A DNA stretch of 64,000 nucleotides from Firmicutes bacterium HGW-Firmicutes-2. Its GTDB lineage: Bacteria; Bacillota; Clostridia; Lachnospirales; Vallitaleaceae. The DNA lies in the NCBI GenBank assembly GCA_002841495.1, contig PGZV01000003.1, forward strand, positions 124,001-188,000, written 5' to 3'. Position 1 is the stretch's first letter. Every line of letters begins with the position of its first letter. This document shows positions 1-64,000 of the stretch, piece after piece. Below the pieces are notes generated by a model. That model was not told where the DNA came from and ran no database searches. It saw nothing but the letters and a program-made list of their open reading frames with translations. The position numbers and the translations under genes are program-made.

Positions 1-1284
1 TGGTATTTCAATCATAATACCTACCGGAATATTTTCATTATAAGCTTGGTTTTCCGCTTCCAAGGATTTCTTTGCTTCTTCAAGACATTTTTTTGCTTCT
101 ATTAATTCTTCAAGTGAACCAATCATAGGAAACATGATTTTAATCGGATAGGCTACACTAAGTTTTAGTATCGCTCTCAGTTGTGTTTTGAAGATTTCCT
201 TGTTTTTAAGACAAAACCGGATGGCCCTAAGACCTAAAAATGGGTTTTCTTCTTTTGGAAACGTGAAGTAAGGCAATGTTTTATCCCCACCAATGTCTAA
301 TGTTCGAATAATCACTTCCCCATTGACATTTTTTGCTATACTTTCATAGGTCGTATACTGTTCTTCTTCCGTCGGCCAATCCTTGCTGTTCATATAAACC
401 AATTCTGTTCTAAGAAGTCCGACACCAAAACCACCATGTTCTACAATGGATAGTGCTTCTTCTGCCGAACCAACATTACCAAAAAGCTCAATATGTCTAT
501 AATCTTTAGTTATGGCTTCCACTTTTACCAATTCTTTTAAACGTTTCTGATGTAAAGCTTCTTCTCTGACTTTTTCTCTATAAATCTCTCGTTCAGCATC
601 TGTTGGATCAACGAGTATTTTTATCGTTACTGTATCAAGAACCACTGATTTGCCGTTTAGGATCGGATCTTCTTTGTAACCCACAATGGTTGGTATACCT
701 TTTGCTTTTGCCACTATGGCGCTGTGGCTGGTTATACTGCCTTCACTTAAAACAATACCCTTAACCCAATTGTTTAAATGTATGGTTTCAGATGGGCTTA
801 GATCTTTTGCAAATAAAATTGTATCTTCATTGATGTTGTCTAGGGGATTGTCGGATAGCCCTAATATGTTTTTTATTAAACCTTCCATGACATCTTCTAT
901 GTCTCTCGCACGTTCCCTGATATAAAGATCTTCAAGTGCACTTAGCATCCCAACATAAAAGTTTTTTGCTTCATCTATGGATGCTACTAGATTCATCTTT
1001 TTTTCAACAATATTTTTGCGAATACGACTGGTTAATTCAGGATCGTTTAAAATCTCGATATGTGCAGAAAAAATCTGGCTTTCAGAGGCACCAATGGTCT
1101 CTTCCACATGCTTCATATGTGCTTCTAATGATGTCTTTTGATTGCCGATGGCAATATTAAGTTTATCAAGTGTACTTTCTATCTCGTTTTCTCCAATCAT
1201 CTCTTCTGGTATGATGATGGACTCAATCTCATAATTGAAAGCTTTACCTATGCCTACACCTTTAAATACTGATACTCCTATCAC
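1..1284 (-). CDS. ptsI: Phosphoenolpyruvate-protein phosphotransferase (PTS enzyme I), 3' part outside window
   Basis: Cytoplasmic enzyme I, which takes phosphate from PEP onto a histidine and passes it to HPr, starting the sugar PTS relay. 428 codons are visible and the C-terminal PEP-binding barrel runs past base 1 (the family is about 570 aa). The phospho-histidine motif GSITSHSAI places the active His at residue 187, as expected for the family (His189 in E. coli). Barrel motifs GVGLLRTE and DIGGDKTLPYF follow. I prefer the GTG start at 1284, because AAAGG lies 8-9 bases upstream; the ATG at 1293 abuts that same site. It lies downstream of the ATP-grasp gene on the same strand but is separated from it by a strong hairpin. 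No HPr gene is in view. Identification is firm; the start is less so. Confidence 0.95.
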   Translation of the reverse strand, partial: MIGVSVFKGVGIGKAFNYEIESIIIPEEMIGENEIESTLDKLNIAIGNQKTSLEAHMKHVEETIGASESQIFSAHIEILNDPELTSRIRKNIVEKKMNLVASIDEAKNFYVGMLSALEDLYIRERARDIEDVMEGLIKNILGLSDNPLDNINEDTILFAKDLSPSETIHLNNWVKGIVLSEGSITSHSAIVAKAKGIPTIVGYKEDPILNGKSVVLDTVTIKILVDPTDAEREIYREKVREEALHQKRLKELVKVEAITKDYRHIELFGNVGSAEEALSIVEHGGFGVGLLRTELVYMNSKDWPTEEEQYTTYESIAKNVNGEVIIRTLDIGGDKTLPYFTFPKEENPFLGLRAIRFCLKNKEIFKTQLRAILKLSVAYPIKIMFPMIGSLEELIEAKKCLEEAKKSLEAENQAYNENIPVGIMIEIP

Positions 1285-1420
1285 AGCAAACATCCTTTCT
1301 ATTAATTGACTTCATCATAACATCTCGCTCAAAAACAATCAATATCAGTCATGCATTTTTGGCGATTTGACTGTTTTATACCTTTTTACTTAGTAAATCT
1401 GTGCTTTAAGGTAATCATAC

Positions 1421-1469
1421 AAACAAAAAACAATCATATTCACTCATCAAATATGATTGTTTTTTGTTT
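1421..1469 (-). terminator. Perfect 20-bp-arm hairpin, bidirectional terminator
   Basis: Arms 1421-1440 and 1450-1469 are perfect reverse complements around a 9-base loop, with A-rich/T-rich outer ends. It sits just past the stop of the minus-strand ATP-grasp gene and upstream of ptsI, so it probably ends the former transcript and gives ptsI its own promoter. Confidence 0.85.
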
Positions 1470-1504
1470 ATATGGACATTTAATAAAAAATAATGTTATA
1501 AGTC

Positions 1505-4048
1505 TTACAAACAGATCAGCTGTTGTGATACAATATCTGAATACAGTTCCAAAGGCTCCATATGTGCAACATGAATCACATCTTCCCATTTTTCAGAATT
1601 GCTTAATACCGTTGAAAGTTGATTTTCTTTGGTTATAACTTGATCCATATTAAGTAGAACTTCATCATTACCCTCGAATAAAGCAATATAAAATATTCCG
1701 GTCTCAACGATATCTTGAAAGAAATGGCTACCGTAAGACAGTTCAGGCATAAAACCTGCTTCAATGGATGCCATCTCACAAACAACAGACATATGACAAA
1801 GTTCTTGAAAGTTAAGAGGAACACCAAGGGATGGTGTGGTTGTTCCAAATCTACCGGGTCCCATAAGCATAGCCGATTTACCTTTTAAAGCTTTATTGAT
1901 TTGGCCGATTTGTCTTGCTAATTCATATTTTTTTTGCTCTGTTAATTCAAGATAGGCTTTAGGCTTAATGTAAACTACATATTCTATGGGCAAGTGAACA
2001 TTACCACCCATAAAGTTACCTGATGATTTAAAAAAACAGTCCTTCTCATTTTTTATCACCGGTATTTCCACCGTTTTGCCAAGACCTTTGGTCTGTAAGG
2101 GTCTACACTGTAGGAGATTAATCATATAGTTCTTCTCTGATCTAAAATTGACAGTGAACTCTATATCCACAGGATAGGCATAGGTCTTTGACAATAACTT
2201 TAAAATTTGCCGCATAATAATTGGAAAGTCGGTTTTATTGACCATGTTTTTCATATCCAATATGTAAGGTATTGGTGCGTCATGCCGCTTCATTTCTCTC
2301 AGCCTCTTGACCATCGGTTCATCCGGTCTAAAAAATAGAGATTGATCCACCCTTAACTCCCGATTCGCAAATAATGTCATCTCTTTGGTTTTCCATTTAT
2401 TTTCTTTTAACGAGAGTACATCCACAAAATGCTGTGAGAATTTTTTCTCATCCTCATGATTCATAGGGGGTACCCGTGATGGTTGGTCAAGATTGACAAT
2501 CTTGGCATAGTCAACTACGGTTCGATCTACGGCTCTTGTACCAAGACCAAAAACCAACCTAAGCATACCAGCTTCCATATCCACACTTTTATCCCATACG
2601 TAGAGATTAGACGAATTACCCACACCTGCTGCATGAGGAAAAAAATCTTCTTCATAAAAATCTCCGGACACTCTTTGCACTAAAATGGCCATCTGTTCAT
2701 CTTGTTCAAAAAGACCTCTATTCATCCTATATTCTAAGGCTTCTTCATTCATTGTACTGGCATAGACCTTTCTAACAGCATTTTCAAAGGCCTTATAACG
2801 TTCTTCTTCTGTACCCTGATTGACACAAAAAACACTCTCATATTTACCGGCAAAAGCATTACCAAAGTTATCCTCTTGGAGGGAGCTGGACCTTACAATA
2901 ATAGGTGACTGACCAAAATACTCTAACATCAGCATAAACTTTTCCTTAATATTTTCAGGAAATTTACCGGACATGAGTTTTTCTTTAAGTTCCGAGGCAT
3001 ACTTATAGTAGCCTTCTAATGTTTTTTGTCTTGCTCGTAGTTGCCACCAACCATTCTGTACAATATAAGTATAGAAAATATCCGATCCTAAGTAAAAGGA
3101 ATCATGATGTTCAAGATGATCAACAAGGGCTTTTTCACCCTCTTTTTCAATTATTTTTCTAGCTACAAGCATACCTACGCTTTTTCCACCTATAAAACCG
3201 GTTCCAAGTGTTCTTGACTGTATCATCAATATGTCCGCCAAGTCAAAGTACCTTCTACATAAATCCAGCATACGGGATTCATGACCAATCAACTTTTTCA
3301 TTAGCCTTTCTTTGATCTTAGTTCGTAGTTCATCATCTACCCCCAAAGCCAATCTTGCTTCATTAAAAACAATATCCCAATAATCCAGTCTTTCTTCTCC
3401 CAGTCGAATCGTCGAAAATAAAGAGGCAGACTCAGTGCTGGCTGTTATACACGTGACCTTATCTGCTTCTATCAGATGGGGGAAAAACATGGTCGGTGAA
3501 TACCGCTTCCACACTTTTAAAGGATGAATATAGAAATTATCCTTAACTTGGTAGACGTCAAGTAAAAGCTGTGTCGTTTCTCTTATGGTCGCAATGGTAG
3601 AATAGGTATGGGCATTTCTCATAATGGCAAAATATGCAATGGTGTCCAGCTCATATAAAAATGGACAGGTCACTTCAAAAAAGTTACCAATCATCAAATC
3701 TGAATACCAATTTTGTAAGAGATCTGTTAAGACGTCAAAAACATAAAATGTTTTCAAACCTTCTCTTGCCACAATATTATAGACTTCTGTCGCAAAGCTC
3801 TCAAAGCCCTTTTCCGGAGAAGGTTCGTATACTTTAATCGCTTCTGAAGCCTTTAGTAGTGGTCGATGGGCTCCAAAGCGAATATACACCATTTTTCTCT
3901 GATCTTGTAGAGCTTGGTCCACGTATGGTTGCAAAACTTTCTCATAGCTTTCTAAGCAATCCACTTGCCATACTACATTGTCTCCTAAGCGAAATTGATC
4001 AATAACGTTGTCAAAACCCACGATACCTGTTTTAACTTTTTCATGCAT
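1505..4048 (-). CDS. PEP/pyruvate-binding (PPDK N-domain, ATP-grasp) protein with RecA/KaiC-like N-terminus
   Basis: 847-aa cytoplasmic protein. Residues about 1-230 look like a KaiC/RecA fold (TGIVGFDNVID) whose Walker A lysine loop is not recognisable. Residues about 270-690 are the ATP-grasp nucleotide domain of pyruvate phosphate dikinase/PEP synthase (GFIGGKSVGM, IIVRSSSLQED, INLLQCRPLQ). The swivelling phospho-His domain and the PEP/pyruvate barrel of full PPDK are absent, so it cannot complete that reaction alone. The start at 4048 is chosen because GGAGG lies 5-6 bases upstream; the ATG at 4060 overlaps that same Shine-Dalgarno sequence. It precedes ptsI, which carries the equivalent His and PEP domains, but a terminator separates them. 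Family membership is clear; the substrate is unknown. Confidence 0.85.
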   Translation of the reverse strand: MHEKVKTGIVGFDNVIDQFRLGDNVVWQVDCLESYEKVLQPYVDQALQDQRKMVYIRFGAHRPLLKASEAIKVYEPSPEKGFESFATEVYNIVAREGLKTFYVFDVLTDLLQNWYSDLMIGNFFEVTCPFLYELDTIAYFAIMRNAHTYSTIATIRETTQLLLDVYQVKDNFYIHPLKVWKRYSPTMFFPHLIEADKVTCITASTESASLFSTIRLGEERLDYWDIVFNEARLALGVDDELRTKIKERLMKKLIGHESRMLDLCRRYFDLADILMIQSRTLGTGFIGGKSVGMLVARKIIEKEGEKALVDHLEHHDSFYLGSDIFYTYIVQNGWWQLRARQKTLEGYYKYASELKEKLMSGKFPENIKEKFMLMLEYFGQSPIIVRSSSLQEDNFGNAFAGKYESVFCVNQGTEEERYKAFENAVRKVYASTMNEEALEYRMNRGLFEQDEQMAILVQRVSGDFYEEDFFPHAAGVGNSSNLYVWDKSVDMEAGMLRLVFGLGTRAVDRTVVDYAKIVNLDQPSRVPPMNHEDEKKFSQHFVDVLSLKENKWKTKEMTLFANRELRVDQSLFFRPDEPMVKRLREMKRHDAPIPYILDMKNMVNKTDFPIIMRQILKLLSKTYAYPVDIEFTVNFRSEKNYMINLLQCRPLQTKGLGKTVEIPVIKNEKDCFFKSSGNFMGGNVHLPIEYVVYIKPKAYLELTEQKKYELARQIGQINKALKGKSAMLMGPGRFGTTTPSLGVPLNFQELCHMSVVCEMASIEAGFMPELSYGSHFFQDIVETGIFYIALFEGNDEVLLNMDQVITKENQLSTVLSNSEKWEDVIHVAHMEPLELYSDIVSQQLICL

Positions 4049-4283
4049 AAGCGCCTCCATTTGTCATCCATTTATCCTGTGGTTAAAGGGTCGACTTAAC
4101 CATACTGTTAAACCAATTCTAACCTATTTCTTTTTGATTGACCATGTTTTAATAAATGAGACTACTAATATAACCTAATCATCTGTCGTTAAAATTGTTT
4201 TATTGTATAAGATTGTAAATTCTGGATTTTTTTTCGTATAAAAATATGGTATGATGAAGGAAGAAACATAAGGAGGGTGAACC

Positions 4284-4994
4284 ATGAATGAAAACTGGTA
4301 TGCATTTGTGAATGCAGTAACATATGGACCTTATTCATTCGACATCATGATTGAAATGACAAAAACAGGACAATTGATGCCAAACACCTTAGTTTATCAT
4401 GATTCTCTGACTCAATGGGTTTATGCTTCTTCTGTAGACGGTCTATTTTCAACTTCCGCTTCACTTTCAAAAAAGAAAATCAAAAAAATATCTGCTCCAA
4501 AACCAAAGTGGTTAAGGCTTTTAACCACCAGCCTAATGGTTTTCTTTATTGTGGGTGTTGTCGGGTATGGTATATGGAAAATCGGTGATATGACCGGTTT
4601 TTGGCAAGATAGAGCCATTGCTAAAGCTGCAACCGCTTGGCAAAAAGAACCTGGCTATAAGGACCATGAAAAAGCGATATTTAAAGCCCTTGGTGCTTTT
4701 TCCAAACATTTAGAATCCGGCGACTTACCTGCTGCCCTAGAATACGTGAATCCTGATGAGAAAAATATGATTGAAACTATGATTTCTGAGAATCCGGAAC
4801 GCTTGCCCGCTTTCTTAGAAATGCTAAGCAACTTGGATATCACTTTCATGAATACGGACAATGATTATTTTGCTGTAGAACAAGTGGCAATTGTGATAGC
4901 CGGCATACCTTCCGATGATACACCATCATCCGGCACAGCCACTATTATGATGGTAAAAATAGATGACCGATGGGTGGTGGATCAAATACGATGA
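4284..4994 (+). CDS. Membrane protein with N-terminal GYF_2 domain
   Basis: 236 aa. Residues 1-55 match the GYF_2/DUF4339 type (NENWYAFVNAVTYGPYS, then a TLVYHDSLTQWV segment), a small peptide-binding fold. A basic stretch and one transmembrane helix follow at about 75-98, then a soluble C-terminal domain of about 135 aa that I do not recognise and that should lie outside the membrane. A strong site, AAGGAGGGTGAACC, precedes the ATG. The stop overlaps the ATG of the phospholipase gene (ATGA), so the two are translationally coupled and probably function together at the cell surface. The precise role is unknown. Confidence 0.75.
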   Translation: MNENWYAFVNAVTYGPYSFDIMIEMTKTGQLMPNTLVYHDSLTQWVYASSVDGLFSTSASLSKKKIKKISAPKPKWLRLLTTSLMVFFIVGVVGYGIWKIGDMTGFWQDRAIAKAATAWQKEPGYKDHEKAIFKALGAFSKHLESGDLPAALEYVNPDEKNMIETMISENPERLPAFLEMLSNLDITFMNTDNDYFAVEQVAIVIAGIPSDDTPSSGTATIMMVKIDDRWVVDQIR

Positions 4995-7348
4995 AAATCA
5001 TTATAAAAACACGGCGCCTTATGAGTCGACTTTTAATTCTATCCCTACTTTTTCAAGGCTTTTCTATGCCAGCTTATGGATGGGAACAAAATACCCATGA
5101 AGAAATTAACAGAACATCCATCGACCGTTTCCAGAAGCAATATGAAACCTCAAAAAAATATAAAAATAATTTTGTAAACTTTGACAGAAATACATCCGCG
5201 CCTACCGTGACTTCTTCCGGCAAATTTGAACGTACTTATTTGCAACAGTGGTTTCTAAAACCGGCGCGTGATCATATCATCCATGGTGGTTTTTCAGCAG
5301 ATGAACCTCATGTTTATGTGTCGGTCAAGCATTTTTACGATCCACTTGCCCTATCCGGCAGTCATCAGCTGACCGATCAATATGCACTTCACGGTTGGCA
5401 TATCTACGAAGCTGTTCCTGCAAACGACTGGGCCCTATATAGAAGTGATAACCCTTACTCCTTGATTAATGCCATACTTAATTATAAAAGAGCTCTTGAA
5501 ATCCCCTGTGACAGTATGGTATTCTCTATGCCTGTATCCGGTAATTTTAGAGATTTTCCTGGGGCACCCAAAGACTTAGAAGAAATGCGCAGCATGTATA
5601 CCGGCAAAGCGATGCGTGGACTTGGTGAAGTTATGCATATGGTTGCTGATATGACCCAACCGGCCCATGTAAGAAATGATGCCCATCCAAAATATGAGAT
5701 TACCGAAACCGCACTTAAAAATAGAATACTCTCAAGGAATATTACAAAAATGTCTCGACTCGATGGGATTCAATTAGATGACTATGGTAGCAACACAAAC
5801 CAACTCATGATTGGGTTAGCCACATGGACCAATCAGAATTTTTATTCCGAAGATACTATGGCCGACACCCAGTTGGGTGTTAAACCAAAGAATTGGGAAA
5901 CGCCCTATCCATCCCCTCAGATATCAAACATGGATCAAAAAGTCACAGACAAATTCTATACCTGGTATCAGACTTTTGGTGGTGTTCAGATACCTATGGT
6001 ACGCTATGAGACCGGTTACGTCTATAATTCCTATGTCATAACCGCAGACTTTGCCATCCAACAGAGTTTTGTACTGGTACCCTTAGCGGTGGCTGCCACA
6101 ACGCGAACGATGAATCTATTTTTTCCCAGTCTTGAAATGAAACAGGTGATTACCGAAGTTAAACCGGATGCGGACGTTTTAGCAGAAGCCCTCGATAAAG
6201 GTGCTGAAGAACTTAAACAATTTTCATATGATGCTGCTTTGACCCACTTAATTGAAAACGACCCTGAGTGGCGTGAACTTGGCTTCAAAATCAATTATGC
6301 CGGTCCGGGTGAGCTATGGACAATTAAAGGTAACAAACACGAGAAGCTATGTGATGTTGAGTTTAAAAACGGAAAAATTGTACGCTACCCGGATCCTATA
6401 ACAGGGGATATGGTAGATGGAACACCCACTTTTTGGATGCCTCTAGGTTCAGACAAAAAAATAACCCTTGGCGGTTCATCTGTCGATTATACCATTGAGA
6501 TGGAGGATTCTTTATATGCTGTTGCCAATGCAGGGGTTCAAATTGTAAATAGCGAACATTACGTCTTTGAACAAAACTCACCAAAAATAACCCTTGAGGC
6601 TGATCGAACCACCATTATGCCCGGTGAAGCTGTTACTTTCAAAGTGGAAATAGAAAATGCGCCTGAACGTTATAAATTGGAATGGACTTTTGGAGATGAA
6701 GAAGATGACGAAGAGAATATCTTACCGCCTGTTATCACAAGAGATAAAGAGATTACCCATATCTATGAAAAAGAAAAGGAATATGTAGCACAGGTTAAGA
6801 TTATTGATACCAAAAGGAATCTTGAAAGGGCTTATGACAAAATAAACATATCCTCTTATATGGGCGAAATGGCCGGTCCCTGGGATGTAGTTTTAACCAT
6901 TGAAGAAGAAAGTCAATTTCTCAGGACCATGGTCATAGCCCTGATGAAGGTGATTGTTAATATCTTTATCATCCCTTTAGCACAAGCTTTTGGTGAGGAT
7001 TTCAGTAATATGGATAGCCAGATTGAAAGTTTTACTTTTGTCGGCACGACCATGACCTATGCTTTAGAACTTAGACGCATAGATGAAAGTGAAGTATTAT
7101 ATGAGGGACCTTTTACTTTTGTCGAATCCAATACCGGTTATATAGATGGAGCCGATGAGATCGTTGGACTTCGTATGGAAATAAAAAATGGAGCTATTGT
7201 CATGATTGCGCTCGCCTACACGGAAGATGGTACTTATATTGAATATGAATTCCTAAAAAACGGAAAAATGGTAGGACCGGGAGAAATTGTAGGTGATTAT
7301 GATTTGACCGGATTTATGAGCGGCAGTTGGCGCGCTACTAAAAAATAA
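4991..7348 (+). CDS. Secreted zinc-dependent phospholipase C-like protein with PKD domain
   Basis: 785 aa. A signal peptide (about 1-30, ending PAYG) precedes Trp31. In the zinc phospholipase C/S1-P1 nuclease fold the mature N-terminal Trp is itself a zinc ligand, so cleavage before W31 fits. Further candidate ligands are H36 (NTHEEIN) and the H216-x3-D220-x5-H226 cluster in VMHMVADMTQPAH, the family signature. Residues about 545-625 form a PKD/Ig-like domain, followed by an unassigned domain of about 150 aa with a hydrophobic stretch. The start at 4991 overlaps the upstream stop as ATGA. The protein is much longer than classical 245-aa PLC. It likely hydrolyses phospholipids or phosphodiesters outside the cell; the substrate is inferred only. 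Confidence 0.8.
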   Translation: MKIIIKTRRLMSRLLILSLLFQGFSMPAYGWEQNTHEEINRTSIDRFQKQYETSKKYKNNFVNFDRNTSAPTVTSSGKFERTYLQQWFLKPARDHIIHGGFSADEPHVYVSVKHFYDPLALSGSHQLTDQYALHGWHIYEAVPANDWALYRSDNPYSLINAILNYKRALEIPCDSMVFSMPVSGNFRDFPGAPKDLEEMRSMYTGKAMRGLGEVMHMVADMTQPAHVRNDAHPKYEITETALKNRILSRNITKMSRLDGIQLDDYGSNTNQLMIGLATWTNQNFYSEDTMADTQLGVKPKNWETPYPSPQISNMDQKVTDKFYTWYQTFGGVQIPMVRYETGYVYNSYVITADFAIQQSFVLVPLAVAATTRTMNLFFPSLEMKQVITEVKPDADVLAEALDKGAEELKQFSYDAALTHLIENDPEWRELGFKINYAGPGELWTIKGNKHEKLCDVEFKNGKIVRYPDPITGDMVDGTPTFWMPLGSDKKITLGGSSVDYTIEMEDSLYAVANAGVQIVNSEHYVFEQNSPKITLEADRTTIMPGEAVTFKVEIENAPERYKLEWTFGDEEDDEENILPPVITRDKEITHIYEKEKEYVAQVKIIDTKRNLERAYDKINISSYMGEMAGPWDVVLTIEEESQFLRTMVIALMKVIVNIFIIPLAQAFGEDFSNMDSQIESFTFVGTTMTYALELRRIDESEVLYEGPFTFVESNTGYIDGADEIVGLRMEIKNGAIVMIALAYTEDGTYIEYEFLKNGKMVGPGEIVGDYDLTGFMSGSWRATKK

Positions 7349-7366
7349 CTCCCCGGAGGCTTAACA

Positions 7367-9217
7367 TTGAAAAACATAAACTTATACAAACACTGTGGCA
7401 TCATCATTATATGGATTCTACTTCTTGTAGGCTTTATACCTTATAACTTTCATACATCCTTTGCTAGTTCCTTAACCCAAGATAAAGCTCTATCCATTCA
7501 TGAAAATGCGAAAGGTGGCTTTACTTGGTCGTTACCGGATGAACTCAGTGATTTATTCACACCCATGCTCACCATTCATCCTAATTATAGCCTGGAGCTT
7601 GATACGGATAAAGTCTCTATAAAAGATGATTTGATGATGACCTCATACCATTACCCCATCGTTATAACCGAAAAACTATCTGAGATACCCATAGCTCTAC
7701 TGGATATTCAATTCAGGCATTTTATTAACGGGGATGTTTCCTATCATGTAAGTCTATCTCTATCATCTGAAGATGTTCTTCAGATGAATTCTGGTGTCTT
7801 ACCCATAACCCCCCCATCCACAAGAGACCTTGGTCTTACATGGGCAATCATGGAATCATTAGCCCAAACAGAGGACAGTCATTCTATTAAGATTGATGAC
7901 TTATTCCAAATCACTTACACTGACGCCATCAATAATACAACCAGCCAGTGGGCATCAATACAATCAAACGATTTTAGCCAGCCTATGGCTACTAGAAGTG
8001 ATACTTTTGTATTACCCAAAACCACCGTTTTCTCCAACAACATGCGTTTTGGCATGGTGGATGTCTATACCCTGCTAGATGCCAATGTCATTGTTGAGAA
8101 CCTAGAGCTATCACCTACAACCTCATTAACCAAACTAACAGAGGGTAGGAAATGGACCGCCAAACTACCCCTTCCGAAATCAGATACTCACCAAACACTG
8201 ACAGAACACTGGGGTATTATCTCTTTAAACCGTTTATCACCCTTTACCCAAAGCCAAGATCCTATCATAGCTGAAGACATACGCATTGCCGATTTGAACC
8301 GATTTCGTAAGCTTAGAACAGATGGCATTTACTATGAAGTGCCATCTTCCTATGTTCCCTATGCACCTAGAGCCTATTGGCGGGTACCTGCTGAACATAT
8401 CGGACAGCGTTTTATCAGCTCTATTCAAAACCAAGAGAAAAGAGGACAGCAGGTCCTTAACTCATACCTTGAAACTCTAAGTATTATGAGCCTTAATCAT
8501 AGCCTGCCTCAACAAAATAATGAAGGTTTTTGGATTACTGAACCAAAATCAAGGTGGCTTTATGATGACTATGGCATTGAAGCTGGATTCTATGACACCC
8601 GTTTTTCAACGGATGCTGCATTATTCATAATGGACATGTACCGTTATTACAAAGACAAGAATAAAGAAGGTATACCGTATATGTCACCAGATGAATCCAG
8701 TCGATTAATGGTAAGTCAGAAAAAATATGCTGATTTTTTGATTTGGTATGGAGATAGATACAGTTTTGTTACAAAAAACGGTGGGCTACTGCTTCAAGAT
8801 TATTTTCACCCTACGGTTGCTCACGCACCCACTCATGTATCCCTGAATCATCTCGTAACTGAAATGAATTTTCTATTATCTTACAGTCTGCTTTTAGACA
8901 GTCTTAACTATAGGCATCTTAAAACAGATTCAAGTGAAACCATCCAAAAATACCCCTATCTTGAACTGGCTTCCAAGATTCGAACAGCCGTTCATGATAC
9001 GGGTACACACTGGATAAAAGACAACCATGACCTTTGGTACGCCTATATGCCGGATGGTAGTTATGGATTACAAGATTATCCTAGGCTTACCAGAAATGAT
9101 CTCATAATAAGCTTTCATTTACTAGAGACCGTTTTTGGTGAAAAAGATCCTCTTTTCCAAATGCTTATTCAGTCTAAAGACAATTATCTCACACAGACCA
9201 ACCAACCTTTATGGTAA
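7367..9217 (+). CDS. Secreted protein of unknown function, helical C-terminal domain
   Basis: 616 aa. The TTG start is supported by GGAGG 7 bases upstream. A signal peptide or anchor lies at about 10-34 (IIIIWILLLVGFI, then TSFAS). The first ~300 residues are beta-rich. From about 330 the sequence is helical with aromatic and acidic patches (LYDDYGIEAGFYDTRF, FLIWYGDRYSF, GLLLQDYF), reminiscent of alpha/alpha-toroid carbohydrate enzymes such as glucuronyl C5-epimerases. That resemblance is by eye and weak. It follows the phospholipase-like gene by 18 bases, so it belongs to the same GYF_2-PLC operon. I give no function. Confidence 0.6.
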   Translation: MKNINLYKHCGIIIIWILLLVGFIPYNFHTSFASSLTQDKALSIHENAKGGFTWSLPDELSDLFTPMLTIHPNYSLELDTDKVSIKDDLMMTSYHYPIVITEKLSEIPIALLDIQFRHFINGDVSYHVSLSLSSEDVLQMNSGVLPITPPSTRDLGLTWAIMESLAQTEDSHSIKIDDLFQITYTDAINNTTSQWASIQSNDFSQPMATRSDTFVLPKTTVFSNNMRFGMVDVYTLLDANVIVENLELSPTTSLTKLTEGRKWTAKLPLPKSDTHQTLTEHWGIISLNRLSPFTQSQDPIIAEDIRIADLNRFRKLRTDGIYYEVPSSYVPYAPRAYWRVPAEHIGQRFISSIQNQEKRGQQVLNSYLETLSIMSLNHSLPQQNNEGFWITEPKSRWLYDDYGIEAGFYDTRFSTDAALFIMDMYRYYKDKNKEGIPYMSPDESSRLMVSQKKYADFLIWYGDRYSFVTKNGGLLLQDYFHPTVAHAPTHVSLNHLVTEMNFLLSYSLLLDSLNYRHLKTDSSETIQKYPYLELASKIRTAVHDTGTHWIKDNHDLWYAYMPDGSYGLQDYPRLTRNDLIISFHLLETVFGEKDPLFQMLIQSKDNYLTQTNQPLW

Positions 9218-9239
9218 AACCCTAATATTTACAGATACC

Positions 9240-10346
9240 TCATCCATGCGCTTTTGCATGGATGTCTTCTTTTAAAAGCTGATAGATAACCGATAATGCA
9301 GGTACACCAAGGAGCATGCCAAGAACACCAAAAAGTCCGCCACCGATAATAATGCCTAGAAGAACCCACAACGGTGGTAACCCAATCGTTCCACCAACCA
9401 CTCTAGGATATATCAGATTACCTTCAATCTGTTGAAGGACAATGATGAACACTAAGAACCAAACAGCTTGCATCGGCTCGATCATTAATAAAATAAATAA
9501 AGCTGGCATCAGACCTATGATGGAACCTACAATAGGAATCAGGCTGGTAATGCCAATGATGACACTGATTAATATTGGATATTCAAAGCCAAAAATCAAC
9601 ATCCCTATAAAGCAAAGGACACCTAAGATGACAGCTTCTGTTAATTGACCGGATATGAATTTCGTAAAGGTCTCATTGGATAGGCGTAATACTTTTAAAA
9701 GCTTTTCTCCCACCTCTTGTGGCAAATAAGCCTTGATTGCATCGTGAAACTGAATTTTTAAGTGGCGCTTATCTGCCAATAAATATACAGAAATCACAAA
9801 CCCAATAACGATATTCACCACCGTTGATATGAAGTTCGTAGTAAAATTAAAGATTTTCGGCATGAGACCTGTCGCAACGCCAGTCACAAGATCCGGTAAT
9901 TGATCCAAAGCATTATCTAATCTACTCGTATCCAGATTATCTAATTTTAAATAGTCTGCTGCACTCATCAAAAATGTTTCTAGATTACGTCCATAAACAT
10001 CCATATTCTTATATAGCAATTGAATACTGTCTGAAATCTGAGGAATGACAAACGCTAATAATAAAGTAACCACTCCGAAGAAAAGAAGATAAACCGAGGC
10101 TAAAGCAAGAGGCTTGACTCCTTTTTCTAGTTTTTTATTTTTATTATGTTTCTCAAAAACCTTAATCAAGTAGCTATAAGGTCTTTTTAATATAAAAGCA
10201 ATTGAAAACCCTATTAGTATCGGTATTGCCATATGCAATCCTTTTCCTAACATCAAGATGACCAAATCAATTTTAACAATAATCAGTACCAGTAAAATGC
10301 CATAGGTAATTAAAAACATGATGCTCTTAATAGTCTTTTTATCCAT
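9240..10346 (-). CDS. AI-2E family transporter (PerM/YtvI type)
   Basis: 368-aa polytopic membrane protein of the AI-2E/PerM family, with about 8 predicted helices: two N-terminal helices, one before a long amphipathic segment (about 95-145), then a C-terminal bundle rich in Gly and Ile ending in GIIIGGGLFGVLGMLLGVP, which is characteristic of the family. Members export signals or act as Na+/H+ antiporters, so the substrate cannot be read from sequence. The start at 10346 has GGGG at good spacing; the ATG at 10361 has no clear site. It converges with the secreted-protein operon and is monocistronic. Confidence 0.88.
   Translation of the reverse strand: MDKKTIKSIMFLITYGILLVLIIVKIDLVILMLGKGLHMAIPILIGFSIAFILKRPYSYLIKVFEKHNKNKKLEKGVKPLALASVYLLFFGVVTLLLAFVIPQISDSIQLLYKNMDVYGRNLETFLMSAADYLKLDNLDTSRLDNALDQLPDLVTGVATGLMPKIFNFTTNFISTVVNIVIGFVISVYLLADKRHLKIQFHDAIKAYLPQEVGEKLLKVLRLSNETFTKFISGQLTEAVILGVLCFIGMLIFGFEYPILISVIIGITSLIPIVGSIIGLMPALFILLMIEPMQAVWFLVFIIVLQQIEGNLIYPRVVGGTIGLPPLWVLLGIIIGGGLFGVLGMLLGVPALSVIYQLLKEDIHAKAHG
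9241..9264 (+). terminator. Hairpin inside the end of the converging gene, probable terminator of the secreted-protein operon
   Basis: CATCCATGC and GCATGGATG (9241-9249, 9256-9264) pair perfectly around GCTTTT and are followed by TCTTCTTTT. The plus-strand operon ends at 9217, so this would terminate it, although the same bases encode the last residues of the minus-strand permease. Confidence 0.55.
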
Positions 10347-10474
10347 TCTTATACCCCACATTATATTCTTAGATGCTTACTGACATCTCCATTTTTAACT
10401 AATATGATTTTACCACAAGCATGAATAAGCCACCAGTATCTTTTAAAAATCTCGCTAGATATTGTGCTAAACTA

Positions 10475-10503
10475 TTGTTTACACGCCCTATTTCCTGTAT
10501 AAT
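10475..10503 (+). promoter_or_regulatory. Sigma-A promoter of putP
   Basis: TTGTTT at 10475-10480 and TATAAT at 10498-10503 are separated by exactly 17 bases. The start codon of putP is about 60 bases downstream. Confidence 0.8.
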
Positions 10504-10563
10504 GCAATAAGATTAAATTTGAGAACTGACAGATGAATTAAAAAACGAGAGAGGTAACTTAAT

Positions 10564-12063
10564 ATGGATATTTCACAGGTAACGAAATTAATGGTGTTGG
10601 CTTTTTATTTACTTTGCATGATTGGTATCGGTTTTATTGCATACCGCAAAACCAGTAATTTTTCAGACTATGTACTTGGAGGCAGAAATCTAGGTAGTTG
10701 GACGACGGCTTTGTCTGCACAGGCTTCCGACATGAGTGGTTGGTTGCTTCTTGGATTACCGGGTGCTGCTTATCTTGGAGGTATACAGGCCGCTTGGATT
10801 GGTATCGGTTTGGCTCTTGGTACTTATATTAATTGGAAGATGGTGGCCAAAAGATTAAGGCAATATACTGAGCTTTCGAAAAATTCCTTAACTTTGTCGG
10901 ATTTTTTTGAAAATCGTTTCAGGGATGATACAAAGATTCTAAGAGTCGTTTCCGCCTTGGTCATCATCGTCTTTTTTTCTGTCTACACTTCCGCACAATT
11001 TGCTGCCGGTGCAAAGCTATTTGAATTGGTCATGGGCATACCATATACATACGCCTTAATTCTTGGTGGTTTTGTCATTGTGCTTTATACTTTCCTTGGT
11101 GGTTTCATGGCCGTTTCATCGACAGATGTTATTCAAGGTATTCTTATGTTTATTGCGCTTATGGTCGTACCCGTTATTGCTGTTGCTGAGCTGGGTGGTT
11201 TTGGTGAAATCTTCACAGCCCTTGAATCTGTTGATGTAAATTATATGAACCTTTTCAAAGATACCGGAACGGTGACCAATATTTCCTTCATTGTTATTAT
11301 CTCTAATTTAGCTTGGGGACTTGGGTATTTCGGACAACCTCATATACTCGCTAGATTCATGGCTGCCAGATCTTCAGACCACATAAAAAAAGCCAGACTC
11401 ATCGCCATGATCTGGGTTATTCTTACGTTATTTGCTGCTGTCTTTGTCGGTATGGTCGGTAGACTCTATTTTGTTAACGCTCCTGTTGCTGATGCGGAAA
11501 AAGTATTTATGCATATGGTGGATGGTATGTTCATTCCAATATTATCTGGTCTCTTCTTATCAGCCATTCTGGCGGCTAGTATGAGCACCGCTGATTCACA
11601 GCTTTTGGTTACAGCTTCTTCAATTTCCGAAGATTTTTACAAGCAATTTTTTAAGAAGAACGCTGATGATAAAGAATTAATTTTAGTTGGTCGTTTATCC
11701 GTTGCCATCGTATCTGTTATCGCCATCCTTATTGCCCTAAACCCTAACAGTTCTGTATTCGGGCTTGTTTCTAATGCTTGGGCCGGTTTCGGGGCCGCAT
11801 TCGGACCGGTTATATTACTTTCACTATTCTGGAAGCGCATGAACAAATGGGGGGCTATGGCAGGCATGATCTCCGGAACTTTAACGGTAATTTTCTGGAT
11901 CACAGTTGCGAAGAATTTTGATGGTGCTATTTGGCAGATCTATGAGATTGTACCGGCTTTCATTGTAGCGCTGGTAGCCATCGTACTTGTTTCACAACTT
12001 ACAGCACCACCAACTCAAGAGATCACAGATGAATTTGATGCTGTTGTTTTGATGGAAATATAA
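10564..12063 (+). CDS. putP: Sodium/proline symporter
   Basis: 499-aa member of the sodium:solute symporter family, with about 13 helices and the usual PutP length. Signature stretches include DYVLGGRNLGSWTTALSA near the N-terminus, where helix 1 contributes to substrate and sodium sites, and LSGLFLSAILAASMSTADSQ (helix 8 region with the second sodium-binding Ser/Thr). It imports proline with Na+ for nutrition or osmotic balance. A consensus promoter lies upstream, with an AGAGAGG site before the ATG. It stands alone, with no proline dehydrogenase gene nearby. Proline is the best-supported substrate by overall similarity; pantothenate or another solute is less likely. Confidence 0.88.
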   Translation: MDISQVTKLMVLAFYLLCMIGIGFIAYRKTSNFSDYVLGGRNLGSWTTALSAQASDMSGWLLLGLPGAAYLGGIQAAWIGIGLALGTYINWKMVAKRLRQYTELSKNSLTLSDFFENRFRDDTKILRVVSALVIIVFFSVYTSAQFAAGAKLFELVMGIPYTYALILGGFVIVLYTFLGGFMAVSSTDVIQGILMFIALMVVPVIAVAELGGFGEIFTALESVDVNYMNLFKDTGTVTNISFIVIISNLAWGLGYFGQPHILARFMAARSSDHIKKARLIAMIWVILTLFAAVFVGMVGRLYFVNAPVADAEKVFMHMVDGMFIPILSGLFLSAILAASMSTADSQLLVTASSISEDFYKQFFKKNADDKELILVGRLSVAIVSVIAILIALNPNSSVFGLVSNAWAGFGAAFGPVILLSLFWKRMNKWGAMAGMISGTLTVIFWITVAKNFDGAIWQIYEIVPAFIVALVAIVLVSQLTAPPTQEITDEFDAVVLMEI

Positions 12064-12152
12064 GAATTGTTGAACTTTGTTAATCTTTAGGTAACATATA
12101 TGTTAATGTGTCGATCAGGTCTCTAAATGAAAAAATGAATGTGTTTTAAAGT

Positions 12153-12298
12153 GGGTCCCATGAAAACCCTTCCACAGTATGTATGATTACGGTCGACCGT
12201 TGGTGCATCCATGCACCAAAAGTCGACCGTAATCATCCATGCTGACTAACTCCACCATACACACTGCTTCCAGGAACTTCATGGTCGATGTTGGCTTA
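12153..12298 (+). repeat. 146-bp dispersed palindromic element, copy 1
   Basis: Begins GGGTCCCATG and ends GTTGGCTTA. A second 146-bp copy lies inverted at 37601-37746. Folding is nested: CCATGAA (12158-12164) pairs with TTCATGG (12278-12284); CAGTATGTATG pairs with CATACACACTG with one mismatch; the centre holds 15-bp arms 12183-12197/12222-12236 enclosing TTGGTGCAT-CC-ATGCACCAA. It has no coding capacity. It could be a non-autonomous mobile element or a structured RNA; sequence alone does not decide. Confidence 0.75.
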
Positions 12299-12305
12299 GT
12301 ATGGA

Positions 12306-12378
12306 GTAGATGTGATACACAGCTTTTCTGCTGACCGTACAAAGTGTAAGGCAAGGAAAAGCTGTGTGTTACATCTAC
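12306..12378. repeat. Long imperfect inverted repeat (23-bp arms)
   Basis: Arms 12306-12328 and 12356-12378 match as reverse complements with two mismatches around a 27-base loop. There is no U-run after the hairpin, so it is not an ordinary terminator. It sits 8 bases after the 146-bp element and completes the otherwise gene-free stretch 12064-12489. Confidence 0.65.
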
Positions 12379-12489
12379 GATTATAACGCACAGTTACAAT
12401 TATCAACTTGTACAAAAAAAACATTCCTTAGTCTCATATTAAATGATTACACAATTCTAATTTCATAGTGGCTCTCTTATGACATCCTT

Positions 12490-12981
12490 TTATTCTAATT
12501 TGAGTATAATCCCTTCAACACAAGCTTCGACATCCCTACCACCACACTCAACAATCGCATCACAATACCGTCTATAAAGTGGTGTTCTTTCGTCATAGAC
12601 ATCTTTTAGACTTCTACCCTTGCGCATAATAATCCCTCTGGATTTAATGTTATTGACCCTTTTTTCTATTTCATCAAAAGGTACATGAAGGTAAATTATA
12701 GAGCCTAACATTTTCAAATGGTTCATAGCTGCTTCTGAGTATATAACACTGCCTCCTGTTGCAATCACAGTGTTTTGTGCCTTCATCGTCAGAATCACTT
12801 GTTCTTCAATCTCAAGAAAAGCTTCAATCCCCTGTTGATCTATAGTGTTTTGTAATAATTCTCCGGTTTTTTTCTGAATAAGCAAATCCGTATCAAGGAA
12901 TTCTTTTCCGATGGCTTTTGCAAGTAGGATGCCAAGGGTACTTTTCCCTGCTCCTGACATCCCAATAAGTATGATGTTCAT
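12490..12981 (-). CDS. Shikimate kinase-like protein
   Basis: 163-aa P-loop kinase of the shikimate kinase fold. Walker A is GMSGAGKS at residues 8-15. The acidic DTD of the shikimate-binding strand is present, TGG begins the usual TGGG loop (here TGGS), and ERTPLY supplies the C-terminal substrate Arg. Two departures from AroK are visible: the Arg that normally follows Phe in the AFR motif is Leu (EAFLEIEE), and the lid motif RP is replaced by RGIIM. Shikimate phosphorylation is therefore uncertain; a related small-molecule kinase is possible. The length is normal. It stands alone rather than in an aro operon. A palindromic repeat lies just upstream of its start. Confidence 0.7.
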   Translation of the reverse strand: MNIILIGMSGAGKSTLGILLAKAIGKEFLDTDLLIQKKTGELLQNTIDQQGIEAFLEIEEQVILTMKAQNTVIATGGSVIYSEAAMNHLKMLGSIIYLHVPFDEIEKRVNNIKSRGIIMRKGRSLKDVYDERTPLYRRYCDAIVECGGRDVEACVEGIILKLE

Positions 12982-13028
12982 ATTGCCTCCTTTGTGATCT
13001 TATTTTCATAAGATTTTATAATTCATAG

Positions 13029-13115
13029 ATGGTTAAGGTGTCAAATCTATATAGTTGAACTTTCGCATAACTTGTATGTGAACTTAGTGAAACTTAGTTT
13101 TGACCCTATAACCAT
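13029..13115. repeat. MITE-like short palindromic repeat, copy A (87 bp)
   Basis: Starts ATGGTTA and ends TAACCAT. The outer ~21 bases of each end are imperfect inverted repeats. A related copy is at 29412-29504, sharing GGTTAAGGTGTCAAA, CTATATAGTTGAACTTT and TTAGTGAAACTTAGTTTT. It lies between the divergent shikimate-kinase-like and HerA-like genes. No target duplication is evident here. Confidence 0.7.
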
Positions 13116-13269
13116 TGATTGTAGCACAGCCATATTCAATAGACAACTCAACCTTCTCACTTTACCTTATTAGAAAATAATTTTATTGTCAAACCTGCCA
13201 TCTACAAGATGAAAACATGTTACTTTTATGCTATGATAAATAAAAAAAAGAAAAAGTATGAGGTGTATC

Positions 13270-14697
13270 ATGGAGATTGGTATTAATGCAAGTAAAATAA
13301 TTAGTATGAACCCTAGAATGATTAACAGACATGGACTTATAACCGGAGCAACCGGTACAGGAAAAACTGTAACCTTGAAAGTGTTGGCTGAAGCTTTTAG
13401 TGAACAGGGTATACCCGTTTTTATGCAAGATGTTAAAGGAGATCTTACGGGTTTTATTGAGCCCGGTACAAAAAGTGATAAATTTCAAGAGCGTCTTTTA
13501 CAGATTGGTCTTGAAAGTGTGCCTTTCACAGCTTATCCTGCTACATTCTGGGACATCTTTGGGCAAGAAGGTCATCCAATTCGCGCTACCGTATCGGATA
13601 TGGGCCCGCTTATGCTCAGCAAATTACTCACACTTAACGATGTTCAGACCTCCGTTTTGTATACCATTTTCAAGTTCGCAGATGAAAACGGCCTTCTTTT
13701 ACTGGATTTTAAAGACTTGTTAGCTGTCCTTAGCCATATTACAGATAACGGTTCCAAACTGCAAGGTCAGTATAAAAGCATAAGCAAAGCGACACTAGGT
13801 GCGATTCATAGGAAACTTATTATCATGGAACAAGAAGGCATTGAACATTTTTTTGGAGAACCTGCTTTTGACATTCATGACCTGCTTACATACGACAATA
13901 TGGGGCGTGGCATGATTCACGTCTTGGAATCTTCAAAGCTATCTGCCAACCCCAGTCTATACTCGACTTTTCTTCTATGGCTACTCTCCGAACTTTTTGA
14001 AGACTTAGATGAAGTTGGCGATCTTGACAAACCACGACTGGTATTCTTTTTTGATGAGGCACACTTGATTTTCAAAGATATGTCCAAATCTTTACTGGAT
14101 AAGTTGGATCAAATTATAAAGTTAATCCGTTCTAAAGGTGTCGGTATCTATTTCATTACTCAAAACCCCCTAGATATTCCCGAATCAGTATTGGCACAAC
14201 TGGGTAATAGAATTCAACACGCTCTACGTGCCTATACTCCTAAAGAACAGAAGGCGGTTCGCGTAGCAGCTGAGACCTTCAGACAAAATGAAGCCTTTGA
14301 TACGGCAGATGTTATTTCCAATCTAGGTGTTGGCGAGGCACTAATCTCCTTTTTAGATGACCAAGGTATCCCTAGTGTTGTTGAGAGGGCCTATATTATG
14401 CCACCAAAAAGTAAAATCGGCCCCGTTGCAGAGCAAGAGGCCATCATCAAGCACATCAATATGTCTTATTTTAAGAATAAATATAATCAAAGTTACGACC
14501 GCCATTCTGCATATGAAGCCCTAAAAGACAAAGCCTTACACACACAATCCGCTACAACCACTAAAGAAGATGCCAAAAAAAGTGTTCGAAAGACAGACAC
14601 ACCACTTGATCGGTTTATGAAGTCAACGGCTTCTTCCATTGGTACCCATGTCGGCAGATCCTTAATACGTGGTATAATGGGCTCACTAAAAAAATAA
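13270..14697 (+). CDS. HerA-like P-loop ATPase (DUF853 family)
   Basis: 475-aa cytoplasmic ATPase of the HerA/FtsK superfamily, DUF853-like branch. Walker A GATGTGKT lies near residue 25 and Walker [13 protein letters not shown] near 260; the C-terminal part keeps [20 protein letters not shown], where sensor and arginine-finger residues fall in this family. It presumably translocates along DNA or drives a protein machine, but no NurA-type nuclease or other partner is adjacent. The start at 13270 follows GAGGTG; the ATG at 13258 lies before it. It converges with the HD-CHAD gene with only 5 bases between the ends. Confidence 0.82.
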
Positions 14698-14702
14698 ATC
14701 TT

Positions 14703-15971
14703 CTAATTAAAACGTTTTTTCATCATAAACAACATCCATTTCATCTCTTGGTTCAATCTGGATGTTTCCATTTCATAATAAGTCAGCAATCGCTCCATTT
14801 CTTTTTTCTTAAGAGAAATGGACTTTTTTTTCATAAATTGCTTGAGCAAGTCTTTATTTTCCTTAATATCATTAAGACCTCCAACTGTTTTATGAATGTT
14901 ACTATATAGTTGGCCATCCTGTTCATCAAGAAATGAGAAAATACCTGACTCCGCCAAATACAAGAATTTTTTTCCGAATATTCTAAGCTTATGTAAAGAT
15001 TTTAGATTTTTAATAGATACCGTTTTAAGAAGAGACACATAGTCATTTTTTATGTCCTCTTGTATTTTATATTTTATAGCTAAAGCATCCTGATGCGGTA
15101 TTGCTTTCAATCCAAAGTTGTCTTTATTCAGTACTTTTTCTTGCTTCAACATTCTTTTGCTGATTTTTCTTATCATTTTTTTATTTTCTTGCTGGATGAG
15201 TCTTGTAACTTGCTCAATAAGCTTGTTGGATGATTCTGCTTTTTTTAAAGACTTTCTAAATACTGAAAGCTTTCTTGACTGCTCAAGATCAATAAATACC
15301 TCTTTAAGAAATTGATCTAAGTTTTTAACGCCTTTAGACTGATACCCCCTAAGCAACCATATCATAGCCCTTAGAGTTCTTATCTCAGTTCGAATCGTAT
15401 GGACCTGTTTAGTGTCGAGTGTTTTCTCATCCATATTCTTAAGAACCACAAATAACGCGGTCCATTTTTCTTGAAAAATCCTGTCTATTTCATCAAGATC
15501 CATCATAACCATTTTAAAAAACAGCTTATAGGCTTGTTCACATCTAATTTGCTCATACTTGGGAAGGTATTCTCCAATCTCCAGTTCGTGGGCTAATGCA
15601 TCACAATCCTTAATTAATTCATCATAGGGCCCATCGATCTGTTTTTTCTTGTTGTGTTTGGCCACTGCATCGACTATGGTCTGTTTAATCGGTTCTTCAA
15701 TATCATAATCCGTAAGCCATCTATAAGCTAATCTACTCCCAACAATACCGTGTTCTTTACCTATAACATTCTCCGTGATTCGGCCCATATCATGAAGCAA
15801 AGCAATTGTCTGGGCAACATCACTGTTCAAACCCCGCCTTTTTGCCATTTCATCACTTAAGCGCTCGACACTTCTAACATGTTGGTAATCATAGCTTTGT
15901 TGGCCCTGAAGGTCCAATACCTCATATACCCGATACCTTATTTTCTCCAAAATCCTATGTTCTAAATCCAT
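14703..15971 (-). CDS. HD-domain/CHAD-domain fusion protein
   Basis: 422 aa. Residues about 20-170 form an HD phosphohydrolase domain: an early His in YQHVRSVE, the HD doublet in ALLHDMGRI, and a later Asp in KDCDALAHE. Residues about 200-420 match CHAD, the helical domain with conserved His and basic residues that binds polyphosphate (VHTIRTEIRTLRAMIW and LHKLRIFGKKFLYLAE are its repeated cores). A metal-dependent phosphohydrolase joined to a polyphosphate-binding module suggests action on polyphosphate or a phosphorylated signal; this is inference. The start at 15971 follows AGGTG; upstream in-frame codons lack a site. No ppk or ppx gene is adjacent. Confidence 0.8.
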   Translation of the reverse strand: MDLEHRILEKIRYRVYEVLDLQGQQSYDYQHVRSVERLSDEMAKRRGLNSDVAQTIALLHDMGRITENVIGKEHGIVGSRLAYRWLTDYDIEEPIKQTIVDAVAKHNKKKQIDGPYDELIKDCDALAHELEIGEYLPKYEQIRCEQAYKLFFKMVMMDLDEIDRIFQEKWTALFVVLKNMDEKTLDTKQVHTIRTEIRTLRAMIWLLRGYQSKGVKNLDQFLKEVFIDLEQSRKLSVFRKSLKKAESSNKLIEQVTRLIQQENKKMIRKISKRMLKQEKVLNKDNFGLKAIPHQDALAIKYKIQEDIKNDYVSLLKTVSIKNLKSLHKLRIFGKKFLYLAESGIFSFLDEQDGQLYSNIHKTVGGLNDIKENKDLLKQFMKKKSISLKKKEMERLLTYYEMETSRLNQEMKWMLFMMKKRFN

Positions 15972-16078
15972 TATGCTATCACCTACTCTCCTACATTTTA
16001 TTACAGTTAATACATCTCTCACTTTATTATAATGTAAAATTCTACAACATGCTATGGTTGATTTTGAAGTTTTGAAAA

Positions 16079-16106
16079 AAAGCAAACCCATAAATCAGTT
16101 TGCTTT
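16079..16106 (-). terminator. Terminator of the potassium-channel operon
   Basis: AAAGCAAAC (16079-16087) pairs with GTTTGCTTT (16098-16106). On the minus strand it is followed by a T-run and lies 7 bases past the trkH stop. Confidence 0.8.
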
Positions 16107-16112
16107 AAAAAA

Positions 16113-17606
16113 TTATAAGTGCATTTTTGACTGTATCTGCCTTATTTTTTGTGTCAGCAAGGAAACGCCTGAATAAATACCAATCAAAACAATAAAAATC
16201 TCTAGCCTTCCTAATATCATCCCTACCATCAGTATAAAGAGTGAATGTATATTCAAATACGGACCGGTTAGGCCAATTGATAACCCCACAGTACCAATAG
16301 CTGATGTAAATTCAAACATCGAATCCATCAAACTGCTTCCTGATGCTAAAGTCAATAATAATGTACCTGTAACAAAGATCATCAGGTAAAATGTAATAAA
16401 TCCTACAATGTCCTCGACCAGTCCCTGTTCTATTGGTGTCTTGCCTTGAGCTCTATAATAATATGGTGCTGACACTTTTCGAGCCGGACTTATGCGTTTA
16501 ATTAAGTTTCCCTGTGTTGCCCTAAGAAGAATATAAATCCGCGTAAGTTTTATACCGCCTGCCGTTGAACCAATTCCTCCACCGATTAACATGAGAATAA
16601 TAAGTATACCGATAGTAAATGGTGGCCAGTCATTATAGGTAACTGTCGAGTAACCTGTAGTGGAAATCGCGGATACAACGTTAAACAATGAGATTCTAAC
16701 ACTTTCGCCCAAATTTCTATACATTTCATAAAATAATGAAAATGTAATAATAATGGTGAAAAGTAAAATAATGAATGTCATGAACCTAACTTCACTGATT
16801 CGAACCACCTGCTTATACTTTCTCCTCATTATTAAGAGCAGTACAGCGAAGTTCGTAGTACCAATGATCATGAGTACAATTGTTACAGCTTCAATGCCAA
16901 TACTATTATAAGCGCCTATGCTATCTACTCTGGTTGAAAAACCACCGGTTGATAGTGCAGACATTGCATGTAAAAGACTCTCAAAAACTGGCATGCCAAA
17001 AACAGTATATGATATTGTACCAATGCATAATAAAATTATAAACATCATCAGTATAATCCTGGCCGTTTTTTTTAGGTTCGGCATCAATTTATCCGGATGC
17101 CCTTCTGTATTGAATAAGTTCATTGCCTGTTTCCCCTGGATAAACATGACCATCACCATAACAAAGCCTAAGCCACCACAAAATTGCATGAAACTGCGGT
17201 GAAATAAAAATATTGGAGAAGTAGTCGTCACATCCATTACGGATAATCCTGTAGTCGTCCATCCACTAACGGCTTCAAATAAAGCATTAACAAATGAGAG
17301 TTCACCCGAAATAAAAAAAGGCATTGCACCTGCAAAAAAGCCATATACCCATGCAAATAAAACTGTCAAATGACTGTTTTGAAGTATTTTAAGCCATTGT
17401 GTTTCATTGTCATCTTTTTTAAGTAGGATACATAGTAATACACCCAAAAAAACAGAAAAAAAGGAAGGTATTAGAAAATCTATTATATATTTCCCATCAG
17501 AAGGGTAGAACGGCACTACCAAAATAGGTACAGCAAGTAGAATGCCAATAATAATAATAAGCTTTCCGAAATTGCTTTTATCATAAAAAAAACTTAAATG
17601 TCTCAT
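16113..17606 (-). CDS. TrkH/KtrB-family potassium uptake channel subunit
   Basis: 497-aa integral membrane subunit of the Trk/Ktr K+ uptake system. Four pore-loop filters are visible in order: SGWTTTGLS, SALSTGGFST, SAISTTGYST and SAIGTVGLS, each with the filter Gly. About 8-10 helices surround them, and the length is closer to TrkH than to short KtrB. The start codon overlaps the upstream RCK stop (ATGA), with AGGA just before it, so it is translationally coupled to the RCK genes that form its cytoplasmic gating ring. It is the last gene of the TPR-RCK-RCK-channel operon. Confidence 0.93.
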   Translation of the reverse strand: MRHLSFFYDKSNFGKLIIIIGILLAVPILVVPFYPSDGKYIIDFLIPSFFSVFLGVLLCILLKKDDNETQWLKILQNSHLTVLFAWVYGFFAGAMPFFISGELSFVNALFEAVSGWTTTGLSVMDVTTTSPIFLFHRSFMQFCGGLGFVMVMVMFIQGKQAMNLFNTEGHPDKLMPNLKKTARIILMMFIILLCIGTISYTVFGMPVFESLLHAMSALSTGGFSTRVDSIGAYNSIGIEAVTIVLMIIGTTNFAVLLLIMRRKYKQVVRISEVRFMTFIILLFTIIITFSLFYEMYRNLGESVRISLFNVVSAISTTGYSTVTYNDWPPFTIGILIILMLIGGGIGSTAGGIKLTRIYILLRATQGNLIKRISPARKVSAPYYYRAQGKTPIEQGLVEDIVGFITFYLMIFVTGTLLLTLASGSSLMDSMFEFTSAIGTVGLSIGLTGPYLNIHSLFILMVGMILGRLEIFIVLIGIYSGVSLLTQKIRQIQSKMHL

Positions 17607-18271
17607 ATCTGTCCTGTCAGCTCCTTGATTGCATATATTTCCTGCTTATTTGCAGAAATGAGTATCAGTTTGTCACCACTTAGGATTCTTGTATCACCCC
17701 TTGGAATCTTGCTTTCCTCACCTCGAATGATACAACCGATAATTACATCTTTTGGCAAATTGATTTCCCATAATTTCTTTCCGACTGCGGGTGAGCCTAT
17801 AAGTATGGGTACCTCAACAATACTAATACGTCCTTCCCCTGTTGGTATCATAGTTACAATACCTTCATATATTGCCTGCTGCTCGATAATATTTGTAATT
17901 GCATTGACTTCACAAATTACCGAATCCACACCCATCTTGTAAAAAAAATCAGTTTTTAACGGATCATTTAGTACAGATATTGTTTTTTTGACATTAAATT
18001 TCTTTTTGCATAATTCGCATATAATCAGATTATCTTCATCTTTTGATGTAAGTGCTATTGCAATATCTGCATCTTTAATATTGGCATCTTCAAGTACAAA
18101 AGGCTTTGTTTCTTCACCATAGATAACCGTTACTTCTTCTATTTCAGCTAATATTTTACATTTTTCATAATTATTATAAATTATGGTTACATGATATCCT
18201 TTACTATTTAGTGATTTTGCCAGTGCGCGTGCTCTATTAAAACTACCTATCAAAACCGCTTGCTTTTTCAT
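17603..18271 (-). CDS. RCK (TrkA/KtrA) subunit with degenerate nucleotide motif and TrkA_C domain
   Basis: 222 aa: an RCK_N Rossmann domain (about 1-130) then a TrkA_C domain (about 140-222). The usual GxGxxG loop is replaced by IGSFNRARAL, so NAD(H)/ATP binding is doubtful; the rest of the fold is kept. TrkA_C is the ligand-sensing and dimerisation part (c-di-AMP in several Firmicute Ktr proteins, a family-level fact not visible here). Start 18271 has AAGGAG at ideal spacing and overlaps the preceding RCK gene by 29 bases. It probably pairs with that gene product beneath TrkH. Confidence 0.88.
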   Translation of the reverse strand: MKKQAVLIGSFNRARALAKSLNSKGYHVTIIYNNYEKCKILAEIEEVTVIYGEETKPFVLEDANIKDADIAIALTSKDEDNLIICELCKKKFNVKKTISVLNDPLKTDFFYKMGVDSVICEVNAITNIIEQQAIYEGIVTMIPTGEGRISIVEVPILIGSPAVGKKLWEINLPKDVIIGCIIRGEESKIPRGDTRILSGDKLILISANKQEIYAIKELTGQI

Positions 18272-18710
18272 TTATAGTCTCCTTATCAATATCTATCCTC
18301 GTTTCTATTTCTTTAATGGATAATAGAAGTGGGCTTATGGTCTCAATTCCCATATCGTTATATACACATAATCGATCCGGATCAAATAGCCTAATAATTA
18401 CACGGTTAATATTAAAGATGGTTTTAGCTATTTGAGCCAACATTATATTCGTATTATCACTATCTGTTGTCGCAATGATGGTTGTCACTTTTTTAATGTG
18501 TGCTATGCTAAGTATATTAAAATCCGTGGCATCACCCGTTAAAGTTAAGCCTCCGTAAGAAGGAGCCAGTTTTCGAAATGCATCCTTATCACGATCAATA
18601 ATTAAGACATCACTATTCCTATCCGATAATTCATTTGCTAAGCTGGATCCTAAGCGACCGCATCCAATAATCAATGTATATGCCATTTTCCTATTTTTTA
18701 CAACCTTCAT
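18243..18710 (-). CDS. RCK_N-only TrkA-like subunit
   Basis: 155 aa, an RCK_N domain with an intact nucleotide motif (IIGCGRLGSS) and the acidic residue at the end of strand 2 (IDRDKDAF), but no TrkA_C domain. The neighbouring subunit has the opposite composition. E. coli TrkA carries two RCK units in one chain; here the work seems divided between two polypeptides, which is inference. AAGGAGG lies 7 bases before the start. Second gene of the operon. Confidence 0.88.
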   Translation of the reverse strand: MKVVKNRKMAYTLIIGCGRLGSSLANELSDRNSDVLIIDRDKDAFRKLAPSYGGLTLTGDATDFNILSIAHIKKVTTIIATTDSDNTNIMLAQIAKTIFNINRVIIRLFDPDRLCVYNDMGIETISPLLLSIKEIETRIDIDKETINEKASGFDR

Positions 18711-18739
18711 TTTTAATCCTCCTTAAATTCTCCATAAGT

Positions 18740-19105
18740 CTATGCATCTTTCACATCTCTGATTTTGGTATTTACTTCATGTTTACAATCAGACAATTCA
18801 AATGCGCAATGTCCTTTTGAGAAAAATGTACCATATAGCTCTAGATTATGACGTGCCGGTAAATAGGTTGGGTCTAGTGACCAAGCCGCCCTAAAGTGCT
18901 TCATAGCTAACATATGATCCCTTTTGCGCTCTAGCCATATACCCATTAAGTTATGGGGTTCAGGGGCATGTGGATATTTTCCAATTGCTTCAACCAGTAA
19001 AGGTTCGCTTTCTACTAGATTGTTCTCTTTTAACAAACCAATTATCGATTTATATAGACTTATACTTTCATCATTTTTCTCGTCGATTAGCATTTTACTC
19101 AACGT
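18740..19105 (-). CDS. Small TPR-repeat protein, first gene of the potassium operon
   Basis: About 121 aa. Residues roughly 20-90 form two or three tetratricopeptide helices (a LLVEAIGKYPHAPEPHNLMG unit, then AMKHFRAAWSLDPTYLPARH). No signal peptide or membrane segment. The C-terminus carries two Cys (GHCAFELSDCKHE). I chose the TTG at 19105, 5 bases after AAGGTGG; GTG at 19114 and ATG at 19093 are alternatives. It precedes the RCK genes by about 30 bases, so it is probably co-transcribed, perhaps as a protein-protein adaptor. Confidence 0.7.
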   Translation of the reverse strand, partial: TLSKMLIDEKNDESISLYKSIIGLLKENNLVESEPLLVEAIGKYPHAPEPHNLMGIWLERKRDHMLAMKHFRAAWSLDPTYLPARHNLELYGTFFSKGHCAFELSDCKHEVNTKIRDVKDA

Positions 19106-19148
19106 TATCACCACCTTGTTTGTTTTCTTCTTATGAGCTTCTACTGTA

Positions 19149-19214
19149 ACAATATCAAAAATTGTGTGAGTTGTGTGTGAGTTGTCGTCTGATCATGTGA
19201 GTTTTGTGTGAGAA
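19149..19214 (-). promoter_or_regulatory. Phased direct repeats (putative KdpE-like operator) with -10 of the potassium operon
   Basis: On the plus strand TGTGAGTT starts at 19165, 19176 and 19196, and TGTGAGAA at 19207. Spacings are 11, 20 and 11 bases, so two pairs are each one helical turn apart. On the minus strand the last box is followed after 10 bases by TATTGT, a -10-like hexamer, with no clear -35. OmpR/PhoB-class regulators bind such direct repeats in place of a -35. The KdpE-like regulator encoded next door is the obvious candidate (inference). Confidence 0.65.
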
Positions 19215-19253
19215 AAGAGCCATTAAAGTAAATGCTTACTTTAATGGCTCTTT
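19214..19253 (-). terminator. Terminator after the KdpE-like regulator
   Basis: Perfect 18-bp arms (19214-19231, 19236-19253) around ATGC. On the minus strand T-rich sequence follows. It lies about 20 bases past the regulator stop and abuts the operator repeats of the next operon. Confidence 0.88.
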
Positions 19254-19273
19254 AGATTAATTTTATGTCTTTA

Positions 19274-19972
19274 CTAATAATCTTTCATTCTATATCCGAC
19301 GCCAATTTCAGTAATAATGTATTTGGGTTTTGCCGGATTATACTCAATCTTTCTTCTTAAACCTGTCATCAATGTTCTTAATGCCTGAGTATCATTACCA
19401 TATCCCTTTCCCCATATTTCTTGAATGATATATCCTGTTGTTAACACTTTTCCAATGTTTTTCAGAAAAAGGGCTAATAAATTATATTCCATGGGGGTAA
19501 CCCGTAACTCATGATTACTTAAAAATACAAGGTGCTTTTCCAAATCAATTTTTAGGTCACCAGTACTTAGAATCGGGTTCTTATTGATGGATGCATTCAT
19601 CTTCATATGGCGCATAGCGACTCTAATCCTTGCCATAAGCTCTGTTGTTGAGAAGGGTTTAGTCAGAAAATCATCTGCACCCAAATCTAAAGCGGCAGCC
19701 TTTTCCTTGTCTTGATCTCTAGCTGATATTACGATAATCGGAATTTCAGACCATTCACGTACTTTTTTTATAACTTCCATACCGTCAAAATCAGGTAAAC
19801 CCAAATCTAAAAGCATCAAGTCCATCTGCTCCGACACAAGTATCCCTAGTGCATTTTGAGCATTACCGGCAGACTTATATTTATACCCTTCTTGACTTAG
19901 AGTGTAGCAAATAAAGCGACTGATTCTGTGATCATCTTCAACAACAAGGATATTTATATTATAATTATTCAT
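19274..19972 (-). CDS. KdpE-like OmpR-family response regulator
   Basis: About 232 aa. Receiver domain with acidic pair VVEDD, phospho-acceptor Asp in MLLDLGLPD (residue 56 from this start) and LTKPF lysine; then an OmpR-type winged helix (ELRVTPMEYNLLALF, and LRTLMTGLRRKIEYNPAKPKYI, which is KdpE-like). It overlaps the kinase gene. The ATG at 19972 has GGAGG 9 bases before it; the ATG at 19978 is only 3 bases from the same site. It likely activates potassium transport genes under K+ limitation or osmotic stress. No kdpFABC is in the window; the neighbouring Trk/Ktr operon with phased repeats is the probable target. Confidence 0.88.
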   Translation of the reverse strand: MNNYNINILVVEDDHRISRFICYTLSQEGYKYKSAGNAQNALGILVSEQMDLMLLDLGLPDFDGMEVIKKVREWSEIPIIVISARDQDKEKAAALDLGADDFLTKPFSTTELMARIRVAMRHMKMNASINKNPILSTGDLKIDLEKHLVFLSNHELRVTPMEYNLLALFLKNIGKVLTTGYIIQEIWGKGYGNDTQALRTLMTGLRRKIEYNPAKPKYIITEIGVGYRMKDY

Positions 19973-21491
19973 TTTCATAATCCTCCAAAGGTAAAGTAAA
20001 AGTAACCTCTACACCTTGTTCATCTGTGAGATTGTTAATCGTAATACTTCCGTTATGTGCTTTTATAATAGCATAGCATATTGATAATCCCAATCCAATA
20101 CCTGTTTTAGCATGGCCATTCGTACCTTCTGTTGTATAAAACTGCTCAAAAAGATGTGGTAAATCTTCTGAAGGTATACTTGTACCATTATTACTTACAA
20201 CAAACTTTGCAATTTTTGACACTTCATCACGTTCAACACAAATACTGATTTCATCATCATAGCGGGTGTGTTTATAGGCATTGTCCAATAGATTAAACAA
20301 TACTTGTTCAATAAGTCTCCCATCCATTGGAACCATCAACGGTTCCTCCGGTATATTTACAACGATTTCCCGTTCACCTGTCCTTAATAAGAATCTATCT
20401 AGCGCACTCCCTATGACTTCCTCAACAACTTCAATTTGCTTCTTAATGATAAGTTTACCTTCTTGTAACCGTGTTAAACTTAAAATATTTTCCACAAGTG
20501 AATGGAGCCACTTAGCATCATTATATATGCTTTCAGCTAATATATAACGTGAATCTTCTTTTTCTGTCATATCTAAAAGCATCTCAGAAGAACCCATAAT
20601 TCCAGCTAAAGGTGTACGTAAATCATGAGAAATGGATTTTAATAGCGTACTTCGATAACGCTCTTGCACTGTTTCTTCACGGTCCTTTATGCGCTGCTCA
20701 GATACCCTAATATGATCCATAGCCAATGCCGTACTCTCAAGCATCGAATGCAACAGATGGGTATGTGTTTCGTTCATATTTTTAGCATCTTCACTTGGTA
20801 TTCTTATTATACCCAGTATGCTTTCCCTACCGTATATTGGCCAGTCATAAAACTCTCCCCATTCATCATGACTGGTTCTTAGCTCTTCCATTCTACGTTT
20901 GATCTCGTCTATATCATAAATCTGCCTCCGAACCTGCGCATCTATTGAAGCCTGTTGAATGAAGCTACTTTCTGGATTCCCTTCTTGATCGAAACATAGC
21001 ATAGCCGCTCTTGTTGATAAACAGTCACTTAATGCCTTAACAACAACAGAAGCAATATCATGAATGTCATCAACATCAGTCAACTGATTTGTAAGACTAT
21101 AAAGAGATTTTGTCTCCATTTCTTTTTCTTTAGCTATCAATTCATTTTTTTTAGCAAGCGACGTTAGTGAACTTGTTATAAAAGACGTTATGGTCATGAT
21201 AATAAACGTAATCATATAGCTTGAGTCATGAACAGACAATGTGAAATAAGGTTTAGTAAAAAGATAATTAAAGGTTAATGTTGAAAGTATGGATGCAACG
21301 ATACCCAATAAAAAACTGTCAATAATCCAAGCTGAAATCAATACCGCCAGTAAATATACTATAACAATATTGGTTTCCGGAAACCCCATATATCTAAATA
21401 AATACCCAATTAATGATGAAATAGCAATTAAAAACACCATCAAAGTCAATTTATAGCCGATTTTTTGTCTATTAATAAAATGTCTGTTCAA
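19965..21491 (-). CDS. KdpD-like sensor histidine kinase lacking the N-terminal KdpD domain
   Basis: 508 aa. About four helices at 15-112 form the DUF4118 module of KdpD; then a linker, a GAF-like region (about 140-260), HisKA with SISHDLRTPLAG (H289) and HATPase_c with NLLDNAYKH and TGIGLGLSI. Full KdpD (about 890 aa) also has a KdpD sensor domain and Usp domain before the helices; both are missing. TTG start with AAAGGGG 8 bases upstream. It is followed with a short overlap by its regulator, the pair being one transcription unit. Confidence 0.88.
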   Translation of the reverse strand: MNRHFINRQKIGYKLTLMVFLIAISSLIGYLFRYMGFPETNIVIVYLLAVLISAWIIDSFLLGIVASILSTLTFNYLFTKPYFTLSVHDSSYMITFIIMTITSFITSSLTSLAKKNELIAKEKEMETKSLYSLTNQLTDVDDIHDIASVVVKALSDCLSTRAAMLCFDQEGNPESSFIQQASIDAQVRRQIYDIDEIKRRMEELRTSHDEWGEFYDWPIYGRESILGIIRIPSEDAKNMNETHTHLLHSMLESTALAMDHIRVSEQRIKDREETVQERYRSTLLKSISHDLRTPLAGIMGSSEMLLDMTEKEDSRYILAESIYNDAKWLHSLVENILSLTRLQEGKLIIKKQIEVVEEVIGSALDRFLLRTGEREIVVNIPEEPLMVPMDGRLIEQVLFNLLDNAYKHTRYDDEISICVERDEVSKIAKFVVSNNGTSIPSEDLPHLFEQFYTTEGTNGHAKTGIGLGLSICYAIIKAHNGSITINNLTDEQGVEVTFTLPLEDYENE

Positions 21492-21672
21492 CTAAGATAC
21501 CCCTTTCAATGTCATGCTTTATATATTTAATCAATTTAACCGACCTTATTCATATTAAATATCCGCCTTAAAAACTATGTGATACTAGTATTTATAGCTC
21601 ATCACGCTTCACTTATACAATTCTTCAGTATTATTATACCTTATTATGTAGACTATTACTAAATATAAAAAA

Positions 21673-21703
21673 GGGGCAGTGATGACGATCTCATCGCTGT
21701 CCC
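21673..21703 (-). terminator. Terminator of the lipoprotein gene
   Basis: Thirteen-base arms (21673-21685, 21691-21703) pair with two wobble pairs. On the minus strand the hairpin is followed by a run of six T. The gene ends 23 bases upstream. Confidence 0.85.
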
Positions 21704-21725
21704 ATAAATACATTATATTGTTTTG

Positions 21726-22898
21726 TTACTCTTCTTCAACACCTAAACCGGACATCCATGTTCCAAATGATGATATATCCTCTAATGTAAGGTTATATTT
21801 TTCATCAATTTTATTTAGCATTTCATAAGCCTCTGTTCGTACTGCTTCATCCAGTATGTTATCATTATTTGATATCAGATCCATGAATTCCGTTACAAGC
21901 TCAGCCATATAGCTATCTTCTAATGTCTGTATCTCTTTGAAAATTTTTAGACTGTCTTCTTTTAAACGTTGATCTTCAAAATTATACGTCGGCGAATTGT
22001 CTATACCCATAAGCAACATGCTCATATGATCTTTAAAACGAATGGCCATATACTTTTCATAACGTGTACCCTCATAATCTTCCAACATCTTGCCCATACC
22101 GTAGGTCCTAGCAGCAATGATGTCACCACTTACTATAAAGCCACCATCCGCTGCTATTGGCTCAAGGGTATCCATTGCCAGAGTAATCAGCAAGTCTCTC
22201 ATAGGTTCTGTATTATAATCTCTATTTCTAGCAAATTCTGTAAAATCGACAAGATAAAACATCATACCCTCACCGCTGGCGAGATAATAACCTTGATCTT
22301 TTGCTTCAATCACTAGAGTCTTGATTTCAGTATCTTCAATATCCTCTACATTCTGACTTAACTTAATATACTTATAGTCATAGCGTTCTGCTTCCTTATA
22401 AAAACGATCCCAAAAATCCGTTTGCAAAGCATAGGATTCTAATGCTACATAATCCTCAAAGCTATTTCTGCGCATGCCTGAAATAGCATAAGCTGTAAAT
22501 AGATCTGCTTCTTTTGGAGCCAACTTACTTATACCATTCTTATATAAATCATAAATGGCTTTGGATGTCCCCTTTTCATTATATAGCGCTTTCATATCTG
22601 CTACCCATATTTTTTGCTCATCTGAAGATACCGGCTCATCCGATTGCTTAATAGGTAAAGCATTCATATATGTGGCCAGTATATCCTCATATTTTTTCTC
22701 CACTACATTTACAACCTCTACTTCAAGCTGAGGCTTCTCTAGATTCTCATCCTGTTGGCTCTCTTGTGACGCTTCAACAGATGCTGCCTCCTCATTGACT
22801 TCTTGTGATTCTTTTGATTGGCATCCATACAAGAATAAGGTTCCAATCACTATGAGCATCATATAAAAAGCTGTTTTATAAATATATTGTTTTTTCAT
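21726..22898 (-). CDS. Lipoprotein of unknown function
   Basis: 390 aa. A type II signal peptide (MKKQYIYKTAFYMMLI) leads to lipobox LYGC, cysteine at about residue 26, followed by a Gln/Glu/Ser-rich linker to about 60. The remaining ~330 residues are acidic, mostly helical, with no cysteine or repeat and no family I can name. An AAGGTGAGG site precedes the ATG. The gene is flanked by its own terminator and diverges from pcm, so it is monocistronic. Anchored outside the membrane; role unknown. Confidence 0.7.
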   Translation of the reverse strand: MKKQYIYKTAFYMMLIVIGTLFLYGCQSKESQEVNEEAASVEASQESQQDENLEKPQLEVEVVNVVEKKYEDILATYMNALPIKQSDEPVSSDEQKIWVADMKALYNEKGTSKAIYDLYKNGISKLAPKEADLFTAYAISGMRRNSFEDYVALESYALQTDFWDRFYKEAERYDYKYIKLSQNVEDIEDTEIKTLVIEAKDQGYYLASGEGMMFYLVDFTEFARNRDYNTEPMRDLLITLAMDTLEPIAADGGFIVSGDIIAARTYGMGKMLEDYEGTRYEKYMAIRFKDHMSMLLMGIDNSPTYNFEDQRLKEDSLKIFKEIQTLEDSYMAELVTEFMDLISNNDNILDEAVRTEAYEMLNKIDEKYNLTLEDISSFGTWMSGLGVEEE

Positions 22899-23085
22899 TT
22901 TTTACCTCACCTTCTTGTCCATACGTCTTACTCTTTATTGGACGTATTAACCAATAAAAAGAAACATTTTTAAGGTCATAGGACGGATTTCCTATAATTT
23001 AACTCTATGTTATACTTTTTATATAGGTTAAATCCCCTATCGCAACTGTAAACACAATGCCTTTTTGTACTAAGGATGTGATTTA

Positions 23086-23664
23086 TTGAATAAAAGTGCT
23101 ACTAAGGTTTTTTTCAAGCAGTTAAATCGTCGTTTTTTCATGGATCAATACCAAGATCTGGCTCATATTGATCGAGCTTTTTCAATTGGGTTTGGACAAA
23201 CAATATCTCAACCCTCACTTGTACTTTTTATGACTGAGATTCTAGAACTTAAGCCAAATCATAAAGTGTTGGAAATAGGAACAGGCTCCGGTTATCAGAC
23301 GGCTTTTCTTGCACAATTTGCCAATTGGGTATACACAGTAGAAACCATAGAACCACTTATGAAAAAAGCAGAAGCACGTCTAAAAGAACTAAATTATCTT
23401 AATATTAACTTTTTTCTTGGGGATGGTACCTATGGCTTAAAGGAACATGCACCCTATGATCGCATCATCGTGACCGCTGCAGCAAGAGAAATTCCACCAA
23501 GTTTAATTGAACAGTTGAGTCCTGGTGGTCGACTTCTTATTCCTGTTGGTAATAAGGATGCACAAGACTTAAATCTTTTAACAAAAGATAGTGAAAGTCA
23601 TATAACCGTCACATCAGTAGAACTTGTTCGATTCGTACCACTCGTTGGGGACTATGAATTATAA
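23086..23664 (+). CDS. pcm: Protein-L-isoaspartate O-methyltransferase
   Basis: 192-aa SAM-dependent methyltransferase that repairs isoaspartyl residues. N-terminal IDRAFSIGFGQTISQPS gives the substrate loop (family GxTISxP). Motif I is VLEIGTGSGYQTAFLA, motif II YDRIIVTAAAREIP, and LSPGGRLLIPVG follows, all in family order. The length is close to the usual 200-220. TTG start with AAGGATG about 8 bases upstream. Monocistronic, ended by a hairpin. Activity on another substrate cannot be excluded, but all diagnostic motifs are present. Confidence 0.88.
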   Translation: MNKSATKVFFKQLNRRFFMDQYQDLAHIDRAFSIGFGQTISQPSLVLFMTEILELKPNHKVLEIGTGSGYQTAFLAQFANWVYTVETIEPLMKKAEARLKELNYLNINFFLGDGTYGLKEHAPYDRIIVTAAAREIPPSLIEQLSPGGRLLIPVGNKDAQDLNLLTKDSESHITVTSVELVRFVPLVGDYEL

Positions 23665-23688
23665 TATTTATTTGACGAAGCTTAAAGG

Positions 23689-23718
23689 GAAGTCCAACTA
23701 ACTCATTAGTTGGACTTC
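23689..23718 (+). terminator. Terminator of pcm
   Basis: Perfect 13-bp arms (23689-23701, 23706-23718) around CTCA, followed by TTTTG. It lies 25 bases past the pcm stop and also serves the converging minus-strand lipoprotein gene. Confidence 0.85.
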
Positions 23719-23738
23719 TTTTGTTGTACTTATAGTAT

Positions 23739-24185
23739 TTATTCTACTTTTTCTATGTCATGAATTATACTTGCATTATTTTCATCCAGTGTAAATGAAA
23801 TAAGAATTCTATCACCTTCTGTAAGATTGTAGTCACCAAAGTTCGCTTTTACTGTTTCAGAGAATCTAAAGGCTTTGAAAGTATTTTCTGCTGAAGTATC
23901 TGTAAGCTCAACTTCAATGCTATTGGAATCAATCTGACCGACATAGATACCTGTTGCTGTCTCTAAATCTTCTTCCATCTCATCTTCCAAGATAACATCT
24001 TCTTCTTTTGTTGCATCATCTGAAATATCCTCAGTCACTTCCTCTGATGTTTCTTCGGTCATTTCATTTTCTATGACATCTGAAACAGCAGGCCCTTCAT
24101 CCACAACTACAGGTTCGCTTTTAAAGCATCCAGAAAACAGCCCGACGACTATAATCAATATGCCAAAAATCATCCATTTCTTCAT
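23739..24185 (-). CDS. Small lipoprotein with acidic linker
   Basis: 148 aa. The signal peptide MKKWMIFGILIIVVGLF ends in lipobox FSGC. Residues about 25-85 are a Glu/Asp/Val/Thr-rich low-complexity linker; residues 88-148 form a small beta-rich domain (YVGQIDSNSIEVELTD). Start 24185 has AGGAGG at good spacing. It is 77 bases behind the TetR gene on the same strand, so it is probably part of that autoregulated operon. Function unknown. Confidence 0.72.
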   Translation of the reverse strand: MKKWMIFGILIIVVGLFSGCFKSEPVVVDEGPAVSDVIENEMTEETSEEVTEDISDDATKEEDVILEDEMEEDLETATGIYVGQIDSNSIEVELTDTSAENTFKAFRFSETVKANFGDYNLTEGDRILISFTLDENNASIIHDIEKVE

Positions 24186-24262
24186 AATTAAATACCTCCT
24201 AATTTTGTTTACTTGGTTCACCTTTTTAGACGTATGAAATATAAAACTGTTCCATAATTTAC

Positions 24263-24826
24263 CTATTTTCCTATTCCTAGCCACAAAAGATCCACCATGT
24301 GTGTTGCCTCATATCCTGTATCTACCACCTGCCCCGTTCTTAATATGTTTCTCATTTTATGTTCTATCAAAGCTTGATAAGCGAAACCAATGTCCAGATA
24401 ACTCCATTTTCTAGAAAAACAATCGGATGCAATGCCTTGTCGAATAATTTCATATACCTGCGCCTGTTTATGATTTTGCCAGTTTCTAAAGTAAGCTACT
24501 GTTTGTTGCTCTAAAGCATAGAATTCTTCGAAATAAATCCTATAGATGAACTTATTCTCTTGAAGTTGGTCTAGAGATGATTGAATCAGATAAATCAGTT
24601 TGCTTTTTGTGTCACCTTCTGGCAATTCTTTTGGATGTTCTAATATCACCTGTTCTATAAGTGCTATTAAAATATCATCCTTCGACTTAAAATATTCATA
24701 AACAGTCGTTCTGGCAATTTTCACTTTTTTTGCTATTTCTTCTATGGTTGTATTCATAAAACCTTTTTCTAAAAACAAATCATACCCCGACTCTAATATC
24801 TGTAGCCTTCTCGCTTCTGCATTCAT
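24263..24826 (-). CDS. TetR/AcrR-family transcriptional regulator
   Basis: 187 aa. Residues about 5-55 form the TetR helix-turn-helix (TTIEEIAKKVKIARTTVYEY), followed by a helical ligand-binding and dimer domain with no obvious ligand signature. An AGGAGG site lies 11 bases before the ATG. The promoter just upstream carries two CGAC-N5-GTCG palindromes, one inside the -35/-10 spacer, so the protein very probably represses its own transcription and that of the following lipoprotein. Confidence 0.9.
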   Translation of the reverse strand: MNAEARRLQILESGYDLFLEKGFMNTTIEEIAKKVKIARTTVYEYFKSKDDILIALIEQVILEHPKELPEGDTKSKLIYLIQSSLDQLQENKFIYRIYFEEFYALEQQTVAYFRNWQNHKQAQVYEIIRQGIASDCFSRKWSYLDIGFAYQALIEHKMRNILRTGQVVDTGYEATHMVDLLWLGIGK

Positions 24827-24851
24827 GTCAACCCTTGCCTCCTATGACATC

Positions 24852-24903
24852 CGACGTTACGTCGATACTTTATCATTTTAACCGACACTTAGTCGATTGT
24901 CAA
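24852..24903 (-). promoter_or_regulatory. Promoter with paired operators of the TetR-lipoprotein operon
   Basis: On the minus strand TTGACA (24903-24898) and TAAAAT (24880-24875) are 17 bases apart. The spacer contains CGACTAAGTGTCG (24883-24895), and a second 13-bp site CGACGTAACGTCG (24852-24864) lies downstream of the -10. The sites share CGAC-N5-GTCG and their starts are 31 bp apart, three helical turns, on one face of the DNA. Confidence 0.85.
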
Positions 24904-24951
24904 GAAGTATCTATAAAAGCCTAGATTCGACTATGAAGACCCTAGAAAAAA

Positions 24952-24979
24952 GTCTCTAAGCTTTTTTCCACTTAGAGAC
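24952..24979 (-). terminator. Terminator of the chemoreceptor gene
   Basis: GTCTCTAAG (24952-24960) pairs with CTTAGAGAC (24971-24979). On the minus strand six T follow. A near-identical stem ends the amino-acid ABC operon at 37772-37799. Confidence 0.85.
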
Positions 24980-25002
24980 CTCGTCGACTCAAATATTGAC
25001 CA

Positions 25003-26991
25003 CTAATACTTGAATTTTGCAATTCTCGTTTGCATATCCTCCGCTAGACGAGATAGAGCATCACTGGCATTAGATATCTCTGCCATAGATGCCGCTTGTT
25101 CTTCCATGGTAGCCGATGTTTGCTCAGAACCGGCTGCATTTTCTTGAGCTATAGCCGCTAGACTTTGCATGATTTCTGCTAACTCATTCTTCTTATCATC
25201 CATTGTGCTAACAGAATCTAGTGCTCTATTGATAATCGTTTTAACATCTTCGACTTGCTTGGATATGCCATTAAACTTACTTTCTGTTATTCTAACACTA
25301 TCTACTTGATCCTTAATAATGCCTTGAACCTCTTCCATGGATTTAACAGAACTTTTCGAGTTGTCCTGTAATTTCTTCAACATATCGTTAATATCTTTTA
25401 CTGAAGTTGTGGATTCCTCAGCCAACTTCCTAATCTCATCTGCAACTACAGCAAATCCTTTGCCGGCATCACCCGCTCTTGCTGCTTCTATAGCTGCATT
25501 AAGCGCTAGTAAATTGGTTTGTTCTGCAATACTTCTAATGAGTTCACTCGCCTGTCCAATCTTATCTGCACTTTCATTGGTCTCTCGTGTACTATGGTAG
25601 ATCTTGTCCATAGCATTATTACTATTTTGAGTTTTTTTACTAAGACCGATAATAATTTCTGTACCTTCATCCTTAAGCAATGTCAGCTGCCTCATTGCTA
25701 TATCCACCTGCTTCATATCCTCTAGATCTTCTTCTATGATATGGCTTATTTCATCGGTTCTCATAACACCATTTTCTGTATCTTTTGCCTGTTCTGTTGC
25801 ACTTTTAGCAATCTCTTCTATTGTTCTTGCCACTTCTTCTGCCGCATAAGCGGATTGTTGGCTGGTTGCTGTTAACTCCTCTGAAGACGCTGCAACCTGT
25901 TGAGATGTATCTGATATATGTTTTATAAAATCTCGCAAATTTTCCGTTACACTCTGGAAAGCTTTAGCAAGAGATCCTACTTCATCTTTCTTACTCATAT
26001 AGACCTGTGGCACATCCTCAGTAATATCCAAGTTAGCAATTTTCTTAGAATGCTCTATAATGCCTATAATAGGTTTTACTATAGAATAGCCTAGTACATA
26101 ACACAAAGCTATACTGATTATAAGTATGATTATTGTCGTAATCAAAATACTTTTTTGTAATGTTGGAATCGCTTTAAGTACCTCTCCCGAATTAGCTGTG
26201 ATTACAATAATCCAATCCGTTCCTTCAACAGCTATATATCCAATATACAAATCCTTACCACTATATGTGTATCTGCCCACATTATTTTCACCTGAAATAA
26301 TTTTCTCAAACTGAACGGCCAATGAATCTAGACTAGGATCTTCTTCGAGTGCACTTATTGGATTAAACTGATCTAATACCATTTGTCGATCAATATGGGC
26401 CACGACAGTACCTTGATTGTTAATCATATAAGCATATCCGTTTTCTCCATATCCCAAATCATCTGTTATATCACTAAGGGCGTTTCCATCACGTCTGCCA
26501 ACTAATACCCCAACAACTTCTCCATTGTTTTTTATGGGTGTGGCAAACATAAGTACGGCAGAGTTTGTCACTCTACTGATAATAACATCAGAGACATTGG
26601 ATTCTCCCTCAAATGCTTTAATCACGTAGGATCTGTCACCAAGTTCCGCGGTTGTTCCATCATGGTAATTGGTCACCCCATCCGGACTAACGACCCCCAA
26701 AGCTAAGAACCCCGAATCTGTCATTTGTTTTTCCATAACGCTTTTTTGCTGCTCATAATCCATACTTTCAATTTGATCAATCTTTGCAATGGCTTCTAAT
26801 GACTGAATGCCTGTTTCAATTCGGCTCTCCGTAAGCTTTGCGCCTTCTTCTGCCAATAGCACCAAGGATGCCTCCGCATTTTCCGTAACTGTCTTACTGA
26901 TAATAACTAATGATATGATTCCAAAACTGGCTGATATCAATAAGATTAATACTGAAAAATACACCACTAATTTACTTTTAATACTCTTCAT
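25003..26991 (-). CDS. Methyl-accepting chemotaxis protein with extracellular Cache-type sensor
   Basis: 662 aa. Helix 1 at about 8-30, an extracellular double-Cache-like sensor from about 35 to 275 ([15 protein letters not shown] and [17 protein letters not shown] are typical), helix 2 at about 280-302, a HAMP domain to about 360, and a cytoplasmic signalling domain whose hairpin tip is [19 protein letters not shown]. The strand order and the length match a class with sensor and tip in one chain. A GAAAGG site precedes the ATG. A c-di-GMP-I riboswitch with a terminator hairpin lies upstream, so receptor amount should follow c-di-GMP. No che genes are nearby and the ligand is unknown. Confidence 0.93.
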
Positions 26992-27020
26992 AACACTTTC
27001 CTTTCGTAATACATAATAAA

Positions 27021-27047
27021 ACCACCAGTCGACTACAGACCGGTGGT
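27021..27047 (-). terminator. Expression-platform terminator of the c-di-GMP riboswitch
   Basis: ACCACC-x-GTC pairs with GAC-x-GGTGGT (27021-27030, 27038-27047) around a 7-base loop. On the minus strand it is followed by TTTTATT and lies between aptamer and start codon, as expected for transcriptional control. Confidence 0.75.
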
Positions 27048-27079
27048 AAAGTTAAGATACAAATATACAATATCTTTTA

Positions 27080-27160
27080 TCCATACGGTAACCTGGCAAT
27101 CATAGTAACCCTTAGACCCATAGCTTTGCGACACTGCCTTTCGACAGCTGTGCCTTTTAC
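27080..27160 (-). promoter_or_regulatory. Cyclic di-GMP-I (GEMM) riboswitch aptamer
   Basis: Reading the minus strand: GGCACAG, a stem capped by a GAAA tetraloop (CTGTCGAAAGGCAG), then GTCGCAAAGC, GGGTCTAAGGG and finally GCCAGGTTACCG. These are the GEMM-I landmarks in order: the tetraloop, the CGCAAAGC core, the CTAA tetraloop receptor and the GGTTACCG closing strand. It precedes the chemoreceptor gene, a known GEMM-I target class. Confidence 0.9.
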
Positions 27161-27290
27161 ATTATGTGATTATAAAATCAAACAATTATTACTTGATAAT
27201 TATCGTATGTCACTTTTCTTTTAAAACATTATTATACTACAATTCCTATTTAAAGTACAGTTATTTCGGTGTTTACGTATATTAAAGCTC

Positions 27291-28223
27291 TTATAAGTAT
27301 TTTTCTAGAAACGCTTTTATTTCTTGATGCATGTCCTTCAATTCCGTTACCATTCCATGTCCTCCATGATCAAAAGTTACAAGTTTAGCTTTTCTAATAT
27401 TTTCTTTATAAAAAATAGCATGTTCATAATCTACTAAACTGTCATCCTTAGCATGCAAAATGATTGTGGGGACAGTTATTTTACTCAGTTCTTCTCCTGC
27501 TAACGGTTTGATTGCTGCTTCATGAAGATTACCCGGAAGTCTTGGACTCATGGGATGCATATACGCCAACATATCATTGACAATTTCTTTATCTTCTGAA
27601 CTAAGTGATTCAATAGTATCTTCTGAAATGCCTATGAACGTTTGAAATTGAGTACGAAATATTTTCAGAACCAACCAGTAGGCAAAGTCTGATTTTTGAA
27701 TGCTGTTCACTATTTTTGTACTTGTCGGAACATCGTCACCCATATATTTGGCTACTGCTGATACCAAAATCAGCGCATGACTCCTATCCGGATAGTCATG
27801 CGCAAATTGTACAGCCGAAGGGCCTCCTGCTGAGACTCCAAAGACAACCACTTTATCAATATTTAAGTAATCAAGTAATTGAGTATACATCATGGCTTGT
27901 TTTTCAACCGTGGAATCTTCAATCATCGGAGATCCAAGATAACCAAATCTGGATACAGATATGAATTCGTATCCTTCTTTTAGAATGTTATTACCCATTA
28001 ACAAGCCTTGATCATAGCCACCACCTGCACCATGTATCAGCAAAACCGGTGTTCCTTCACCCTCAACGCTATACTCAATTTCACCATAATCCGTCATAAA
28101 CTTCTCACTACCTTCTGACACTCTTTGATAGGCTGCATGCATGTCCTTATCATATTGAATATATACAACAATAAACAATATCAATACTACAACAATTACA
28201 GCATATATTAATATTTTCTTCAT
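27291..28223 (-). CDS. Membrane-anchored alpha/beta-hydrolase
   Basis: 310 aa. One N-terminal anchor helix (about 5-25), then an alpha/beta-hydrolase fold: oxyanion HGAGGG near 70, nucleophile elbow GVSAGG (Ser), acid in HAKDDSLVDYEH, and base in FDHGGHGM. The triad is complete. Lid residues and substrate are not identifiable; esterase or lactonase activity on a small molecule is the general expectation. Start 28223 follows AAGG at 8 bases; the ATG 21 bases earlier has none. It is 57 bases behind a TetR gene and probably in its autoregulated operon. Confidence 0.85.
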   Translation of the reverse strand: MKKILIYAVIVVVLILFIVVYIQYDKDMHAAYQRVSEGSEKFMTDYGEIEYSVEGEGTPVLLIHGAGGGYDQGLLMGNNILKEGYEFISVSRFGYLGSPMIEDSTVEKQAMMYTQLLDYLNIDKVVVFGVSAGGPSAVQFAHDYPDRSHALILVSAVAKYMGDDVPTSTKIVNSIQKSDFAYWLVLKIFRTQFQTFIGISEDTIESLSSEDKEIVNDMLAYMHPMSPRLPGNLHEAAIKPLAGEELSKITVPTIILHAKDDSLVDYEHAIFYKENIRKAKLVTFDHGGHGMVTELKDMHQEIKAFLEKYL

Positions 28224-28280
28224 GATCTCTACCTTTCTAAGCATTCTTGGTTACATTATAAAGCAATTGGTCTTCATTGG

Positions 28281-28847
28281 TTACTGCACTTTCATAATAT
28301 TATCCACTAAAGCATGAATAAAACTATTTCTTTGATCCTCTTCATGTAAATCTATACCACTATATAGATGGAATTCTGTTGGGTTTATACTCGCTACCTG
28401 TATAGGTAGTAAAACTTGTAATGCAATAATTCGTAGACCCATCTCATCTTTTTTATCTTCGAATATTTCTTTTAAGACCGGAATCAAAAAAAGTGGTGTC
28501 TGCATTTCTCCATTAAGAATGTTTTGAGTAATCGTAAACTTGATTAATTTCTCATGTTGTTCTCCAAAACTATACAACTCTTTTAACATTGTCTTAAATT
28601 TTTCTACAGGATTTGAGTTAAAAGCATTTCCCTGTATTAAAAAGCCAGTTGCCATTTTTGCCATATATTCTGCAACCGCAATACTTAGTAAGTTATTTTT
28701 AGAGTTAAAGTGATAGTTAATTAAACCGATCCCTACATTTGCACGTTCAGCTACTTGTCTGACTGTTATCTGCTCTACATCATCCACTTCTGAAAGCATA
28801 TTCACAACCACTTTTATTATGTTCGTTCTGGCATCTTTATCATTCAT
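28281..28847 (-). CDS. TetR-family transcriptional regulator
   Basis: 188 aa. Helix-turn-helix at about 25-50 (ITVRQVAERANVGIGLINYH) and a C-terminal helical ligand domain. AAGGAG lies about 9 bases before the ATG at 28847. A perfect palindrome TGAACATGTTCA overlaps the last base of its -10, indicating self-repression. The following hydrolase is the likely co-regulated output, perhaps acting on the same ligand (inference). Confidence 0.88.
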   Translation of the reverse strand: MNDKDARTNIIKVVVNMLSEVDDVEQITVRQVAERANVGIGLINYHFNSKNNLLSIAVAEYMAKMATGFLIQGNAFNSNPVEKFKTMLKELYSFGEQHEKLIKFTITQNILNGEMQTPLFLIPVLKEIFEDKKDEMGLRIIALQVLLPIQVASINPTEFHLYSGIDLHEEDQRNSFIHALVDNIMKVQ

Positions 28848-28875
28848 TTCAGCAACTCCTTTTCTGAACATCATT

Positions 28876-28915
28876 TGAACATGTTCAGTTTACTATACAG
28901 ATTTATTTTTGTCAA
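28876..28915 (-). promoter_or_regulatory. Promoter and palindromic operator of the TetR-hydrolase operon
   Basis: On the minus strand TTGACA (28915-28910) and TAAACT (28892-28887) are 17 bases apart. A perfect 12-bp palindrome TGAACATGTTCA (28876-28887) covers the transcription start region. Confidence 0.85.
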
Positions 28916-28944
28916 GGATAATCGTGTATATTTATAAGCATAAA

Positions 28945-29010
28945 AAAAACACCGTTTCGTTGTATTGGGTTTCTTTGTAGAAACATATAATATCACAATT
29001 TGGTGTTTTT
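28945..29010 (-). terminator. Terminator of the cupin gene
   Basis: AAAAACACC (28945-28953) pairs with GGTGTTTTT (29002-29010). An inner GTTTC/GAAAC hairpin lies between. On the minus strand a run of at least seven T follows. It starts 30 bases past the cupin stop. Confidence 0.7.
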
Positions 29011-29040
29011 CTTATTTAACTCTATCGCGTATTGGTTTAG

Positions 29041-29379
29041 TTATGGCTTAAAAACAACTACAAGCAACATTTTAAACTGTTCCTTAGCCAACAGAGCATG
29101 AGGAACATTGGATGGCATAATAATGGTTTCTCCCTTTTTCAAGAAATAAACCTCATCACCTATAGTAATCTCTGTCTCACCATCCATAACATACACCATG
29201 GCGTCTCCTGCTGAAGCATGAGAACTAATTTCCTCACCTTGGTCAAAAGCAAACAGTGTTATGCTTAGGTTTTTTCCTTGTGCTAACGTTCGACTTACAA
29301 CCTGTCCCGCTTGATAATTGACTAGGCTTGCCATTTCCATGGCTTGTGAAAATTCTATATTTTTTATGAATTGTTCCAT
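29041..29379 (-). CDS. Small cupin-domain protein
   Basis: 112-aa single-domain cupin: motif 1 region GEEISSHASAGDAMVYVMDG and motif 2 region GETIIMPSNVPHAL. Motif 1 has H-A-S where metal cupins have HxH, so metal binding is incomplete. Proteins of this length and form are common in clostridia with unknown substrates. Well-placed GGAGG before the ATG. Monocistronic, with a hairpin terminator. Confidence 0.82.
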   Translation of the reverse strand: MEQFIKNIEFSQAMEMASLVNYQAGQVVSRTLAQGKNLSITLFAFDQGEEISSHASAGDAMVYVMDGETEITIGDEVYFLKKGETIIMPSNVPHALLAKEQFKMLLVVVFKP

Positions 29380-29411
29380 ATTGGTCCTCCTTAGGAATTT
29401 GATTGGTTTAT

Positions 29412-29504
29412 AATTGGTTAAGGTGTCAAAACTATATAGTTGAACTTTTACCTACCATGGTGGGTTAATTTAGTGAAACTTAGTTTTTACCCTTTAATCA
29501 TAAT
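29412..29504. repeat. MITE-like short palindromic repeat, copy B (about 92 bp)
   Basis: Related to 13029-13115, with conserved outer segments and a divergent middle. The core GGTTAAGG...CCTTTAATC is flanked on both sides by ATAATT, which could be a target duplication, although copy A shows none. It lies between the cupin and TPM genes. Confidence 0.7.
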
Positions 29505-29554
29505 TGTTATTATAGACTTCATCCATAAAGATTACGGTACCCTAGGTTACTTAA

Positions 29555-30313
29555 TTACCATCCCCTAGAGCTACCACCTCCGCCACTTCGACCACCGCCG
29601 CCACCAAATCCGCCGCCACCGCCGCCTTTACCTGAATTTCTAGCAAGCATATACAACACAACTCTTGTCATGCGTCCACGATTGAATATTAAATCTAACA
29701 TCATAAGTATGATGCCGATTATGATTAGGATGACGTGGAAAATCGTTATCTTTCCGCTTTCTTCCTCTTCAGTCACAGGCTTATAGTAAACATTTTGGCT
29801 TGTGATAGTTGCTTCATCCAGGCCATACTCTATGAACACTTCTTCTGCAAGCTTTAAATACGTTCCTATAATACCTGCATCGTAATTACCTTCTTGAAAA
29901 TGTCCAATAAGGTAGTCATCTTGTATCCGTCCTGTTTTTGCATCATTTAAGGCACCCTCTAGACCATATCCCACTTCAATACGAGATTGACGATCATTTA
30001 GAGATACCAACAAGAGTAAACCATTGTTCTTCGTTGCATCTCCAATGCCCCACTCTCTAAAAAGATTCAGAGCATAAGTTTCAATATCTTGTCCTTCTAA
30101 ACTGTCTACCGTAACAACTACAATCTGTGCACCTGTCTCTTGTGCCAATGGTACCGACACCTGCATGATGGCTTCTTCTGTTTCAGCCGAAAGAATGCCC
30201 GCATAATCATTCACATAGAATTCTGAGGTATGGCTCGGATAGCTTTGACCATATAACTCCGACATAGAAAGCAGCATGGATAGAATGAACAATGCTGCTA
30301 TAGTTTTTTTCAA
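29555..30313 (-). CDS. TPM-domain protein (YgcG family) with glycine-rich tail
   Basis: 252 aa. Signal peptide (about 1-22), a TPM domain at about 30-165 (VNDYAGILSAETEEAI, then VVTVDSLEGQDIETYA, then NNGLLLLVSLNDRQSRIEVGYGLEG), one transmembrane helix at about 188-208 and a Gly/Ser-rich C-terminal tail of about 25 residues. Family members are membrane-anchored with the domain outside; reported roles range from phosphatase to photosystem repair. It follows lemA by 11 bases, the usual LemA-TPM pairing. Confidence 0.88.
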   Translation of the reverse strand: MKKTIAALFILSMLLSMSELYGQSYPSHTSEFYVNDYAGILSAETEEAIMQVSVPLAQETGAQIVVVTVDSLEGQDIETYALNLFREWGIGDATKNNGLLLLVSLNDRQSRIEVGYGLEGALNDAKTGRIQDDYLIGHFQEGNYDAGIIGTYLKLAEEVFIEYGLDEATITSQNVYYKPVTEEEESGKITIFHVILIIIGIILMMLDLIFNRGRMTRVVLYMLARNSGKGGGGGGFGGGGGRSGGGGSSRGW

Positions 30314-30324
30314 TCTAATCCCCC

Positions 30325-30903
30325 CTAATTATTAAAATCTACAGTAGGGACTTCACTTGCGCCTTCACTGGCTTCAAAATATTCTGCCGGTTCAAAACCA
30401 AACATTCCGGCAAAAAGGTTCATAGGAAATTGCTTAGCAACACTGTTAAAGTTTCTGGCCACTGAGTTGTAGTCTTGTCTGGCTACGGCAATTCTGTTTT
30501 CAGTTCCTGCCAGTTCATCGGCTAACTGTCTGAAATTCGCATCCGATTTTAGATCCGGATAGCTTTCCGATATTGCAAGTAATCTTGATAAAGCGCCTGA
30601 TAATTGTGCATCTGCTTCTGCTTGTTCGCCTACTGTACCGGCACCCATCATTCGTGCACGTGCATCTGCTATGTTATTGAAAATTTCTTGTTCTTGACTG
30701 GCGAAACCTTTAACGGTTTCAACCAAGTTTGGAATTAAATCATTCCGTCTTTGTAATTGATTATCAATTTGACTAAGAGACATATTAACTTCTTCGTCTA
30801 ATACGACTAAATTGTTATATCTCGATACGACTGTACCACCAATGCTAAAGATGATTAAGACGACTATTGCTATAATGATTAATACTATACTACCTTTTTT
30901 CAT
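30325..30903 (-). CDS. lemA: LemA-family protein
   Basis: 192 aa. One N-terminal membrane helix (about 6-24) followed by a long helical domain with the LemA signatures YNNLVVLDEEVNMSLSQIDNQLQRRNDLIPNL-type segment and NSVAKQFPMNLFAGMFGFEPAEYF near the C-terminus. Start 30903 follows AGAGGTG; an in-frame ATG 24 bases earlier lacks a site. It is the first gene of the LemA-TPM pair. Molecular function is not established for the family. Confidence 0.9.
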   Translation of the reverse strand: MKKGSIVLIIIAIVVLIIFSIGGTVVSRYNNLVVLDEEVNMSLSQIDNQLQRRNDLIPNLVETVKGFASQEQEIFNNIADARARMMGAGTVGEQAEADAQLSGALSRLLAISESYPDLKSDANFRQLADELAGTENRIAVARQDYNSVARNFNSVAKQFPMNLFAGMFGFEPAEYFEASEGASEVPTVDFNN

Positions 30904-31194
30904 ACTAACACCTCTTCTAATTGTCATTTACATAGTTGATATGATGATCATTATAATTAAACTTATTGCTACTTAATATCTTTTATATTGTACCACTAAC
31001 TATTTCCACTTACCATCACATGACCATCGTTTTAATCATCTTTTAATGGTTTTTACTTAATTTTGACAATTGCCCAAGGTTAAATAAAAGAACATTAACC
31101 AAGATATAACCTTGTATCTCTGAAGTGTAACCGTTTTTCTATGTTATTTATGAATTTATACACAATAATTATAGAATTTCTTTTGTCATCATGA
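30904..31194. other. Intergenic region, no gene found
   Basis: This stretch separates the divergent lemA and cytochrome genes. It contains an imperfect inverted repeat, CAAGGTTA at 31075-31082 with TAACCTTG at 31107-31114, and AT-rich promoter-like DNA. I see no coding sequence. Confidence 0.5.
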
Positions 31195-31237
31195 TATAAT
31201 GTGAATATTACTATTAATGATAATGATTATGATTATC
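31195..31237 (+). promoter_or_regulatory. Promoter -10 and near-consensus Fur box
   Basis: TATAAT at 31195-31200 has only a weak -35. At 31219-31237 GATAATGATTATGATTATC matches the classical 19-bp Fur box at 17 of 19 positions. The box lies just downstream of the expected start of transcription, so iron-bound Fur would block the following two genes. Confidence 0.75.
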
Positions 31238-31284
31238 CGAATTGGCATTGTTCGGGTAATACTAACCTTGAAAGGACTGATTAT

Positions 31285-31656
31285 ATGTTGGGTTGGTTGA
31301 ACGCTTTTTTATTATTTTTACTCCTCTCTTTTCCGATTGCCCTTGAAGTGAACAAACGTTGGTTAAAAGGAAAGAACAAAAACTATAATCAGTTCTTGAA
31401 AAAAGGTCGAAAGATGCATCCCTACGTCGGTGGTTTATTGATTCTGACCGGACTTACTCATGGCTATCTAAAACTAGGTCGTTTTGATTTTCATACCGGC
31501 TCCTTATTATTGATGGTTTTGACGTTTAATGGCATCTTAGGGTTAATTTATAAGCGGACTAAAAAAAGATCTTTTGCTAAGGTCCATCGATATATGGGTA
31601 TACTCATCGTTTTACTTTTCTTACTCCATTATCTACGTCCATGGTATTTTATTTAA
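31285..31656 (+). CDS. Four-helix di-heme b-type cytochrome-like membrane protein
   Basis: 123 aa, four predicted helices (about 3-22, 46-64, 71-90, 102-120). Histidines H45/H59 in helix 2 and H101/H115 in helix 4 are each 14 residues apart, the spacing of bis-His di-heme sites in cytochrome b and ferric-reductase/NOX helices; H70 is extra. There is no flavin or NAD domain, so electrons must come from elsewhere. Start 31285 has GAAAGG at suitable spacing. It is preceded by a Fur box and followed 49 bases later by a heme-b5-like lipoprotein gene. A role in trans-membrane electron transfer, perhaps ferric reduction, is inference. Confidence 0.7.
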   Translation: MLGWLNAFLLFLLLSFPIALEVNKRWLKGKNKNYNQFLKKGRKMHPYVGGLLILTGLTHGYLKLGRFDFHTGSLLLMVLTFNGILGLIYKRTKKRSFAKVHRYMGILIVLLFLLHYLRPWYFI

Positions 31657-31705
31657 TCTATGGTTAAAGTATCAAACTGTTTGTTTAAAAGAAAGTGGTG
31701 ATCAT

Positions 31706-32110
31706 ATGAAGTGGCTCCTAATAACACTTATGGTATTAGCATTATCCCTTACCGGATGTCAATCTGATGAGGCTACCAATGTACCCGTAGTAGAAGAAGA
31801 AACACCTATTGTAGATGACCAACCTGTCGACACCGATGAACCTGATATGGATACAGATGAACCTGTTGCGGATATGGAAAGCATCGAACTAACCTTAGAG
31901 GCTTTAGCTACTTATAACGGTCAAGATGGTATGCCTGCTTATGTCGCACATAATAACATCATCTATGATGTATCTGATATACCTCAATGGGCCAATGGTA
32001 CCCATAACGGACAATATGCCGGTACGGACCTAACCGGCAAAATAGAAAAAGCACCTCATGGTGTTAAAAACCTTGAACTGGCAACAAAAGTAGGCGTAAT
32101 CGTTGAGTAA
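31706..32110 (+). CDS. Lipoprotein with cytochrome b5-like heme-binding domain
   Basis: 134 aa. Signal peptide with lipobox LTGC (Cys at about 18), an Asp/Pro/Val-rich tether to about 62, then a cytochrome b5-like domain: LEALATYNGQDGMPAYVAHN, YDVSDIPQWANGTHNGQYAG, TDLTGKIEKAPHG. The His in GTHNGQ and the His in APHG fall where b5 proteins place their axial ligands. It would sit on the outer face of the membrane beside the di-heme helix protein. Likely the same transcript and Fur control. A terminator follows. Confidence 0.85.
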   Translation: MKWLLITLMVLALSLTGCQSDEATNVPVVEEETPIVDDQPVDTDEPDMDTDEPVADMESIELTLEALATYNGQDGMPAYVAHNNIIYDVSDIPQWANGTHNGQYAGTDLTGKIEKAPHGVKNLELATKVGVIVE

Positions 32111-32159
32111 GATAATATATGCCGGATGATCAAATAATTCCCAATCATACCTATTAATA

Positions 32160-32188
32160 AAAGGCAAACGCATCTAGCGTTTGCCTTT
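32160..32188 (+). terminator. Terminator of the cytochrome pair
   Basis: AAAGGCAAACGC (32160-32171) pairs perfectly with GCGTTTGCCTTT (32177-32188), followed by TATTTTTAT. It also lies past the end of the converging wall-hydrolase gene. Confidence 0.9.
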
Positions 32189-32222
32189 TATTTTTATAAT
32201 TCGTACACATGCCTGTTATAAA

Positions 32223-34319
32223 CTAAATACCAACCCTGTCCAATTCTTTCAAGTTGTATTGTCGAATTAACTTCATCAGCTTAATCGGATACTGAGGATC
32301 GGTTGCATACCCTGCACGCTTAATGGCCCATGCACCTAAGCTACTTTGATACATCACATCTCTAAACGGTGCATATCGATCTGCATTAAGTAACAAGCTC
32401 TTATGGTCATTCCAACTCTCTTGAACATTATTATATGCTCTAAAGTTCGCATCCACTCTATAGGTTACACCGTTATAGACCTCCCACGTATTGGAAGTAA
32501 CGGATCCATTGGTAGCCGAACCTTTTATACCAAAGAGGTTATATGAAAACTTACCGCTGTATTTATCTTGTGGTACGCTTTGACCCCAACCGGTTTCTAA
32601 TATGGCTTGCGCTGTTTGTAACGCCGCAGACATACCTGTACTGTTCCAAGATGTCTTTGCCATACCGGATGAAAATGCTAGAAATTTGTCTTTTTCAATT
32701 ATGGCTTTTGGACCAAACGTTTTGTCTAGATATATTCTAAAATCTATGGTCTCCGATGTTATTTTGGCACCCTTATAGTAACCTTCAGCCTTAAGTGATA
32801 CTTGTCCAACGTCGGATGCTGTTGGCTTAAAAGTCCATTCGCTAGTAACCGGAATATCATATCCGACAATCTTAGTTGACCCTGTACTTTTATTGGTCAA
32901 TATATAATTGACTTTGTCCATTGTCACGTTGCTGCTTACATTCAGCTTTGTTTCTCCTGTTAAAACTTGATTTGGTCCTACTCCTGAAAGCTGTAGTCTT
33001 GGACTTCCATCCACTTTAACTTGAATATAATCACTTTCACGTGTTACACCCCCTGCATCAATGACTCTGACTTTTAGAGATTTATTACCTGAAAAACTTT
33101 CACCCGGAAACCATCTGTAACCACCGTAAGGTAGTGTTGCCAGTACCGTTTCTACACCTGTTTTTTCATCTTTGATCAAATAGGTTGTTTCCCTTACATC
33201 AAAATTTCTTGATGCTAGCAAGGTAACCGGCTTGTTCACCGTCATACCTGCTGTGACACCGGTCAAGCTAAGGTTTTCATCCACTTGAACACTAATGGTA
33301 TAGGGTGCACTATGATAGATATTACCTACTGCATCATAAGCCATCACTTTTACGCTATAATGACCTTCCTGAGATTTGGTAGGTGTCCATGTGTAGGAAC
33401 CGAAGGGATCTTGTTCGATGACTGTTATGACTTTACCATTGCCGAGATTGGTAAGCTCATAGGTAATATGTTCTGCGATAAAATTTACATTCGGCCTAAG
33501 TACAACTGTTTTCTGAATGGTTTCATTGTTAACAAGACCTTCTAATACTATATTCGGCGTAACTGAGATGACCACCGGCACCGCATCTGCAGCTATAAGT
33601 TTATTGTACTTATCGTATAGAGCAACCACCATGACCTTGTTTCCATTATCTTCAAGGGATGGCACATAAGTTAAACTGCTTGTATCACCTAAACTTCTAC
33701 CGACTACGAAGCCGGTTGCCGTTTGTCGGTCCACAAGAAGTAATCTGACGTCTCCAAGTGTTGCCTTATAACGTTCGCCAAAGGTGAAAGTAACCGTTGT
33801 TTTGCCTTGAATCGTTTGACCAGGTGAAAGAGATGTGATTAATACTTCATGAAAAGGTGCTTTAACAGATGTTTTATTCGAGTCTACAAGGACTTGTCTT
33901 GTCTCATTGACCCACTCAATACCAATGCCGAAGGCATTACTGATTAATCTTAAGGGTACATAAGTACGATCACCAACGATTAGGGGTGCCACATCACTCA
34001 CCTGATATGACGCGCCTTGATTATAGCCTACTAGAGTGCTACCAATCTTAAGAAAAACACTTTGATTACCTTTAATAACCTCAACTGTTCTGTTAGTGGG
34101 GTCCCAATTGACAGTAGCGCCAATTTCCTCTGTAACAAACCGTATTGGTACCATGGTTCTTCCATTTTGGATAATCGGTGTCGATAATTCTGTTATATCT
34201 TTTCCATCTACAATCAGACGCATATCTTGGGCATGGCCCTCAATGGTCAGCATGCTTGATGTAATGACATAGACCGCAGATAGTATAAGACTTAGTGTTA
34301 TATTTCTAATTAATTTCAT
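32223..34319 (-). CDS. Secreted cell-wall hydrolase (copper-amine-oxidase-N, Ig-like, glucosaminidase)
   Basis: 698 aa. Signal peptide (about 1-30), a copper-amine-oxidase N-terminal-like domain at 33-150 (VDGKDITELSTPIIQNGRTM, with the second half VPLRLISNAFG), four or so Ig-like modules (about 155-530), and a C-terminal FlgJ/LytG-type N-acetylglucosaminidase domain (about 545-690), in which QAILETGWGQS provides the catalytic Glu and NLFGIKG the substrate loop. It cuts glycan strands of peptidoglycan during growth or separation. Well-placed GGAGG before the ATG, TATAAT at 34353-34358 on the minus strand. Monocistronic. Confidence 0.9.
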   Translation of the reverse strand: MKLIRNITLSLILSAVYVITSSMLTIEGHAQDMRLIVDGKDITELSTPIIQNGRTMVPIRFVTEEIGATVNWDPTNRTVEVIKGNQSVFLKIGSTLVGYNQGASYQVSDVAPLIVGDRTYVPLRLISNAFGIGIEWVNETRQVLVDSNKTSVKAPFHEVLITSLSPGQTIQGKTTVTFTFGERYKATLGDVRLLLVDRQTATGFVVGRSLGDTSSLTYVPSLEDNGNKVMVVALYDKYNKLIAADAVPVVISVTPNIVLEGLVNNETIQKTVVLRPNVNFIAEHITYELTNLGNGKVITVIEQDPFGSYTWTPTKSQEGHYSVKVMAYDAVGNIYHSAPYTISVQVDENLSLTGVTAGMTVNKPVTLLASRNFDVRETTYLIKDEKTGVETVLATLPYGGYRWFPGESFSGNKSLKVRVIDAGGVTRESDYIQVKVDGSPRLQLSGVGPNQVLTGETKLNVSSNVTMDKVNYILTNKSTGSTKIVGYDIPVTSEWTFKPTASDVGQVSLKAEGYYKGAKITSETIDFRIYLDKTFGPKAIIEKDKFLAFSSGMAKTSWNSTGMSAALQTAQAILETGWGQSVPQDKYSGKFSYNLFGIKGSATNGSVTSNTWEVYNGVTYRVDANFRAYNNVQESWNDHKSLLLNADRYAPFRDVMYQSSLGAWAIKRAGYATDPQYPIKLMKLIRQYNLKELDRVGI

Positions 34320-34520
34320 ACGAAAACCTCCTTCGACCCATCGGTCATACCTATTATATCAGATATGTCGACCTTCAATCTAGATATGATTGATTTTGTA
34401 ACCCTATTGTCATAAGTCGTATATTCAAATATTTTATAATTTATTAATACATTATTTATATGAACTTTCAACCTGTTCTGTTATACTCAAAGCATCATAA
34501 ATAACGATAGGAGTACATGT

Positions 34521-35207
34521 ATGGAATTTCATAAAATATTACAGATGAACATAGGTAATAAACACCTTGACATCCTTAAAAATACGAACTTTATCGAGAA
34601 CATTCAAGAATTTGGGGTTCTTCAGCAACTGTATAGAGCCGCTATTAAAGAGGTCCGAACCAAATTAGAAATACTAGATGAAGAATTCCAAGTCAAATAC
34701 GATCACAGCCCGATTCATCATATTGAATACAGACTCAAATCACCTCAAAGCATCATGGACAAACTTATAAAAAAAGATCTTGAAATTAACACACAAAATA
34801 TTTGGACCAACCTGTCGGATGTAGCCGGTATTCGCGTCATCTGTAATTATATCAACGATATTGATCGGATTGCCGCTTTTTTAATTCAGCAAGATGATGT
34901 TACCTTAATTCGTCGCAATGATTATATTGAAAGCCCGAAATCAAATGGGTATAGAAGTCTCCATCTTATAGTAGCTGTGCCCATATTCTTATCCAACTCG
35001 ACAGAGCAAGTAAAGGTTGAGGTTCAGATTCGTACCATCGCCATGGATTTCTGGGCCAGTCTAGAACACAAGCTAAAATACAAAACCCAGGATGAAGTCT
35101 CAGAAGATCTGCGTGGTCGGTTATTGGACTGTGCCAATTCTATTACCTTATTGGACTTAGAAATGCAATCTATTTATGAAGGTATTAAGTCGGATCAAGA
35201 CCAATGA
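34521..35207 (+). CDS. Small alarmone synthetase (RelA/SpoT domain, RelQ/YjbM type)
   Basis: 228-aa single-domain GTP pyrophosphokinase that makes (p)ppGpp. Typical stretches: HHIEYRLKSPQSIMDKL (G-loop Arg/Lys region), DVAGIRVICNYINDI with the catalytic Asp, RNDYIESPKSNGYRSLHLIV (guanine-binding Tyr) and VQIRTIAMDFWASLEHKLKYK (metal-binding Glu/Gln region). No HD, TGS or ACT domain, so it is synthetase-only and not ribosome-bound. It stands alone with a hairpin terminator. Expressed probably under envelope or other stress; no regulatory site is evident. Confidence 0.93.
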   Translation: MEFHKILQMNIGNKHLDILKNTNFIENIQEFGVLQQLYRAAIKEVRTKLEILDEEFQVKYDHSPIHHIEYRLKSPQSIMDKLIKKDLEINTQNIWTNLSDVAGIRVICNYINDIDRIAAFLIQQDDVTLIRRNDYIESPKSNGYRSLHLIVAVPIFLSNSTEQVKVEVQIRTIAMDFWASLEHKLKYKTQDEVSEDLRGRLLDCANSITLLDLEMQSIYEGIKSDQDQ

Positions 35208-35246
35208 TATTTAACACGTAATAATATATGAAACCAACTAAAATCC

Positions 35247-35291
35247 AATAAGAGCATCCAATTGTTTTTTCTAGCATTGGATGCTCTTATT
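35247..35291 (+). terminator. Hairpin after the alarmone synthetase gene
   Basis: Perfect 16-bp arms (35247-35262, 35276-35291) around a loop containing TGTTTTTT. The T-run after the stem is short, so efficiency is uncertain. Confidence 0.65.
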
Positions 35292-35444
35292 AGCCTGTAT
35301 TGCTCAATTCATGTTATTAATACATAATCAACCTCATACCACCTGTTTCGACTGTTTTGTTTTGTTGACATATGTAGATAATCAAGTATAATTCAAGTTA
35401 CAAAAGATTCGACACCAAAATAAATATATTAACAGGAGCCTATT

Positions 35445-36773
35445 ATGGTAAAAAAAGTCACTTTAATGAGCCTAGCTATTCCTATATTCTTTGAGGTCAT
35501 ACTCTTTATGACCCTTGGTGTTGTTGACACTTTAATGCTAAGCCGTATATCCGACCAGGCTGCCGGTGCAGTCGGCATCGCCAATCAACTCATCAATTTC
35601 ACCAATATCATATTTACAATCATTAGCGTAGGTGCAGCCATACTAATCGCTCAGTTCATCGGTGCAAAAAAATGGGTGGATTGCCATATGACCATCATTG
35701 TCGCCTATGTGGTACTAACAATCATTGGTCTGGTCTGCTCCATCGGTCTTTTTTTCTTTGGCCCTGATCTATTGATACTCATTGGTATTACACCTGGGCT
35801 TATGGGTTATGCCAGTGATTATATACGTATCGTCGGAATTTTTATGTTTCTTCAGGCTTTCTTGAACATATCCACCGTTACCATGCGTAGTTATGGTTAT
35901 AGTAAACAGACACTGTATATTACCGCTACGATGAATATCATTAATATCGTCGGGGACTATGCCTTACTTTTTGGTGCTTTTGGTTTACCTGCCCTTGGTG
36001 CAGCCGGTGTTGCTATTGCAACTTCCATTAGCCGACTGATTGCCGTCATTTTATCGACTATTTTTGTGTTCAAACACATTGTACCACTATCTGCCATAAC
36101 CTATATTAAAAACTTCCCTAAACATATATTAAGACTCTTGTTAAAACTAGGTTTTCCCGCTGCACTTGAAAACCTCTCTTATAATGTGAGCCAGATTGTC
36201 ATCACCGGTATTGTGTTGGTCTATCTTGGTGAAGAAATGTCCATCGTACGAACTTATGTTGGCAGTATCGTCACTTTTGCTTTAATCGTTACCATCGCCA
36301 TTAGTCAAGCCAATCAAATCATCATCGGTCGTCTTATTGGCGAAGGTCTGATAGATGAGGCCTATCATATGTGTATCAAGAACTTTAGGATTGCTTTTTA
36401 TGTTATGTGTGGCATCGGTGTTATTTTTTATTTCTTCGGTGGCCATCTGATGCGTATTTTTTCCGACAATCCCACCATCATAGAGTGGGGCATGATTATT
36501 CTTGCCCTTGATGCCTTTTTAGAACTTGGTCGTATCTTCAACATCGTTTTTATCAGCGGTCTTCGTGGTGCCGGTGATGTTATTTTCTCTGTTGCCATTG
36601 GCCTCGTTTTTATGTGGGGTATAGCCGCTGCCGGTGCTTATGTTTTTGTCGTCATCTTCGACTGGGGTCTTCCCGGCGTATGGCTTGCCTTGCTACTGGA
36701 TGAATGGGTACGAGGCATCTTAAACTTTCTTAGATGGCACAACAAAAAATGGGTCACCAAAGCTTTGGTTTAG
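35445..36773 (+). CDS. MATE-family efflux transporter
   Basis: 442 aa, 12 helices in two homologous halves as in MATE multidrug/Na+ (or H+) antiporters. N-half: GVVDTLMLSRISDQAAGAVGIANQ (helix 1 Asp). C-half: a similar GFPAALENLSYNVSQI start. Length is normal for DinF/NorM types. AGGAG lies 7 bases before the ATG. Converges with the flavoprotein gene. Drug or cationic substrate is not determinable. Confidence 0.9.
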   Translation: MVKKVTLMSLAIPIFFEVILFMTLGVVDTLMLSRISDQAAGAVGIANQLINFTNIIFTIISVGAAILIAQFIGAKKWVDCHMTIIVAYVVLTIIGLVCSIGLFFFGPDLLILIGITPGLMGYASDYIRIVGIFMFLQAFLNISTVTMRSYGYSKQTLYITATMNIINIVGDYALLFGAFGLPALGAAGVAIATSISRLIAVILSTIFVFKHIVPLSAITYIKNFPKHILRLLLKLGFPAALENLSYNVSQIVITGIVLVYLGEEMSIVRTYVGSIVTFALIVTIAISQANQIIIGRLIGEGLIDEAYHMCIKNFRIAFYVMCGIGVIFYFFGGHLMRIFSDNPTIIEWGMIILALDAFLELGRIFNIVFISGLRGAGDVIFSVAIGLVFMWGIAAAGAYVFVVIFDWGLPGVWLALLLDEWVRGILNFLRWHNKKWVTKALV

Positions 36774-36781
36774 TGCCTTCC

Positions 36782-37399
36782 TTATCGAATAAAATTCGTA
36801 GCAATTCTTTGCTCTCGCTCCGGCACTTCTATCCCTGCCGCTTTTCCAGCCTCAAGACACTTTAGTAACCATGCCATGTTTTTCCCAAGAGTCCTCATAA
36901 TCTGCATCCCCTCTAGGTCTTGTCTCACTTGATCCGGCGTATTGCCATGCACCATATTCCAGTATTGTGACGGAACCATAGGCATATTGCTAATGGCAAA
37001 ATATTTATTCAACTGATCCAGCGCTGCCGTGGAACCACCTCTTCTACAACTGACAATAGCCGCTCCCGGTTTATGGGCATGAATCTTGCCTGCATAGAAA
37101 AATCGGTCAAGAAAAGATGTGATAGCACCGGAGGCACCAGCATAATGAACCGGAGATCCAAAAACATAGGCATCTGCGGATTCTGATTTCTCCAAAATTC
37201 GATTGACGATATCATCATCAAAAATACATCGGTTATTGGCACATTTGCCACAACCTGTACATCCACGAATAGGTGACTGACCCAAATGGACCATCTCCAC
37301 TTCAATATCAGCGCCAACCAATTCTTTTTCCACCTCTTTTAACGCGGTATAGGTACAACCCTCCTTATGAGGACTTCCATTAATCATTAATACTTTCAT
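36782..37399 (-). CDS. Flavodoxin-like NAD(P)H-dependent FMN oxidoreductase
   Basis: 205 aa, NADPH-dependent FMN reductase/iron-sulfur flavoprotein fold. The FMN phosphate loop INGSPHKEGCTYTAL is at the N-terminus; a cysteine cluster GCTGCGKCANNRCIF follows at about 46-60, and FGSPVHYAGASGAITSFLDR supplies the isoalloxazine side. The cysteine cluster could be a [4Fe-4S] site. AGGAGGTAG precedes the ATG. It ends 9 bases from the convergent MATE gene. Its electron-transfer partner is unknown. Confidence 0.88.
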   Translation of the reverse strand: MKVLMINGSPHKEGCTYTALKEVEKELVGADIEVEMVHLGQSPIRGCTGCGKCANNRCIFDDDIVNRILEKSESADAYVFGSPVHYAGASGAITSFLDRFFYAGKIHAHKPGAAIVSCRRGGSTAALDQLNKYFAISNMPMVPSQYWNMVHGNTPDQVRQDLEGMQIMRTLGKNMAWLLKCLEAGKAAGIEVPEREQRIATNFIR

Positions 37400-37600
37400 C
37401 GCTACCTCCTGATGACCATCTTTTACTTAATTATTGGTTTACCAATCTGATTATATCATATATTAAAACCTTAGTATTCTCTTAAATCATTCATGCTCGT
37501 ATTAATCAACTCTTTGAATAAGAACTATTTAAAATTTTCACATCGTCTATAATAGTATCAAGCTCAACATAATGTGTAAATCTATAAAGTAATATCAAAA

Positions 37601-37746
37601 TAAGCCAACATCGACCATGAAGTTCCTGGAGACAGTGTGTATGAACGTAGTAAAGACAGCAGGAGCTGTCCGCCGACATTTGGTGCAAGGACGCACCAAC
37701 GGTCGGTCGAAGTCATACATACTGCGGAAGGGTTTTCATGGGACCC
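37601..37746 (-). repeat. 146-bp dispersed palindromic element, copy 2
   Basis: Inverted relative to 12153-12298 and the same length. End segments are almost identical; the middle differs but keeps TTGGTGC-N6-GCACCAA. The stem beneath has CCGAC/GTCGG where copy 1 has TCGAC/GTCGA, a compensatory change. An additional GACAGC-TCCT-GCTGTC hairpin replaces part of the copy 1 arm. With the following terminator it accounts for most of the gene-free stretch 37400-37820. Confidence 0.75.
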
Positions 37747-37771
37747 AATTATAATTCTCTTTGAAAAAAAA

Positions 37772-37799
37772 GCCTCTAAGCTTTTAACCACTTAGAGGC
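37772..37799 (-). terminator. Terminator of the amino-acid ABC operon
   Basis: GCCTCTAAG (37772-37780) pairs with CTTAGAGGC (37791-37799). On the minus strand it is followed by at least seven T. Confidence 0.88.
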
Positions 37800-37820
37800 A
37801 ATTAATATATTTTTACCAAC

Positions 37821-38579
37821 CTATTGATACCCTTTAATAAAAGCCTTCGTCCTATCACTCTTAGGATTACCAAACACTTCCTCTGGTGTACCCTCTTCAG
37901 CGATCACACCTTCATCCATGAAAATAACATGGTTGGCCACTTCTTTTGCAAAATTCATCTCATGGGTTACGATTACCATGGTCATATGCTCTTTTGCCAG
38001 TGATTTGATGACCTTCAACACCTCACTGGTCAGCTCAGGATCTAAGGCTGAAGTTGGCTCATCAAAAAAGAGTACTTTGGGATTCAGGGCTAAAGCCCTT
38101 GCTATAGACACCCTTTGTTGTTGTCCACCAGAAAGCTGAAAAGGATACGCATTTTCTTTTTCAGACAAACCCATTTTTGTAAGCAACCTACGGCCTATAT
38201 CATAGGCTTCTTCCTTACTCTTATTCTGAGTATGAATCAAAGCATCCGTCACATTCTTCATCACTGAAAAATGTGGAAACAGATTAAAGTCTTGAAAAAC
38301 AAGACCAAAATAGCTACGAATCTTTTTAAGCTCCGCCCCTGTAACCTTATGGGGCATGCCATCTTTATCTGCCTTAAAAGCCGATTCTCCAAGATATAGG
38401 ATGTCTCCTGCATCAATGGACTCTAACATAGTCGCACACCTAAGAAGAGTTGACTTCCCTGATCCTGAGGGACCGATAATGGCTATCACTTCCCCTTGCT
38501 CGACTTTTAGAGATATGTTCTTAATGACTTGAAGGTCACCAAAGCTTTTCTTAAGCTGTCTTATTTCAAGTAAACTCAT
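37821..38579 (-). CDS. Polar amino-acid ABC transporter, ATP-binding protein
   Basis: 252-aa ATPase of the GlnQ/HisP/TcyN class. Walker [11 protein letters not shown]-loop [10 protein letters not shown], signature [15 protein letters not shown], Walker [16 protein letters not shown] and switch His in VTHEMNFA. It powers import of a polar amino acid. Third gene of the binding-protein/permease/ATPase operon, 11 bases after the permease. Confidence 0.95.
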
Positions 38580-38590
38580 ACGATGACCCC

Positions 38591-39241
38591 CTATCTGTAA
38601 TAACTTAATTTGTTTTCAATTTTTTCCATTACGGTTGCCACTACAAAATTAAAGACATAATAGAAAACACCAGCCGCCACATAAGGCATCATATTTGCTT
38701 GTGCTGAAGCCACTGCTCTAGCCACTGTAAACATTTCTGTAACCGATATCACATAAGCAAGAGAAGTGTCTTTTACCAGTGTAATGACCTCATTGGTAAT
38801 AGAAGGAATGATACGCCTTATGACTTGTGGCATGATGATTCTAAAAAAAGTCTGTACTTTGGAATAGCCAAGAATCTTTGCCGCTTCATATTGACCAACC
38901 GGCATGGATTCTATACCACCTCTGTAGATCTCTGCAAAGTAGGCAGCATAATTTAGAGCAAATCCGATAATCACTGCATAGAATCTATAGCCTCTTGGCA
39001 TAATAAGACCAAACATATAATAAGGTCCAAAATAGACCACCATTAATTGAAGCATTAAGGGTGTCCCACGCATAAAGGATATATATACCTTAACCAGATT
39101 TCTGAGTATGGGATTTTTTGACATTCTACCGAGTGCCACAATCAACCCTAAAGGAAGTGAAAGCACCAACGTCAAAGCAAATATTTGAATAGAGACGATC
39201 ATACCGTCACTTAGATTAGATAACAGGGTCAATAAATCCAA
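38591..39241 (-). CDS. Polar amino-acid ABC transporter, permease
   Basis: 216-aa HEQRo-type permease with about five helices. The EAA loop that docks the ATPase is at [21 protein letters not shown] start with GGAGG 5 bases upstream. It works as a homodimer with the adjacent ATPase and binding protein. Substrate specificity is set by the binding protein. Confidence 0.93.
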
Positions 39242-39284
39242 AACATCCTCCTACTATACCACTTCATCTTAAGCATTCAGATGC

Positions 39285-40088
39285 TTATTTACCAATGGTT
39301 GTTACATCTTCACCAAACCACTTCATGGATACTGACTCTAATGTACCGTCTCCCGCCATCGCCTCGAGAGCTTCTTGAACCTGATCTCTAAGACTTTCAT
39401 TTCCAAGTAAGAATCCGACACCATAAGACTCTGCTGCTAGTGCTTCTTCAAGGACAACAAAGGCACTGCCTCTTTTTTCAATCTGATATCTAGCTACGAT
39501 TTCATCCATAACAACCGCATCCACAGCACTGGATTCAAGATCCATCAATGCCATGTTATAATCTGCAGCTTTTAAATAATCACCAAAGGTTGCTACCAAG
39601 TCCTCAACTTCACCCAGTGCCGCTTCAGCGCTAGAATCCGCTTGTACCACGACTGCCTTGTCTGTTAGATCTGCTAAGGTCTCTATACCGGATCCTTCTT
39701 TTACAACAAATACTTGGTTATTGGCCATATAAGCATCTGTCCAAGTGTACTTCTCTTCACGACCGTTAATGGTAAAACCGTTCCACACACAATCAATATT
39801 CTTTGATTCTAGTTCCATGTCTTTAGAATCCCAAGCGATTGGTTGTAAAACAAGCTCTTTCCCTAATCGCTCCGCAACAATCGCCGCAAGTTCAAGGTCA
39901 AAACCTGTAAATTCTCCATCATCACCTACAAAACCCATAGGTGGAAAATCTTGGTCAAACCCCACTACGAATGTCTCTTTTGTCATCGTATCTTGCCCAT
40001 AAGTATCCTCTGTAGGTGTTGTCTTAGCGCATGCACCTAAAGTCAGTACCATTGCCAATATTATCATAGTTAAAATTGTTTTTTTCAT
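39285..40088 (-). CDS. Polar amino-acid ABC transporter, substrate-binding lipoprotein
   Basis: 267 aa. Lipobox LGAC at about residues 17-20, then a type II periplasmic-binding fold (SBP_bac_3): VVGFDQDFPPMGFVGDDGEF, TGFDLELAAIVAERLGK and WNGFTINGREEKYTWT are typical of family 3. The ligand could be cystine, glutamine or arginine-like; the DQD at the pocket edge does not settle it. First gene of the operon, 43 bases ahead of the permease. A 16-bp palindrome lies about 100 bases upstream. Confidence 0.93.
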   Translation of the reverse strand: MKKTILTMIILAMVLTLGACAKTTPTEDTYGQDTMTKETFVVGFDQDFPPMGFVGDDGEFTGFDLELAAIVAERLGKELVLQPIAWDSKDMELESKNIDCVWNGFTINGREEKYTWTDAYMANNQVFVVKEGSGIETLADLTDKAVVVQADSSAEAALGEVEDLVATFGDYLKAADYNMALMDLESSAVDAVVMDEIVARYQIEKRGSAFVVLEEALAAESYGVGFLLGNESLRDQVQEALEAMAGDGTLESVSMKWFGEDVTTIGK

Positions 40089-40186
40089 TTTTATTTTCTC
40101 CTTCTTATTTTTTCTGCCTCACTATGTTACCACACTAGCACGATGAAGTAAATATCCCATATCAATAAAACCCTTAACCTTTAACA

Positions 40187-40202
40187 ACTTAACGCGTTAA
40201 GT
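40187..40202. promoter_or_regulatory. 16-bp perfect palindrome, possible operator of the amino-acid ABC operon
   Basis: ACTTAACGCGTTAAGT is fully self-complementary and is flanked by further TTAAC/TAACG half-sites. It lies 99 bases upstream of the binding-protein start and just after the PNPOx-like gene. No cognate regulator is recognised. Confidence 0.5.
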
Positions 40203-40222
40203 ATTTAACGATTATTTTGACA

Positions 40223-40654
40223 TTATACACGACCCTCTTCACTTTTTGTTGGTCCCTTTAAAAGCTTATAGGCCTTTAGACGAATGCTTAGAAGTATACA
40301 TTTGGGATCTTGTATAATTTCATACAAATCCGGGTGCTTTTCAAGTAATAATTTTTTTCCGTCTTCAGACTTTTCTTTATCTACCGCCTCACAATAACCT
40401 TCAAATGTTACAGATATGATTTCATTTTTAGATGCCTTGCCCAAACTTTGCCTGTTATCTATCAATATACTTACACTTGGATTTAAAGCAATGTTTCTAT
40501 ATTTTTTCGAATCATCTATGGCGACCATATACAATACTTTATTATCTTTTCCCAAAGTAAACGTCATCAGAGAACAATAAGGATTGCCTTTGTGTTCCGT
40601 GCATAAAACGCAGAGGTTATTTTCTTTTAAAATCGCTTCGATATGTTTATTCAT
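40223..40654 (-). CDS. Pyridoxamine 5'-phosphate oxidase-like FMN-binding protein
   Basis: 143-aa split-barrel flavoprotein. N-terminal NLCVLCTEHKGNPYCSLMTF and central DDSKKYRNIALNPSVSILIDNR match the PNPOx-like general family (heme/FMN/F420-binding). The short length excludes true PdxH. AGGAGG precedes the ATG. Substrate unknown. Confidence 0.85.
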   Translation of the reverse strand: MNKHIEAILKENNLCVLCTEHKGNPYCSLMTFTLGKDNKVLYMVAIDDSKKYRNIALNPSVSILIDNRQSLGKASKNEIISVTFEGYCEAVDKEKSEDGKKLLLEKHPDLYEIIQDPKCILLSIRLKAYKLLKGPTKSEEGRV

Positions 40655-40724
40655 AATCTTCCTCCTTTTGACTTGTCATGCCTGTTTTTTCATCTTATAA
40701 TATCTCATCCGGTTTGATCTCTTT

Positions 40725-42267
40725 TTAATATGCCACTATAAGAAAACTGAGCATACTTCCAAAAAAGAATATAATGGAGAAGATAATCTCATTAAAGCTT
40801 AATTCGATTTCACGCATGGTTCTAAAAAATCCAATTCTTGGATATAGATATTTATAGAATAGATAGCCAAGTGCTAGACTGGATAAATAAAGTGTGCTTT
40901 TTACAAGATAGCTTTTCAGATCTATAATCACTTCAAGATCAAAAAGTATACTGATGATACGTTGTCCGAACACACCGGTTACAACACAAACTGTTGCCAG
41001 TATGCCTAAGGCAATTTTCTGATTAAAACGAACATGATATCTTTTCTCATGAGGACCAAATAGCATGGTTGCATATTTAACAAAGGATACAATGGTTCCT
41101 AGATTAATTAATAGCAGTCCATATTCAAGATACGTTTGATAACCTATGCCCTTTTCTATTAGAAATTTGGATACACTACCATTAAACAAAGGTGCACCAG
41201 TAATACTCAATATGGCCACACTCATTATTATGGCCACAAAAGGCATGCGTTTAAAAACACCCGTTATTTTTCTTATGTCCCTAGTCTCATATTCTTCTAT
41301 AATCATACCTGCCGTCAAGAAAAGCGTCGCCTTAAAAACCGCATGATTCATAATATGGTAAATCGATCCGTAATAACTATATATTGAGTTCATAGAAAGT
41401 CCGAAGATTATTAAACCAATTTGACTGACTGTATGGTATGCCAATATAAGCTTAATATCCGTTTGTGATAAGGCAAATACAAATCCAAGCACCGCTGTCA
41501 AAAACCCAATTAAGAGAAAAAGACTTGTTGTATCAAGACCCGCCTTAAATGTATCTTGAAAACGTATAAATAGATAGACGCCACCTTTTACATATAAACC
41601 TGACAATACTGCCGAAACAATGGACGGTGCCGATGGCGTACCATGTGCCCTCGGCAACCAACTAAAAAGAGGCATGATGGCTGATTTGAGTCCTAAAAGG
41701 TACGCCGGCTTTTATGACTGATAGATCCATGGTTCCAAATATCTTATAAACATAACCAAGTCCAAATAAAAAGAAGGCCATGGCAACCAGGTTGGTCAAC
41801 AGATAGACCATACCATCGTATAGAGACTGGCTGTCTTTTTTGAACAAAATCAGTATACTAACCACCACCGTGGCCACTTCTACAAGGGTGTAAATATCAA
41901 ATAGGTCATTGGATAAAAAGATGGCTACAATTAAGCCTTGAAGTGTTAAGAATAGAAATAGAAACAGTTTATTCATATAAGTCTTATGATAGTTAAACAA
42001 CAACATAATTGTAAAAAGAAAAGTGGTCAAGACCACAAAAAGACTGCTGATCGCATCGGCCACCAAATTAATACTAATCGCACCTGAATAATTACCAAGT
42101 GTTTCTATAATGGTGCCTTCCGTGATGACCTTAATAAAAAAGAAAATAGCCATTATAAACGTGCTGATTTGGGAAACCCAAATCAAGCGTTGAATCTTCT
42201 TATAGTTACTCAAGTAACCGATGAGCGCCGTAAGAATGGGTAATACGACTAACCAAAATAAAGACAC
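40725..42267 (-). pseudogene. MrpD/NuoN-type proton-conducting membrane subunit, frameshifted
   Basis: Two overlapping reading frames encode the halves of one antiporter-like subunit of about 510 aa. The upstream half (GTG start at 42267, after AGGTG) carries helices 1-6 and drifts off-frame near 41700 to a stop at 41662. The other frame continues LLGLKSAIMPLFSWLPRAHGTPSAP, the family core with the conserved Lys and the WLPxAH motif, then SAVLSGLYVKGGVYL and helices to 40725. A +1 shift at about 41695-41705 (near CCTTTTAGG) restores a full-length protein. It may be a pseudogene, a sequencing error or rarely a programmed shift. No other Mrp or Nuo subunits are adjacent. Confidence 0.8.
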
Positions 42268-42501
42268 ATTTACACCTACTAACCCTTTTCTAATCACATT
42301 TTGGTTCGATAAACTGTATACTCTATATATAACACATTTTCAGATAAAAAACCCTAGGAAATCGTGAGGTTTTTAATAAATACATAACGATTTCATGAAA
42401 TTAACTTATCTTAATCCCTAATCACCTACTTCCTGTTATAATGGTAGTTACCAACACCTATGTAAGGCTCTATGCCTCTGACCCCATGTAAGGAAATCTC
42501 T

Positions 42502-43686
42502 ATGAAACCTTCTCGTCATGAACGTTACTCTATTTATTTTTTCACCTTTGCGACCAGTATGTTTTGGTTTTCACTCTATGCCTATATTGCCGAACTTTCC
42601 ACCTATGCCAATACTTTAGGCGCAAGCTATAAAATGATCGGTATTATTACCGGTTCATATGGTTTAACACAATTGTTACTTAGGATTCCCCTTGGTATCT
42701 TTTCTGATATACTTGGAAAACGCAAAATTTTTATTATTTTAGGCCTTTTCGTTGCTACAATCAGTGCTCTGATTACTTTCTTCTTCCCTTCACAGCTGTC
42801 TCTCCTAGCAACAAGATCACTTGCCGGTGTTTCTGCTGCGACTTGGGTAATTTTTACAGTAACATTCTCCAGTTATTATAAGAAAGAAGAGGCCACAAAA
42901 GCGATTGGTCTTATGAACTCTTACAACGCTGTAGGTCAATTAACTGCTATGGCTCTGGGTGCTGTAATATCCTATGCTTTTGGTACAAGGTATCTTTTTC
43001 TACTTGCTGCTATAGGTGGTGTCATTGGACTCGTTTCGGCACTTTTCATATATGAGAAACCGGTAACCATAAGAAAATCTAAGTTTAGGGACTATTTGGA
43101 CGTTGCAAAGAATCGTCAACTTCAGGTTGTATCTTTACTCTCAATACTCTCTCAACTTATTACTTTTGCTACAGCTTTCGGCTTTGTGCCCATACTTGCT
43201 AAGAACCTTGGTGCAAAGAACATTCAACTGAGTTTACTGACAGCGCTTGCCATTATTCCTGCCATATTCATCTCCAGACTTGCCGGCTCCTACTTTCCTG
43301 CTCGCTTCGGTCGAAGGATGACCATTAGTGTCGGCTTCATCTTAAGTGCTTTTCTTTGTATATCGATGCCTTGGATTAGTGATTTATGGCTTTTGTATGT
43401 GGCTCAGTTTTTTTCGGGCATTGGACGTAGTTTGGTTTTCCCTCTCCTTATGGGGCTTGGTATTGAACACATCGATCAGGAAAAAAGAGCCACTGCTATG
43501 GGTATGTTTCAAGCCATATATGGCATCGGCATGGTTTTTGGACCTATGCTTCTGGGTTTTATCGCCTTTACCTACGGTCTTATAGCCGGCTTTGCCGTAA
43601 CCGGCGCCATTGGCCTACTGGGCCTTCTCATCACCCTCCTCTATTTAGAAAAAAATAACAAGAAACGTGGCACAGCCACGGTATAA
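42502..43686 (+). CDS. Major facilitator superfamily transporter
   Basis: 394 aa with 12 predicted helices. The loop between helices 2 and 3 has RIPLGIFSDILGKRKIF, the MFS motif A, and the C-half counterpart is AGSYFPARFGRRM. RHERYSIYFFTFATSMFWFSL opens helix 1. Start 42502 has AAGG at good spacing; the earlier in-frame ATG does not. Probably a drug or sugar efflux or uptake carrier; substrate unknown. Divergent from the antiporter-like gene. Confidence 0.88.
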   Translation: MKPSRHERYSIYFFTFATSMFWFSLYAYIAELSTYANTLGASYKMIGIITGSYGLTQLLLRIPLGIFSDILGKRKIFIILGLFVATISALITFFFPSQLSLLATRSLAGVSAATWVIFTVTFSSYYKKEEATKAIGLMNSYNAVGQLTAMALGAVISYAFGTRYLFLLAAIGGVIGLVSALFIYEKPVTIRKSKFRDYLDVAKNRQLQVVSLLSILSQLITFATAFGFVPILAKNLGAKNIQLSLLTALAIIPAIFISRLAGSYFPARFGRRMTISVGFILSAFLCISMPWISDLWLLYVAQFFSGIGRSLVFPLLMGLGIEHIDQEKRATAMGMFQAIYGIGMVFGPMLLGFIAFTYGLIAGFAVTGAIGLLGLLITLLYLEKNNKKRGTATV

Positions 43687-43772
43687 GCTTAGCTCATATT
43701 TCATTTGAAGCTTGATCATAAGAATGTTAGAATGTAACTATAACCCTCGACAAAACTAAGAATGGAGATAAA

Positions 43773-44759
43773 ATGAGAAAAATTAAGCTTGGCGTCATCG
43801 GCGTATCCGGACATTTATTAACCCGAATTATGTTACCGCTAACCAATTCTAAAACAGTGGAAATCATCGCACTGGCTTCCAGGAATCTTGAAAAATCTAA
43901 AGAAGCTGCAGCAAACTGGCAGATACCGAAAGCTTATGGCAGTTATGAAGCACTTTTAGATGATCCTGAGATTGAAGCGGTGTATATACCCCTTCCCAAT
44001 CATATGCATTTGGAATGGATTAAAAAATCGATTCTCGCAGGTAAACATGTCATCTGTGAAAAACCTCTAACCATGAATGCCCTTCAGACCAAGGAAATTA
44101 TGGACCTTGCTAAAGAAAAAGAGATCAAGGTTATGGAGGCATTTATGTACCGTTTCCACCCCAAATGGCAAATGGTAAAAGAACTTATAAAAGTCAAGGG
44201 TATTGGTGAAATTAACGCCATCCATACCATCTTCACCTATAAAAACGATGATCCAAAAAACATTCGTAACAATAAGGACTACGGCGGTGGCGCTTTAATG
44301 GATATTGGTTGTTACGCCATTTCGACTGCACGTTTTATTATGAATACTGAGCCAAGTAAAGTTCTTGGTATGTTACATTATTCTGACTTGTTCGGCACGG
44401 ATGTGCTAAGCTCCGGTATTTTGGACTTTGGTAAGGCAAGAGCACTTTTCACCGTAAGTACCAGTCTACACCCTACTCAGGAGGTTAAGATTTATGGCTC
44501 CGGCGGTAGCATCGAGATACTGATTCCATTTAACGACCACTATGATGTCATGGGGCAAGTTAAAGTGATTAACAGCCTCGGAGAACGTGTTGTTACTTTT
44601 GAGCCTACCAATCAATATGATGCACTCTTTTCCGCATTTGCAAAAGCCATACGGGAGGATGCCCCTGTTCCCATATCTTTAAACGATAGCTATATGAACA
44701 TGCGCATCATTGATCAACTATTTGAATCCGGTAAAACTGGCCAATGGGAAACCCTATAG
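43773..44759 (+). CDS. Gfo/Idh/MocA-family NAD(P)-dependent oxidoreductase
   Basis: 328 aa. N-terminal Rossmann domain (KLGVIGVSGHLLTRIMLPL) and the EKP motif in HVICEKPLTMNA, which binds the nicotinamide ribose and substrate. C-terminal GFO_IDH_MocA domain with GGGALMDIGCYAI carrying the catalytic His/Tyr region (here DIGCY). Typical length for sugar or inositol dehydrogenases such as xylose- or glucose-fructose-type; substrate not readable. It follows MFS by 86 bases on the same strand. Confidence 0.9.
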   Translation: MRKIKLGVIGVSGHLLTRIMLPLTNSKTVEIIALASRNLEKSKEAAANWQIPKAYGSYEALLDDPEIEAVYIPLPNHMHLEWIKKSILAGKHVICEKPLTMNALQTKEIMDLAKEKEIKVMEAFMYRFHPKWQMVKELIKVKGIGEINAIHTIFTYKNDDPKNIRNNKDYGGGALMDIGCYAISTARFIMNTEPSKVLGMLHYSDLFGTDVLSSGILDFGKARALFTVSTSLHPTQEVKIYGSGGSIEILIPFNDHYDVMGQVKVINSLGERVVTFEPTNQYDALFSAFAKAIREDAPVPISLNDSYMNMRIIDQLFESGKTGQWETL

Positions 44760-44800
44760 AGGCATACTCTTATATTTTTACAATTCCTATTAAATGTCTC

Positions 44801-44834
44801 GAATAAAAGGCGCAAATATATGCGTCTTTTATTC
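44801..44834 (+). terminator. Terminator of the Gfo/Idh gene
   Basis: GAATAAAAGGCGCA (44801-44814) pairs with TGCGTCTTTTATTC (44821-44834) with one G-U pair, 42 bases past the stop. Confidence 0.75.
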
Positions 44835-44869
44835 ATATGCAACTTGTTGCTTCCTATTAAAATGAATAT

Positions 44870-44898
44870 TTGACAGTCTTGACCCCCACCCTTATAAT
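44870..44898 (+). promoter_or_regulatory. Consensus sigma-A promoter of mgtE
   Basis: TTGACA (44870-44875) and TATAAT (44893-44898) are separated by 17 bases, a perfect match to consensus. The start codon is about 31 bases downstream, leaving no room for a magnesium riboswitch. Confidence 0.92.
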
Positions 44899-44929
44899 AA
44901 TAGTACTTATTGAAAAGAAGGTGATACCA

Positions 44930-46264
44930 TTGGAGCACAAAAGCGAAATCATAGATTTTATAAAAAATAGAACATCTCTTGAAATACTTCAAGATATTGA
45001 TGAGATTCATCCTGTCGACTTTTTAGAAGCACTTTCAAATACTGATGAAGATCTCTTTACCATCCTCGAGAAATTACCTGATGATTATATCGCTCAATTG
45101 GTCGATCATGCCGATGATGATGAAAAATATAGCTTACTATCCCTATTTTCCCAAACTCGAAAGCAGCACATCATTGCTGAAATGTCCTCTGATGAATTGG
45201 TTGACCTTTTAGGTAGTATCGGTAGCGCCGAAAAAGATGCCATTATCTTGTCATTAGATCAAGATGATGCCAATGAAGTCAATGAGCTTCTCGCTTATGA
45301 CCCAACTTCTGCCGGTGGTATCATGGCCAAGGAGTTCATCGCCATTCATGAAGATATGACCGTCAATGCCACTATCGAGTTTCTAAGGAATATGGCACCA
45401 ACCTCAGAGACACCTTATTATGTCTATGTTCTTGATCAACTTAATGTGCTTAAGGGTGTTGTACGTTTAAGAGATATTATTGTCTCTACACCGGAAACAC
45501 CCATTAAGAATATAATGATAGAAAACATCATAACCATCCCGATAGATATGGACCAAGAAGAAGTCGCGCTTATCTTTGAAAAATATGGTTTTATGGCCAT
45601 GCCGGTTATTAATAACCTTGGTGTTATGCAAGGTATCGTAACCGTTGATGACGTGATGGAAGTCATACGCGACGAATATACTGAAGACATGTTTCGTCTT
45701 GCAGGTCTTGATGAAGAAGAAAAAATATCCGGTTCAATCAGCAAAGCCATTAAATCTAGGTTACCTTGGCTTCTTGTGAATCTGGTTACTGCTATCCTTG
45801 CCGCAGCCACTGTCAGTCTTTTTGAAGCCACCATAGTAAAAATCGTAGCACTGGCCACTTTCATGCCCATAGTAGCCGGTATGGGTGGTAATGCCGGCAC
45901 TCAGACTCTAACCATGATCATCCGTGGTATTGCCCTTGGTGAATTGACCTATGAGAATCAAAAAGAAATCTTGAAAAAAGAAGTTGCCATTGGCTTAATT
46001 AATGGACTATGTTTAGGCTTAGTTGTTGGTTTTCTCGGCTATTACTGGGTCGGCAACGTAGTCTTTGGCCTAGTAATCGGATCTGCTATGTTCCTAAACC
46101 TTGTTATAGCAACGATTTCCGGTTATTTCGTCCCAGTTTTACTAAAAAAATTCGGAATAGACCCTGCCCTTGCCTCAGCCGTCTTTGTTACCACTGTAAC
46201 CGATGTCCTTGGATTCTTCTTCTTTTTAGGACTCGCCACACTCACCATCAACTATCTTGTTTAA
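44930..46264 (+). CDS. mgtE: Magnesium transporter MgtE
   Basis: 444-aa Mg2+ channel/transporter. The N-terminal acidic superhelical domain (about 1-125), a pair of CBS domains (about 130-250) that sense cytosolic Mg2+, a plug helix, and five membrane helices (about 275-444). The pore Asp lies in VFVTTVTDVLGFF, and VAGMGGNAGTQTLTMIIRG is the helix 2 signature. TTG start with AAGGTG 7 bases upstream. Strong consensus promoter. Length and motif order are normal. Confidence 0.95.
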   Translation: MEHKSEIIDFIKNRTSLEILQDIDEIHPVDFLEALSNTDEDLFTILEKLPDDYIAQLVDHADDDEKYSLLSLFSQTRKQHIIAEMSSDELVDLLGSIGSAEKDAIILSLDQDDANEVNELLAYDPTSAGGIMAKEFIAIHEDMTVNATIEFLRNMAPTSETPYYVYVLDQLNVLKGVVRLRDIIVSTPETPIKNIMIENIITIPIDMDQEEVALIFEKYGFMAMPVINNLGVMQGIVTVDDVMEVIRDEYTEDMFRLAGLDEEEKISGSISKAIKSRLPWLLVNLVTAILAAATVSLFEATIVKIVALATFMPIVAGMGGNAGTQTLTMIIRGIALGELTYENQKEILKKEVAIGLINGLCLGLVVGFLGYYWVGNVVFGLVIGSAMFLNLVIATISGYFVPVLLKKFGIDPALASAVFVTTVTDVLGFFFFLGLATLTINYLV

Positions 46265-46279
46265 AATAAAGTATTATTA

Positions 46280-46314
46280 AAAGCAGCAGACTCATAATTC
46301 GAATCTGCTGCTTT
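46280..46314 (+). terminator. Terminator between mgtE and pyk
   Basis: AAAGCAGCAGA (46280-46290) pairs with TCTGCTGCTTT (46304-46314), followed by TTCTTTT. It lies 15 bases past mgtE. Confidence 0.9.
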
Positions 46315-46367
46315 TTCTTTTAATATCCATATAATAGCATTTTTTCATGAACTTCTATAGATGATGA

Positions 46368-47798
46368 TTATCCACCAATAACTTCATCTCCAACTTTGTG
46401 CATTTTCAACATGTTGGTCTTACCATCATATCCTGTAGGAATCCCTGCTGTTAGAATGATTAGATCACCATTTTCAACTAAGTTTGTTGCTACTGCTTGA
46501 TCTAGAACCTTTTCAAAAAATTCTTTCTGATCCCCAATAAATTTGCTCATCATCGGTCTAATGCCCCAGGATAGATTTAACTGACGTTGTAGACCTTCTT
46601 CCAATGTTATAGCAATAATTGGACACGCCGGTCTAAAGCTTGAAATCATTCTTACTGAATTACCTGAACGGGTCGGTACAACAATGGCTTTTGCATCGAT
46701 CTTAGAAGCAGCAATCACCGTTACTTCACTGATTGCATTAATCACATTTTGGTCAATGACTTTCCATGCACCTTCATCTAATTTGACTTTATAGTCAATG
46801 TCGTTTTCCGTCTCTAAGATGACTGTTGTCATCATCCTTAATGTCTCTACCGGATATTTACCTGCAGCCGTTTCTCCCGAAAGCATAACAACACTTGTTC
46901 CGTCATAAATGGCATTGGCAACATCCGATACTTCAGCTCTGGTTGGAACCGGGTTATCTGTCATACTCTCTAACATTTGTGTGGCTACGATAACCGGTTT
47001 TGAACTTGTATAACACTTTTTAATGAGTTTCTTTTGAATGATAGGAACAGATTTAACCGGCAATTCAATTCCCAAGTCACCACGAGCAATCATAATACTA
47101 TCAGATACTGCAATGATTTCATCAATATTTTTTATCGCTTCCGTATTCTCAATCTTTGAGATGATTTTAATATCCTCACGGTTTTTTTGCTTGAATATCT
47201 CTCTAACCGATTCTACATCTTTTGCGTTGCTCACAAAAGAAAGCGCTATGAAATCAACATCCTGATCAACAGCAAACTCGATGTCTGCTCGGTCTTTTTC
47301 TGTCATGAAAGGAAGACCGGTTATACATCCAGGGACATTAACACCTTTTCTACTGGATAAGACACCACCTGCTATAATTTTACAGACAATATCTGTCCCT
47401 TCAATGGATACGACTTCAAGATTAATACGACCATCATCGATATAAATAGACTGGCCAATGGTGACACTTTTGTAAAGGTCCTTGAAAGAAATAGTAACTG
47501 CTTTCTCATCTCCTTCGATTTCTTCTGAGATAAGTCGGATTGTTTCACCATTTATTAGGTTCACCTTGTTTTTCAGAACGCCGATACGCATTTCCGGTCC
47601 TTTTGTATCTACAATCAAAGGAATCGGTTGATTCAGTTTTGTTCTCGCTGCCTTCATGGTTTTAATTCTATGTCCATGAACTTCATGGTTCTCATGAGAG
47701 AAGTTAAACCTAGCGGCATCCATACCGTTTAGAATCATATCCTCATAAATACCTTCAGTTGCCGGTCCCATTGTACAAATGATTTTTGTTTTTCTCAT
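46368..47798 (-). CDS. pyk: Pyruvate kinase
   Basis: 476-aa glycolytic enzyme that converts PEP and ADP to pyruvate and ATP. Signatures: CTMGPATEG (phosphate loop near the N-terminus), DTKGPEMRIG, KIENTEAIKNID with the catalytic Lys, MIARGDLGIELP and SGETAAGKYPVE. No extra C-terminal PEP-utilising domain, which some Bacilli have. Start 47798 has AAGGAG at good spacing; the ATG 48 bases earlier has none. Monocistronic. Confidence 0.96.
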   Translation of the reverse strand: MRKTKIICTMGPATEGIYEDMILNGMDAARFNFSHENHEVHGHRIKTMKAARTKLNQPIPLIVDTKGPEMRIGVLKNKVNLINGETIRLISEEIEGDEKAVTISFKDLYKSVTIGQSIYIDDGRINLEVVSIEGTDIVCKIIAGGVLSSRKGVNVPGCITGLPFMTEKDRADIEFAVDQDVDFIALSFVSNAKDVESVREIFKQKNREDIKIISKIENTEAIKNIDEIIAVSDSIMIARGDLGIELPVKSVPIIQKKLIKKCYTSSKPVIVATQMLESMTDNPVPTRAEVSDVANAIYDGTSVVMLSGETAAGKYPVETLRMMTTVILETENDIDYKVKLDEGAWKVIDQNVINAISEVTVIAASKIDAKAIVVPTRSGNSVRMISSFRPACPIIAITLEEGLQRQLNLSWGIRPMMSKFIGDQKEFFEKVLDQAVATNLVENGDLIILTAGIPTGYDGKTNMLKMHKVGDEVIGG

Positions 47799-48166
47799 AG
47801 TGTTCTCCTTGTTTCTTTCTAAAATCCCAATTAGTGATTGCCTCATTACAATTTATATCTTATATAATCTCTTACTATCATATAATGTCTACGGTTACGA
47901 CATGACTTTCAATTGATAGAACTCAACAAGGAACTATTATAATGATTTATAGGGTTATTGACAATGCTTATTTTAATAAAAAAACATCTTCATCATTTTT
48001 GCTTACAATTATATAATATATTGTAATATTATTATGATATGTGACTTGTTTTAAATACGCATAATTCATACGTATTTGACAGTTTAACATTTTCATTGTA
48101 TACTCTATTTATTGAAACTGATTGTCATTAAACGCATCTATTTGCAACCAAAACAGGAGGTCTACT
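47799..48166. other. Intergenic region between divergent pyk and DUF4395 genes
   Basis: Contains the promoter at 48076-48104 for the rightward gene and AT-rich sequence before pyk. I see no gene, RNA motif or repeat in the rest. Confidence 0.5.
48076..48104 (+). promoter_or_regulatory. Sigma-A promoter of the DUF4395 gene
   Basis: TTGACA (48076-48081) and TATACT (48099-48104) are 17 bases apart. A poor Fur-like stretch follows at 48116-48134 but is not convincing. Confidence 0.85.
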
Positions 48167-48622
48167 ATGAATACACTCATATGTCCCATTTCTAAAGAAA
48201 CAGCCAATAAGGCTGTGGTTCGTCTTACCGGCTTCTTGATTGCCACGCTCATCGTATTGTATGCCTTAACGAGTAGTGTCTATATCATTATTGCTATTCT
48301 TATTGATTTTATAATACGTGCTTTTACAACCTTAAAATATAGCCCACTGAGTTGGTTATCCACTCAAATTGCTAAGGTTTTCCATTTAAAGCCTATTACA
48401 ATTGATAAAGCACCTAAAATATTTGCTTCTCGAGTTGGCTTTCTTTTCTCCATAACCGCTTTGGCTTTATATCCTCTCAATCCACAGATTAGCCTTGTCG
48501 TACTATTGGTTCTTATGGCCTTTGCTCTACTTGAAGCCATTTTTGATTTTTGTGTTGGTTGTATTGTCTATACGTATGTGGTATTGCCCCTAAACAAGAA
48601 AAGTGGCTCTGACACATTATGA
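48167..48622 (+). CDS. DUF4395 family membrane protein
   Basis: 151 aa, about four helices. The N-terminal CPIS motif and the late DFCVGCIVY cysteine pair are DUF4395 hallmarks. AGGAGG lies 8 bases before the ATG at 48167. Members often occur near rhodanese or thiol-redox genes, none of which is adjacent here. Function unknown. Confidence 0.85.
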   Translation: MNTLICPISKETANKAVVRLTGFLIATLIVLYALTSSVYIIIAILIDFIIRAFTTLKYSPLSWLSTQIAKVFHLKPITIDKAPKIFASRVGFLFSITALALYPLNPQISLVVLLVLMAFALLEAIFDFCVGCIVYTYVVLPLNKKSGSDTL

Positions 48623-48631
48623 GGCATGAAT

Positions 48632-48663
48632 AAAAACCTTCTTCAATATTGAAGAAGGTTTTT
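48632..48663 (+). terminator. Perfect palindromic terminator
   Basis: 32-base perfect palindrome (arms of 16) with A-run before and T-run after. It serves the plus-strand DUF4395 gene and the converging DUF3784 gene whose stop is at 48666. Confidence 0.88.
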
Positions 48664-48665
48664 TC

Positions 48666-49406
48666 CTATTCTATGACTTTCAATTGTAGATTTTCAAAGA
48701 CTCTACGCGTCTCTTCCGGATTTTTCAAATTAAAAATCACAGGTTGATCAGCTGTTACCATTAGTATATAAGGCGGCTTCTCTGTGTCGACAAAAAGCTT
48801 GACCGGGCCATATGGCTTGATTTCAAAGTGACCTTTTAGCATAGAGCCTAGTGCTGACCCGTTGGTACGTGTTAACACTAGGGGCATTTCCTCAAGTAAC
48901 TCCACCGACTGAATCGATGTCCACGCATAATTATCGCCATACATACCATGTATCTGTATGCCTGTATCCTCAATACTGATTTGAGTGTCCTTTGATGAAA
49001 AGACCAGTAAGAAAACGATGGCTACTAGTGTAATCGTAACGATGACTAACGGCAGGATAAGTTTTTTACCTGCTCCTTCAATAAGCTTTCCTTCTTTGTC
49101 AAACAAATTCCCATCATACTTTTGAGCTTTTATAAGTAAGATTACCGTAGAAATAATTAGGAAGACATAGGCTGGTGTGGTACTTATATCAATCTTTACA
49201 AGTTGTAGTATACCAATAAAAATGAAAACACCACCATTCATATAAGAAAACATCCCAAGTAAACGCGCTAACCCTTTTGTGTCAACCTTGGCTTTCTTTT
49301 CTTTAGACATGGTGTTATAACCTGATATTAGAAAATACCATTTAAACAAATGAACCGCCATACCAACAAAAATCAGTGAACCTCCAATTAATAAATTAAT
49401 CCACAT
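48666..49406 (-). CDS. DUF3784-type membrane protein with C-terminal PH-like domain
   Basis: 246 aa. Helices at about 1-20, 50-68, 75-93 and 118-138; MVHLFKWYFLISGYNTMSKEKK-type start (helix, GYNTMSKEEK motif) is that of DUF3784. Residues about 145-246 form a beta-rich domain resembling a bacterial PH-like module, cytoplasmic or external. AGGAGG before the ATG. Function unknown. Confidence 0.75.
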   Translation of the reverse strand: MWINLLIGGSLIFVGMAVHLFKWYFLISGYNTMSKEKKAKVDTKGLARLLGMFSYMNGGVFIFIGILQLVKIDISTTPAYVFLIISTVILLIKAQKYDGNLFDKEGKLIEGAGKKLILPLVIVTITLVAIVFLLVFSSKDTQISIEDTGIQIHGMYGDNYAWTSIQSVELLEEMPLVLTRTNGSALGSMLKGHFEIKPYGPVKLFVDTEKPPYILMVTADQPVIFNLKNPEETRRVFENLQLKVIE

Positions 49407-49511
49407 GTTAGACCTCCTTTAAAAATAATTTCAATATGCAATTTTTTATATAACATCAGTTGATTATGCTTCTTCTTGAATTACTTACTTCGTTTGCAAT
49501 TATTTTTCACT

Positions 49512-50120
49512 CTATCTATAATAAGTTTCAAAGCTATTGGTGACCACCATAGCATCCCTAGGCACTTGGAATAGAATCAATAATGCATTTAGAATATCCA
49601 CGGACGAAGCCATAGCATTGATCATAATCAGAAAGATCAAAACGCCGTTTAACAGATTTAACCCACCTAAAATCAAAGGAAGTAGGATAGATAAAGTCAC
49701 AAAAGGCGCAAAACAAATGATAATAAATCTTTTTTTAGTCAATGATTGAGCAGTAAATACAAAACCGCCCCATAGCTTGATGCCAAAAAAAGTGTTATCA
49801 TCTCTTAAGAAGTTCGGTATCCATAAAGCGTGTAACATCTCATGAATGTAAATCATGATAACCATAAAAGCAATATAATACCATCTAAAGCTAAAGGACA
49901 CACCACGATTCGTATCCATACCTTCAAAAAAGCTTACCAAAGTAGAGTCAAATAGCGTAATGATAAAAAAAGAAAATAGGCCACAAGCAACCATGATTGG
50001 AATGGATGCCAACAAAGCCATCGGTAAATTCGGTGGTTCTTTTATTCTCATCCAACCTTGATTCATTAATTTTTTACTTAGTTCTTGGTCTACCGGTGGT
50101 ATATTTTTTGCGTATCTCAT
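49512..50120 (-). CDS. DUF3267 family membrane metalloprotease-like protein
   Basis: 202 aa, four to five helices. IHEMLHALW in helix 3 supplies an HExxH zinc motif, as in DUF3267 site-2-type proteins. The third ligand is uncertain. Start 50120 has AGGTG at 9 bases. Expected to act on a membrane substrate if active; none is known. Confidence 0.8.
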   Translation of the reverse strand: MRYAKNIPPVDQELSKKLMNQGWMRIKEPPNLPMALLASIPIMVACGLFSFFIITLFDSTLVSFFEGMDTNRGVSFSFRWYYIAFMVIMIYIHEMLHALWIPNFLRDDNTFFGIKLWGGFVFTAQSLTKKRFIIICFAPFVTLSILLPLILGGLNLLNGVLIFLIMINAMASSVDILNALLILFQVPRDAMVVTNSFETYYR

Positions 50121-50213
50121 AGCAAGTGTCACCTCAAAACATATTTTTTACTATTATAGCATTCTTTTCTTAAAATCAAATTAGATACTGTAGCTTTTAT
50201 AATAAATATTATA

Positions 50214-50257
50214 ACAATGGCGTGTTATCGGCAATATTGTCGGTAACACGCCATTGT
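50214..50257. repeat. Hairpin with 14-bp arms, no T-run
   Basis: Arms 50214-50227 and 50244-50257 are perfect complements. The inner region also pairs in part. It lies after the glyoxalase gene; lacking a U-run, it is a weak terminator or another structured element. Confidence 0.6.
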
Positions 50258-50290
50258 AAACTTATTGATTCTCTCATCTTAATGCTTCAT

Positions 50291-50659
50291 TTATCTTGTT
50301 GGAACAATCTCCAGCCAATAGCCATCTGGGTCTGATATAAAGTAGATGCCCATCTTTTTATTTTCATAACATATGCATCCCATTTTTTCATGTAGCGCAT
50401 GTGCCGCCTCATAATCATCTACTCTAAATGCCAAATGGAACTCATTATCGCCTAGACTATATGGTTTTTCCCAGTCTTTTAGCCATGTAAGTTCAAGTTG
50501 AAAGTCTGAATCTTCATTTCCTACAAAAACGATTATATAGGCTCCATCTTCGGCTTCCTTACGTCTTATTTCTGTAAGTCCTAATGCTTCTTTATAAAAC
50601 GCCAGAGATTTTTCAAGATTCAATACATTGTAATTTTCATGCACCATTTTAAACTTCAT
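50291..50659 (-). CDS. Glyoxalase I-like VOC protein
   Basis: 122 aa, one VOC domain pair. The metal ligands of lactoylglutathione lyase are all present: H7 in MVHENYNV, E in FQLELTW, H in NEFHLAFRV and E in YWLEIVP. Length matches short nickel-type GloA enzymes. It presumably removes methylglyoxal-derived thiol adducts, though other thiols are likely in clostridia. Follows the MBL-hydrolase gene by 22 bases on the same strand. Confidence 0.85.
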   Translation of the reverse strand: MKFKMVHENYNVLNLEKSLAFYKEALGLTEIRRKEAEDGAYIIVFVGNEDSDFQLELTWLKDWEKPYSLGDNEFHLAFRVDDYEAAHALHEKMGCICYENKKMGIYFISDPDGYWLEIVPTR

Positions 50660-50681
50660 ATTATTTTTCCTCTCAAACTTT

Positions 50682-51419
50682 CTATATTTGTATGTGCCAC
50701 TTTTGACCGCTTTGTTGTATTTCTATTACTTCTGTGTCATGCATAGAACTTGCTTTATCTTTTTTATACTGTTGAATAATTAACGGTTGGTCCCAAAAAT
50801 GCATAGGAAATACATATTTAACCTTAGCTGTACTTAATAGACTTTCCAAACCTAAATAATAATATTCTTCTTGTCTTGGATCAAGCGGCGCAAAAGCCAC
50901 ATCAATACGAAGGTCTTTTAAAGCTTTCATTTGATCTTCAAATCTTATTGTCATATCCTTATTATAAGCTTCGGTCTCGCCAGGCCATACCCACAGATTA
51001 AGATCACCTGCATAGTATATGGTCTTTTCTTGATATTTCAACAAAAACGCAACGCCTTCATCCGTTGATACAAGTGTTTTTAAGTTGATTTCATTGACTT
51101 CATGGACATTCAGATGATATGTTTGAGATGGATGCACCCAGATGATTTTATCCATTAGATCTTGGTGTATACCCATCTGTTGTTCCTTCAACTCCAGCAT
51201 CTTTATATCTGAGGATAATACATATTCAACGTCCTCGTACATATTATATAAGTCAAAAATCTTAGGATTAAAATGATCCTTATGCTTATGGCTCACAAAT
51301 ACAAAAATCTTTTTATTCGGATTCATAACCGGTATATCTGACTTATAATAATCAAACAACCAGTAACAGTTTTCCCATTCTAAGAGAAACCCACTATGAT
51401 CAATATATGTAATCTCCAT
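50682..51419 (-). CDS. Metallo-beta-lactamase-fold hydrolase
   Basis: 245 aa. The HxHxDH motif reads SHKHKDHF at about 53-60; later ligands fall in YYAGDLNLWVW and MHFWDQP. The arrangement fits the UlaG/YfiT-type beta-lactamase-like group rather than glyoxalase II. Start 51419 follows AGGTG at 8 bases. It lies between bcp and the glyoxalase gene in one strand cluster. Confidence 0.85.
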   Translation of the reverse strand: MEITYIDHSGFLLEWENCYWLFDYYKSDIPVMNPNKKIFVFVSHKHKDHFNPKIFDLYNMYEDVEYVLSSDIKMLELKEQQMGIHQDLMDKIIWVHPSQTYHLNVHEVNEINLKTLVSTDEGVAFLLKYQEKTIYYAGDLNLWVWPGETEAYNKDMTIRFEDQMKALKDLRIDVAFAPLDPRQEEYYYLGLESLLSTAKVKYVFPMHFWDQPLIIQQYKKDKASSMHDTEVIEIQQSGQKWHIQI

Positions 51420-51451
51420 AAGTGTATCACCTGCTTTCATACTCATTATAC

Positions 51452-51907
51452 CTATCTAAAATTGTCTAACATCTCTTCCGGATTTTTTGCTGCATTAACC
51501 TGATCATAAGCTTTTATTATCATACCCTCTTCATCAATTAAATATGTGGTCCTAACAATACCCATATATTTCTTGCCATACATGCTTTTTTCTTTCCAAA
51601 CATCATAGGCTTCTACGACCTTTGTTTCAGTATCTGCCAACAGTGTGAATGTCAAATTGTATTTATCTGCAAATTTTTTATGAGACTTAACGGTATCTTT
51701 ACTCACACCGATAATCTCAGCTCCTTTTTCTTTAAAATCCGGATAAAGCTGTGTAAAACCACAAGCTTGGCTGGTACAACCCGGTGTATCATCCTTTGGG
51801 TAAAAATATAAAATCACTTTTTTCCCTCTATAATCTGTAAGGGATACTTCTTTACCATCTTGATTTTGTAATGTGAACTCTGGTGCCTTGATGCCTATTT
51901 CTAACAT
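51452..51907 (-). CDS. bcp: Thiol peroxidase (BCP-type peroxiredoxin)
   Basis: 151-aa peroxiredoxin of the BCP/PrxQ class. Peroxidatic Cys44 in TPGCTSQAC and resolving Cys49 five residues later, in the usual PrxQ position. Conserved FYPKDDTPGC and the R in GIVRTTY complete the active site. It reduces hydrogen peroxide and organic peroxides with thioredoxin. First gene of bcp-MBL-glyoxalase, a plausible detoxification set. Confidence 0.95.
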   Translation of the reverse strand: MLEIGIKAPEFTLQNQDGKEVSLTDYRGKKVILYFYPKDDTPGCTSQACGFTQLYPDFKEKGAEIIGVSKDTVKSHKKFADKYNLTFTLLADTETKVVEAYDVWKEKSMYGKKYMGIVRTTYLIDEEGMIIKAYDQVNAAKNPEEMLDNFR

Positions 51908-52106
51908 ATTTAACGCCTCCTCTATAATCTATTCTAATAAAGGTCTATACCAAACCGGTAAGACTCTATCTGTTTAGTATAGTATACCAAATTGTTTATT
52001 CGAAAACACCCTATTTTTTTAATTAAAATGAATATACTATGCCAATGATTGCGCTAGGTGGAACGTATATATGTTTCATAATAGCTTCTAAATCAATTGT
52101 GGAAAA

Positions 52107-52155
52107 TAAAAGACGATTACCCATAGGTTATTAACCTAAAGGTGATCGTCTTTTT
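52107..52155 (-). terminator. Terminator after the YggT-like gene
   Basis: AAAAGACGAT (52107-52116) pairs with ATCGTCTTTT (52145-52154), with an inner AGGTTA/TAACCT stem. On the minus strand T-rich DNA follows. Confidence 0.75.
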
Positions 52156-52176
52156 GTTAAAACTTATTAAATGAGC

Positions 52177-52515
52177 TTAACTTAAACCTGGTTTTCTCAT
52201 AATCTCTACTATACGAATAATACCATAAGCCAATAAAGCATATACGGCCATGGCTATAAGTGTCGCTGCTTCTAAATATGCTGTAGTTTCGATGCCTTGT
52301 GCAACCCCGGTTCTAAAAATACCGATAAACGGTTGTAAAAAGAGTTCTGATAAGCTATAAATAGCAGATACAAATGGGCTCCCTGGATTTGCACCAAGTA
52401 GCTTAAAGACAAATCGAAATGCTAAAAGCACTTCCAAAATTCCAAATATATACGCTACAACTTTACGAAACTTAAGATTTTTTTCATGTGTGCGTTGAAC
52501 TTGAGGTGTACTCAT
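52177..52515 (-). CDS. YggT-family membrane protein
   Basis: 112 aa with three or four helices. LEVLLAFRFVFKLLGANPGSPF and SLSELFLQPFIGIF match the YggT type. The N-terminal 20 residues are polar. Function unknown; YggT members are sometimes associated with cell division or osmotic stress. AGGA at 52532, upstream of the ATG. Confidence 0.75.
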   Translation of the reverse strand: MSTPQVQRTHEKNLKFRKVVAYIFGILEVLLAFRFVFKLLGANPGSPFVSAIYSLSELFLQPFIGIFRTGVAQGIETTAYLEAATLIAMAVYALLAYGIIRIVEIMRKPGLS

Positions 52516-52560
52516 TATAAATTCCTTTCCATAGTGTTATTCACAAACCAAAAGCCTTGG

Positions 52561-52710
52561 TTATAACACTTTATTACCTTTGATCACTCTCAAAAGAACG
52601 ATGATAATTGCTATAACCAATAGAACATGAATAAAGCCTCCTATGGTATATGAAGTAACCATTCCTAAAATCCATAAAACGACAAGTACGACTGCTATAA
52701 TATTTAACAT
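52561..52710 (-). CDS. Small lmo0937-type membrane protein
   Basis: 49 aa with two hydrophobic helices (LNIIAVVLVVLWILGMV and GFIHVLLVIAIIIVLLRVI), ending GNKVL. This is the lmo0937-type small membrane family found in Firmicutes. An AAGGAAGGTG site precedes the ATG at 52710. A longer in-frame extension (to 52914) is a polar stretch with no start signal, so I do not include it. Function unknown; sits 45 bases ahead of the YggT-like gene. Confidence 0.78.
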   Translation of the reverse strand: MLNIIAVVLVVLWILGMVTSYTIGGFIHVLLVIAIIIVLLRVIKGNKVL

Positions 52711-53046
52711 AATGACACCTTCCTTAACTTTAATTGCTAAATCTTCAACTAACACCGCTTCGCTACCTGTAGTTGATCGTTGTCTTTCTCTAGTTTTCCC
52801 ATTTGTCTTGCCTTCTTTTTTCTTAAATAATCTGTTCTTTTTCTCAGATTTGTCAATTATTTTGATCAAACTTCGTAGTGTCATAATTGATATTATCTCT
52901 TTGGATAGGATCAATGACTCTACAAAGTTCCTACTAACAAAAATTACCAGCTTAAGAAAATCTTTTAGTTATATGGTTAATAAATTTTCTTACCTAGTAT
53001 ATATTATACACCACATCATTTACCAAGTCAAATTATAGTTAATACA

Positions 53047-53091
53047 ATAGTTCTAATTATTATATACTATAATTATAGTAATTAGAACTAT
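53047..53091. promoter_or_regulatory. Inverted repeat, possible operator
   Basis: ATAGTTCTAATTA (53047-53059) pairs perfectly with TAATTAGAACTAT (53079-53091). The interior contains the palindrome CTATAATTATAG (53067-53078). It is unlike a terminator and may bind a dimeric regulator; no regulator gene is next to it. Confidence 0.45.
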
Positions 53092-53120
53092 ATATTGCTC
53101 ATCCATTACCTATAACGACA

Positions 53121-53158
53121 AAAAGCTGACTAAAGTGATTTCACTTTAGTCAGCTTTT
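53121..53158 (-). terminator. Terminator of the antitoxin gene
   Basis: Perfect 18-bp arms (53121-53138, 53141-53158) around a 2-base loop, T-rich on both sides. It lies 15 bases past the antitoxin stop, so no toxin follows. Confidence 0.9.
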
Positions 53159-53172
53159 ATAGGACCTATCTC

Positions 53173-53457
53173 CTACTGTTTTTCTTCAGTATTCAAATGA
53201 TCCATAGAATATCTTTTTCTTATGCCTTCTTTAGGTAGAGATGCCGCATATTTCAACGCATCTTCTGCCTTAAGGCTTTCAAAATATTCGATGATAACAG
53301 AAAGCCTTTCATATTCATCGATAGATAGGAGTACGGCATCGGGTTGGTTATTCTTTAATATGAAGAGTTTACCGTAATCATCTGCTTTTTCCCTACAGGC
53401 CTTATAGTTTTTTATCATTTCCGAATTTGAAACAAGTGCCTTTGTTGAAATTATCAT
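53173..53457 (-). CDS. Phd/YefM-type antitoxin, apparently orphan
   Basis: 94 aa with the Phd/YefM fold: MIISTKALVSNSEMIKNYK at the N-terminus, KLFILKNNQPDAVLLSIDEYE (strands before the central helix) and a polar C-terminal tail that would bind a toxin. Such proteins bind their own promoter. No RelE/YoeB-like toxin gene is adjacent: a perfect terminator follows at once. GAGGTG precedes the ATG. Confidence 0.82.
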   Translation of the reverse strand: MIISTKALVSNSEMIKNYKACREKADDYGKLFILKNNQPDAVLLSIDEYERLSVIIEYFESLKAEDALKYAASLPKEGIRKRYSMDHLNTEEKQ

Positions 53458-53704
53458 TCAGGTATCACCTCTATCTTATTTAGTATCCTAATATATGTCA
53501 TCTTTTACTGTATTTTATCACATACGCCCTATATAAGCAAAACTATTCATAATATATTTATTCAAAAATAAAAGGTATACTGCATCAATAAAACTACTTA
53601 CACCATCTCAAATAAATAGACGCAGCAAGTCCTATTTATTATGGTATAAATTATTGTTTTAATAATTATTAATATTATATATAATATAATATTTCAAATA
53701 ATCA

Positions 53705-53733
53705 TTGCTATATTTTCTTTTTTAAGATATGAT
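53705..53733 (+). promoter_or_regulatory. Promoter of the SLH-DUF3494 gene
   Basis: TTGCTA (53705-53710) and TATGAT (53728-53733) are 17 bases apart. The start codon is about 60 bases downstream. The rest of 53458-53793 is very AT-rich and shows no gene. Confidence 0.65.
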
Positions 53734-53793
53734 GTATAGGTGTCAGAGTTTGAATTTTACAAATACAATAATAAAGATAAGAAGGAGTCCAAA

Positions 53794-55353
53794 ATGAAAA
53801 TATCACTTAATAAGTCACTTACAGTTTTCTTATGCTTCCTAATGGTTTTCACCGTAGCTACACCCGTGTTTGGTGCTGTTACTTCCAAAGACTATGAATC
53901 AAGTTGGGCAAAAGAAACCATTCAATCTGCCTTATCATCCGGAATTGCCACTGGTTATCCAGACGGTACATTTAAACCAAATAATCCAGTTACCCGTGCA
54001 GAGTTTATTTCACTGGTAAACAATGTTTTCGGATTTACAAATGCTGCTACTACAAATTACACAGATGTGTCCACAACGGATTGGTATGCACCTACTATAG
54101 GAAAAGCTCTTGCAGCCGGTTATATTAGTGGTTATCCTGATGGCAGTATGAAACCTGACGCACATATATCTCGTCAGGAAGTCGCATCTATAATAAGCCG
54201 TCTCAAATCTCTGTCAGCAACCTCAGATACCCCGGATTTTACAGATGGGTCTTCTATAGCAGCTTGGAGTAAGCAAGCGATCATAGCCGTTGATGAAGCG
54301 AAAATCATGGTTGGCTATCCAAATGGTAGCTTCAAGCCTTTAGCTCAGACAACAAGAGCGGAAGCTTTGGTGGCCATTACAAGAGCTTTCAGCTATAACG
54401 TTATTAACGAGCCCATCGCCGTATCATCTGTTGATGTCGCACAAGATACCATGACTCTAATTGCAGGTGGATCAACAGGGACAATAGCCCTTGAGATATC
54501 CCCAAATAACGCTACCAATCAAAGTGTAGAATGGACCTCAAGCGATACAAGTGTCGCAACGGTAGAAGATGGTATCGTTACACCGATAGCAGAAGGAACC
54601 GCTCTCATAAAGGTAACTTCAAAAGAAGATGAAACAAAAACCGCAACAGTTACAGTAACAGTTGAAAAGTCAACCGAACCTATCCAAACCGTTGATTCCG
54701 TAAATCTTGGTATGGCAGGTGATTTTGTAATCTTATCAAAAACTGGTATTTCATCCGTTCCTAATTCAGTAATCACAGGCGATATTGGGGTTAGTCCTAT
54801 AGCTGACACAGCGATCACAGGATTCTCTCTTACACTGGATGCAACCAATCAATTTTCTCTTTCCGACCAAGTAACCGGAAGGGTATATGCAGCAACTTAT
54901 ACTTCACCGACACCAAGCAATCTAACTACAGCAGTTAGTGATATGGAAACTGCATACACCGACGCTGCCGGAAGAGCTGTTAATTTCACGGAACTTCATA
55001 GTGGCGATCTTAGTGGTAAAACACTCGTACCCGGTGTCTACAAATGGGGTACAGGTGTCCTTATAAATTCTGATGTAACCCTAAATGGTGGCCCGAACGA
55101 TGTTTGGATTTTCCAAATTGGCGAAGGCATTACACAAGCAAATGGAACCAGAATCACATTAACCGGCGGTGCAAAAGCCGAAAATATTTTCTGGCAAGTG
55201 GCTGAATCTGTTTCTATCGGAACCGGTTCACATTTTGAAGGTATCATTCTTAGTAAAACAAACATCACCATGGGAACGAATGCATCCATCAACGGTCGAC
55301 TATTGGCTCAAACCGCAGTCACCTTAGATGCAAGTACTGTTGTAGCACCTTAA
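53794..55353 (+). CDS. S-layer-anchored protein with Big_2 and DUF3494 (ice-binding-like) domain
   Basis: 519 aa. Signal peptide (about 1-27, ending VFGAVTS), three SLH repeats at about 34-80, 88-140 and 148-200 (YPDGTFKPNNPVTRAEFI; YPDGSMKPDAHISRQEV; YPNGSFKPLAQTTRAEAL), a Big_2 domain at about 205-290, and a DUF3494 domain at about 305-518 (LGMAGDFVILSKTGIS, ending LDASTVVAP). DUF3494 is the fold of type I ice-binding proteins and adhesins. SLH repeats tie it to secondary wall polymer, so the ice-binding-like face is outermost. AAGAAGGAG precedes the ATG at 53794. Ice binding is a family property, not shown here. Confidence 0.92.
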   Translation: MKISLNKSLTVFLCFLMVFTVATPVFGAVTSKDYESSWAKETIQSALSSGIATGYPDGTFKPNNPVTRAEFISLVNNVFGFTNAATTNYTDVSTTDWYAPTIGKALAAGYISGYPDGSMKPDAHISRQEVASIISRLKSLSATSDTPDFTDGSSIAAWSKQAIIAVDEAKIMVGYPNGSFKPLAQTTRAEALVAITRAFSYNVINEPIAVSSVDVAQDTMTLIAGGSTGTIALEISPNNATNQSVEWTSSDTSVATVEDGIVTPIAEGTALIKVTSKEDETKTATVTVTVEKSTEPIQTVDSVNLGMAGDFVILSKTGISSVPNSVITGDIGVSPIADTAITGFSLTLDATNQFSLSDQVTGRVYAATYTSPTPSNLTTAVSDMETAYTDAAGRAVNFTELHSGDLSGKTLVPGVYKWGTGVLINSDVTLNGGPNDVWIFQIGEGITQANGTRITLTGGAKAENIFWQVAESVSIGTGSHFEGIILSKTNITMGTNASINGRLLAQTAVTLDASTVVAP

Positions 55354-55387
55354 TAATAGGAATATAAGGAATTTGTACATAGCATAG

Positions 55388-55431
55388 AAAAGGGACCATC
55401 TCAGTTAGATTCTACTGAGATGGTCCCTTTT
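55388..55431 (+). terminator. Bidirectional terminator after the SLH-DUF3494 gene
   Basis: Perfect 18-bp arms (55388-55405, 55414-55431) around an 8-base loop, with a T-run on the plus strand. It also closes the converging VOC gene (stop at 55450). Confidence 0.9.
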
Positions 55432-55449
55432 CCTTGTTATATCATAAAC

Positions 55450-56343
55450 TCATTCACCTTTATAAGCACGTTCAAGCTCTGCCAAGTCGAATTTTTTCAT
55501 CTGTAAAAATGATTGTGTAACACGATTTAATGTTGCCTCATCTGCGTCTTCCATCATGTCATTCATAGCCATGGGTGTGATTTGCCAGGACACACCGTAT
55601 TTATCCTTAATCCAACCGCACTGTTCCGATGCAGGATCAGCGGACAAGTTCTCCCAATAATAATCGATTTCTTCTTGAGTATCACAGTTGATAATAAATG
55701 AAATTGCTTCGTTAAGACCAAATTCATGATCATAAGCACTATCCATAATGGAGAAACTATGTCCCTCCAAGATAAATTCTGCGAAATTGAGCATCTCAGG
55801 TTTATTCGGCAAAAAGTTTTCACCATACCTTGATACCCTTTTTATCCTAGAATTCTTAAATACTTCTGTATAATAAGCAATTGCCTCTTCAGCATGTCCA
55901 CAGTTGTCACCCACAAACATGAGTGCCGGTCGAATCTTAGCTTCTATCTGTTCATCACCCACATACATAATTTGCCAAGATACGCCGAATTTATCCGCTA
56001 CCCAACCATATAAATCACTAAAATCATAAGTATCAAGAGGCATCATGACCTCCCCGCCTTCACTAAATACCTCCCAATATTTTATGACTTCATCTTTGTC
56101 GGAGCATGAAATCATGAAAGATATAGATGGATTTATTTTAAAATAGGGTCCTGCAGACAATAACATCAAGTTGATGTTTTCAATCTCAAGGGTTAAACTC
56201 TCAACATCCCCGGAAGGGGTACCTGGAATTGTCCGTCTACTTAATAAACGACTGTTTTCAAATACCTTAAGGTAAAAATCACCGGCCTCACCAGCCTCTT
56301 TATCAAACCACAAATGGGTCATAATTTTATGAATACCTTTCAT
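55450..56343 (-). CDS. Tandem PhnB-like VOC protein
   Basis: 297 aa made of two PhnB/3-demethylubiquinone-methyltransferase-like VOC domains (about 1-135 and 140-297). The halves share MTHLWF/PALMFV starts, the YLKVFENSR/YYTEVFKNSR segment and the KFGVSWQI/KYGVSWQI end, a clear internal duplication. Family members act as isomerases or resistance-like binders of unknown substrates. Good site before the ATG. Monocistronic. Confidence 0.85.
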   Translation of the reverse strand: MKGIHKIMTHLWFDKEAGEAGDFYLKVFENSRLLSRRTIPGTPSGDVESLTLEIENINLMLLSAGPYFKINPSISFMISCSDKDEVIKYWEVFSEGGEVMMPLDTYDFSDLYGWVADKFGVSWQIMYVGDEQIEAKIRPALMFVGDNCGHAEEAIAYYTEVFKNSRIKRVSRYGENFLPNKPEMLNFAEFILEGHSFSIMDSAYDHEFGLNEAISFIINCDTQEEIDYYWENLSADPASEQCGWIKDKYGVSWQITPMAMNDMMEDADEATLNRVTQSFLQMKKFDLAELERAYKGE

Positions 56344-56523
56344 TTTACACCTCCAAAACCAAACACAAGATAATCGTGCTTATACTCTTAAGTTGCTAAA
56401 ATTTCACTCTACATAATACAATTATACATCTACGAATTATATTCTACAACCATTCTCTTATGAGAATTATTATCTATTGGTGATTTCTTATGTGTCTAAA
56501 TGTAATCCACTTCAGGATTTTTT

Positions 56524-57474
56524 CTATCGAAAATCAGCCTGTGTCATCTTACTACAGACTTCCCAAACACTTTCTATATTATCAGCATCATCTGCATATC
56601 TAGGGTAAACGTGCATATCTATAAGTTGCTTGATAATTTGTATGAAGCTATGGGTATAATAGGATGGCTTCATGACTTCCAACTTATTATTAATGAGTTT
56701 ACCCGATAAATGATTTAAGGCTTCGGAAGTACATATATCAAAATACGTATTTGCAACAGTTTCAGGTTTAGCACCGAAAGCATTTTGAATTTCGGCTGAT
56801 AGTCGCCATACAGATTTGAATTGGCTTCTTGTATCTTTTGAAATCCTAATCGCCGGTATTTGGAGTGCATTTACTTTAATACCACTTTTTCCCATTACTT
56901 CTGCCATCTTAAATGTTAACAAAAGTAGGGCCATTTTGGAATCACCATACTTTTTATATGTATTGTAAGGTCTAGAGTCCTTGAACTCTCCTTGCAGATT
57001 ATCAAATTCTATCTTTCTCTTTTTTATAAAGTAATGTCTGATGCTAACTGTACAGGCATTTAGTATTTTGGGATTCTCTGATTTTTCAAGCATTCCTCTT
57101 AATAAATACGTTAGAAAAAAAGGTCCGACAACATTGGTGGCAAAAGACAATTCAATATGATCCTGACTAAATTGATATTCTTTTACACCATGTTGCAAAT
57201 AGGCGGCATTATGAATGAGTATATCTAACTGATCATATTTCTTCTCATATTCAGCACAAAATCTTCGGATAGAATCTAATGAGGCAACATCTAAAGCTAG
57301 TAAATCTACCTGGCTATTCTTTGTTATTTCTATGATATGGCGCTGTACCAAGCGCCCTTTCTCTAAATTGCGACAAGCCATTATGACATAATAACCTTCC
57401 CTAGCAAACTTAATTGCTGCCGCTTTACCTATACCTGAGTTTGCACCTGTTATTAAAACTGTTTTTGCTTTCAT
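56524..57474 (-). CDS. Short-chain dehydrogenase/reductase
   Basis: 316 aa. Classical SDR with TGANSGIGKAAA (NAD(P) loop), LDVASLDS, NAAYLQHG in place of the usual NNAG, and the active-site YGDSK (Tyr-x3-Lys). The N-terminal half resembles retinol dehydrogenase/protochlorophyllide reductase types. Start GGGAG at 57481. The substrate is unknown; the C-terminal 60 residues are lineage-specific. Follows the DUF3795 gene by 38 bases on the same strand. Confidence 0.88.
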   Translation of the reverse strand: MKAKTVLITGANSGIGKAAAIKFAREGYYVIMACRNLEKGRLVQRHIIEITKNSQVDLLALDVASLDSIRRFCAEYEKKYDQLDILIHNAAYLQHGVKEYQFSQDHIELSFATNVVGPFFLTYLLRGMLEKSENPKILNACTVSIRHYFIKKRKIEFDNLQGEFKDSRPYNTYKKYGDSKMALLLLTFKMAEVMGKSGIKVNALQIPAIRISKDTRSQFKSVWRLSAEIQNAFGAKPETVANTYFDICTSEALNHLSGKLINNKLEVMKPSYYTHSFIQIIKQLIDMHVYPRYADDADNIESVWEVCSKMTQADFR

Positions 57475-57512
57475 AGACCGCTCCCTTAATCAAAGTTCAT
57501 TTTTTCGACAGT

Positions 57513-57935
57513 TTAAGACTTATCTTTGATTACTTTTGTTTGGCATTCACTACACGCATTGTCATGTAAGGATATAATGCCACCACAAATAGCACAGGAA
57601 TATTCTCTTTGTTGTAAATTCATAAACGCTGTAAGTCCGGCATCCTTTACCAAACTGCTGTTATCCATGAGACTTGCATCATAACGAGTATTATAGCTTT
57701 TTTCCAGTGATTTAATGTGCTTACATGGGTACTCCAAACATTCATAGCAATAAGAAGTACCTTTTTCTTTGACACATTCTTTTATTTTGCATTTTTTGCA
57801 ATGTTCAGGTTTCCCGACATCATTATTTAAACAACCGGCACAGGGCTTTTTGTGATTGCAGTGTCTATAACAAACCAAACAATTCATACCACAAGGTGCA
57901 AACATAGCTACATCTATTTTATCTGGCATTTTCAA
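57513..57935 (-). CDS. Cysteine-rich DUF3795 protein
   Basis: About 140 aa with around 15 Cys. FAPCGMNCLVCYRHCNHKKP and PCAGCLNNDVGKPEHCKKC match the DUF3795 zinc- or iron-binding motif; a second Cys group near the C-terminus (YSCAICGGII, ACSEC) resembles a ribbon. I prefer the TTG at 57935 (GGAG 8 bases upstream); ATG at 57941 sits only 2 bases from the same site and ATG at 57929 is a third option. Metal cluster and role are unknown. Confidence 0.78.
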   Translation of the reverse strand: MKMPDKIDVAMFAPCGMNCLVCYRHCNHKKPCAGCLNNDVGKPEHCKKCKIKECVKEKGTSYCYECLEYPCKHIKSLEKSYNTRYDASLMDNSSLVKDAGLTAFMNLQQREYSCAICGGIISLHDNACSECQTKVIKDKS

Positions 57936-58192
57936 GGGCATGGCTCCTCTCATTGGACTAGTGTTATAATGTATGAATTTCTTAATAAGATTTGTATTTC
58001 TTATCCATTATTATTATTAGGTTCTCTATCTCTATTATACCCTTTCTATTAATTTCAAAACAAGCTAAAAGTACTGCGTTCACTACATCTATACTGGATA
58101 TTTGTTGGAAAATAATGCTTAGACCTGTCTATTATTTCATTTCATGTGTTATAATTTCATTAAGAACGAGTGCTTACTTAGAGGGAGACCAG

Positions 58193-60091
58193 ATGAATAA
58201 AGAGACAAACGATCAAATGAAAGAACTGACAATGAACCGACAACGCTTAAGCATTTATATTTATACATTTATTTATATTGTCGGCTTACTCGGTGCCACC
58301 GGTTCTATTATGTCAAATCCTTTAAGCTCAAGCAGTGTAAAAGTTAGTCAATTATTGCCTGTAGGTATCGTCATTTCTATTTCATTATGCCTCCTTTATA
58401 TGTTGTACCGGAATATTGGAAAAGTTAGCTGGATTGATACCGGTATTTTTTTAATGACGCTTATTCTTTATTTCATTATTATAGCGGTTTCCATAGGTAA
58501 AATCTTAAGTTTGATTATATGGATACCCATGTTTGTTGTTTTTCTTTTCGCTCTTATGAACATTAAATTAAGCTATGTGTTTATACTCATTCATCTTGGC
58601 ATAACGATCATCTACAATTTTAGGTATCCAACCTATCAATATGAGGTAACCCGATCCACATACGTGAGTATGTATACTGTATTAATCATCTTGTTAATCA
58701 CTGTTCCAAGGGTGGTTAATTTATTTCTGGAATATCAAAAAAAAGTCATTGAAGATATCGATATTCTAAATGAAAAAAATGTACAAGTTAATCTACTACT
58801 TGATGAAAATGAGGTTAAGAACCTTCAGTTAACGGAGCTGGCTTATCATGATTCTGTAACCGGTTTATTAAACCGTCAAGGATTCATTCATGCGCTGGAT
58901 CATAAAATAGAAACCAGCTTTAACGATACTTTTTTTATTTTACTTATTGATATTGTTCAATTTAGAAATATCAACGGTGTCTATGGGTATGATTTTGGCG
59001 ATAAAATACTAATTACAATGGCAAAAATGTTAAATGACAGCCCTCTTGAAAGTGATCATAACGCAAGGGTTGGGAATGATTCTTTTGCTGTTGTTGTTAA
59101 AAACATTCCTATATCGGATCTAGAAAAAAGAATAAATAACGATTTGATTAGTTCAGTTTTTATTAAAGAACATGGTATTAATATTAAGTATAGAATTGGC
59201 ATAGCCTCTTGTAATCAGCAGGATAAGACTGCTGTTATGTTATTGAACGAAGCAGATATAGCACTGGGAAAGACTAAAGTGCTTAACTCAGTTCATTGTT
59301 ATATCTATGATCATAAGCTTGACGGGGAAATCAGGGATCGTTTCAATATGTTATTGGCATTAGAGAACGCCATAGAAAAAAAGCATATCGTGATGGTTTA
59401 TCAACCCATATACGATGCCAGAATAGGTGAGATCATTGGTTTTGAAGCACTTGCAAGATGGCAAGATGATTTATTAGGTGCTATTTCCCCAGATGTATTT
59501 ATTAATCTTGCTGAAAAATCCGCTTTAATACACGACCTTGGCGATCTTATTATAGAGTCTGTTTGTCAGTTTGCGCATCGACTCGCTGAAAATGGTTATA
59601 ATTATGATGTAAACATTAACATATCTTACAGGCAGTTGGAAATGGAAGATTTTGCCATGAAGTTCCTAGAAAAAGTTAAGGCTTGTAACCTGGACCCTAA
59701 CAAAATCGGAATAGAAATTACTGAATCAGTTCTTATTGATAACTTTAATCTGGTGGTTTCACATCTTAATAAACTCCGTAAAGAAGGCATTAAAATACAC
59801 CTTGATGATTTTGGCACCGGATATTCATCTTTGAATTATTTAGATCAATTGCCAATCGACATCTTAAAAATCGACAAAATATTTGTAGATGAGATTCTAT
59901 CCAATACACGAAAAAGAAATATGTTAGAAACCATCGCAACATTAGCAGGACAGTTGAATCTAACCGTATTGGCTGAAGGCGTCGAATCACAGGAGCAAGC
60001 CGAACTGTTAGTTGAGAGTAATATTAATATGATGCAAGGCTATTATTTTTCAAAACCTGTATCAGAAGCTGATCTTTATCAGATGCTCTAG
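58193..60091 (+). CDS. Membrane GGDEF-EAL protein, probable c-di-GMP phosphodiesterase
   Basis: 632 aa. About six N-terminal helices (20-180) form an unassigned sensor, then a coiled segment, a GGDEF domain (about 215-370) whose signature is degenerate (VGNDSFAVV instead of GGDEF), and an intact EAL domain (about 385-632): FEALARW, EITESVL, DDFGTGYSSL, ILKIDKIF and AEGVES. Thus it should hydrolyse c-di-GMP, with the dead GGDEF as a possible GTP sensor. Start 58193 has GAGGGAG at 5 bases; TATAAT lies at 58150-58155. Confidence 0.92.
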   Translation: MNKETNDQMKELTMNRQRLSIYIYTFIYIVGLLGATGSIMSNPLSSSSVKVSQLLPVGIVISISLCLLYMLYRNIGKVSWIDTGIFLMTLILYFIIIAVSIGKILSLIIWIPMFVVFLFALMNIKLSYVFILIHLGITIIYNFRYPTYQYEVTRSTYVSMYTVLIILLITVPRVVNLFLEYQKKVIEDIDILNEKNVQVNLLLDENEVKNLQLTELAYHDSVTGLLNRQGFIHALDHKIETSFNDTFFILLIDIVQFRNINGVYGYDFGDKILITMAKMLNDSPLESDHNARVGNDSFAVVVKNIPISDLEKRINNDLISSVFIKEHGINIKYRIGIASCNQQDKTAVMLLNEADIALGKTKVLNSVHCYIYDHKLDGEIRDRFNMLLALENAIEKKHIVMVYQPIYDARIGEIIGFEALARWQDDLLGAISPDVFINLAEKSALIHDLGDLIIESVCQFAHRLAENGYNYDVNINISYRQLEMEDFAMKFLEKVKACNLDPNKIGIEITESVLIDNFNLVVSHLNKLRKEGIKIHLDDFGTGYSSLNYLDQLPIDILKIDKIFVDEILSNTRKRNMLETIATLAGQLNLTVLAEGVESQEQAELLVESNINMMQGYYFSKPVSEADLYQML

Positions 60092-60128
60092 GTCATGATA
60101 TAAGGACTCTTTTGTCTTCGTTTTGTTA

Positions 60129-60668
60129 TTATAGCTCTTTGTAAAAATAGATAGTATCGATACCTTCTCCTCTATGATTTTTTAATATATAAGCTTCGGT
60201 AAAACCAAGATTATGAAGCGCTGCCAGATGATGGGTGTTGGTCGACCATGTTCGTGTACTCACATAAGGTAGCTTATATGAATTAGGTAAATCCTTTTCT
60301 ATATAACCATACATTTGTTTAAGCAAACCCTGATTTCTATGGTTTTTTCTCACGCAAATTGTTGTTATATAATTAGATATCCCGATATCAGCCAGCTCTT
60401 CACAGGCATACTTGTGAATAAATGTCATAAAACCTGTAATACCACTGGATTCGTCCAAGGTAATAATATAGTTCTGTGTTTTCATAACCTCAAAGTAACG
60501 GTATGGCAATAAAGTTTTAGGGGCTTCTAACCCACCTAATATCTTCTGACTAGAACTCTCTCTTGATGACAAAGACGGCAAAAACTCTTGATCGCATTCA
60601 CATAAAATTTCCCATACTGCTTGCTCGTAGGGTGTTTTATCTAATGCCTCTACAAAAACTATCGACAT
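60129..60668 (-). CDS. GNAT-family acetyltransferase
   Basis: 179 aa. A GNAT fold: ITTICVRKNHRNQGLLKQMYG holds the acetyl-CoA loop (RxxGLL), and the strand before it (YITTI) and the last YFYKEL are as expected. Acceptor unknown. AGAGGAG lies 6 bases before the ATG at 60668. The upstream KAP-methyltransferase gene ends at 60670, one base away, so the two are coupled and probably work together. Confidence 0.85.
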   Translation of the reverse strand: MSIVFVEALDKTPYEQAVWEILCECDQEFLPSLSSRESSSQKILGGLEAPKTLLPYRYFEVMKTQNYIITLDESSGITGFMTFIHKYACEELADIGISNYITTICVRKNHRNQGLLKQMYGYIEKDLPNSYKLPYVSTRTWSTNTHHLAALHNLGFTEAYILKNHRGEGIDTIYFYKEL

Positions 60669-60669
60669 A

Positions 60670-62736
60670 TTATGCTCCTCTTTTCGCAAATATATACAGA
60701 CGATGGGTATATGTGTCTATTTCTTGACTCGTACATAAATCATAATATTCTGTGGTTAGATTTTCTCTGCTAACAACATCCGGTAACTTATTTAAATAAG
60801 GCAACAGACTGGCATTCTTAAAATTGTCAATAAGATTTAAGTGCTCTTTTCCATCGGTAACATGGCTAATGACACGCACATTCTCATAACCTATTTCCAA
60901 AAGCATATGCTCCATCTCATCACTGGTTGGATAATAAATCGGATATTCCCAATTCTCAAAGTAAGGCTCCAAGTCCAAGTTGTGGATTGCTTGAAGTACC
61001 ACTTTATGCAATCCACTATAACTACGGAATCCACCTTGGTGTACCGCAAGTTTCCCTTCTGGTTTTAGCGCTTTATATAACTTACCATACATTTCTTTAG
61101 CTTCTGTCACCCAGTGCAAAGTAGCATTGCTAAATATTAAATCATATTTCTTTTCATAATCAATGGTTATAGCATTCTTTTGATAAAAGTGAACCTGTGA
61201 TTCTGGTACACCTAACGCCTCCTGATTATTTTTTGCTACTTTTATCTGACTAAGTGATAGGTCGAATGCATCAATATTTATTGAAGGATTCTTTGAATAA
61301 AGTTCTAATGTTGTCTTACCATTACCACATCCTACATCTAGTACCCTTATCCCTTTATTAAGTTCAATCATATCAATTAAGGTACTGCCTTGTTGTGATT
61401 GAGTCTCTGACGATAAATTATATTCTTGTCCATTATACATAAGCGGATCATCATCAACGTTATACGACATATTCGTAAGTACCGATAGTGCTATGATTTT
61501 TTCCAAAGTTTCTTTATTAATATTTTCATCATATTCAAACACTTCAAAAATCAAATCTAAGAATTGTTTTTGTTGAGTCAGCCTAAATTTATTGAAAGTT
61601 TCATCATAAGCCATATCCTGTTGTTCTTTTGTCCATGTCTTATAATGAATATTTTGTTCAAAGACGTCATACATTTTCGGATAAGCCATCTGCATGCAGA
61701 CAAATATTAGATTTGCCAGTTTCATCCCATCATTACATAATAACCCTTCATTGCTGTCATCGAATATCTTACTCAATTTTACTGCATTCATCAGCCGCTT
61801 TATAACCCTTGGATTCTTGCCCACAGTTAAATTGATCGTCTTTATTACATAGGCCTGATATCGATTGTTTGGTGCATGACTTTCTTCAAAATAACCAATG
61901 TCATATAAAACCTGCATGACGTATTTATTAATATTATATTTTGATATCGGCATAACAAAAGGCAATTGGATTAATTTATCAAAGTACGATCGATAGGTCT
62001 TGTCATTTTCATCATAATCTTCACCATATTTTGATTTTAACCCTTTTAAGATAACTTCGTAATCTACCGCTAGAACAAACACACAGTTTTCAATGACAAA
62101 AAGATTTTTGAGTACTTCAAGCACTTTAATGGCGAAACTTGGTTGAATCCGGTCCAAGTCGTCAATAAAAAATACAAAACCCTTTTTTGATATGCCATTT
62201 TCGGAGTGAACTAATATATCAATTACTTTAGCAATCTTATTTCTAATCTGACTCACATAAGTATGCTCACCTTGATTAAACATACCAAGTGCTTGCTTTC
62301 TCGCTTCTTCATCTGCACCCGTCATGCTCATAAGTATGTCTGAAGTTTTGAAAAAGTATCTCTTGAAACTTGAAAAGATATCATCAAATTCCTTTTCTAA
62401 TATAATATTCTTTGATTTCGCTATTCGATTAATTTCTTTCAAAATCAAATAGGATAGGTGTTCAATAATGTCTTTTTCTTCACCCTGAAGGTATAACTCC
62501 CATGTATTAATCCATATCGCTTCAAATTTTTCATCGCTGTCATGATCACACAACTTTTTCTTAATAATGTTCATGAGAGATGATTTTCCGCTCCCCCATT
62601 CACCTTGGAGGGATATGGTAATGGGGGTATCTGAAGTCACGATAAATCTGGTTAAAGCATCAGCATATTTCTCAATATTTAAGTAATCATCTTCTTCATG
62701 AATAATCGGAATGTCTCTAATGTCAATTCGGCTCAT
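60670..62736 (-). CDS. KAP-family P-loop NTPase fused to a SAM-dependent methyltransferase
   Basis: 688 aa. Residues 1-425: KAP NTPase with Walker A GEWGSGKSSL (K51), long helical insertions, and Walker B FVFFIDDLDR (187-196). Residues about 450-688: class I methyltransferase with motif I VLDVGCGNG (465-473) and a post-I SNATLHWV of the trans-aconitate/Tam type. KAP proteins include antiphage and surface-signalling NTPases, usually with membrane helices in the insertion; none is clear here. A fusion to a small-molecule methyltransferase is unusual. A gene for an acetyltransferase follows one base later. Function unknown; defence is one candidate role (inference). Confidence 0.85.
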   Translation of the reverse strand: MSRIDIRDIPIIHEEDDYLNIEKYADALTRFIVTSDTPITISLQGEWGSGKSSLMNIIKKKLCDHDSDEKFEAIWINTWELYLQGEEKDIIEHLSYLILKEINRIAKSKNIILEKEFDDIFSSFKRYFFKTSDILMSMTGADEEARKQALGMFNQGEHTYVSQIRNKIAKVIDILVHSENGISKKGFVFFIDDLDRIQPSFAIKVLEVLKNLFVIENCVFVLAVDYEVILKGLKSKYGEDYDENDKTYRSYFDKLIQLPFVMPISKYNINKYVMQVLYDIGYFEESHAPNNRYQAYVIKTINLTVGKNPRVIKRLMNAVKLSKIFDDSNEGLLCNDGMKLANLIFVCMQMAYPKMYDVFEQNIHYKTWTKEQQDMAYDETFNKFRLTQQKQFLDLIFEVFEYDENINKETLEKIIALSVLTNMSYNVDDDPLMYNGQEYNLSSETQSQQGSTLIDMIELNKGIRVLDVGCGNGKTTLELYSKNPSINIDAFDLSLSQIKVAKNNQEALGVPESQVHFYQKNAITIDYEKKYDLIFSNATLHWVTEAKEMYGKLYKALKPEGKLAVHQGGFRSYSGLHKVVLQAIHNLDLEPYFENWEYPIYYPTSDEMEHMLLEIGYENVRVISHVTDGKEHLNLIDNFKNASLLPYLNKLPDVVSRENLTTEYYDLCTSQEIDTYTHRLYIFAKRGA

Positions 62737-62989
62737 TTCATTCCCTCTCTTTATACCACTTTTTATACAAATATATGTTAGTTGGCTAAGTCAAACTACC
62801 ATTGGTATTTAATATATTTCTTAAATAAGTATACACTTTGATGCTATTATTTTCAACAAATCATAAGTACTATTCATCTTTAATAATAAAAATATATTCT
62901 CTAATTTGTTATAACATATATTTTTCTGATTTCACACTGTATAACTTTCAGGTTATCCAAAATCTCTTCAAGTAGTGATTCAATAGCTC

Positions 62990-63382
62990 CTAGCTATTGT
63001 TTACTTCAAATATGGATCCTTCTCTCTTATATCCAAGCTTTTCATAATATGGATCTACATCACTCATAACATACACCGGTTGATCTGAAAAGTCTTTGCA
63101 CGCTTGTTCTATCAGCCTTTTTCCAATTGAATTTCCACGATACGCTTTTTTGACCAATAAATCATAGACATAGATTCCAAAGCCATCATCATCACGACAA
63201 CGGGCATACCCACATAGAATGTTCTCCATATAAGCCACATAAGTGATGCTGGAGGCCAAAGCTATTATATATTTTTTATAACCTTCAGAGCTATAGTAGT
63301 CAAGCCATTCTTCTCCCTCTTCTTCAATCATGTCAAACAATTGTTGTTCATCTTCTTTACTATATCTTTTTATATCCATCAT
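62990..63382 (-). CDS. GNAT-family acetyltransferase
   Basis: 130 aa. Short GNAT with VKKAYRGNSIGKRLIEQ (acetyl-CoA loop RGNSIG) and a C-terminal YEKLGYKREG. AAAGG lies 5 bases before the first ATG and 8 before the second (63379). The acceptor is unknown. Length is at the lower end of the family. It shares strand with the KAP and EAL genes but has its own spacers. Confidence 0.85.
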   Translation of the reverse strand: MMDIKRYSKEDEQQLFDMIEEEGEEWLDYYSSEGYKKYIIALASSITYVAYMENILCGYARCRDDDGFGIYVYDLLVKKAYRGNSIGKRLIEQACKDFSDQPVYVMSDVDPYYEKLGYKREGSIFEVNNS

Positions 63383-63450
63383 AAACGCCTTTCTATTTTT
63401 TATGCACTGTCAATATTTTTTAAGCGCAGTCAATCTCATTATATTCCTAG

Positions 63451-64000
63451 TCATAGCAATCGTATTTTGGTTACGGGCACTTCCTCAGGTTTTCCAAATA
63501 GGTACCCTTGCATGAGGTCCACTTTTTTTGTTAGTAGATATTGGTACTCCTCAACGGTTTCAATACCTTCTGCTAATATCTTTAATCCTATTTTTTGACC
63601 ATGTTCTATAAACATATCCAGTAGTGCTTGTTTTTTTTCGTCAATATGAATATCACGTATAATGGTCATATCGATTTTCATATAATTCGGTCTTAGTTTG
63701 AGAAGGGAACTTATATCAGAATATCCTGTGCCAATATCATCCAGTGCCGTAGAATAACCTTTACTCTTATAATAATCCAGAATTTGATTTAGATGGCCAA
63801 AATCCACTACTTTTTCAGTCTCTACCACTTCAAAAACTACCTGATCTGGATCTATTGACTCTTCTTCTAAAACTTTTACCGTAGATTGTAGACACAAAGA
63901 AGGTTCGTAAATGGCCGTAGGTATAAAGTTAATGAAAAGTTTTTTTGTTATGCCTTGACTAGAAGCTGATCGTATAGAAGTCTCACGGCAAAGCCGATCC
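63451..64000 (-). CDS. EAL-domain protein, 5' part outside window
   Basis: C-terminal part of an EAL domain; coding is open to base 64000 and beyond. Visible motifs: LFINFIPTAIYEPSLC, VVFEVVETEKV (first metal Glu region), ALDDIGTGYSD, YMKIDMTII, AEGIETVEEY and GYLFGKPEE. The Phe of the usual DDFG is Ile, a tolerated change. The stop is at 63451. Probably a c-di-GMP phosphodiesterase; upstream domains cannot be seen. Confidence 0.88.
   Translation of the reverse strand, partial: DRLCRETSIRSASSQGITKKLFINFIPTAIYEPSLCLQSTVKVLEEESIDPDQVVFEVVETEKVVDFGHLNQILDYYKSKGYSTALDDIGTGYSDISSLLKLRPNYMKIDMTIIRDIHIDEKKQALLDMFIEHGQKIGLKILAEGIETVEEYQYLLTKKVDLMQGYLFGKPEEVPVTKIRLL

Follow-up and report, generated by a model that had tools for sequence, protein, structure and literature searches.

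In our judgement, it is an open question by what means fermenting anaerobes that lack multiheme cytochromes bring electrons to their surface. A short locus in the stretch of DNA analysed here (the window; 64,000 nucleotides, G000:C12:124001-188000, from a genome of 3.52 Mb) raises this question in a small form, as a Fur-type box stands before the genes of a four-helix membrane protein with paired histidines and a lipoprotein with a cytochrome b5-like domain. The original prediction took the two proteins for a minimal transmembrane di-heme path that ends on an outer-face heme lipoprotein and possibly reduces Fe(III) for uptake. Do the two genes form a conserved unit, would they carry electrons outward, and is iron their purpose?

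The two-gene unit and its proteins

The window genome, that of a deep-subsurface anaerobe, is Petrocella or very close to it. The named loci most similar to the window pair are those of MAG HGW-Firmicutes-3 (L035) and Petrocella sp. FN5 (L036), in which the pair is intact and the membrane protein is 96% and 89% identical to that of the window, respectively. The unit lies between divergent lemA/TPM_phosphatase genes and a 698-aa gene on the opposite strand, and no transporter was found among its immediate neighbours in the window. Its probable -10 element, TATAAT at 31195-31200 on the + strand, was read directly; four of five aligned loci have TATAAT and the fifth (L037) has TATGAT. A promoter scan of 31000-32300 listed no + strand promoter, the -10 being good and the -35 poor. 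The Fur-type box follows at 31218-31238 as two overlapping 7-1-7 motifs, with one mismatch at 31218-31232 and two at 31224-31238. The ribosome-binding site (GAAAGGA, 31270-31276, + strand) falls within a block that is identical across the five aligned loci, and the -10 region and the box core are kept in the upstream DNA of these loci as well. The cytochrome gene (31285-31656) and the lipoprotein gene (31706-32110) are both on the + strand, 49 bases apart. A candidate intrinsic terminator with a 16-pair stem and a T tail (32156-32192, + strand) closes the unit; it is statistically weak, as one such hairpin was found against a shuffle mean of 0.9. Re-reading confirmed the features from which the prediction had started, namely a box matching at 17 of 19 positions after the TATAAT, a 123-aa four-helix protein with H45/H59 and H101/H115, and a b5 lipoprotein 49 bases on, and it added a histidine that had gone unlisted, H70.

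The histidines of the membrane protein are thus at positions 45, 59, 70, 101, and 115. We aligned 20 members of its family (alignment A3), the window protein included, of which the others are 25-93% identical to it. Only six residues are invariant, four His and two Gly (H45, H59, G60, G72, H101, and H115), and the two His of each pair are 14 residues apart. H70, where helix 3 ends on the outer side, is near-invariant and is replaced by Asn in one of the 20 members. In all 20 members, lysine and arginine are concentrated in loop 1 (5-10) and loop 3 (3-6) and are scarce in loop 2 (0-2) and at the C terminus (0-1). By the positive-inside rule the cytochrome is therefore predicted to be N-out and C-out. 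One His per helix at each face is the ligand arrangement of a di-heme four-helix bundle, and because of the conserved histidines and this topology we infer two b hemes stacked across the membrane, with H45/H101 as the putative inner and H59/H115 as the putative outer ligands.

No Pfam or NCBIfam family scored over its cut-off for the window membrane protein. The best-scoring named family was DUF4079 (PF13301; 25 bits against a cut-off of 31.4, E 2.5e-5). Ferric_reduct (PF01794) gave 16.5 bits against a cut-off of 28, the best of the 20 members reaching E 3.9e-4, and DUF4405 (PF14358) gave 12.3 bits (E 0.26), below its cut-off of 26.7. Relatives scored higher with DUF4405: L027 reached 24.2 bits and the best of the 20 A3 members E 3e-5. 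At E <=0.01, six of the 20 members matched Ferric_reduct, five DUF4079, and five DUF4405. With the membrane family as query, a sequence search of the PDB gave no match at E 10. The AlphaFold model of the protein is only fair (pLDDT 70), and Foldseek found nothing for it at E 0.001; the top row, at E 1.7, was an unrelated receptor, followed by heme A synthase and NOX5 at E 2.2-2.7. VIA structural overlay matched NOX, cytochrome b, STEAP1, heme A synthase, and a designed di-heme bundle. Since TRPV channels scored as high (Z up to 9.6), the overlay was dropped as evidence.

The second protein has 134 residues: a lipobox (LTGC, Cys18), an acidic linker, and a C-terminal domain at 31886-32107 (+ strand) that is predicted to be a MAPR-type cytochrome b5 domain with H100 and H118 (lipoprotein numbering) as putative heme ligands. 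Both histidines are invariant in the 10 members of the b5 alignment A5. The window domain scored 22.5 bits with PF00173, just below the cut-off of 23.7, and the domains of its relatives exceeded that cut-off (37.2, 40, and 31.8 bits). Searched against the PDB, the family profile matched the archaeal cytochrome b5 proteins 6nzx (E 4e-23) and 6vz6 (E 2e-20) best, then 1j03 and 1t0g, and then classical b5. 1j03 and 1t0g are MAPR-like, and the label "MAPR-type" rests on this and on their rank above classical b5. The model of the lipoprotein is weak (pLDDT 65); nonetheless, Foldseek also ranked 6nzx and 6vz6 first. No relative of the lipoprotein was found in the viral contigs searched.

Pairing of the cytochrome with exported heme and flavin domains

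The cytochrome and b5 genes are adjacent in seven lineages and fused in an eighth, as the proposed co-conservation of the pair had called for. Adjacent pairs were found in Petrocella (the window, L009, L035, and L036), in f45 and f48 (two each), in f56 and f72, in f163 (three), and in a Pseudothermotoga MAG (L038). One more pair, 80% identical, is on a 4.5 kb contig of an Erysipelotrichaceae MAG (L037) that may be mis-binned and was excluded from the seven lineages. Loci from the same genome were counted once (L008/L035, L010/L036, and L011/L039). In f57, a single 240-aa ORF fuses the cytochrome to a b5 domain placed after helix 4, which is outside, as the N-out/C-out topology demands. The cytochrome gene precedes the b5 gene in Petrocella, L037, and G084, and follows it in the remaining pairs. 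In the Pseudothermotoga MAG, a protein that looks exported and carries two or more b5 repeats is followed by the cytochrome and then by NfnA/NfnB-like genes (NCBIfam PRK06222 and gltA); its second repeat keeps the first ligand His and differs in the segment at the second. The pairing has exceptions. L123, from the same genus as two of the pairs, has a cytochrome with no b5 neighbour, and L102 has an exported b5 domain with no cytochrome.

The association was also seen at the level of whole genomes. Among 391 genomes of the class, 24 matched the cytochrome profile (A3) and 37 the b5 profile (A5). Both matched in 12, against about 2.3 expected if they were independent (Fisher p 1e-7, uncorrected for phylogeny). 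The two genes were adjacent or fused in seven of these 12 genomes and non-adjacent in five (G088, G116, G141, G209, and G290). We read 30 of the 41 b5 places, judging export by the lipobox pattern and by eye; the 11 others include three in cytochrome-carrying genomes (G209 and second places in G340 and G351). The places read comprised 11 lipoproteins, one fusion to the cytochrome, one protein with an N-terminal anchor, and 17 proteins without an export signal. The cytochrome was present in the genome for 12 of the 13 exported or fused b5 domains, compared with none of the 17 others (Fisher p 1.5e-7). For the lipoproteins it was found by profile in 10 of 11 cases. The eleventh, G084, was recognised by eye: a divergent relative of the cytochrome, missed by the profile at 1e-5, lies 33 bases from the b5 gene, and the association without G084 has a p of 1.4e-6. 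The genome of the one N-terminally anchored protein has no cytochrome match. Exported b5 domains are thus nearly confined to genomes with the cytochrome. In the phylum scan, 15 of 398 genomes had the cytochrome, four of them with an adjoining b5 gene (G000, G595, G619, and G689).

Other relatives of the cytochrome are joined to a flavin domain. Pfam identified fusions to FMN_bind in L026 and L027, and by eye we recognised the same fusion in L028-L031, L034, L127, L128, and L132. In L159 (6405-12162), the operon rnfCDGEAB continues with a seventh gene that encodes a cytochrome-FMN_bind fusion; all six rnf genes were over the NCBIfam cut-off, and the fusion was called from the Pfam match of L026. 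In L161 (6900-12486), an nqr operon is extended by a 152-aa gene, a stand-alone cytochrome (by profile), and a pirin-like gene (by eye). Here nqrF was over the cut-off, C, D, and E were best matches under it, and B was called by eye; the same genome encodes a b5 lipoprotein elsewhere (L096). The place of these relatives in rnf and nqr operons leads us to infer that complexes of the Rnf/Nqr type supply the cytochrome with electrons. An Rnf complex is present in P. atlantisensis (PMC6647913). The Petrocella pair stands alone and is not beside rnf.

In genus g77 (L013-L015), stand-alone cytochromes lie beside V-type-ATPase-like and GNAT-like genes (by eye), and neither a b5 nor an FMN partner was seen at these three loci.

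Taken together, the conserved ligands, the positive-inside topology in 20 of 20 members, the co-conservation and fusion, and the retention of the box by all four Petrocella genomes uphold the proposed minimal path. The pair is probably a conduit, a di-heme membrane cytochrome that passes electrons outward to a b5 lipoprotein. The four-helix protein would hold two b hemes, an inner one on H45/H101 and an outer one on H59/H115. Electrons would enter it from the cytoplasm or inside the membrane; their likeliest source is a reductase of the Rnf/Nqr type, itself supplied by ferredoxin or NADH. They would then pass to the heme of the b5 lipoprotein anchored at the outer face. In other lineages the conduit would work without a visible Fur site, and an FMN_bind domain may replace the b5 domain. 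The donor and the acceptor of the conduit are both putative.

The Fur-type box and the role of iron

Whether the conduit serves iron depends largely on the reading of the box. The sequence GATAATGATTATGATTATC at 31219-31237, 3' of the TATAAT, was compared by eye with the Fur 19-mer GATAATGATAATCATTATC and matches it at 17 of 19 positions on the + strand and 18 of 19 on the - strand. With the 7-1-7 form, TGATAATNATTATCA, 31218-31232 is the sole site with <=1 mismatch in the 64 kb window. The 3.52 Mb genome has nine such places, the window box included, and 121 places with <=2 mismatches compared with 41 for a reversed control. Two of the other eight sites with <=1 mismatch are about 470 and 590 bases 5' of feoB, with an unnamed 71-aa ORF between, and one is immediately 5' of sufC. 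One more is 42 bases 5' of a ccdA-like gene, which is followed by a TlpA-like lipoprotein gene (TlpA by eye); this pair would be a second reductant-exporting unit, possibly under the same control. Four of the nine places (C3, C12:203792, C15:31035, and C24) are inside a gene or before genes that could not, by eye, be tied to iron or redox. The genome encodes four FUR-family proteins.

No other site of the genome matches the 7-1-7 form perfectly, as the ccdA-like site does (L041, own genome C7:94743-94757). At 2-295 of the same locus, in a frame cut by the locus end, 33 consecutive aspartates follow a stretch that by eye resembles PepSY. At C14:94846 (L003), a Fur-like 19-mer with two mismatches to the searched pattern lies about 420 bases 5' of a gene judged nifH-like by eye. 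In the window, a second, weaker Fur/PerR-like site, TGATGATCATTATAA, with two mismatches, is at 30942-30956, just 5' of the divergent lemA/TPM_phosphatase genes. Scans of the L035, L036, and L009 stretches found no site with <=2 mismatches besides the main box.

The main box has one mismatch in the window, L035, L036, and L009, that is, in four of four Petrocella genomes, and two mismatches in L037. It was found in none of the 11 distant pairs or fusions examined (L016, L017, L018, L033, L024, L038, L120, L121, L122, L087, and L093), where the best site had 3-6 mismatches and was matched by shuffles in 14 to 100% of trials. The box was therefore rejected as a general feature of the pair, and iron appears to be a local use in Petrocella. 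Around some of these distant loci we read a wider stretch of genes, and by eye recognised none for iron next to the pair. Fe(III) reduction in the service of uptake was not borne out as a claim about the pair in general. P. atlantisensis is described as not accepting electrons onto Fe(III) citrate (PMC6647913), so that respiration on this compound is unlikely, whereas assimilation is compatible with that result.

The main weakness of any di-heme reading in the window organism is that ferrochelatase and AhbD were not found. No ferrochelatase was detected in the four genomes of the genus, compared with eight of 14 control genomes in which the same family was detected, and no AhbD scored over the cut-off in the four (best 116 bits against 500). 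Radical-SAM matches below the cut-off were found in all four, and likewise in all 14 controls. Heme would therefore have to be imported or made by another route. P. atlantisensis requires yeast extract (PMC6647913).

In Petrocella, low iron would free the unit from Fur repression, as the box suggests, and the conduit would most likely reduce Fe(III) at the surface, or keep iron reduced, for FeoB. To derepress a heme protein when iron is scarce is reasonable if the protein helps to obtain iron. This iron role is tentative, somewhat short of probable. The conduit and the iron role together are slightly favoured as the best overall explanation, a rating that overlaps with that of the broader outlet considered next, since the conduit is common to both. 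In a fuller form, which is doubtful, the pair would be an assimilatory ferric reductase under Fur control, with which a strict anaerobe makes do with just two small heme proteins, the b5 lipoprotein and a di-heme membrane cytochrome of 123 aa, both run on scavenged heme in a cell for which no ferrochelatase was recognised. The reductase would then belong, as a single branch, to a modular family that has gone unrecognised and whose minimal cytochrome carries electrons from Rnf/Nqr to interchangeable surface ends, b5 heme or covalent FMN.

The same conduit might instead be a general redox outlet of fermenters, which disposes of reductant or delivers it to surface acceptors such as thiols, quinones, or radicals; iron control in Petrocella would then be a local add-on and Fe(III) would not be implied as the substrate. 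The lack of the box at the distant loci is what this reading expects, and the neighbours of some cytochromes also agree with it: pyruvate formate-lyase and a Crp/Fnr-type regulator in L150, and molybdate-transport-like genes (by eye) in L152. The Fur-boxed ccdA/TlpA-like unit likewise would export reductant. However, Petrocella keeps the box, and the similar sites before feoB and sufC favour an iron purpose there. We regard this outlet as a possible explanation, of lower probability than the conduit with its iron role.

Two other readings would dispense with Fe(III) in different ways. If the b5 lipoprotein captured external heme and the membrane protein received it or passed it on, the pair would be a Fur-controlled scavenging system in an organism unable to finish heme, for which the failure to find ferrochelatase and AhbD, the box, and the yeast-extract requirement could all be cited. 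The FMN_bind fusions and the rnf and nqr operons, however, fit electron transfer rather than heme transfer, the four strictly conserved histidines fit two fixed bis-His hemes, and the window pair has no transporter beside it; heme acquisition is thus unlikely. If the box were a PerR site, the pair might quench oxygen or lipid radicals in oxidative-stress defence. By eye, the box is two mismatches from the PerR consensus, and a superoxide-dismutase-like gene in the same genome (NCBIfam E 1e-80, below the cut-off) carries a related 19-mer. The cytochrome b561/lipocalin pair LcoA/BcnA has an analogous architecture (PMC9113575). Yet one half-site fits Fur better than PerR, L036 has TGATAATGATTATCT, and sites similar to the box precede feoB and sufC, so we consider this defence role the least probable of all. 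The preferred reading, the conduit with a local iron role in Petrocella, can be tested directly in its iron control, as only two short genes are involved. If the conduit is real, it would be a very small route for electrons to the surface that ties Rnf/Nqr pumps to heme or flavin carriers, and a class of exported bacterial b5 domains would gain a partner.

Relation to known systems

The ferric reductase domain and NOX enzymes hold two stacked hemes by His pairs in two helices. NOX5 (5o0t) overlaid the window membrane protein with Z 8.5 over 114 residues, a score that does not discriminate since TRPV overlays equally well. In contrast to ferric reductases and NOX, the window protein is below the family cut-off and has no FAD/NAD(P)H domain.

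The original prediction knew of no named system of this form. For the b5 lipoprotein this still stands, as no description of such a protein partnered with a membrane cytochrome was found in the literature searched; for the transmembrane half it does not, because that half resembles DUF4405, MsrQ, and FezC. According to PMC11334425, DUF4405 and FezC are membrane cytochromes with heme b that are associated with flavinylated proteins and ferrosomes, and the shared features are a membrane cytochrome b, conserved central histidines, and extracytosolic redox partners. In the eight DUF4405 proteins that we aligned, the histidines are also 14 apart in helices 2 and 4 (by eye), as in the window family. 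DUF4405 is reported to have six helices (PMC11334425), whereas the window protein has four in 123 aa, and the DUF4405-type partner is an ApbE-flavinylated protein rather than a b5 lipoprotein. Membership in DUF4405 was rejected, as hhalign of A3 against the eight proteins gave a probability of 2% over 20 columns. The window cytochrome is thus predicted to be akin in design to DUF4405/MsrQ/FezC and is not a detectable member. No fezA or fezB was recognised in a by-eye reading of the ORFs at 26000-38000.

The lipoprotein has the same domain as the MAPR-type b5 proteins 6nzx (Hadesarchaea) and 6vz6 (Methanococcoides), which have His at both putative ligand positions. The matched chains of these two are single 78-residue domains, while the window domain is predicted to be lipid-anchored and exported, and is paired, or in a relative fused, with a membrane cytochrome. 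A protein mentioned in PMC13343851 differs from this arrangement, as its b5 domain is cytoplasmic and its C7 domain periplasmic. A parallel in layout is found in flavin-based extracellular electron transfer and flavinylated Rnf/Nqr (PMC8238504), where a membrane redox protein feeds an exported, often lipidated carrier. The membrane types given there are NapH-, MsrQ-, PepSY-, DsbD-, and Rnf/Nqr-like, and the term "cytochrome b5" has no occurrence in the main text of that paper. In those systems the carrier is FMN, whereas here it would be a b5 heme; relatives of the cytochrome are themselves fused to FMN_bind.
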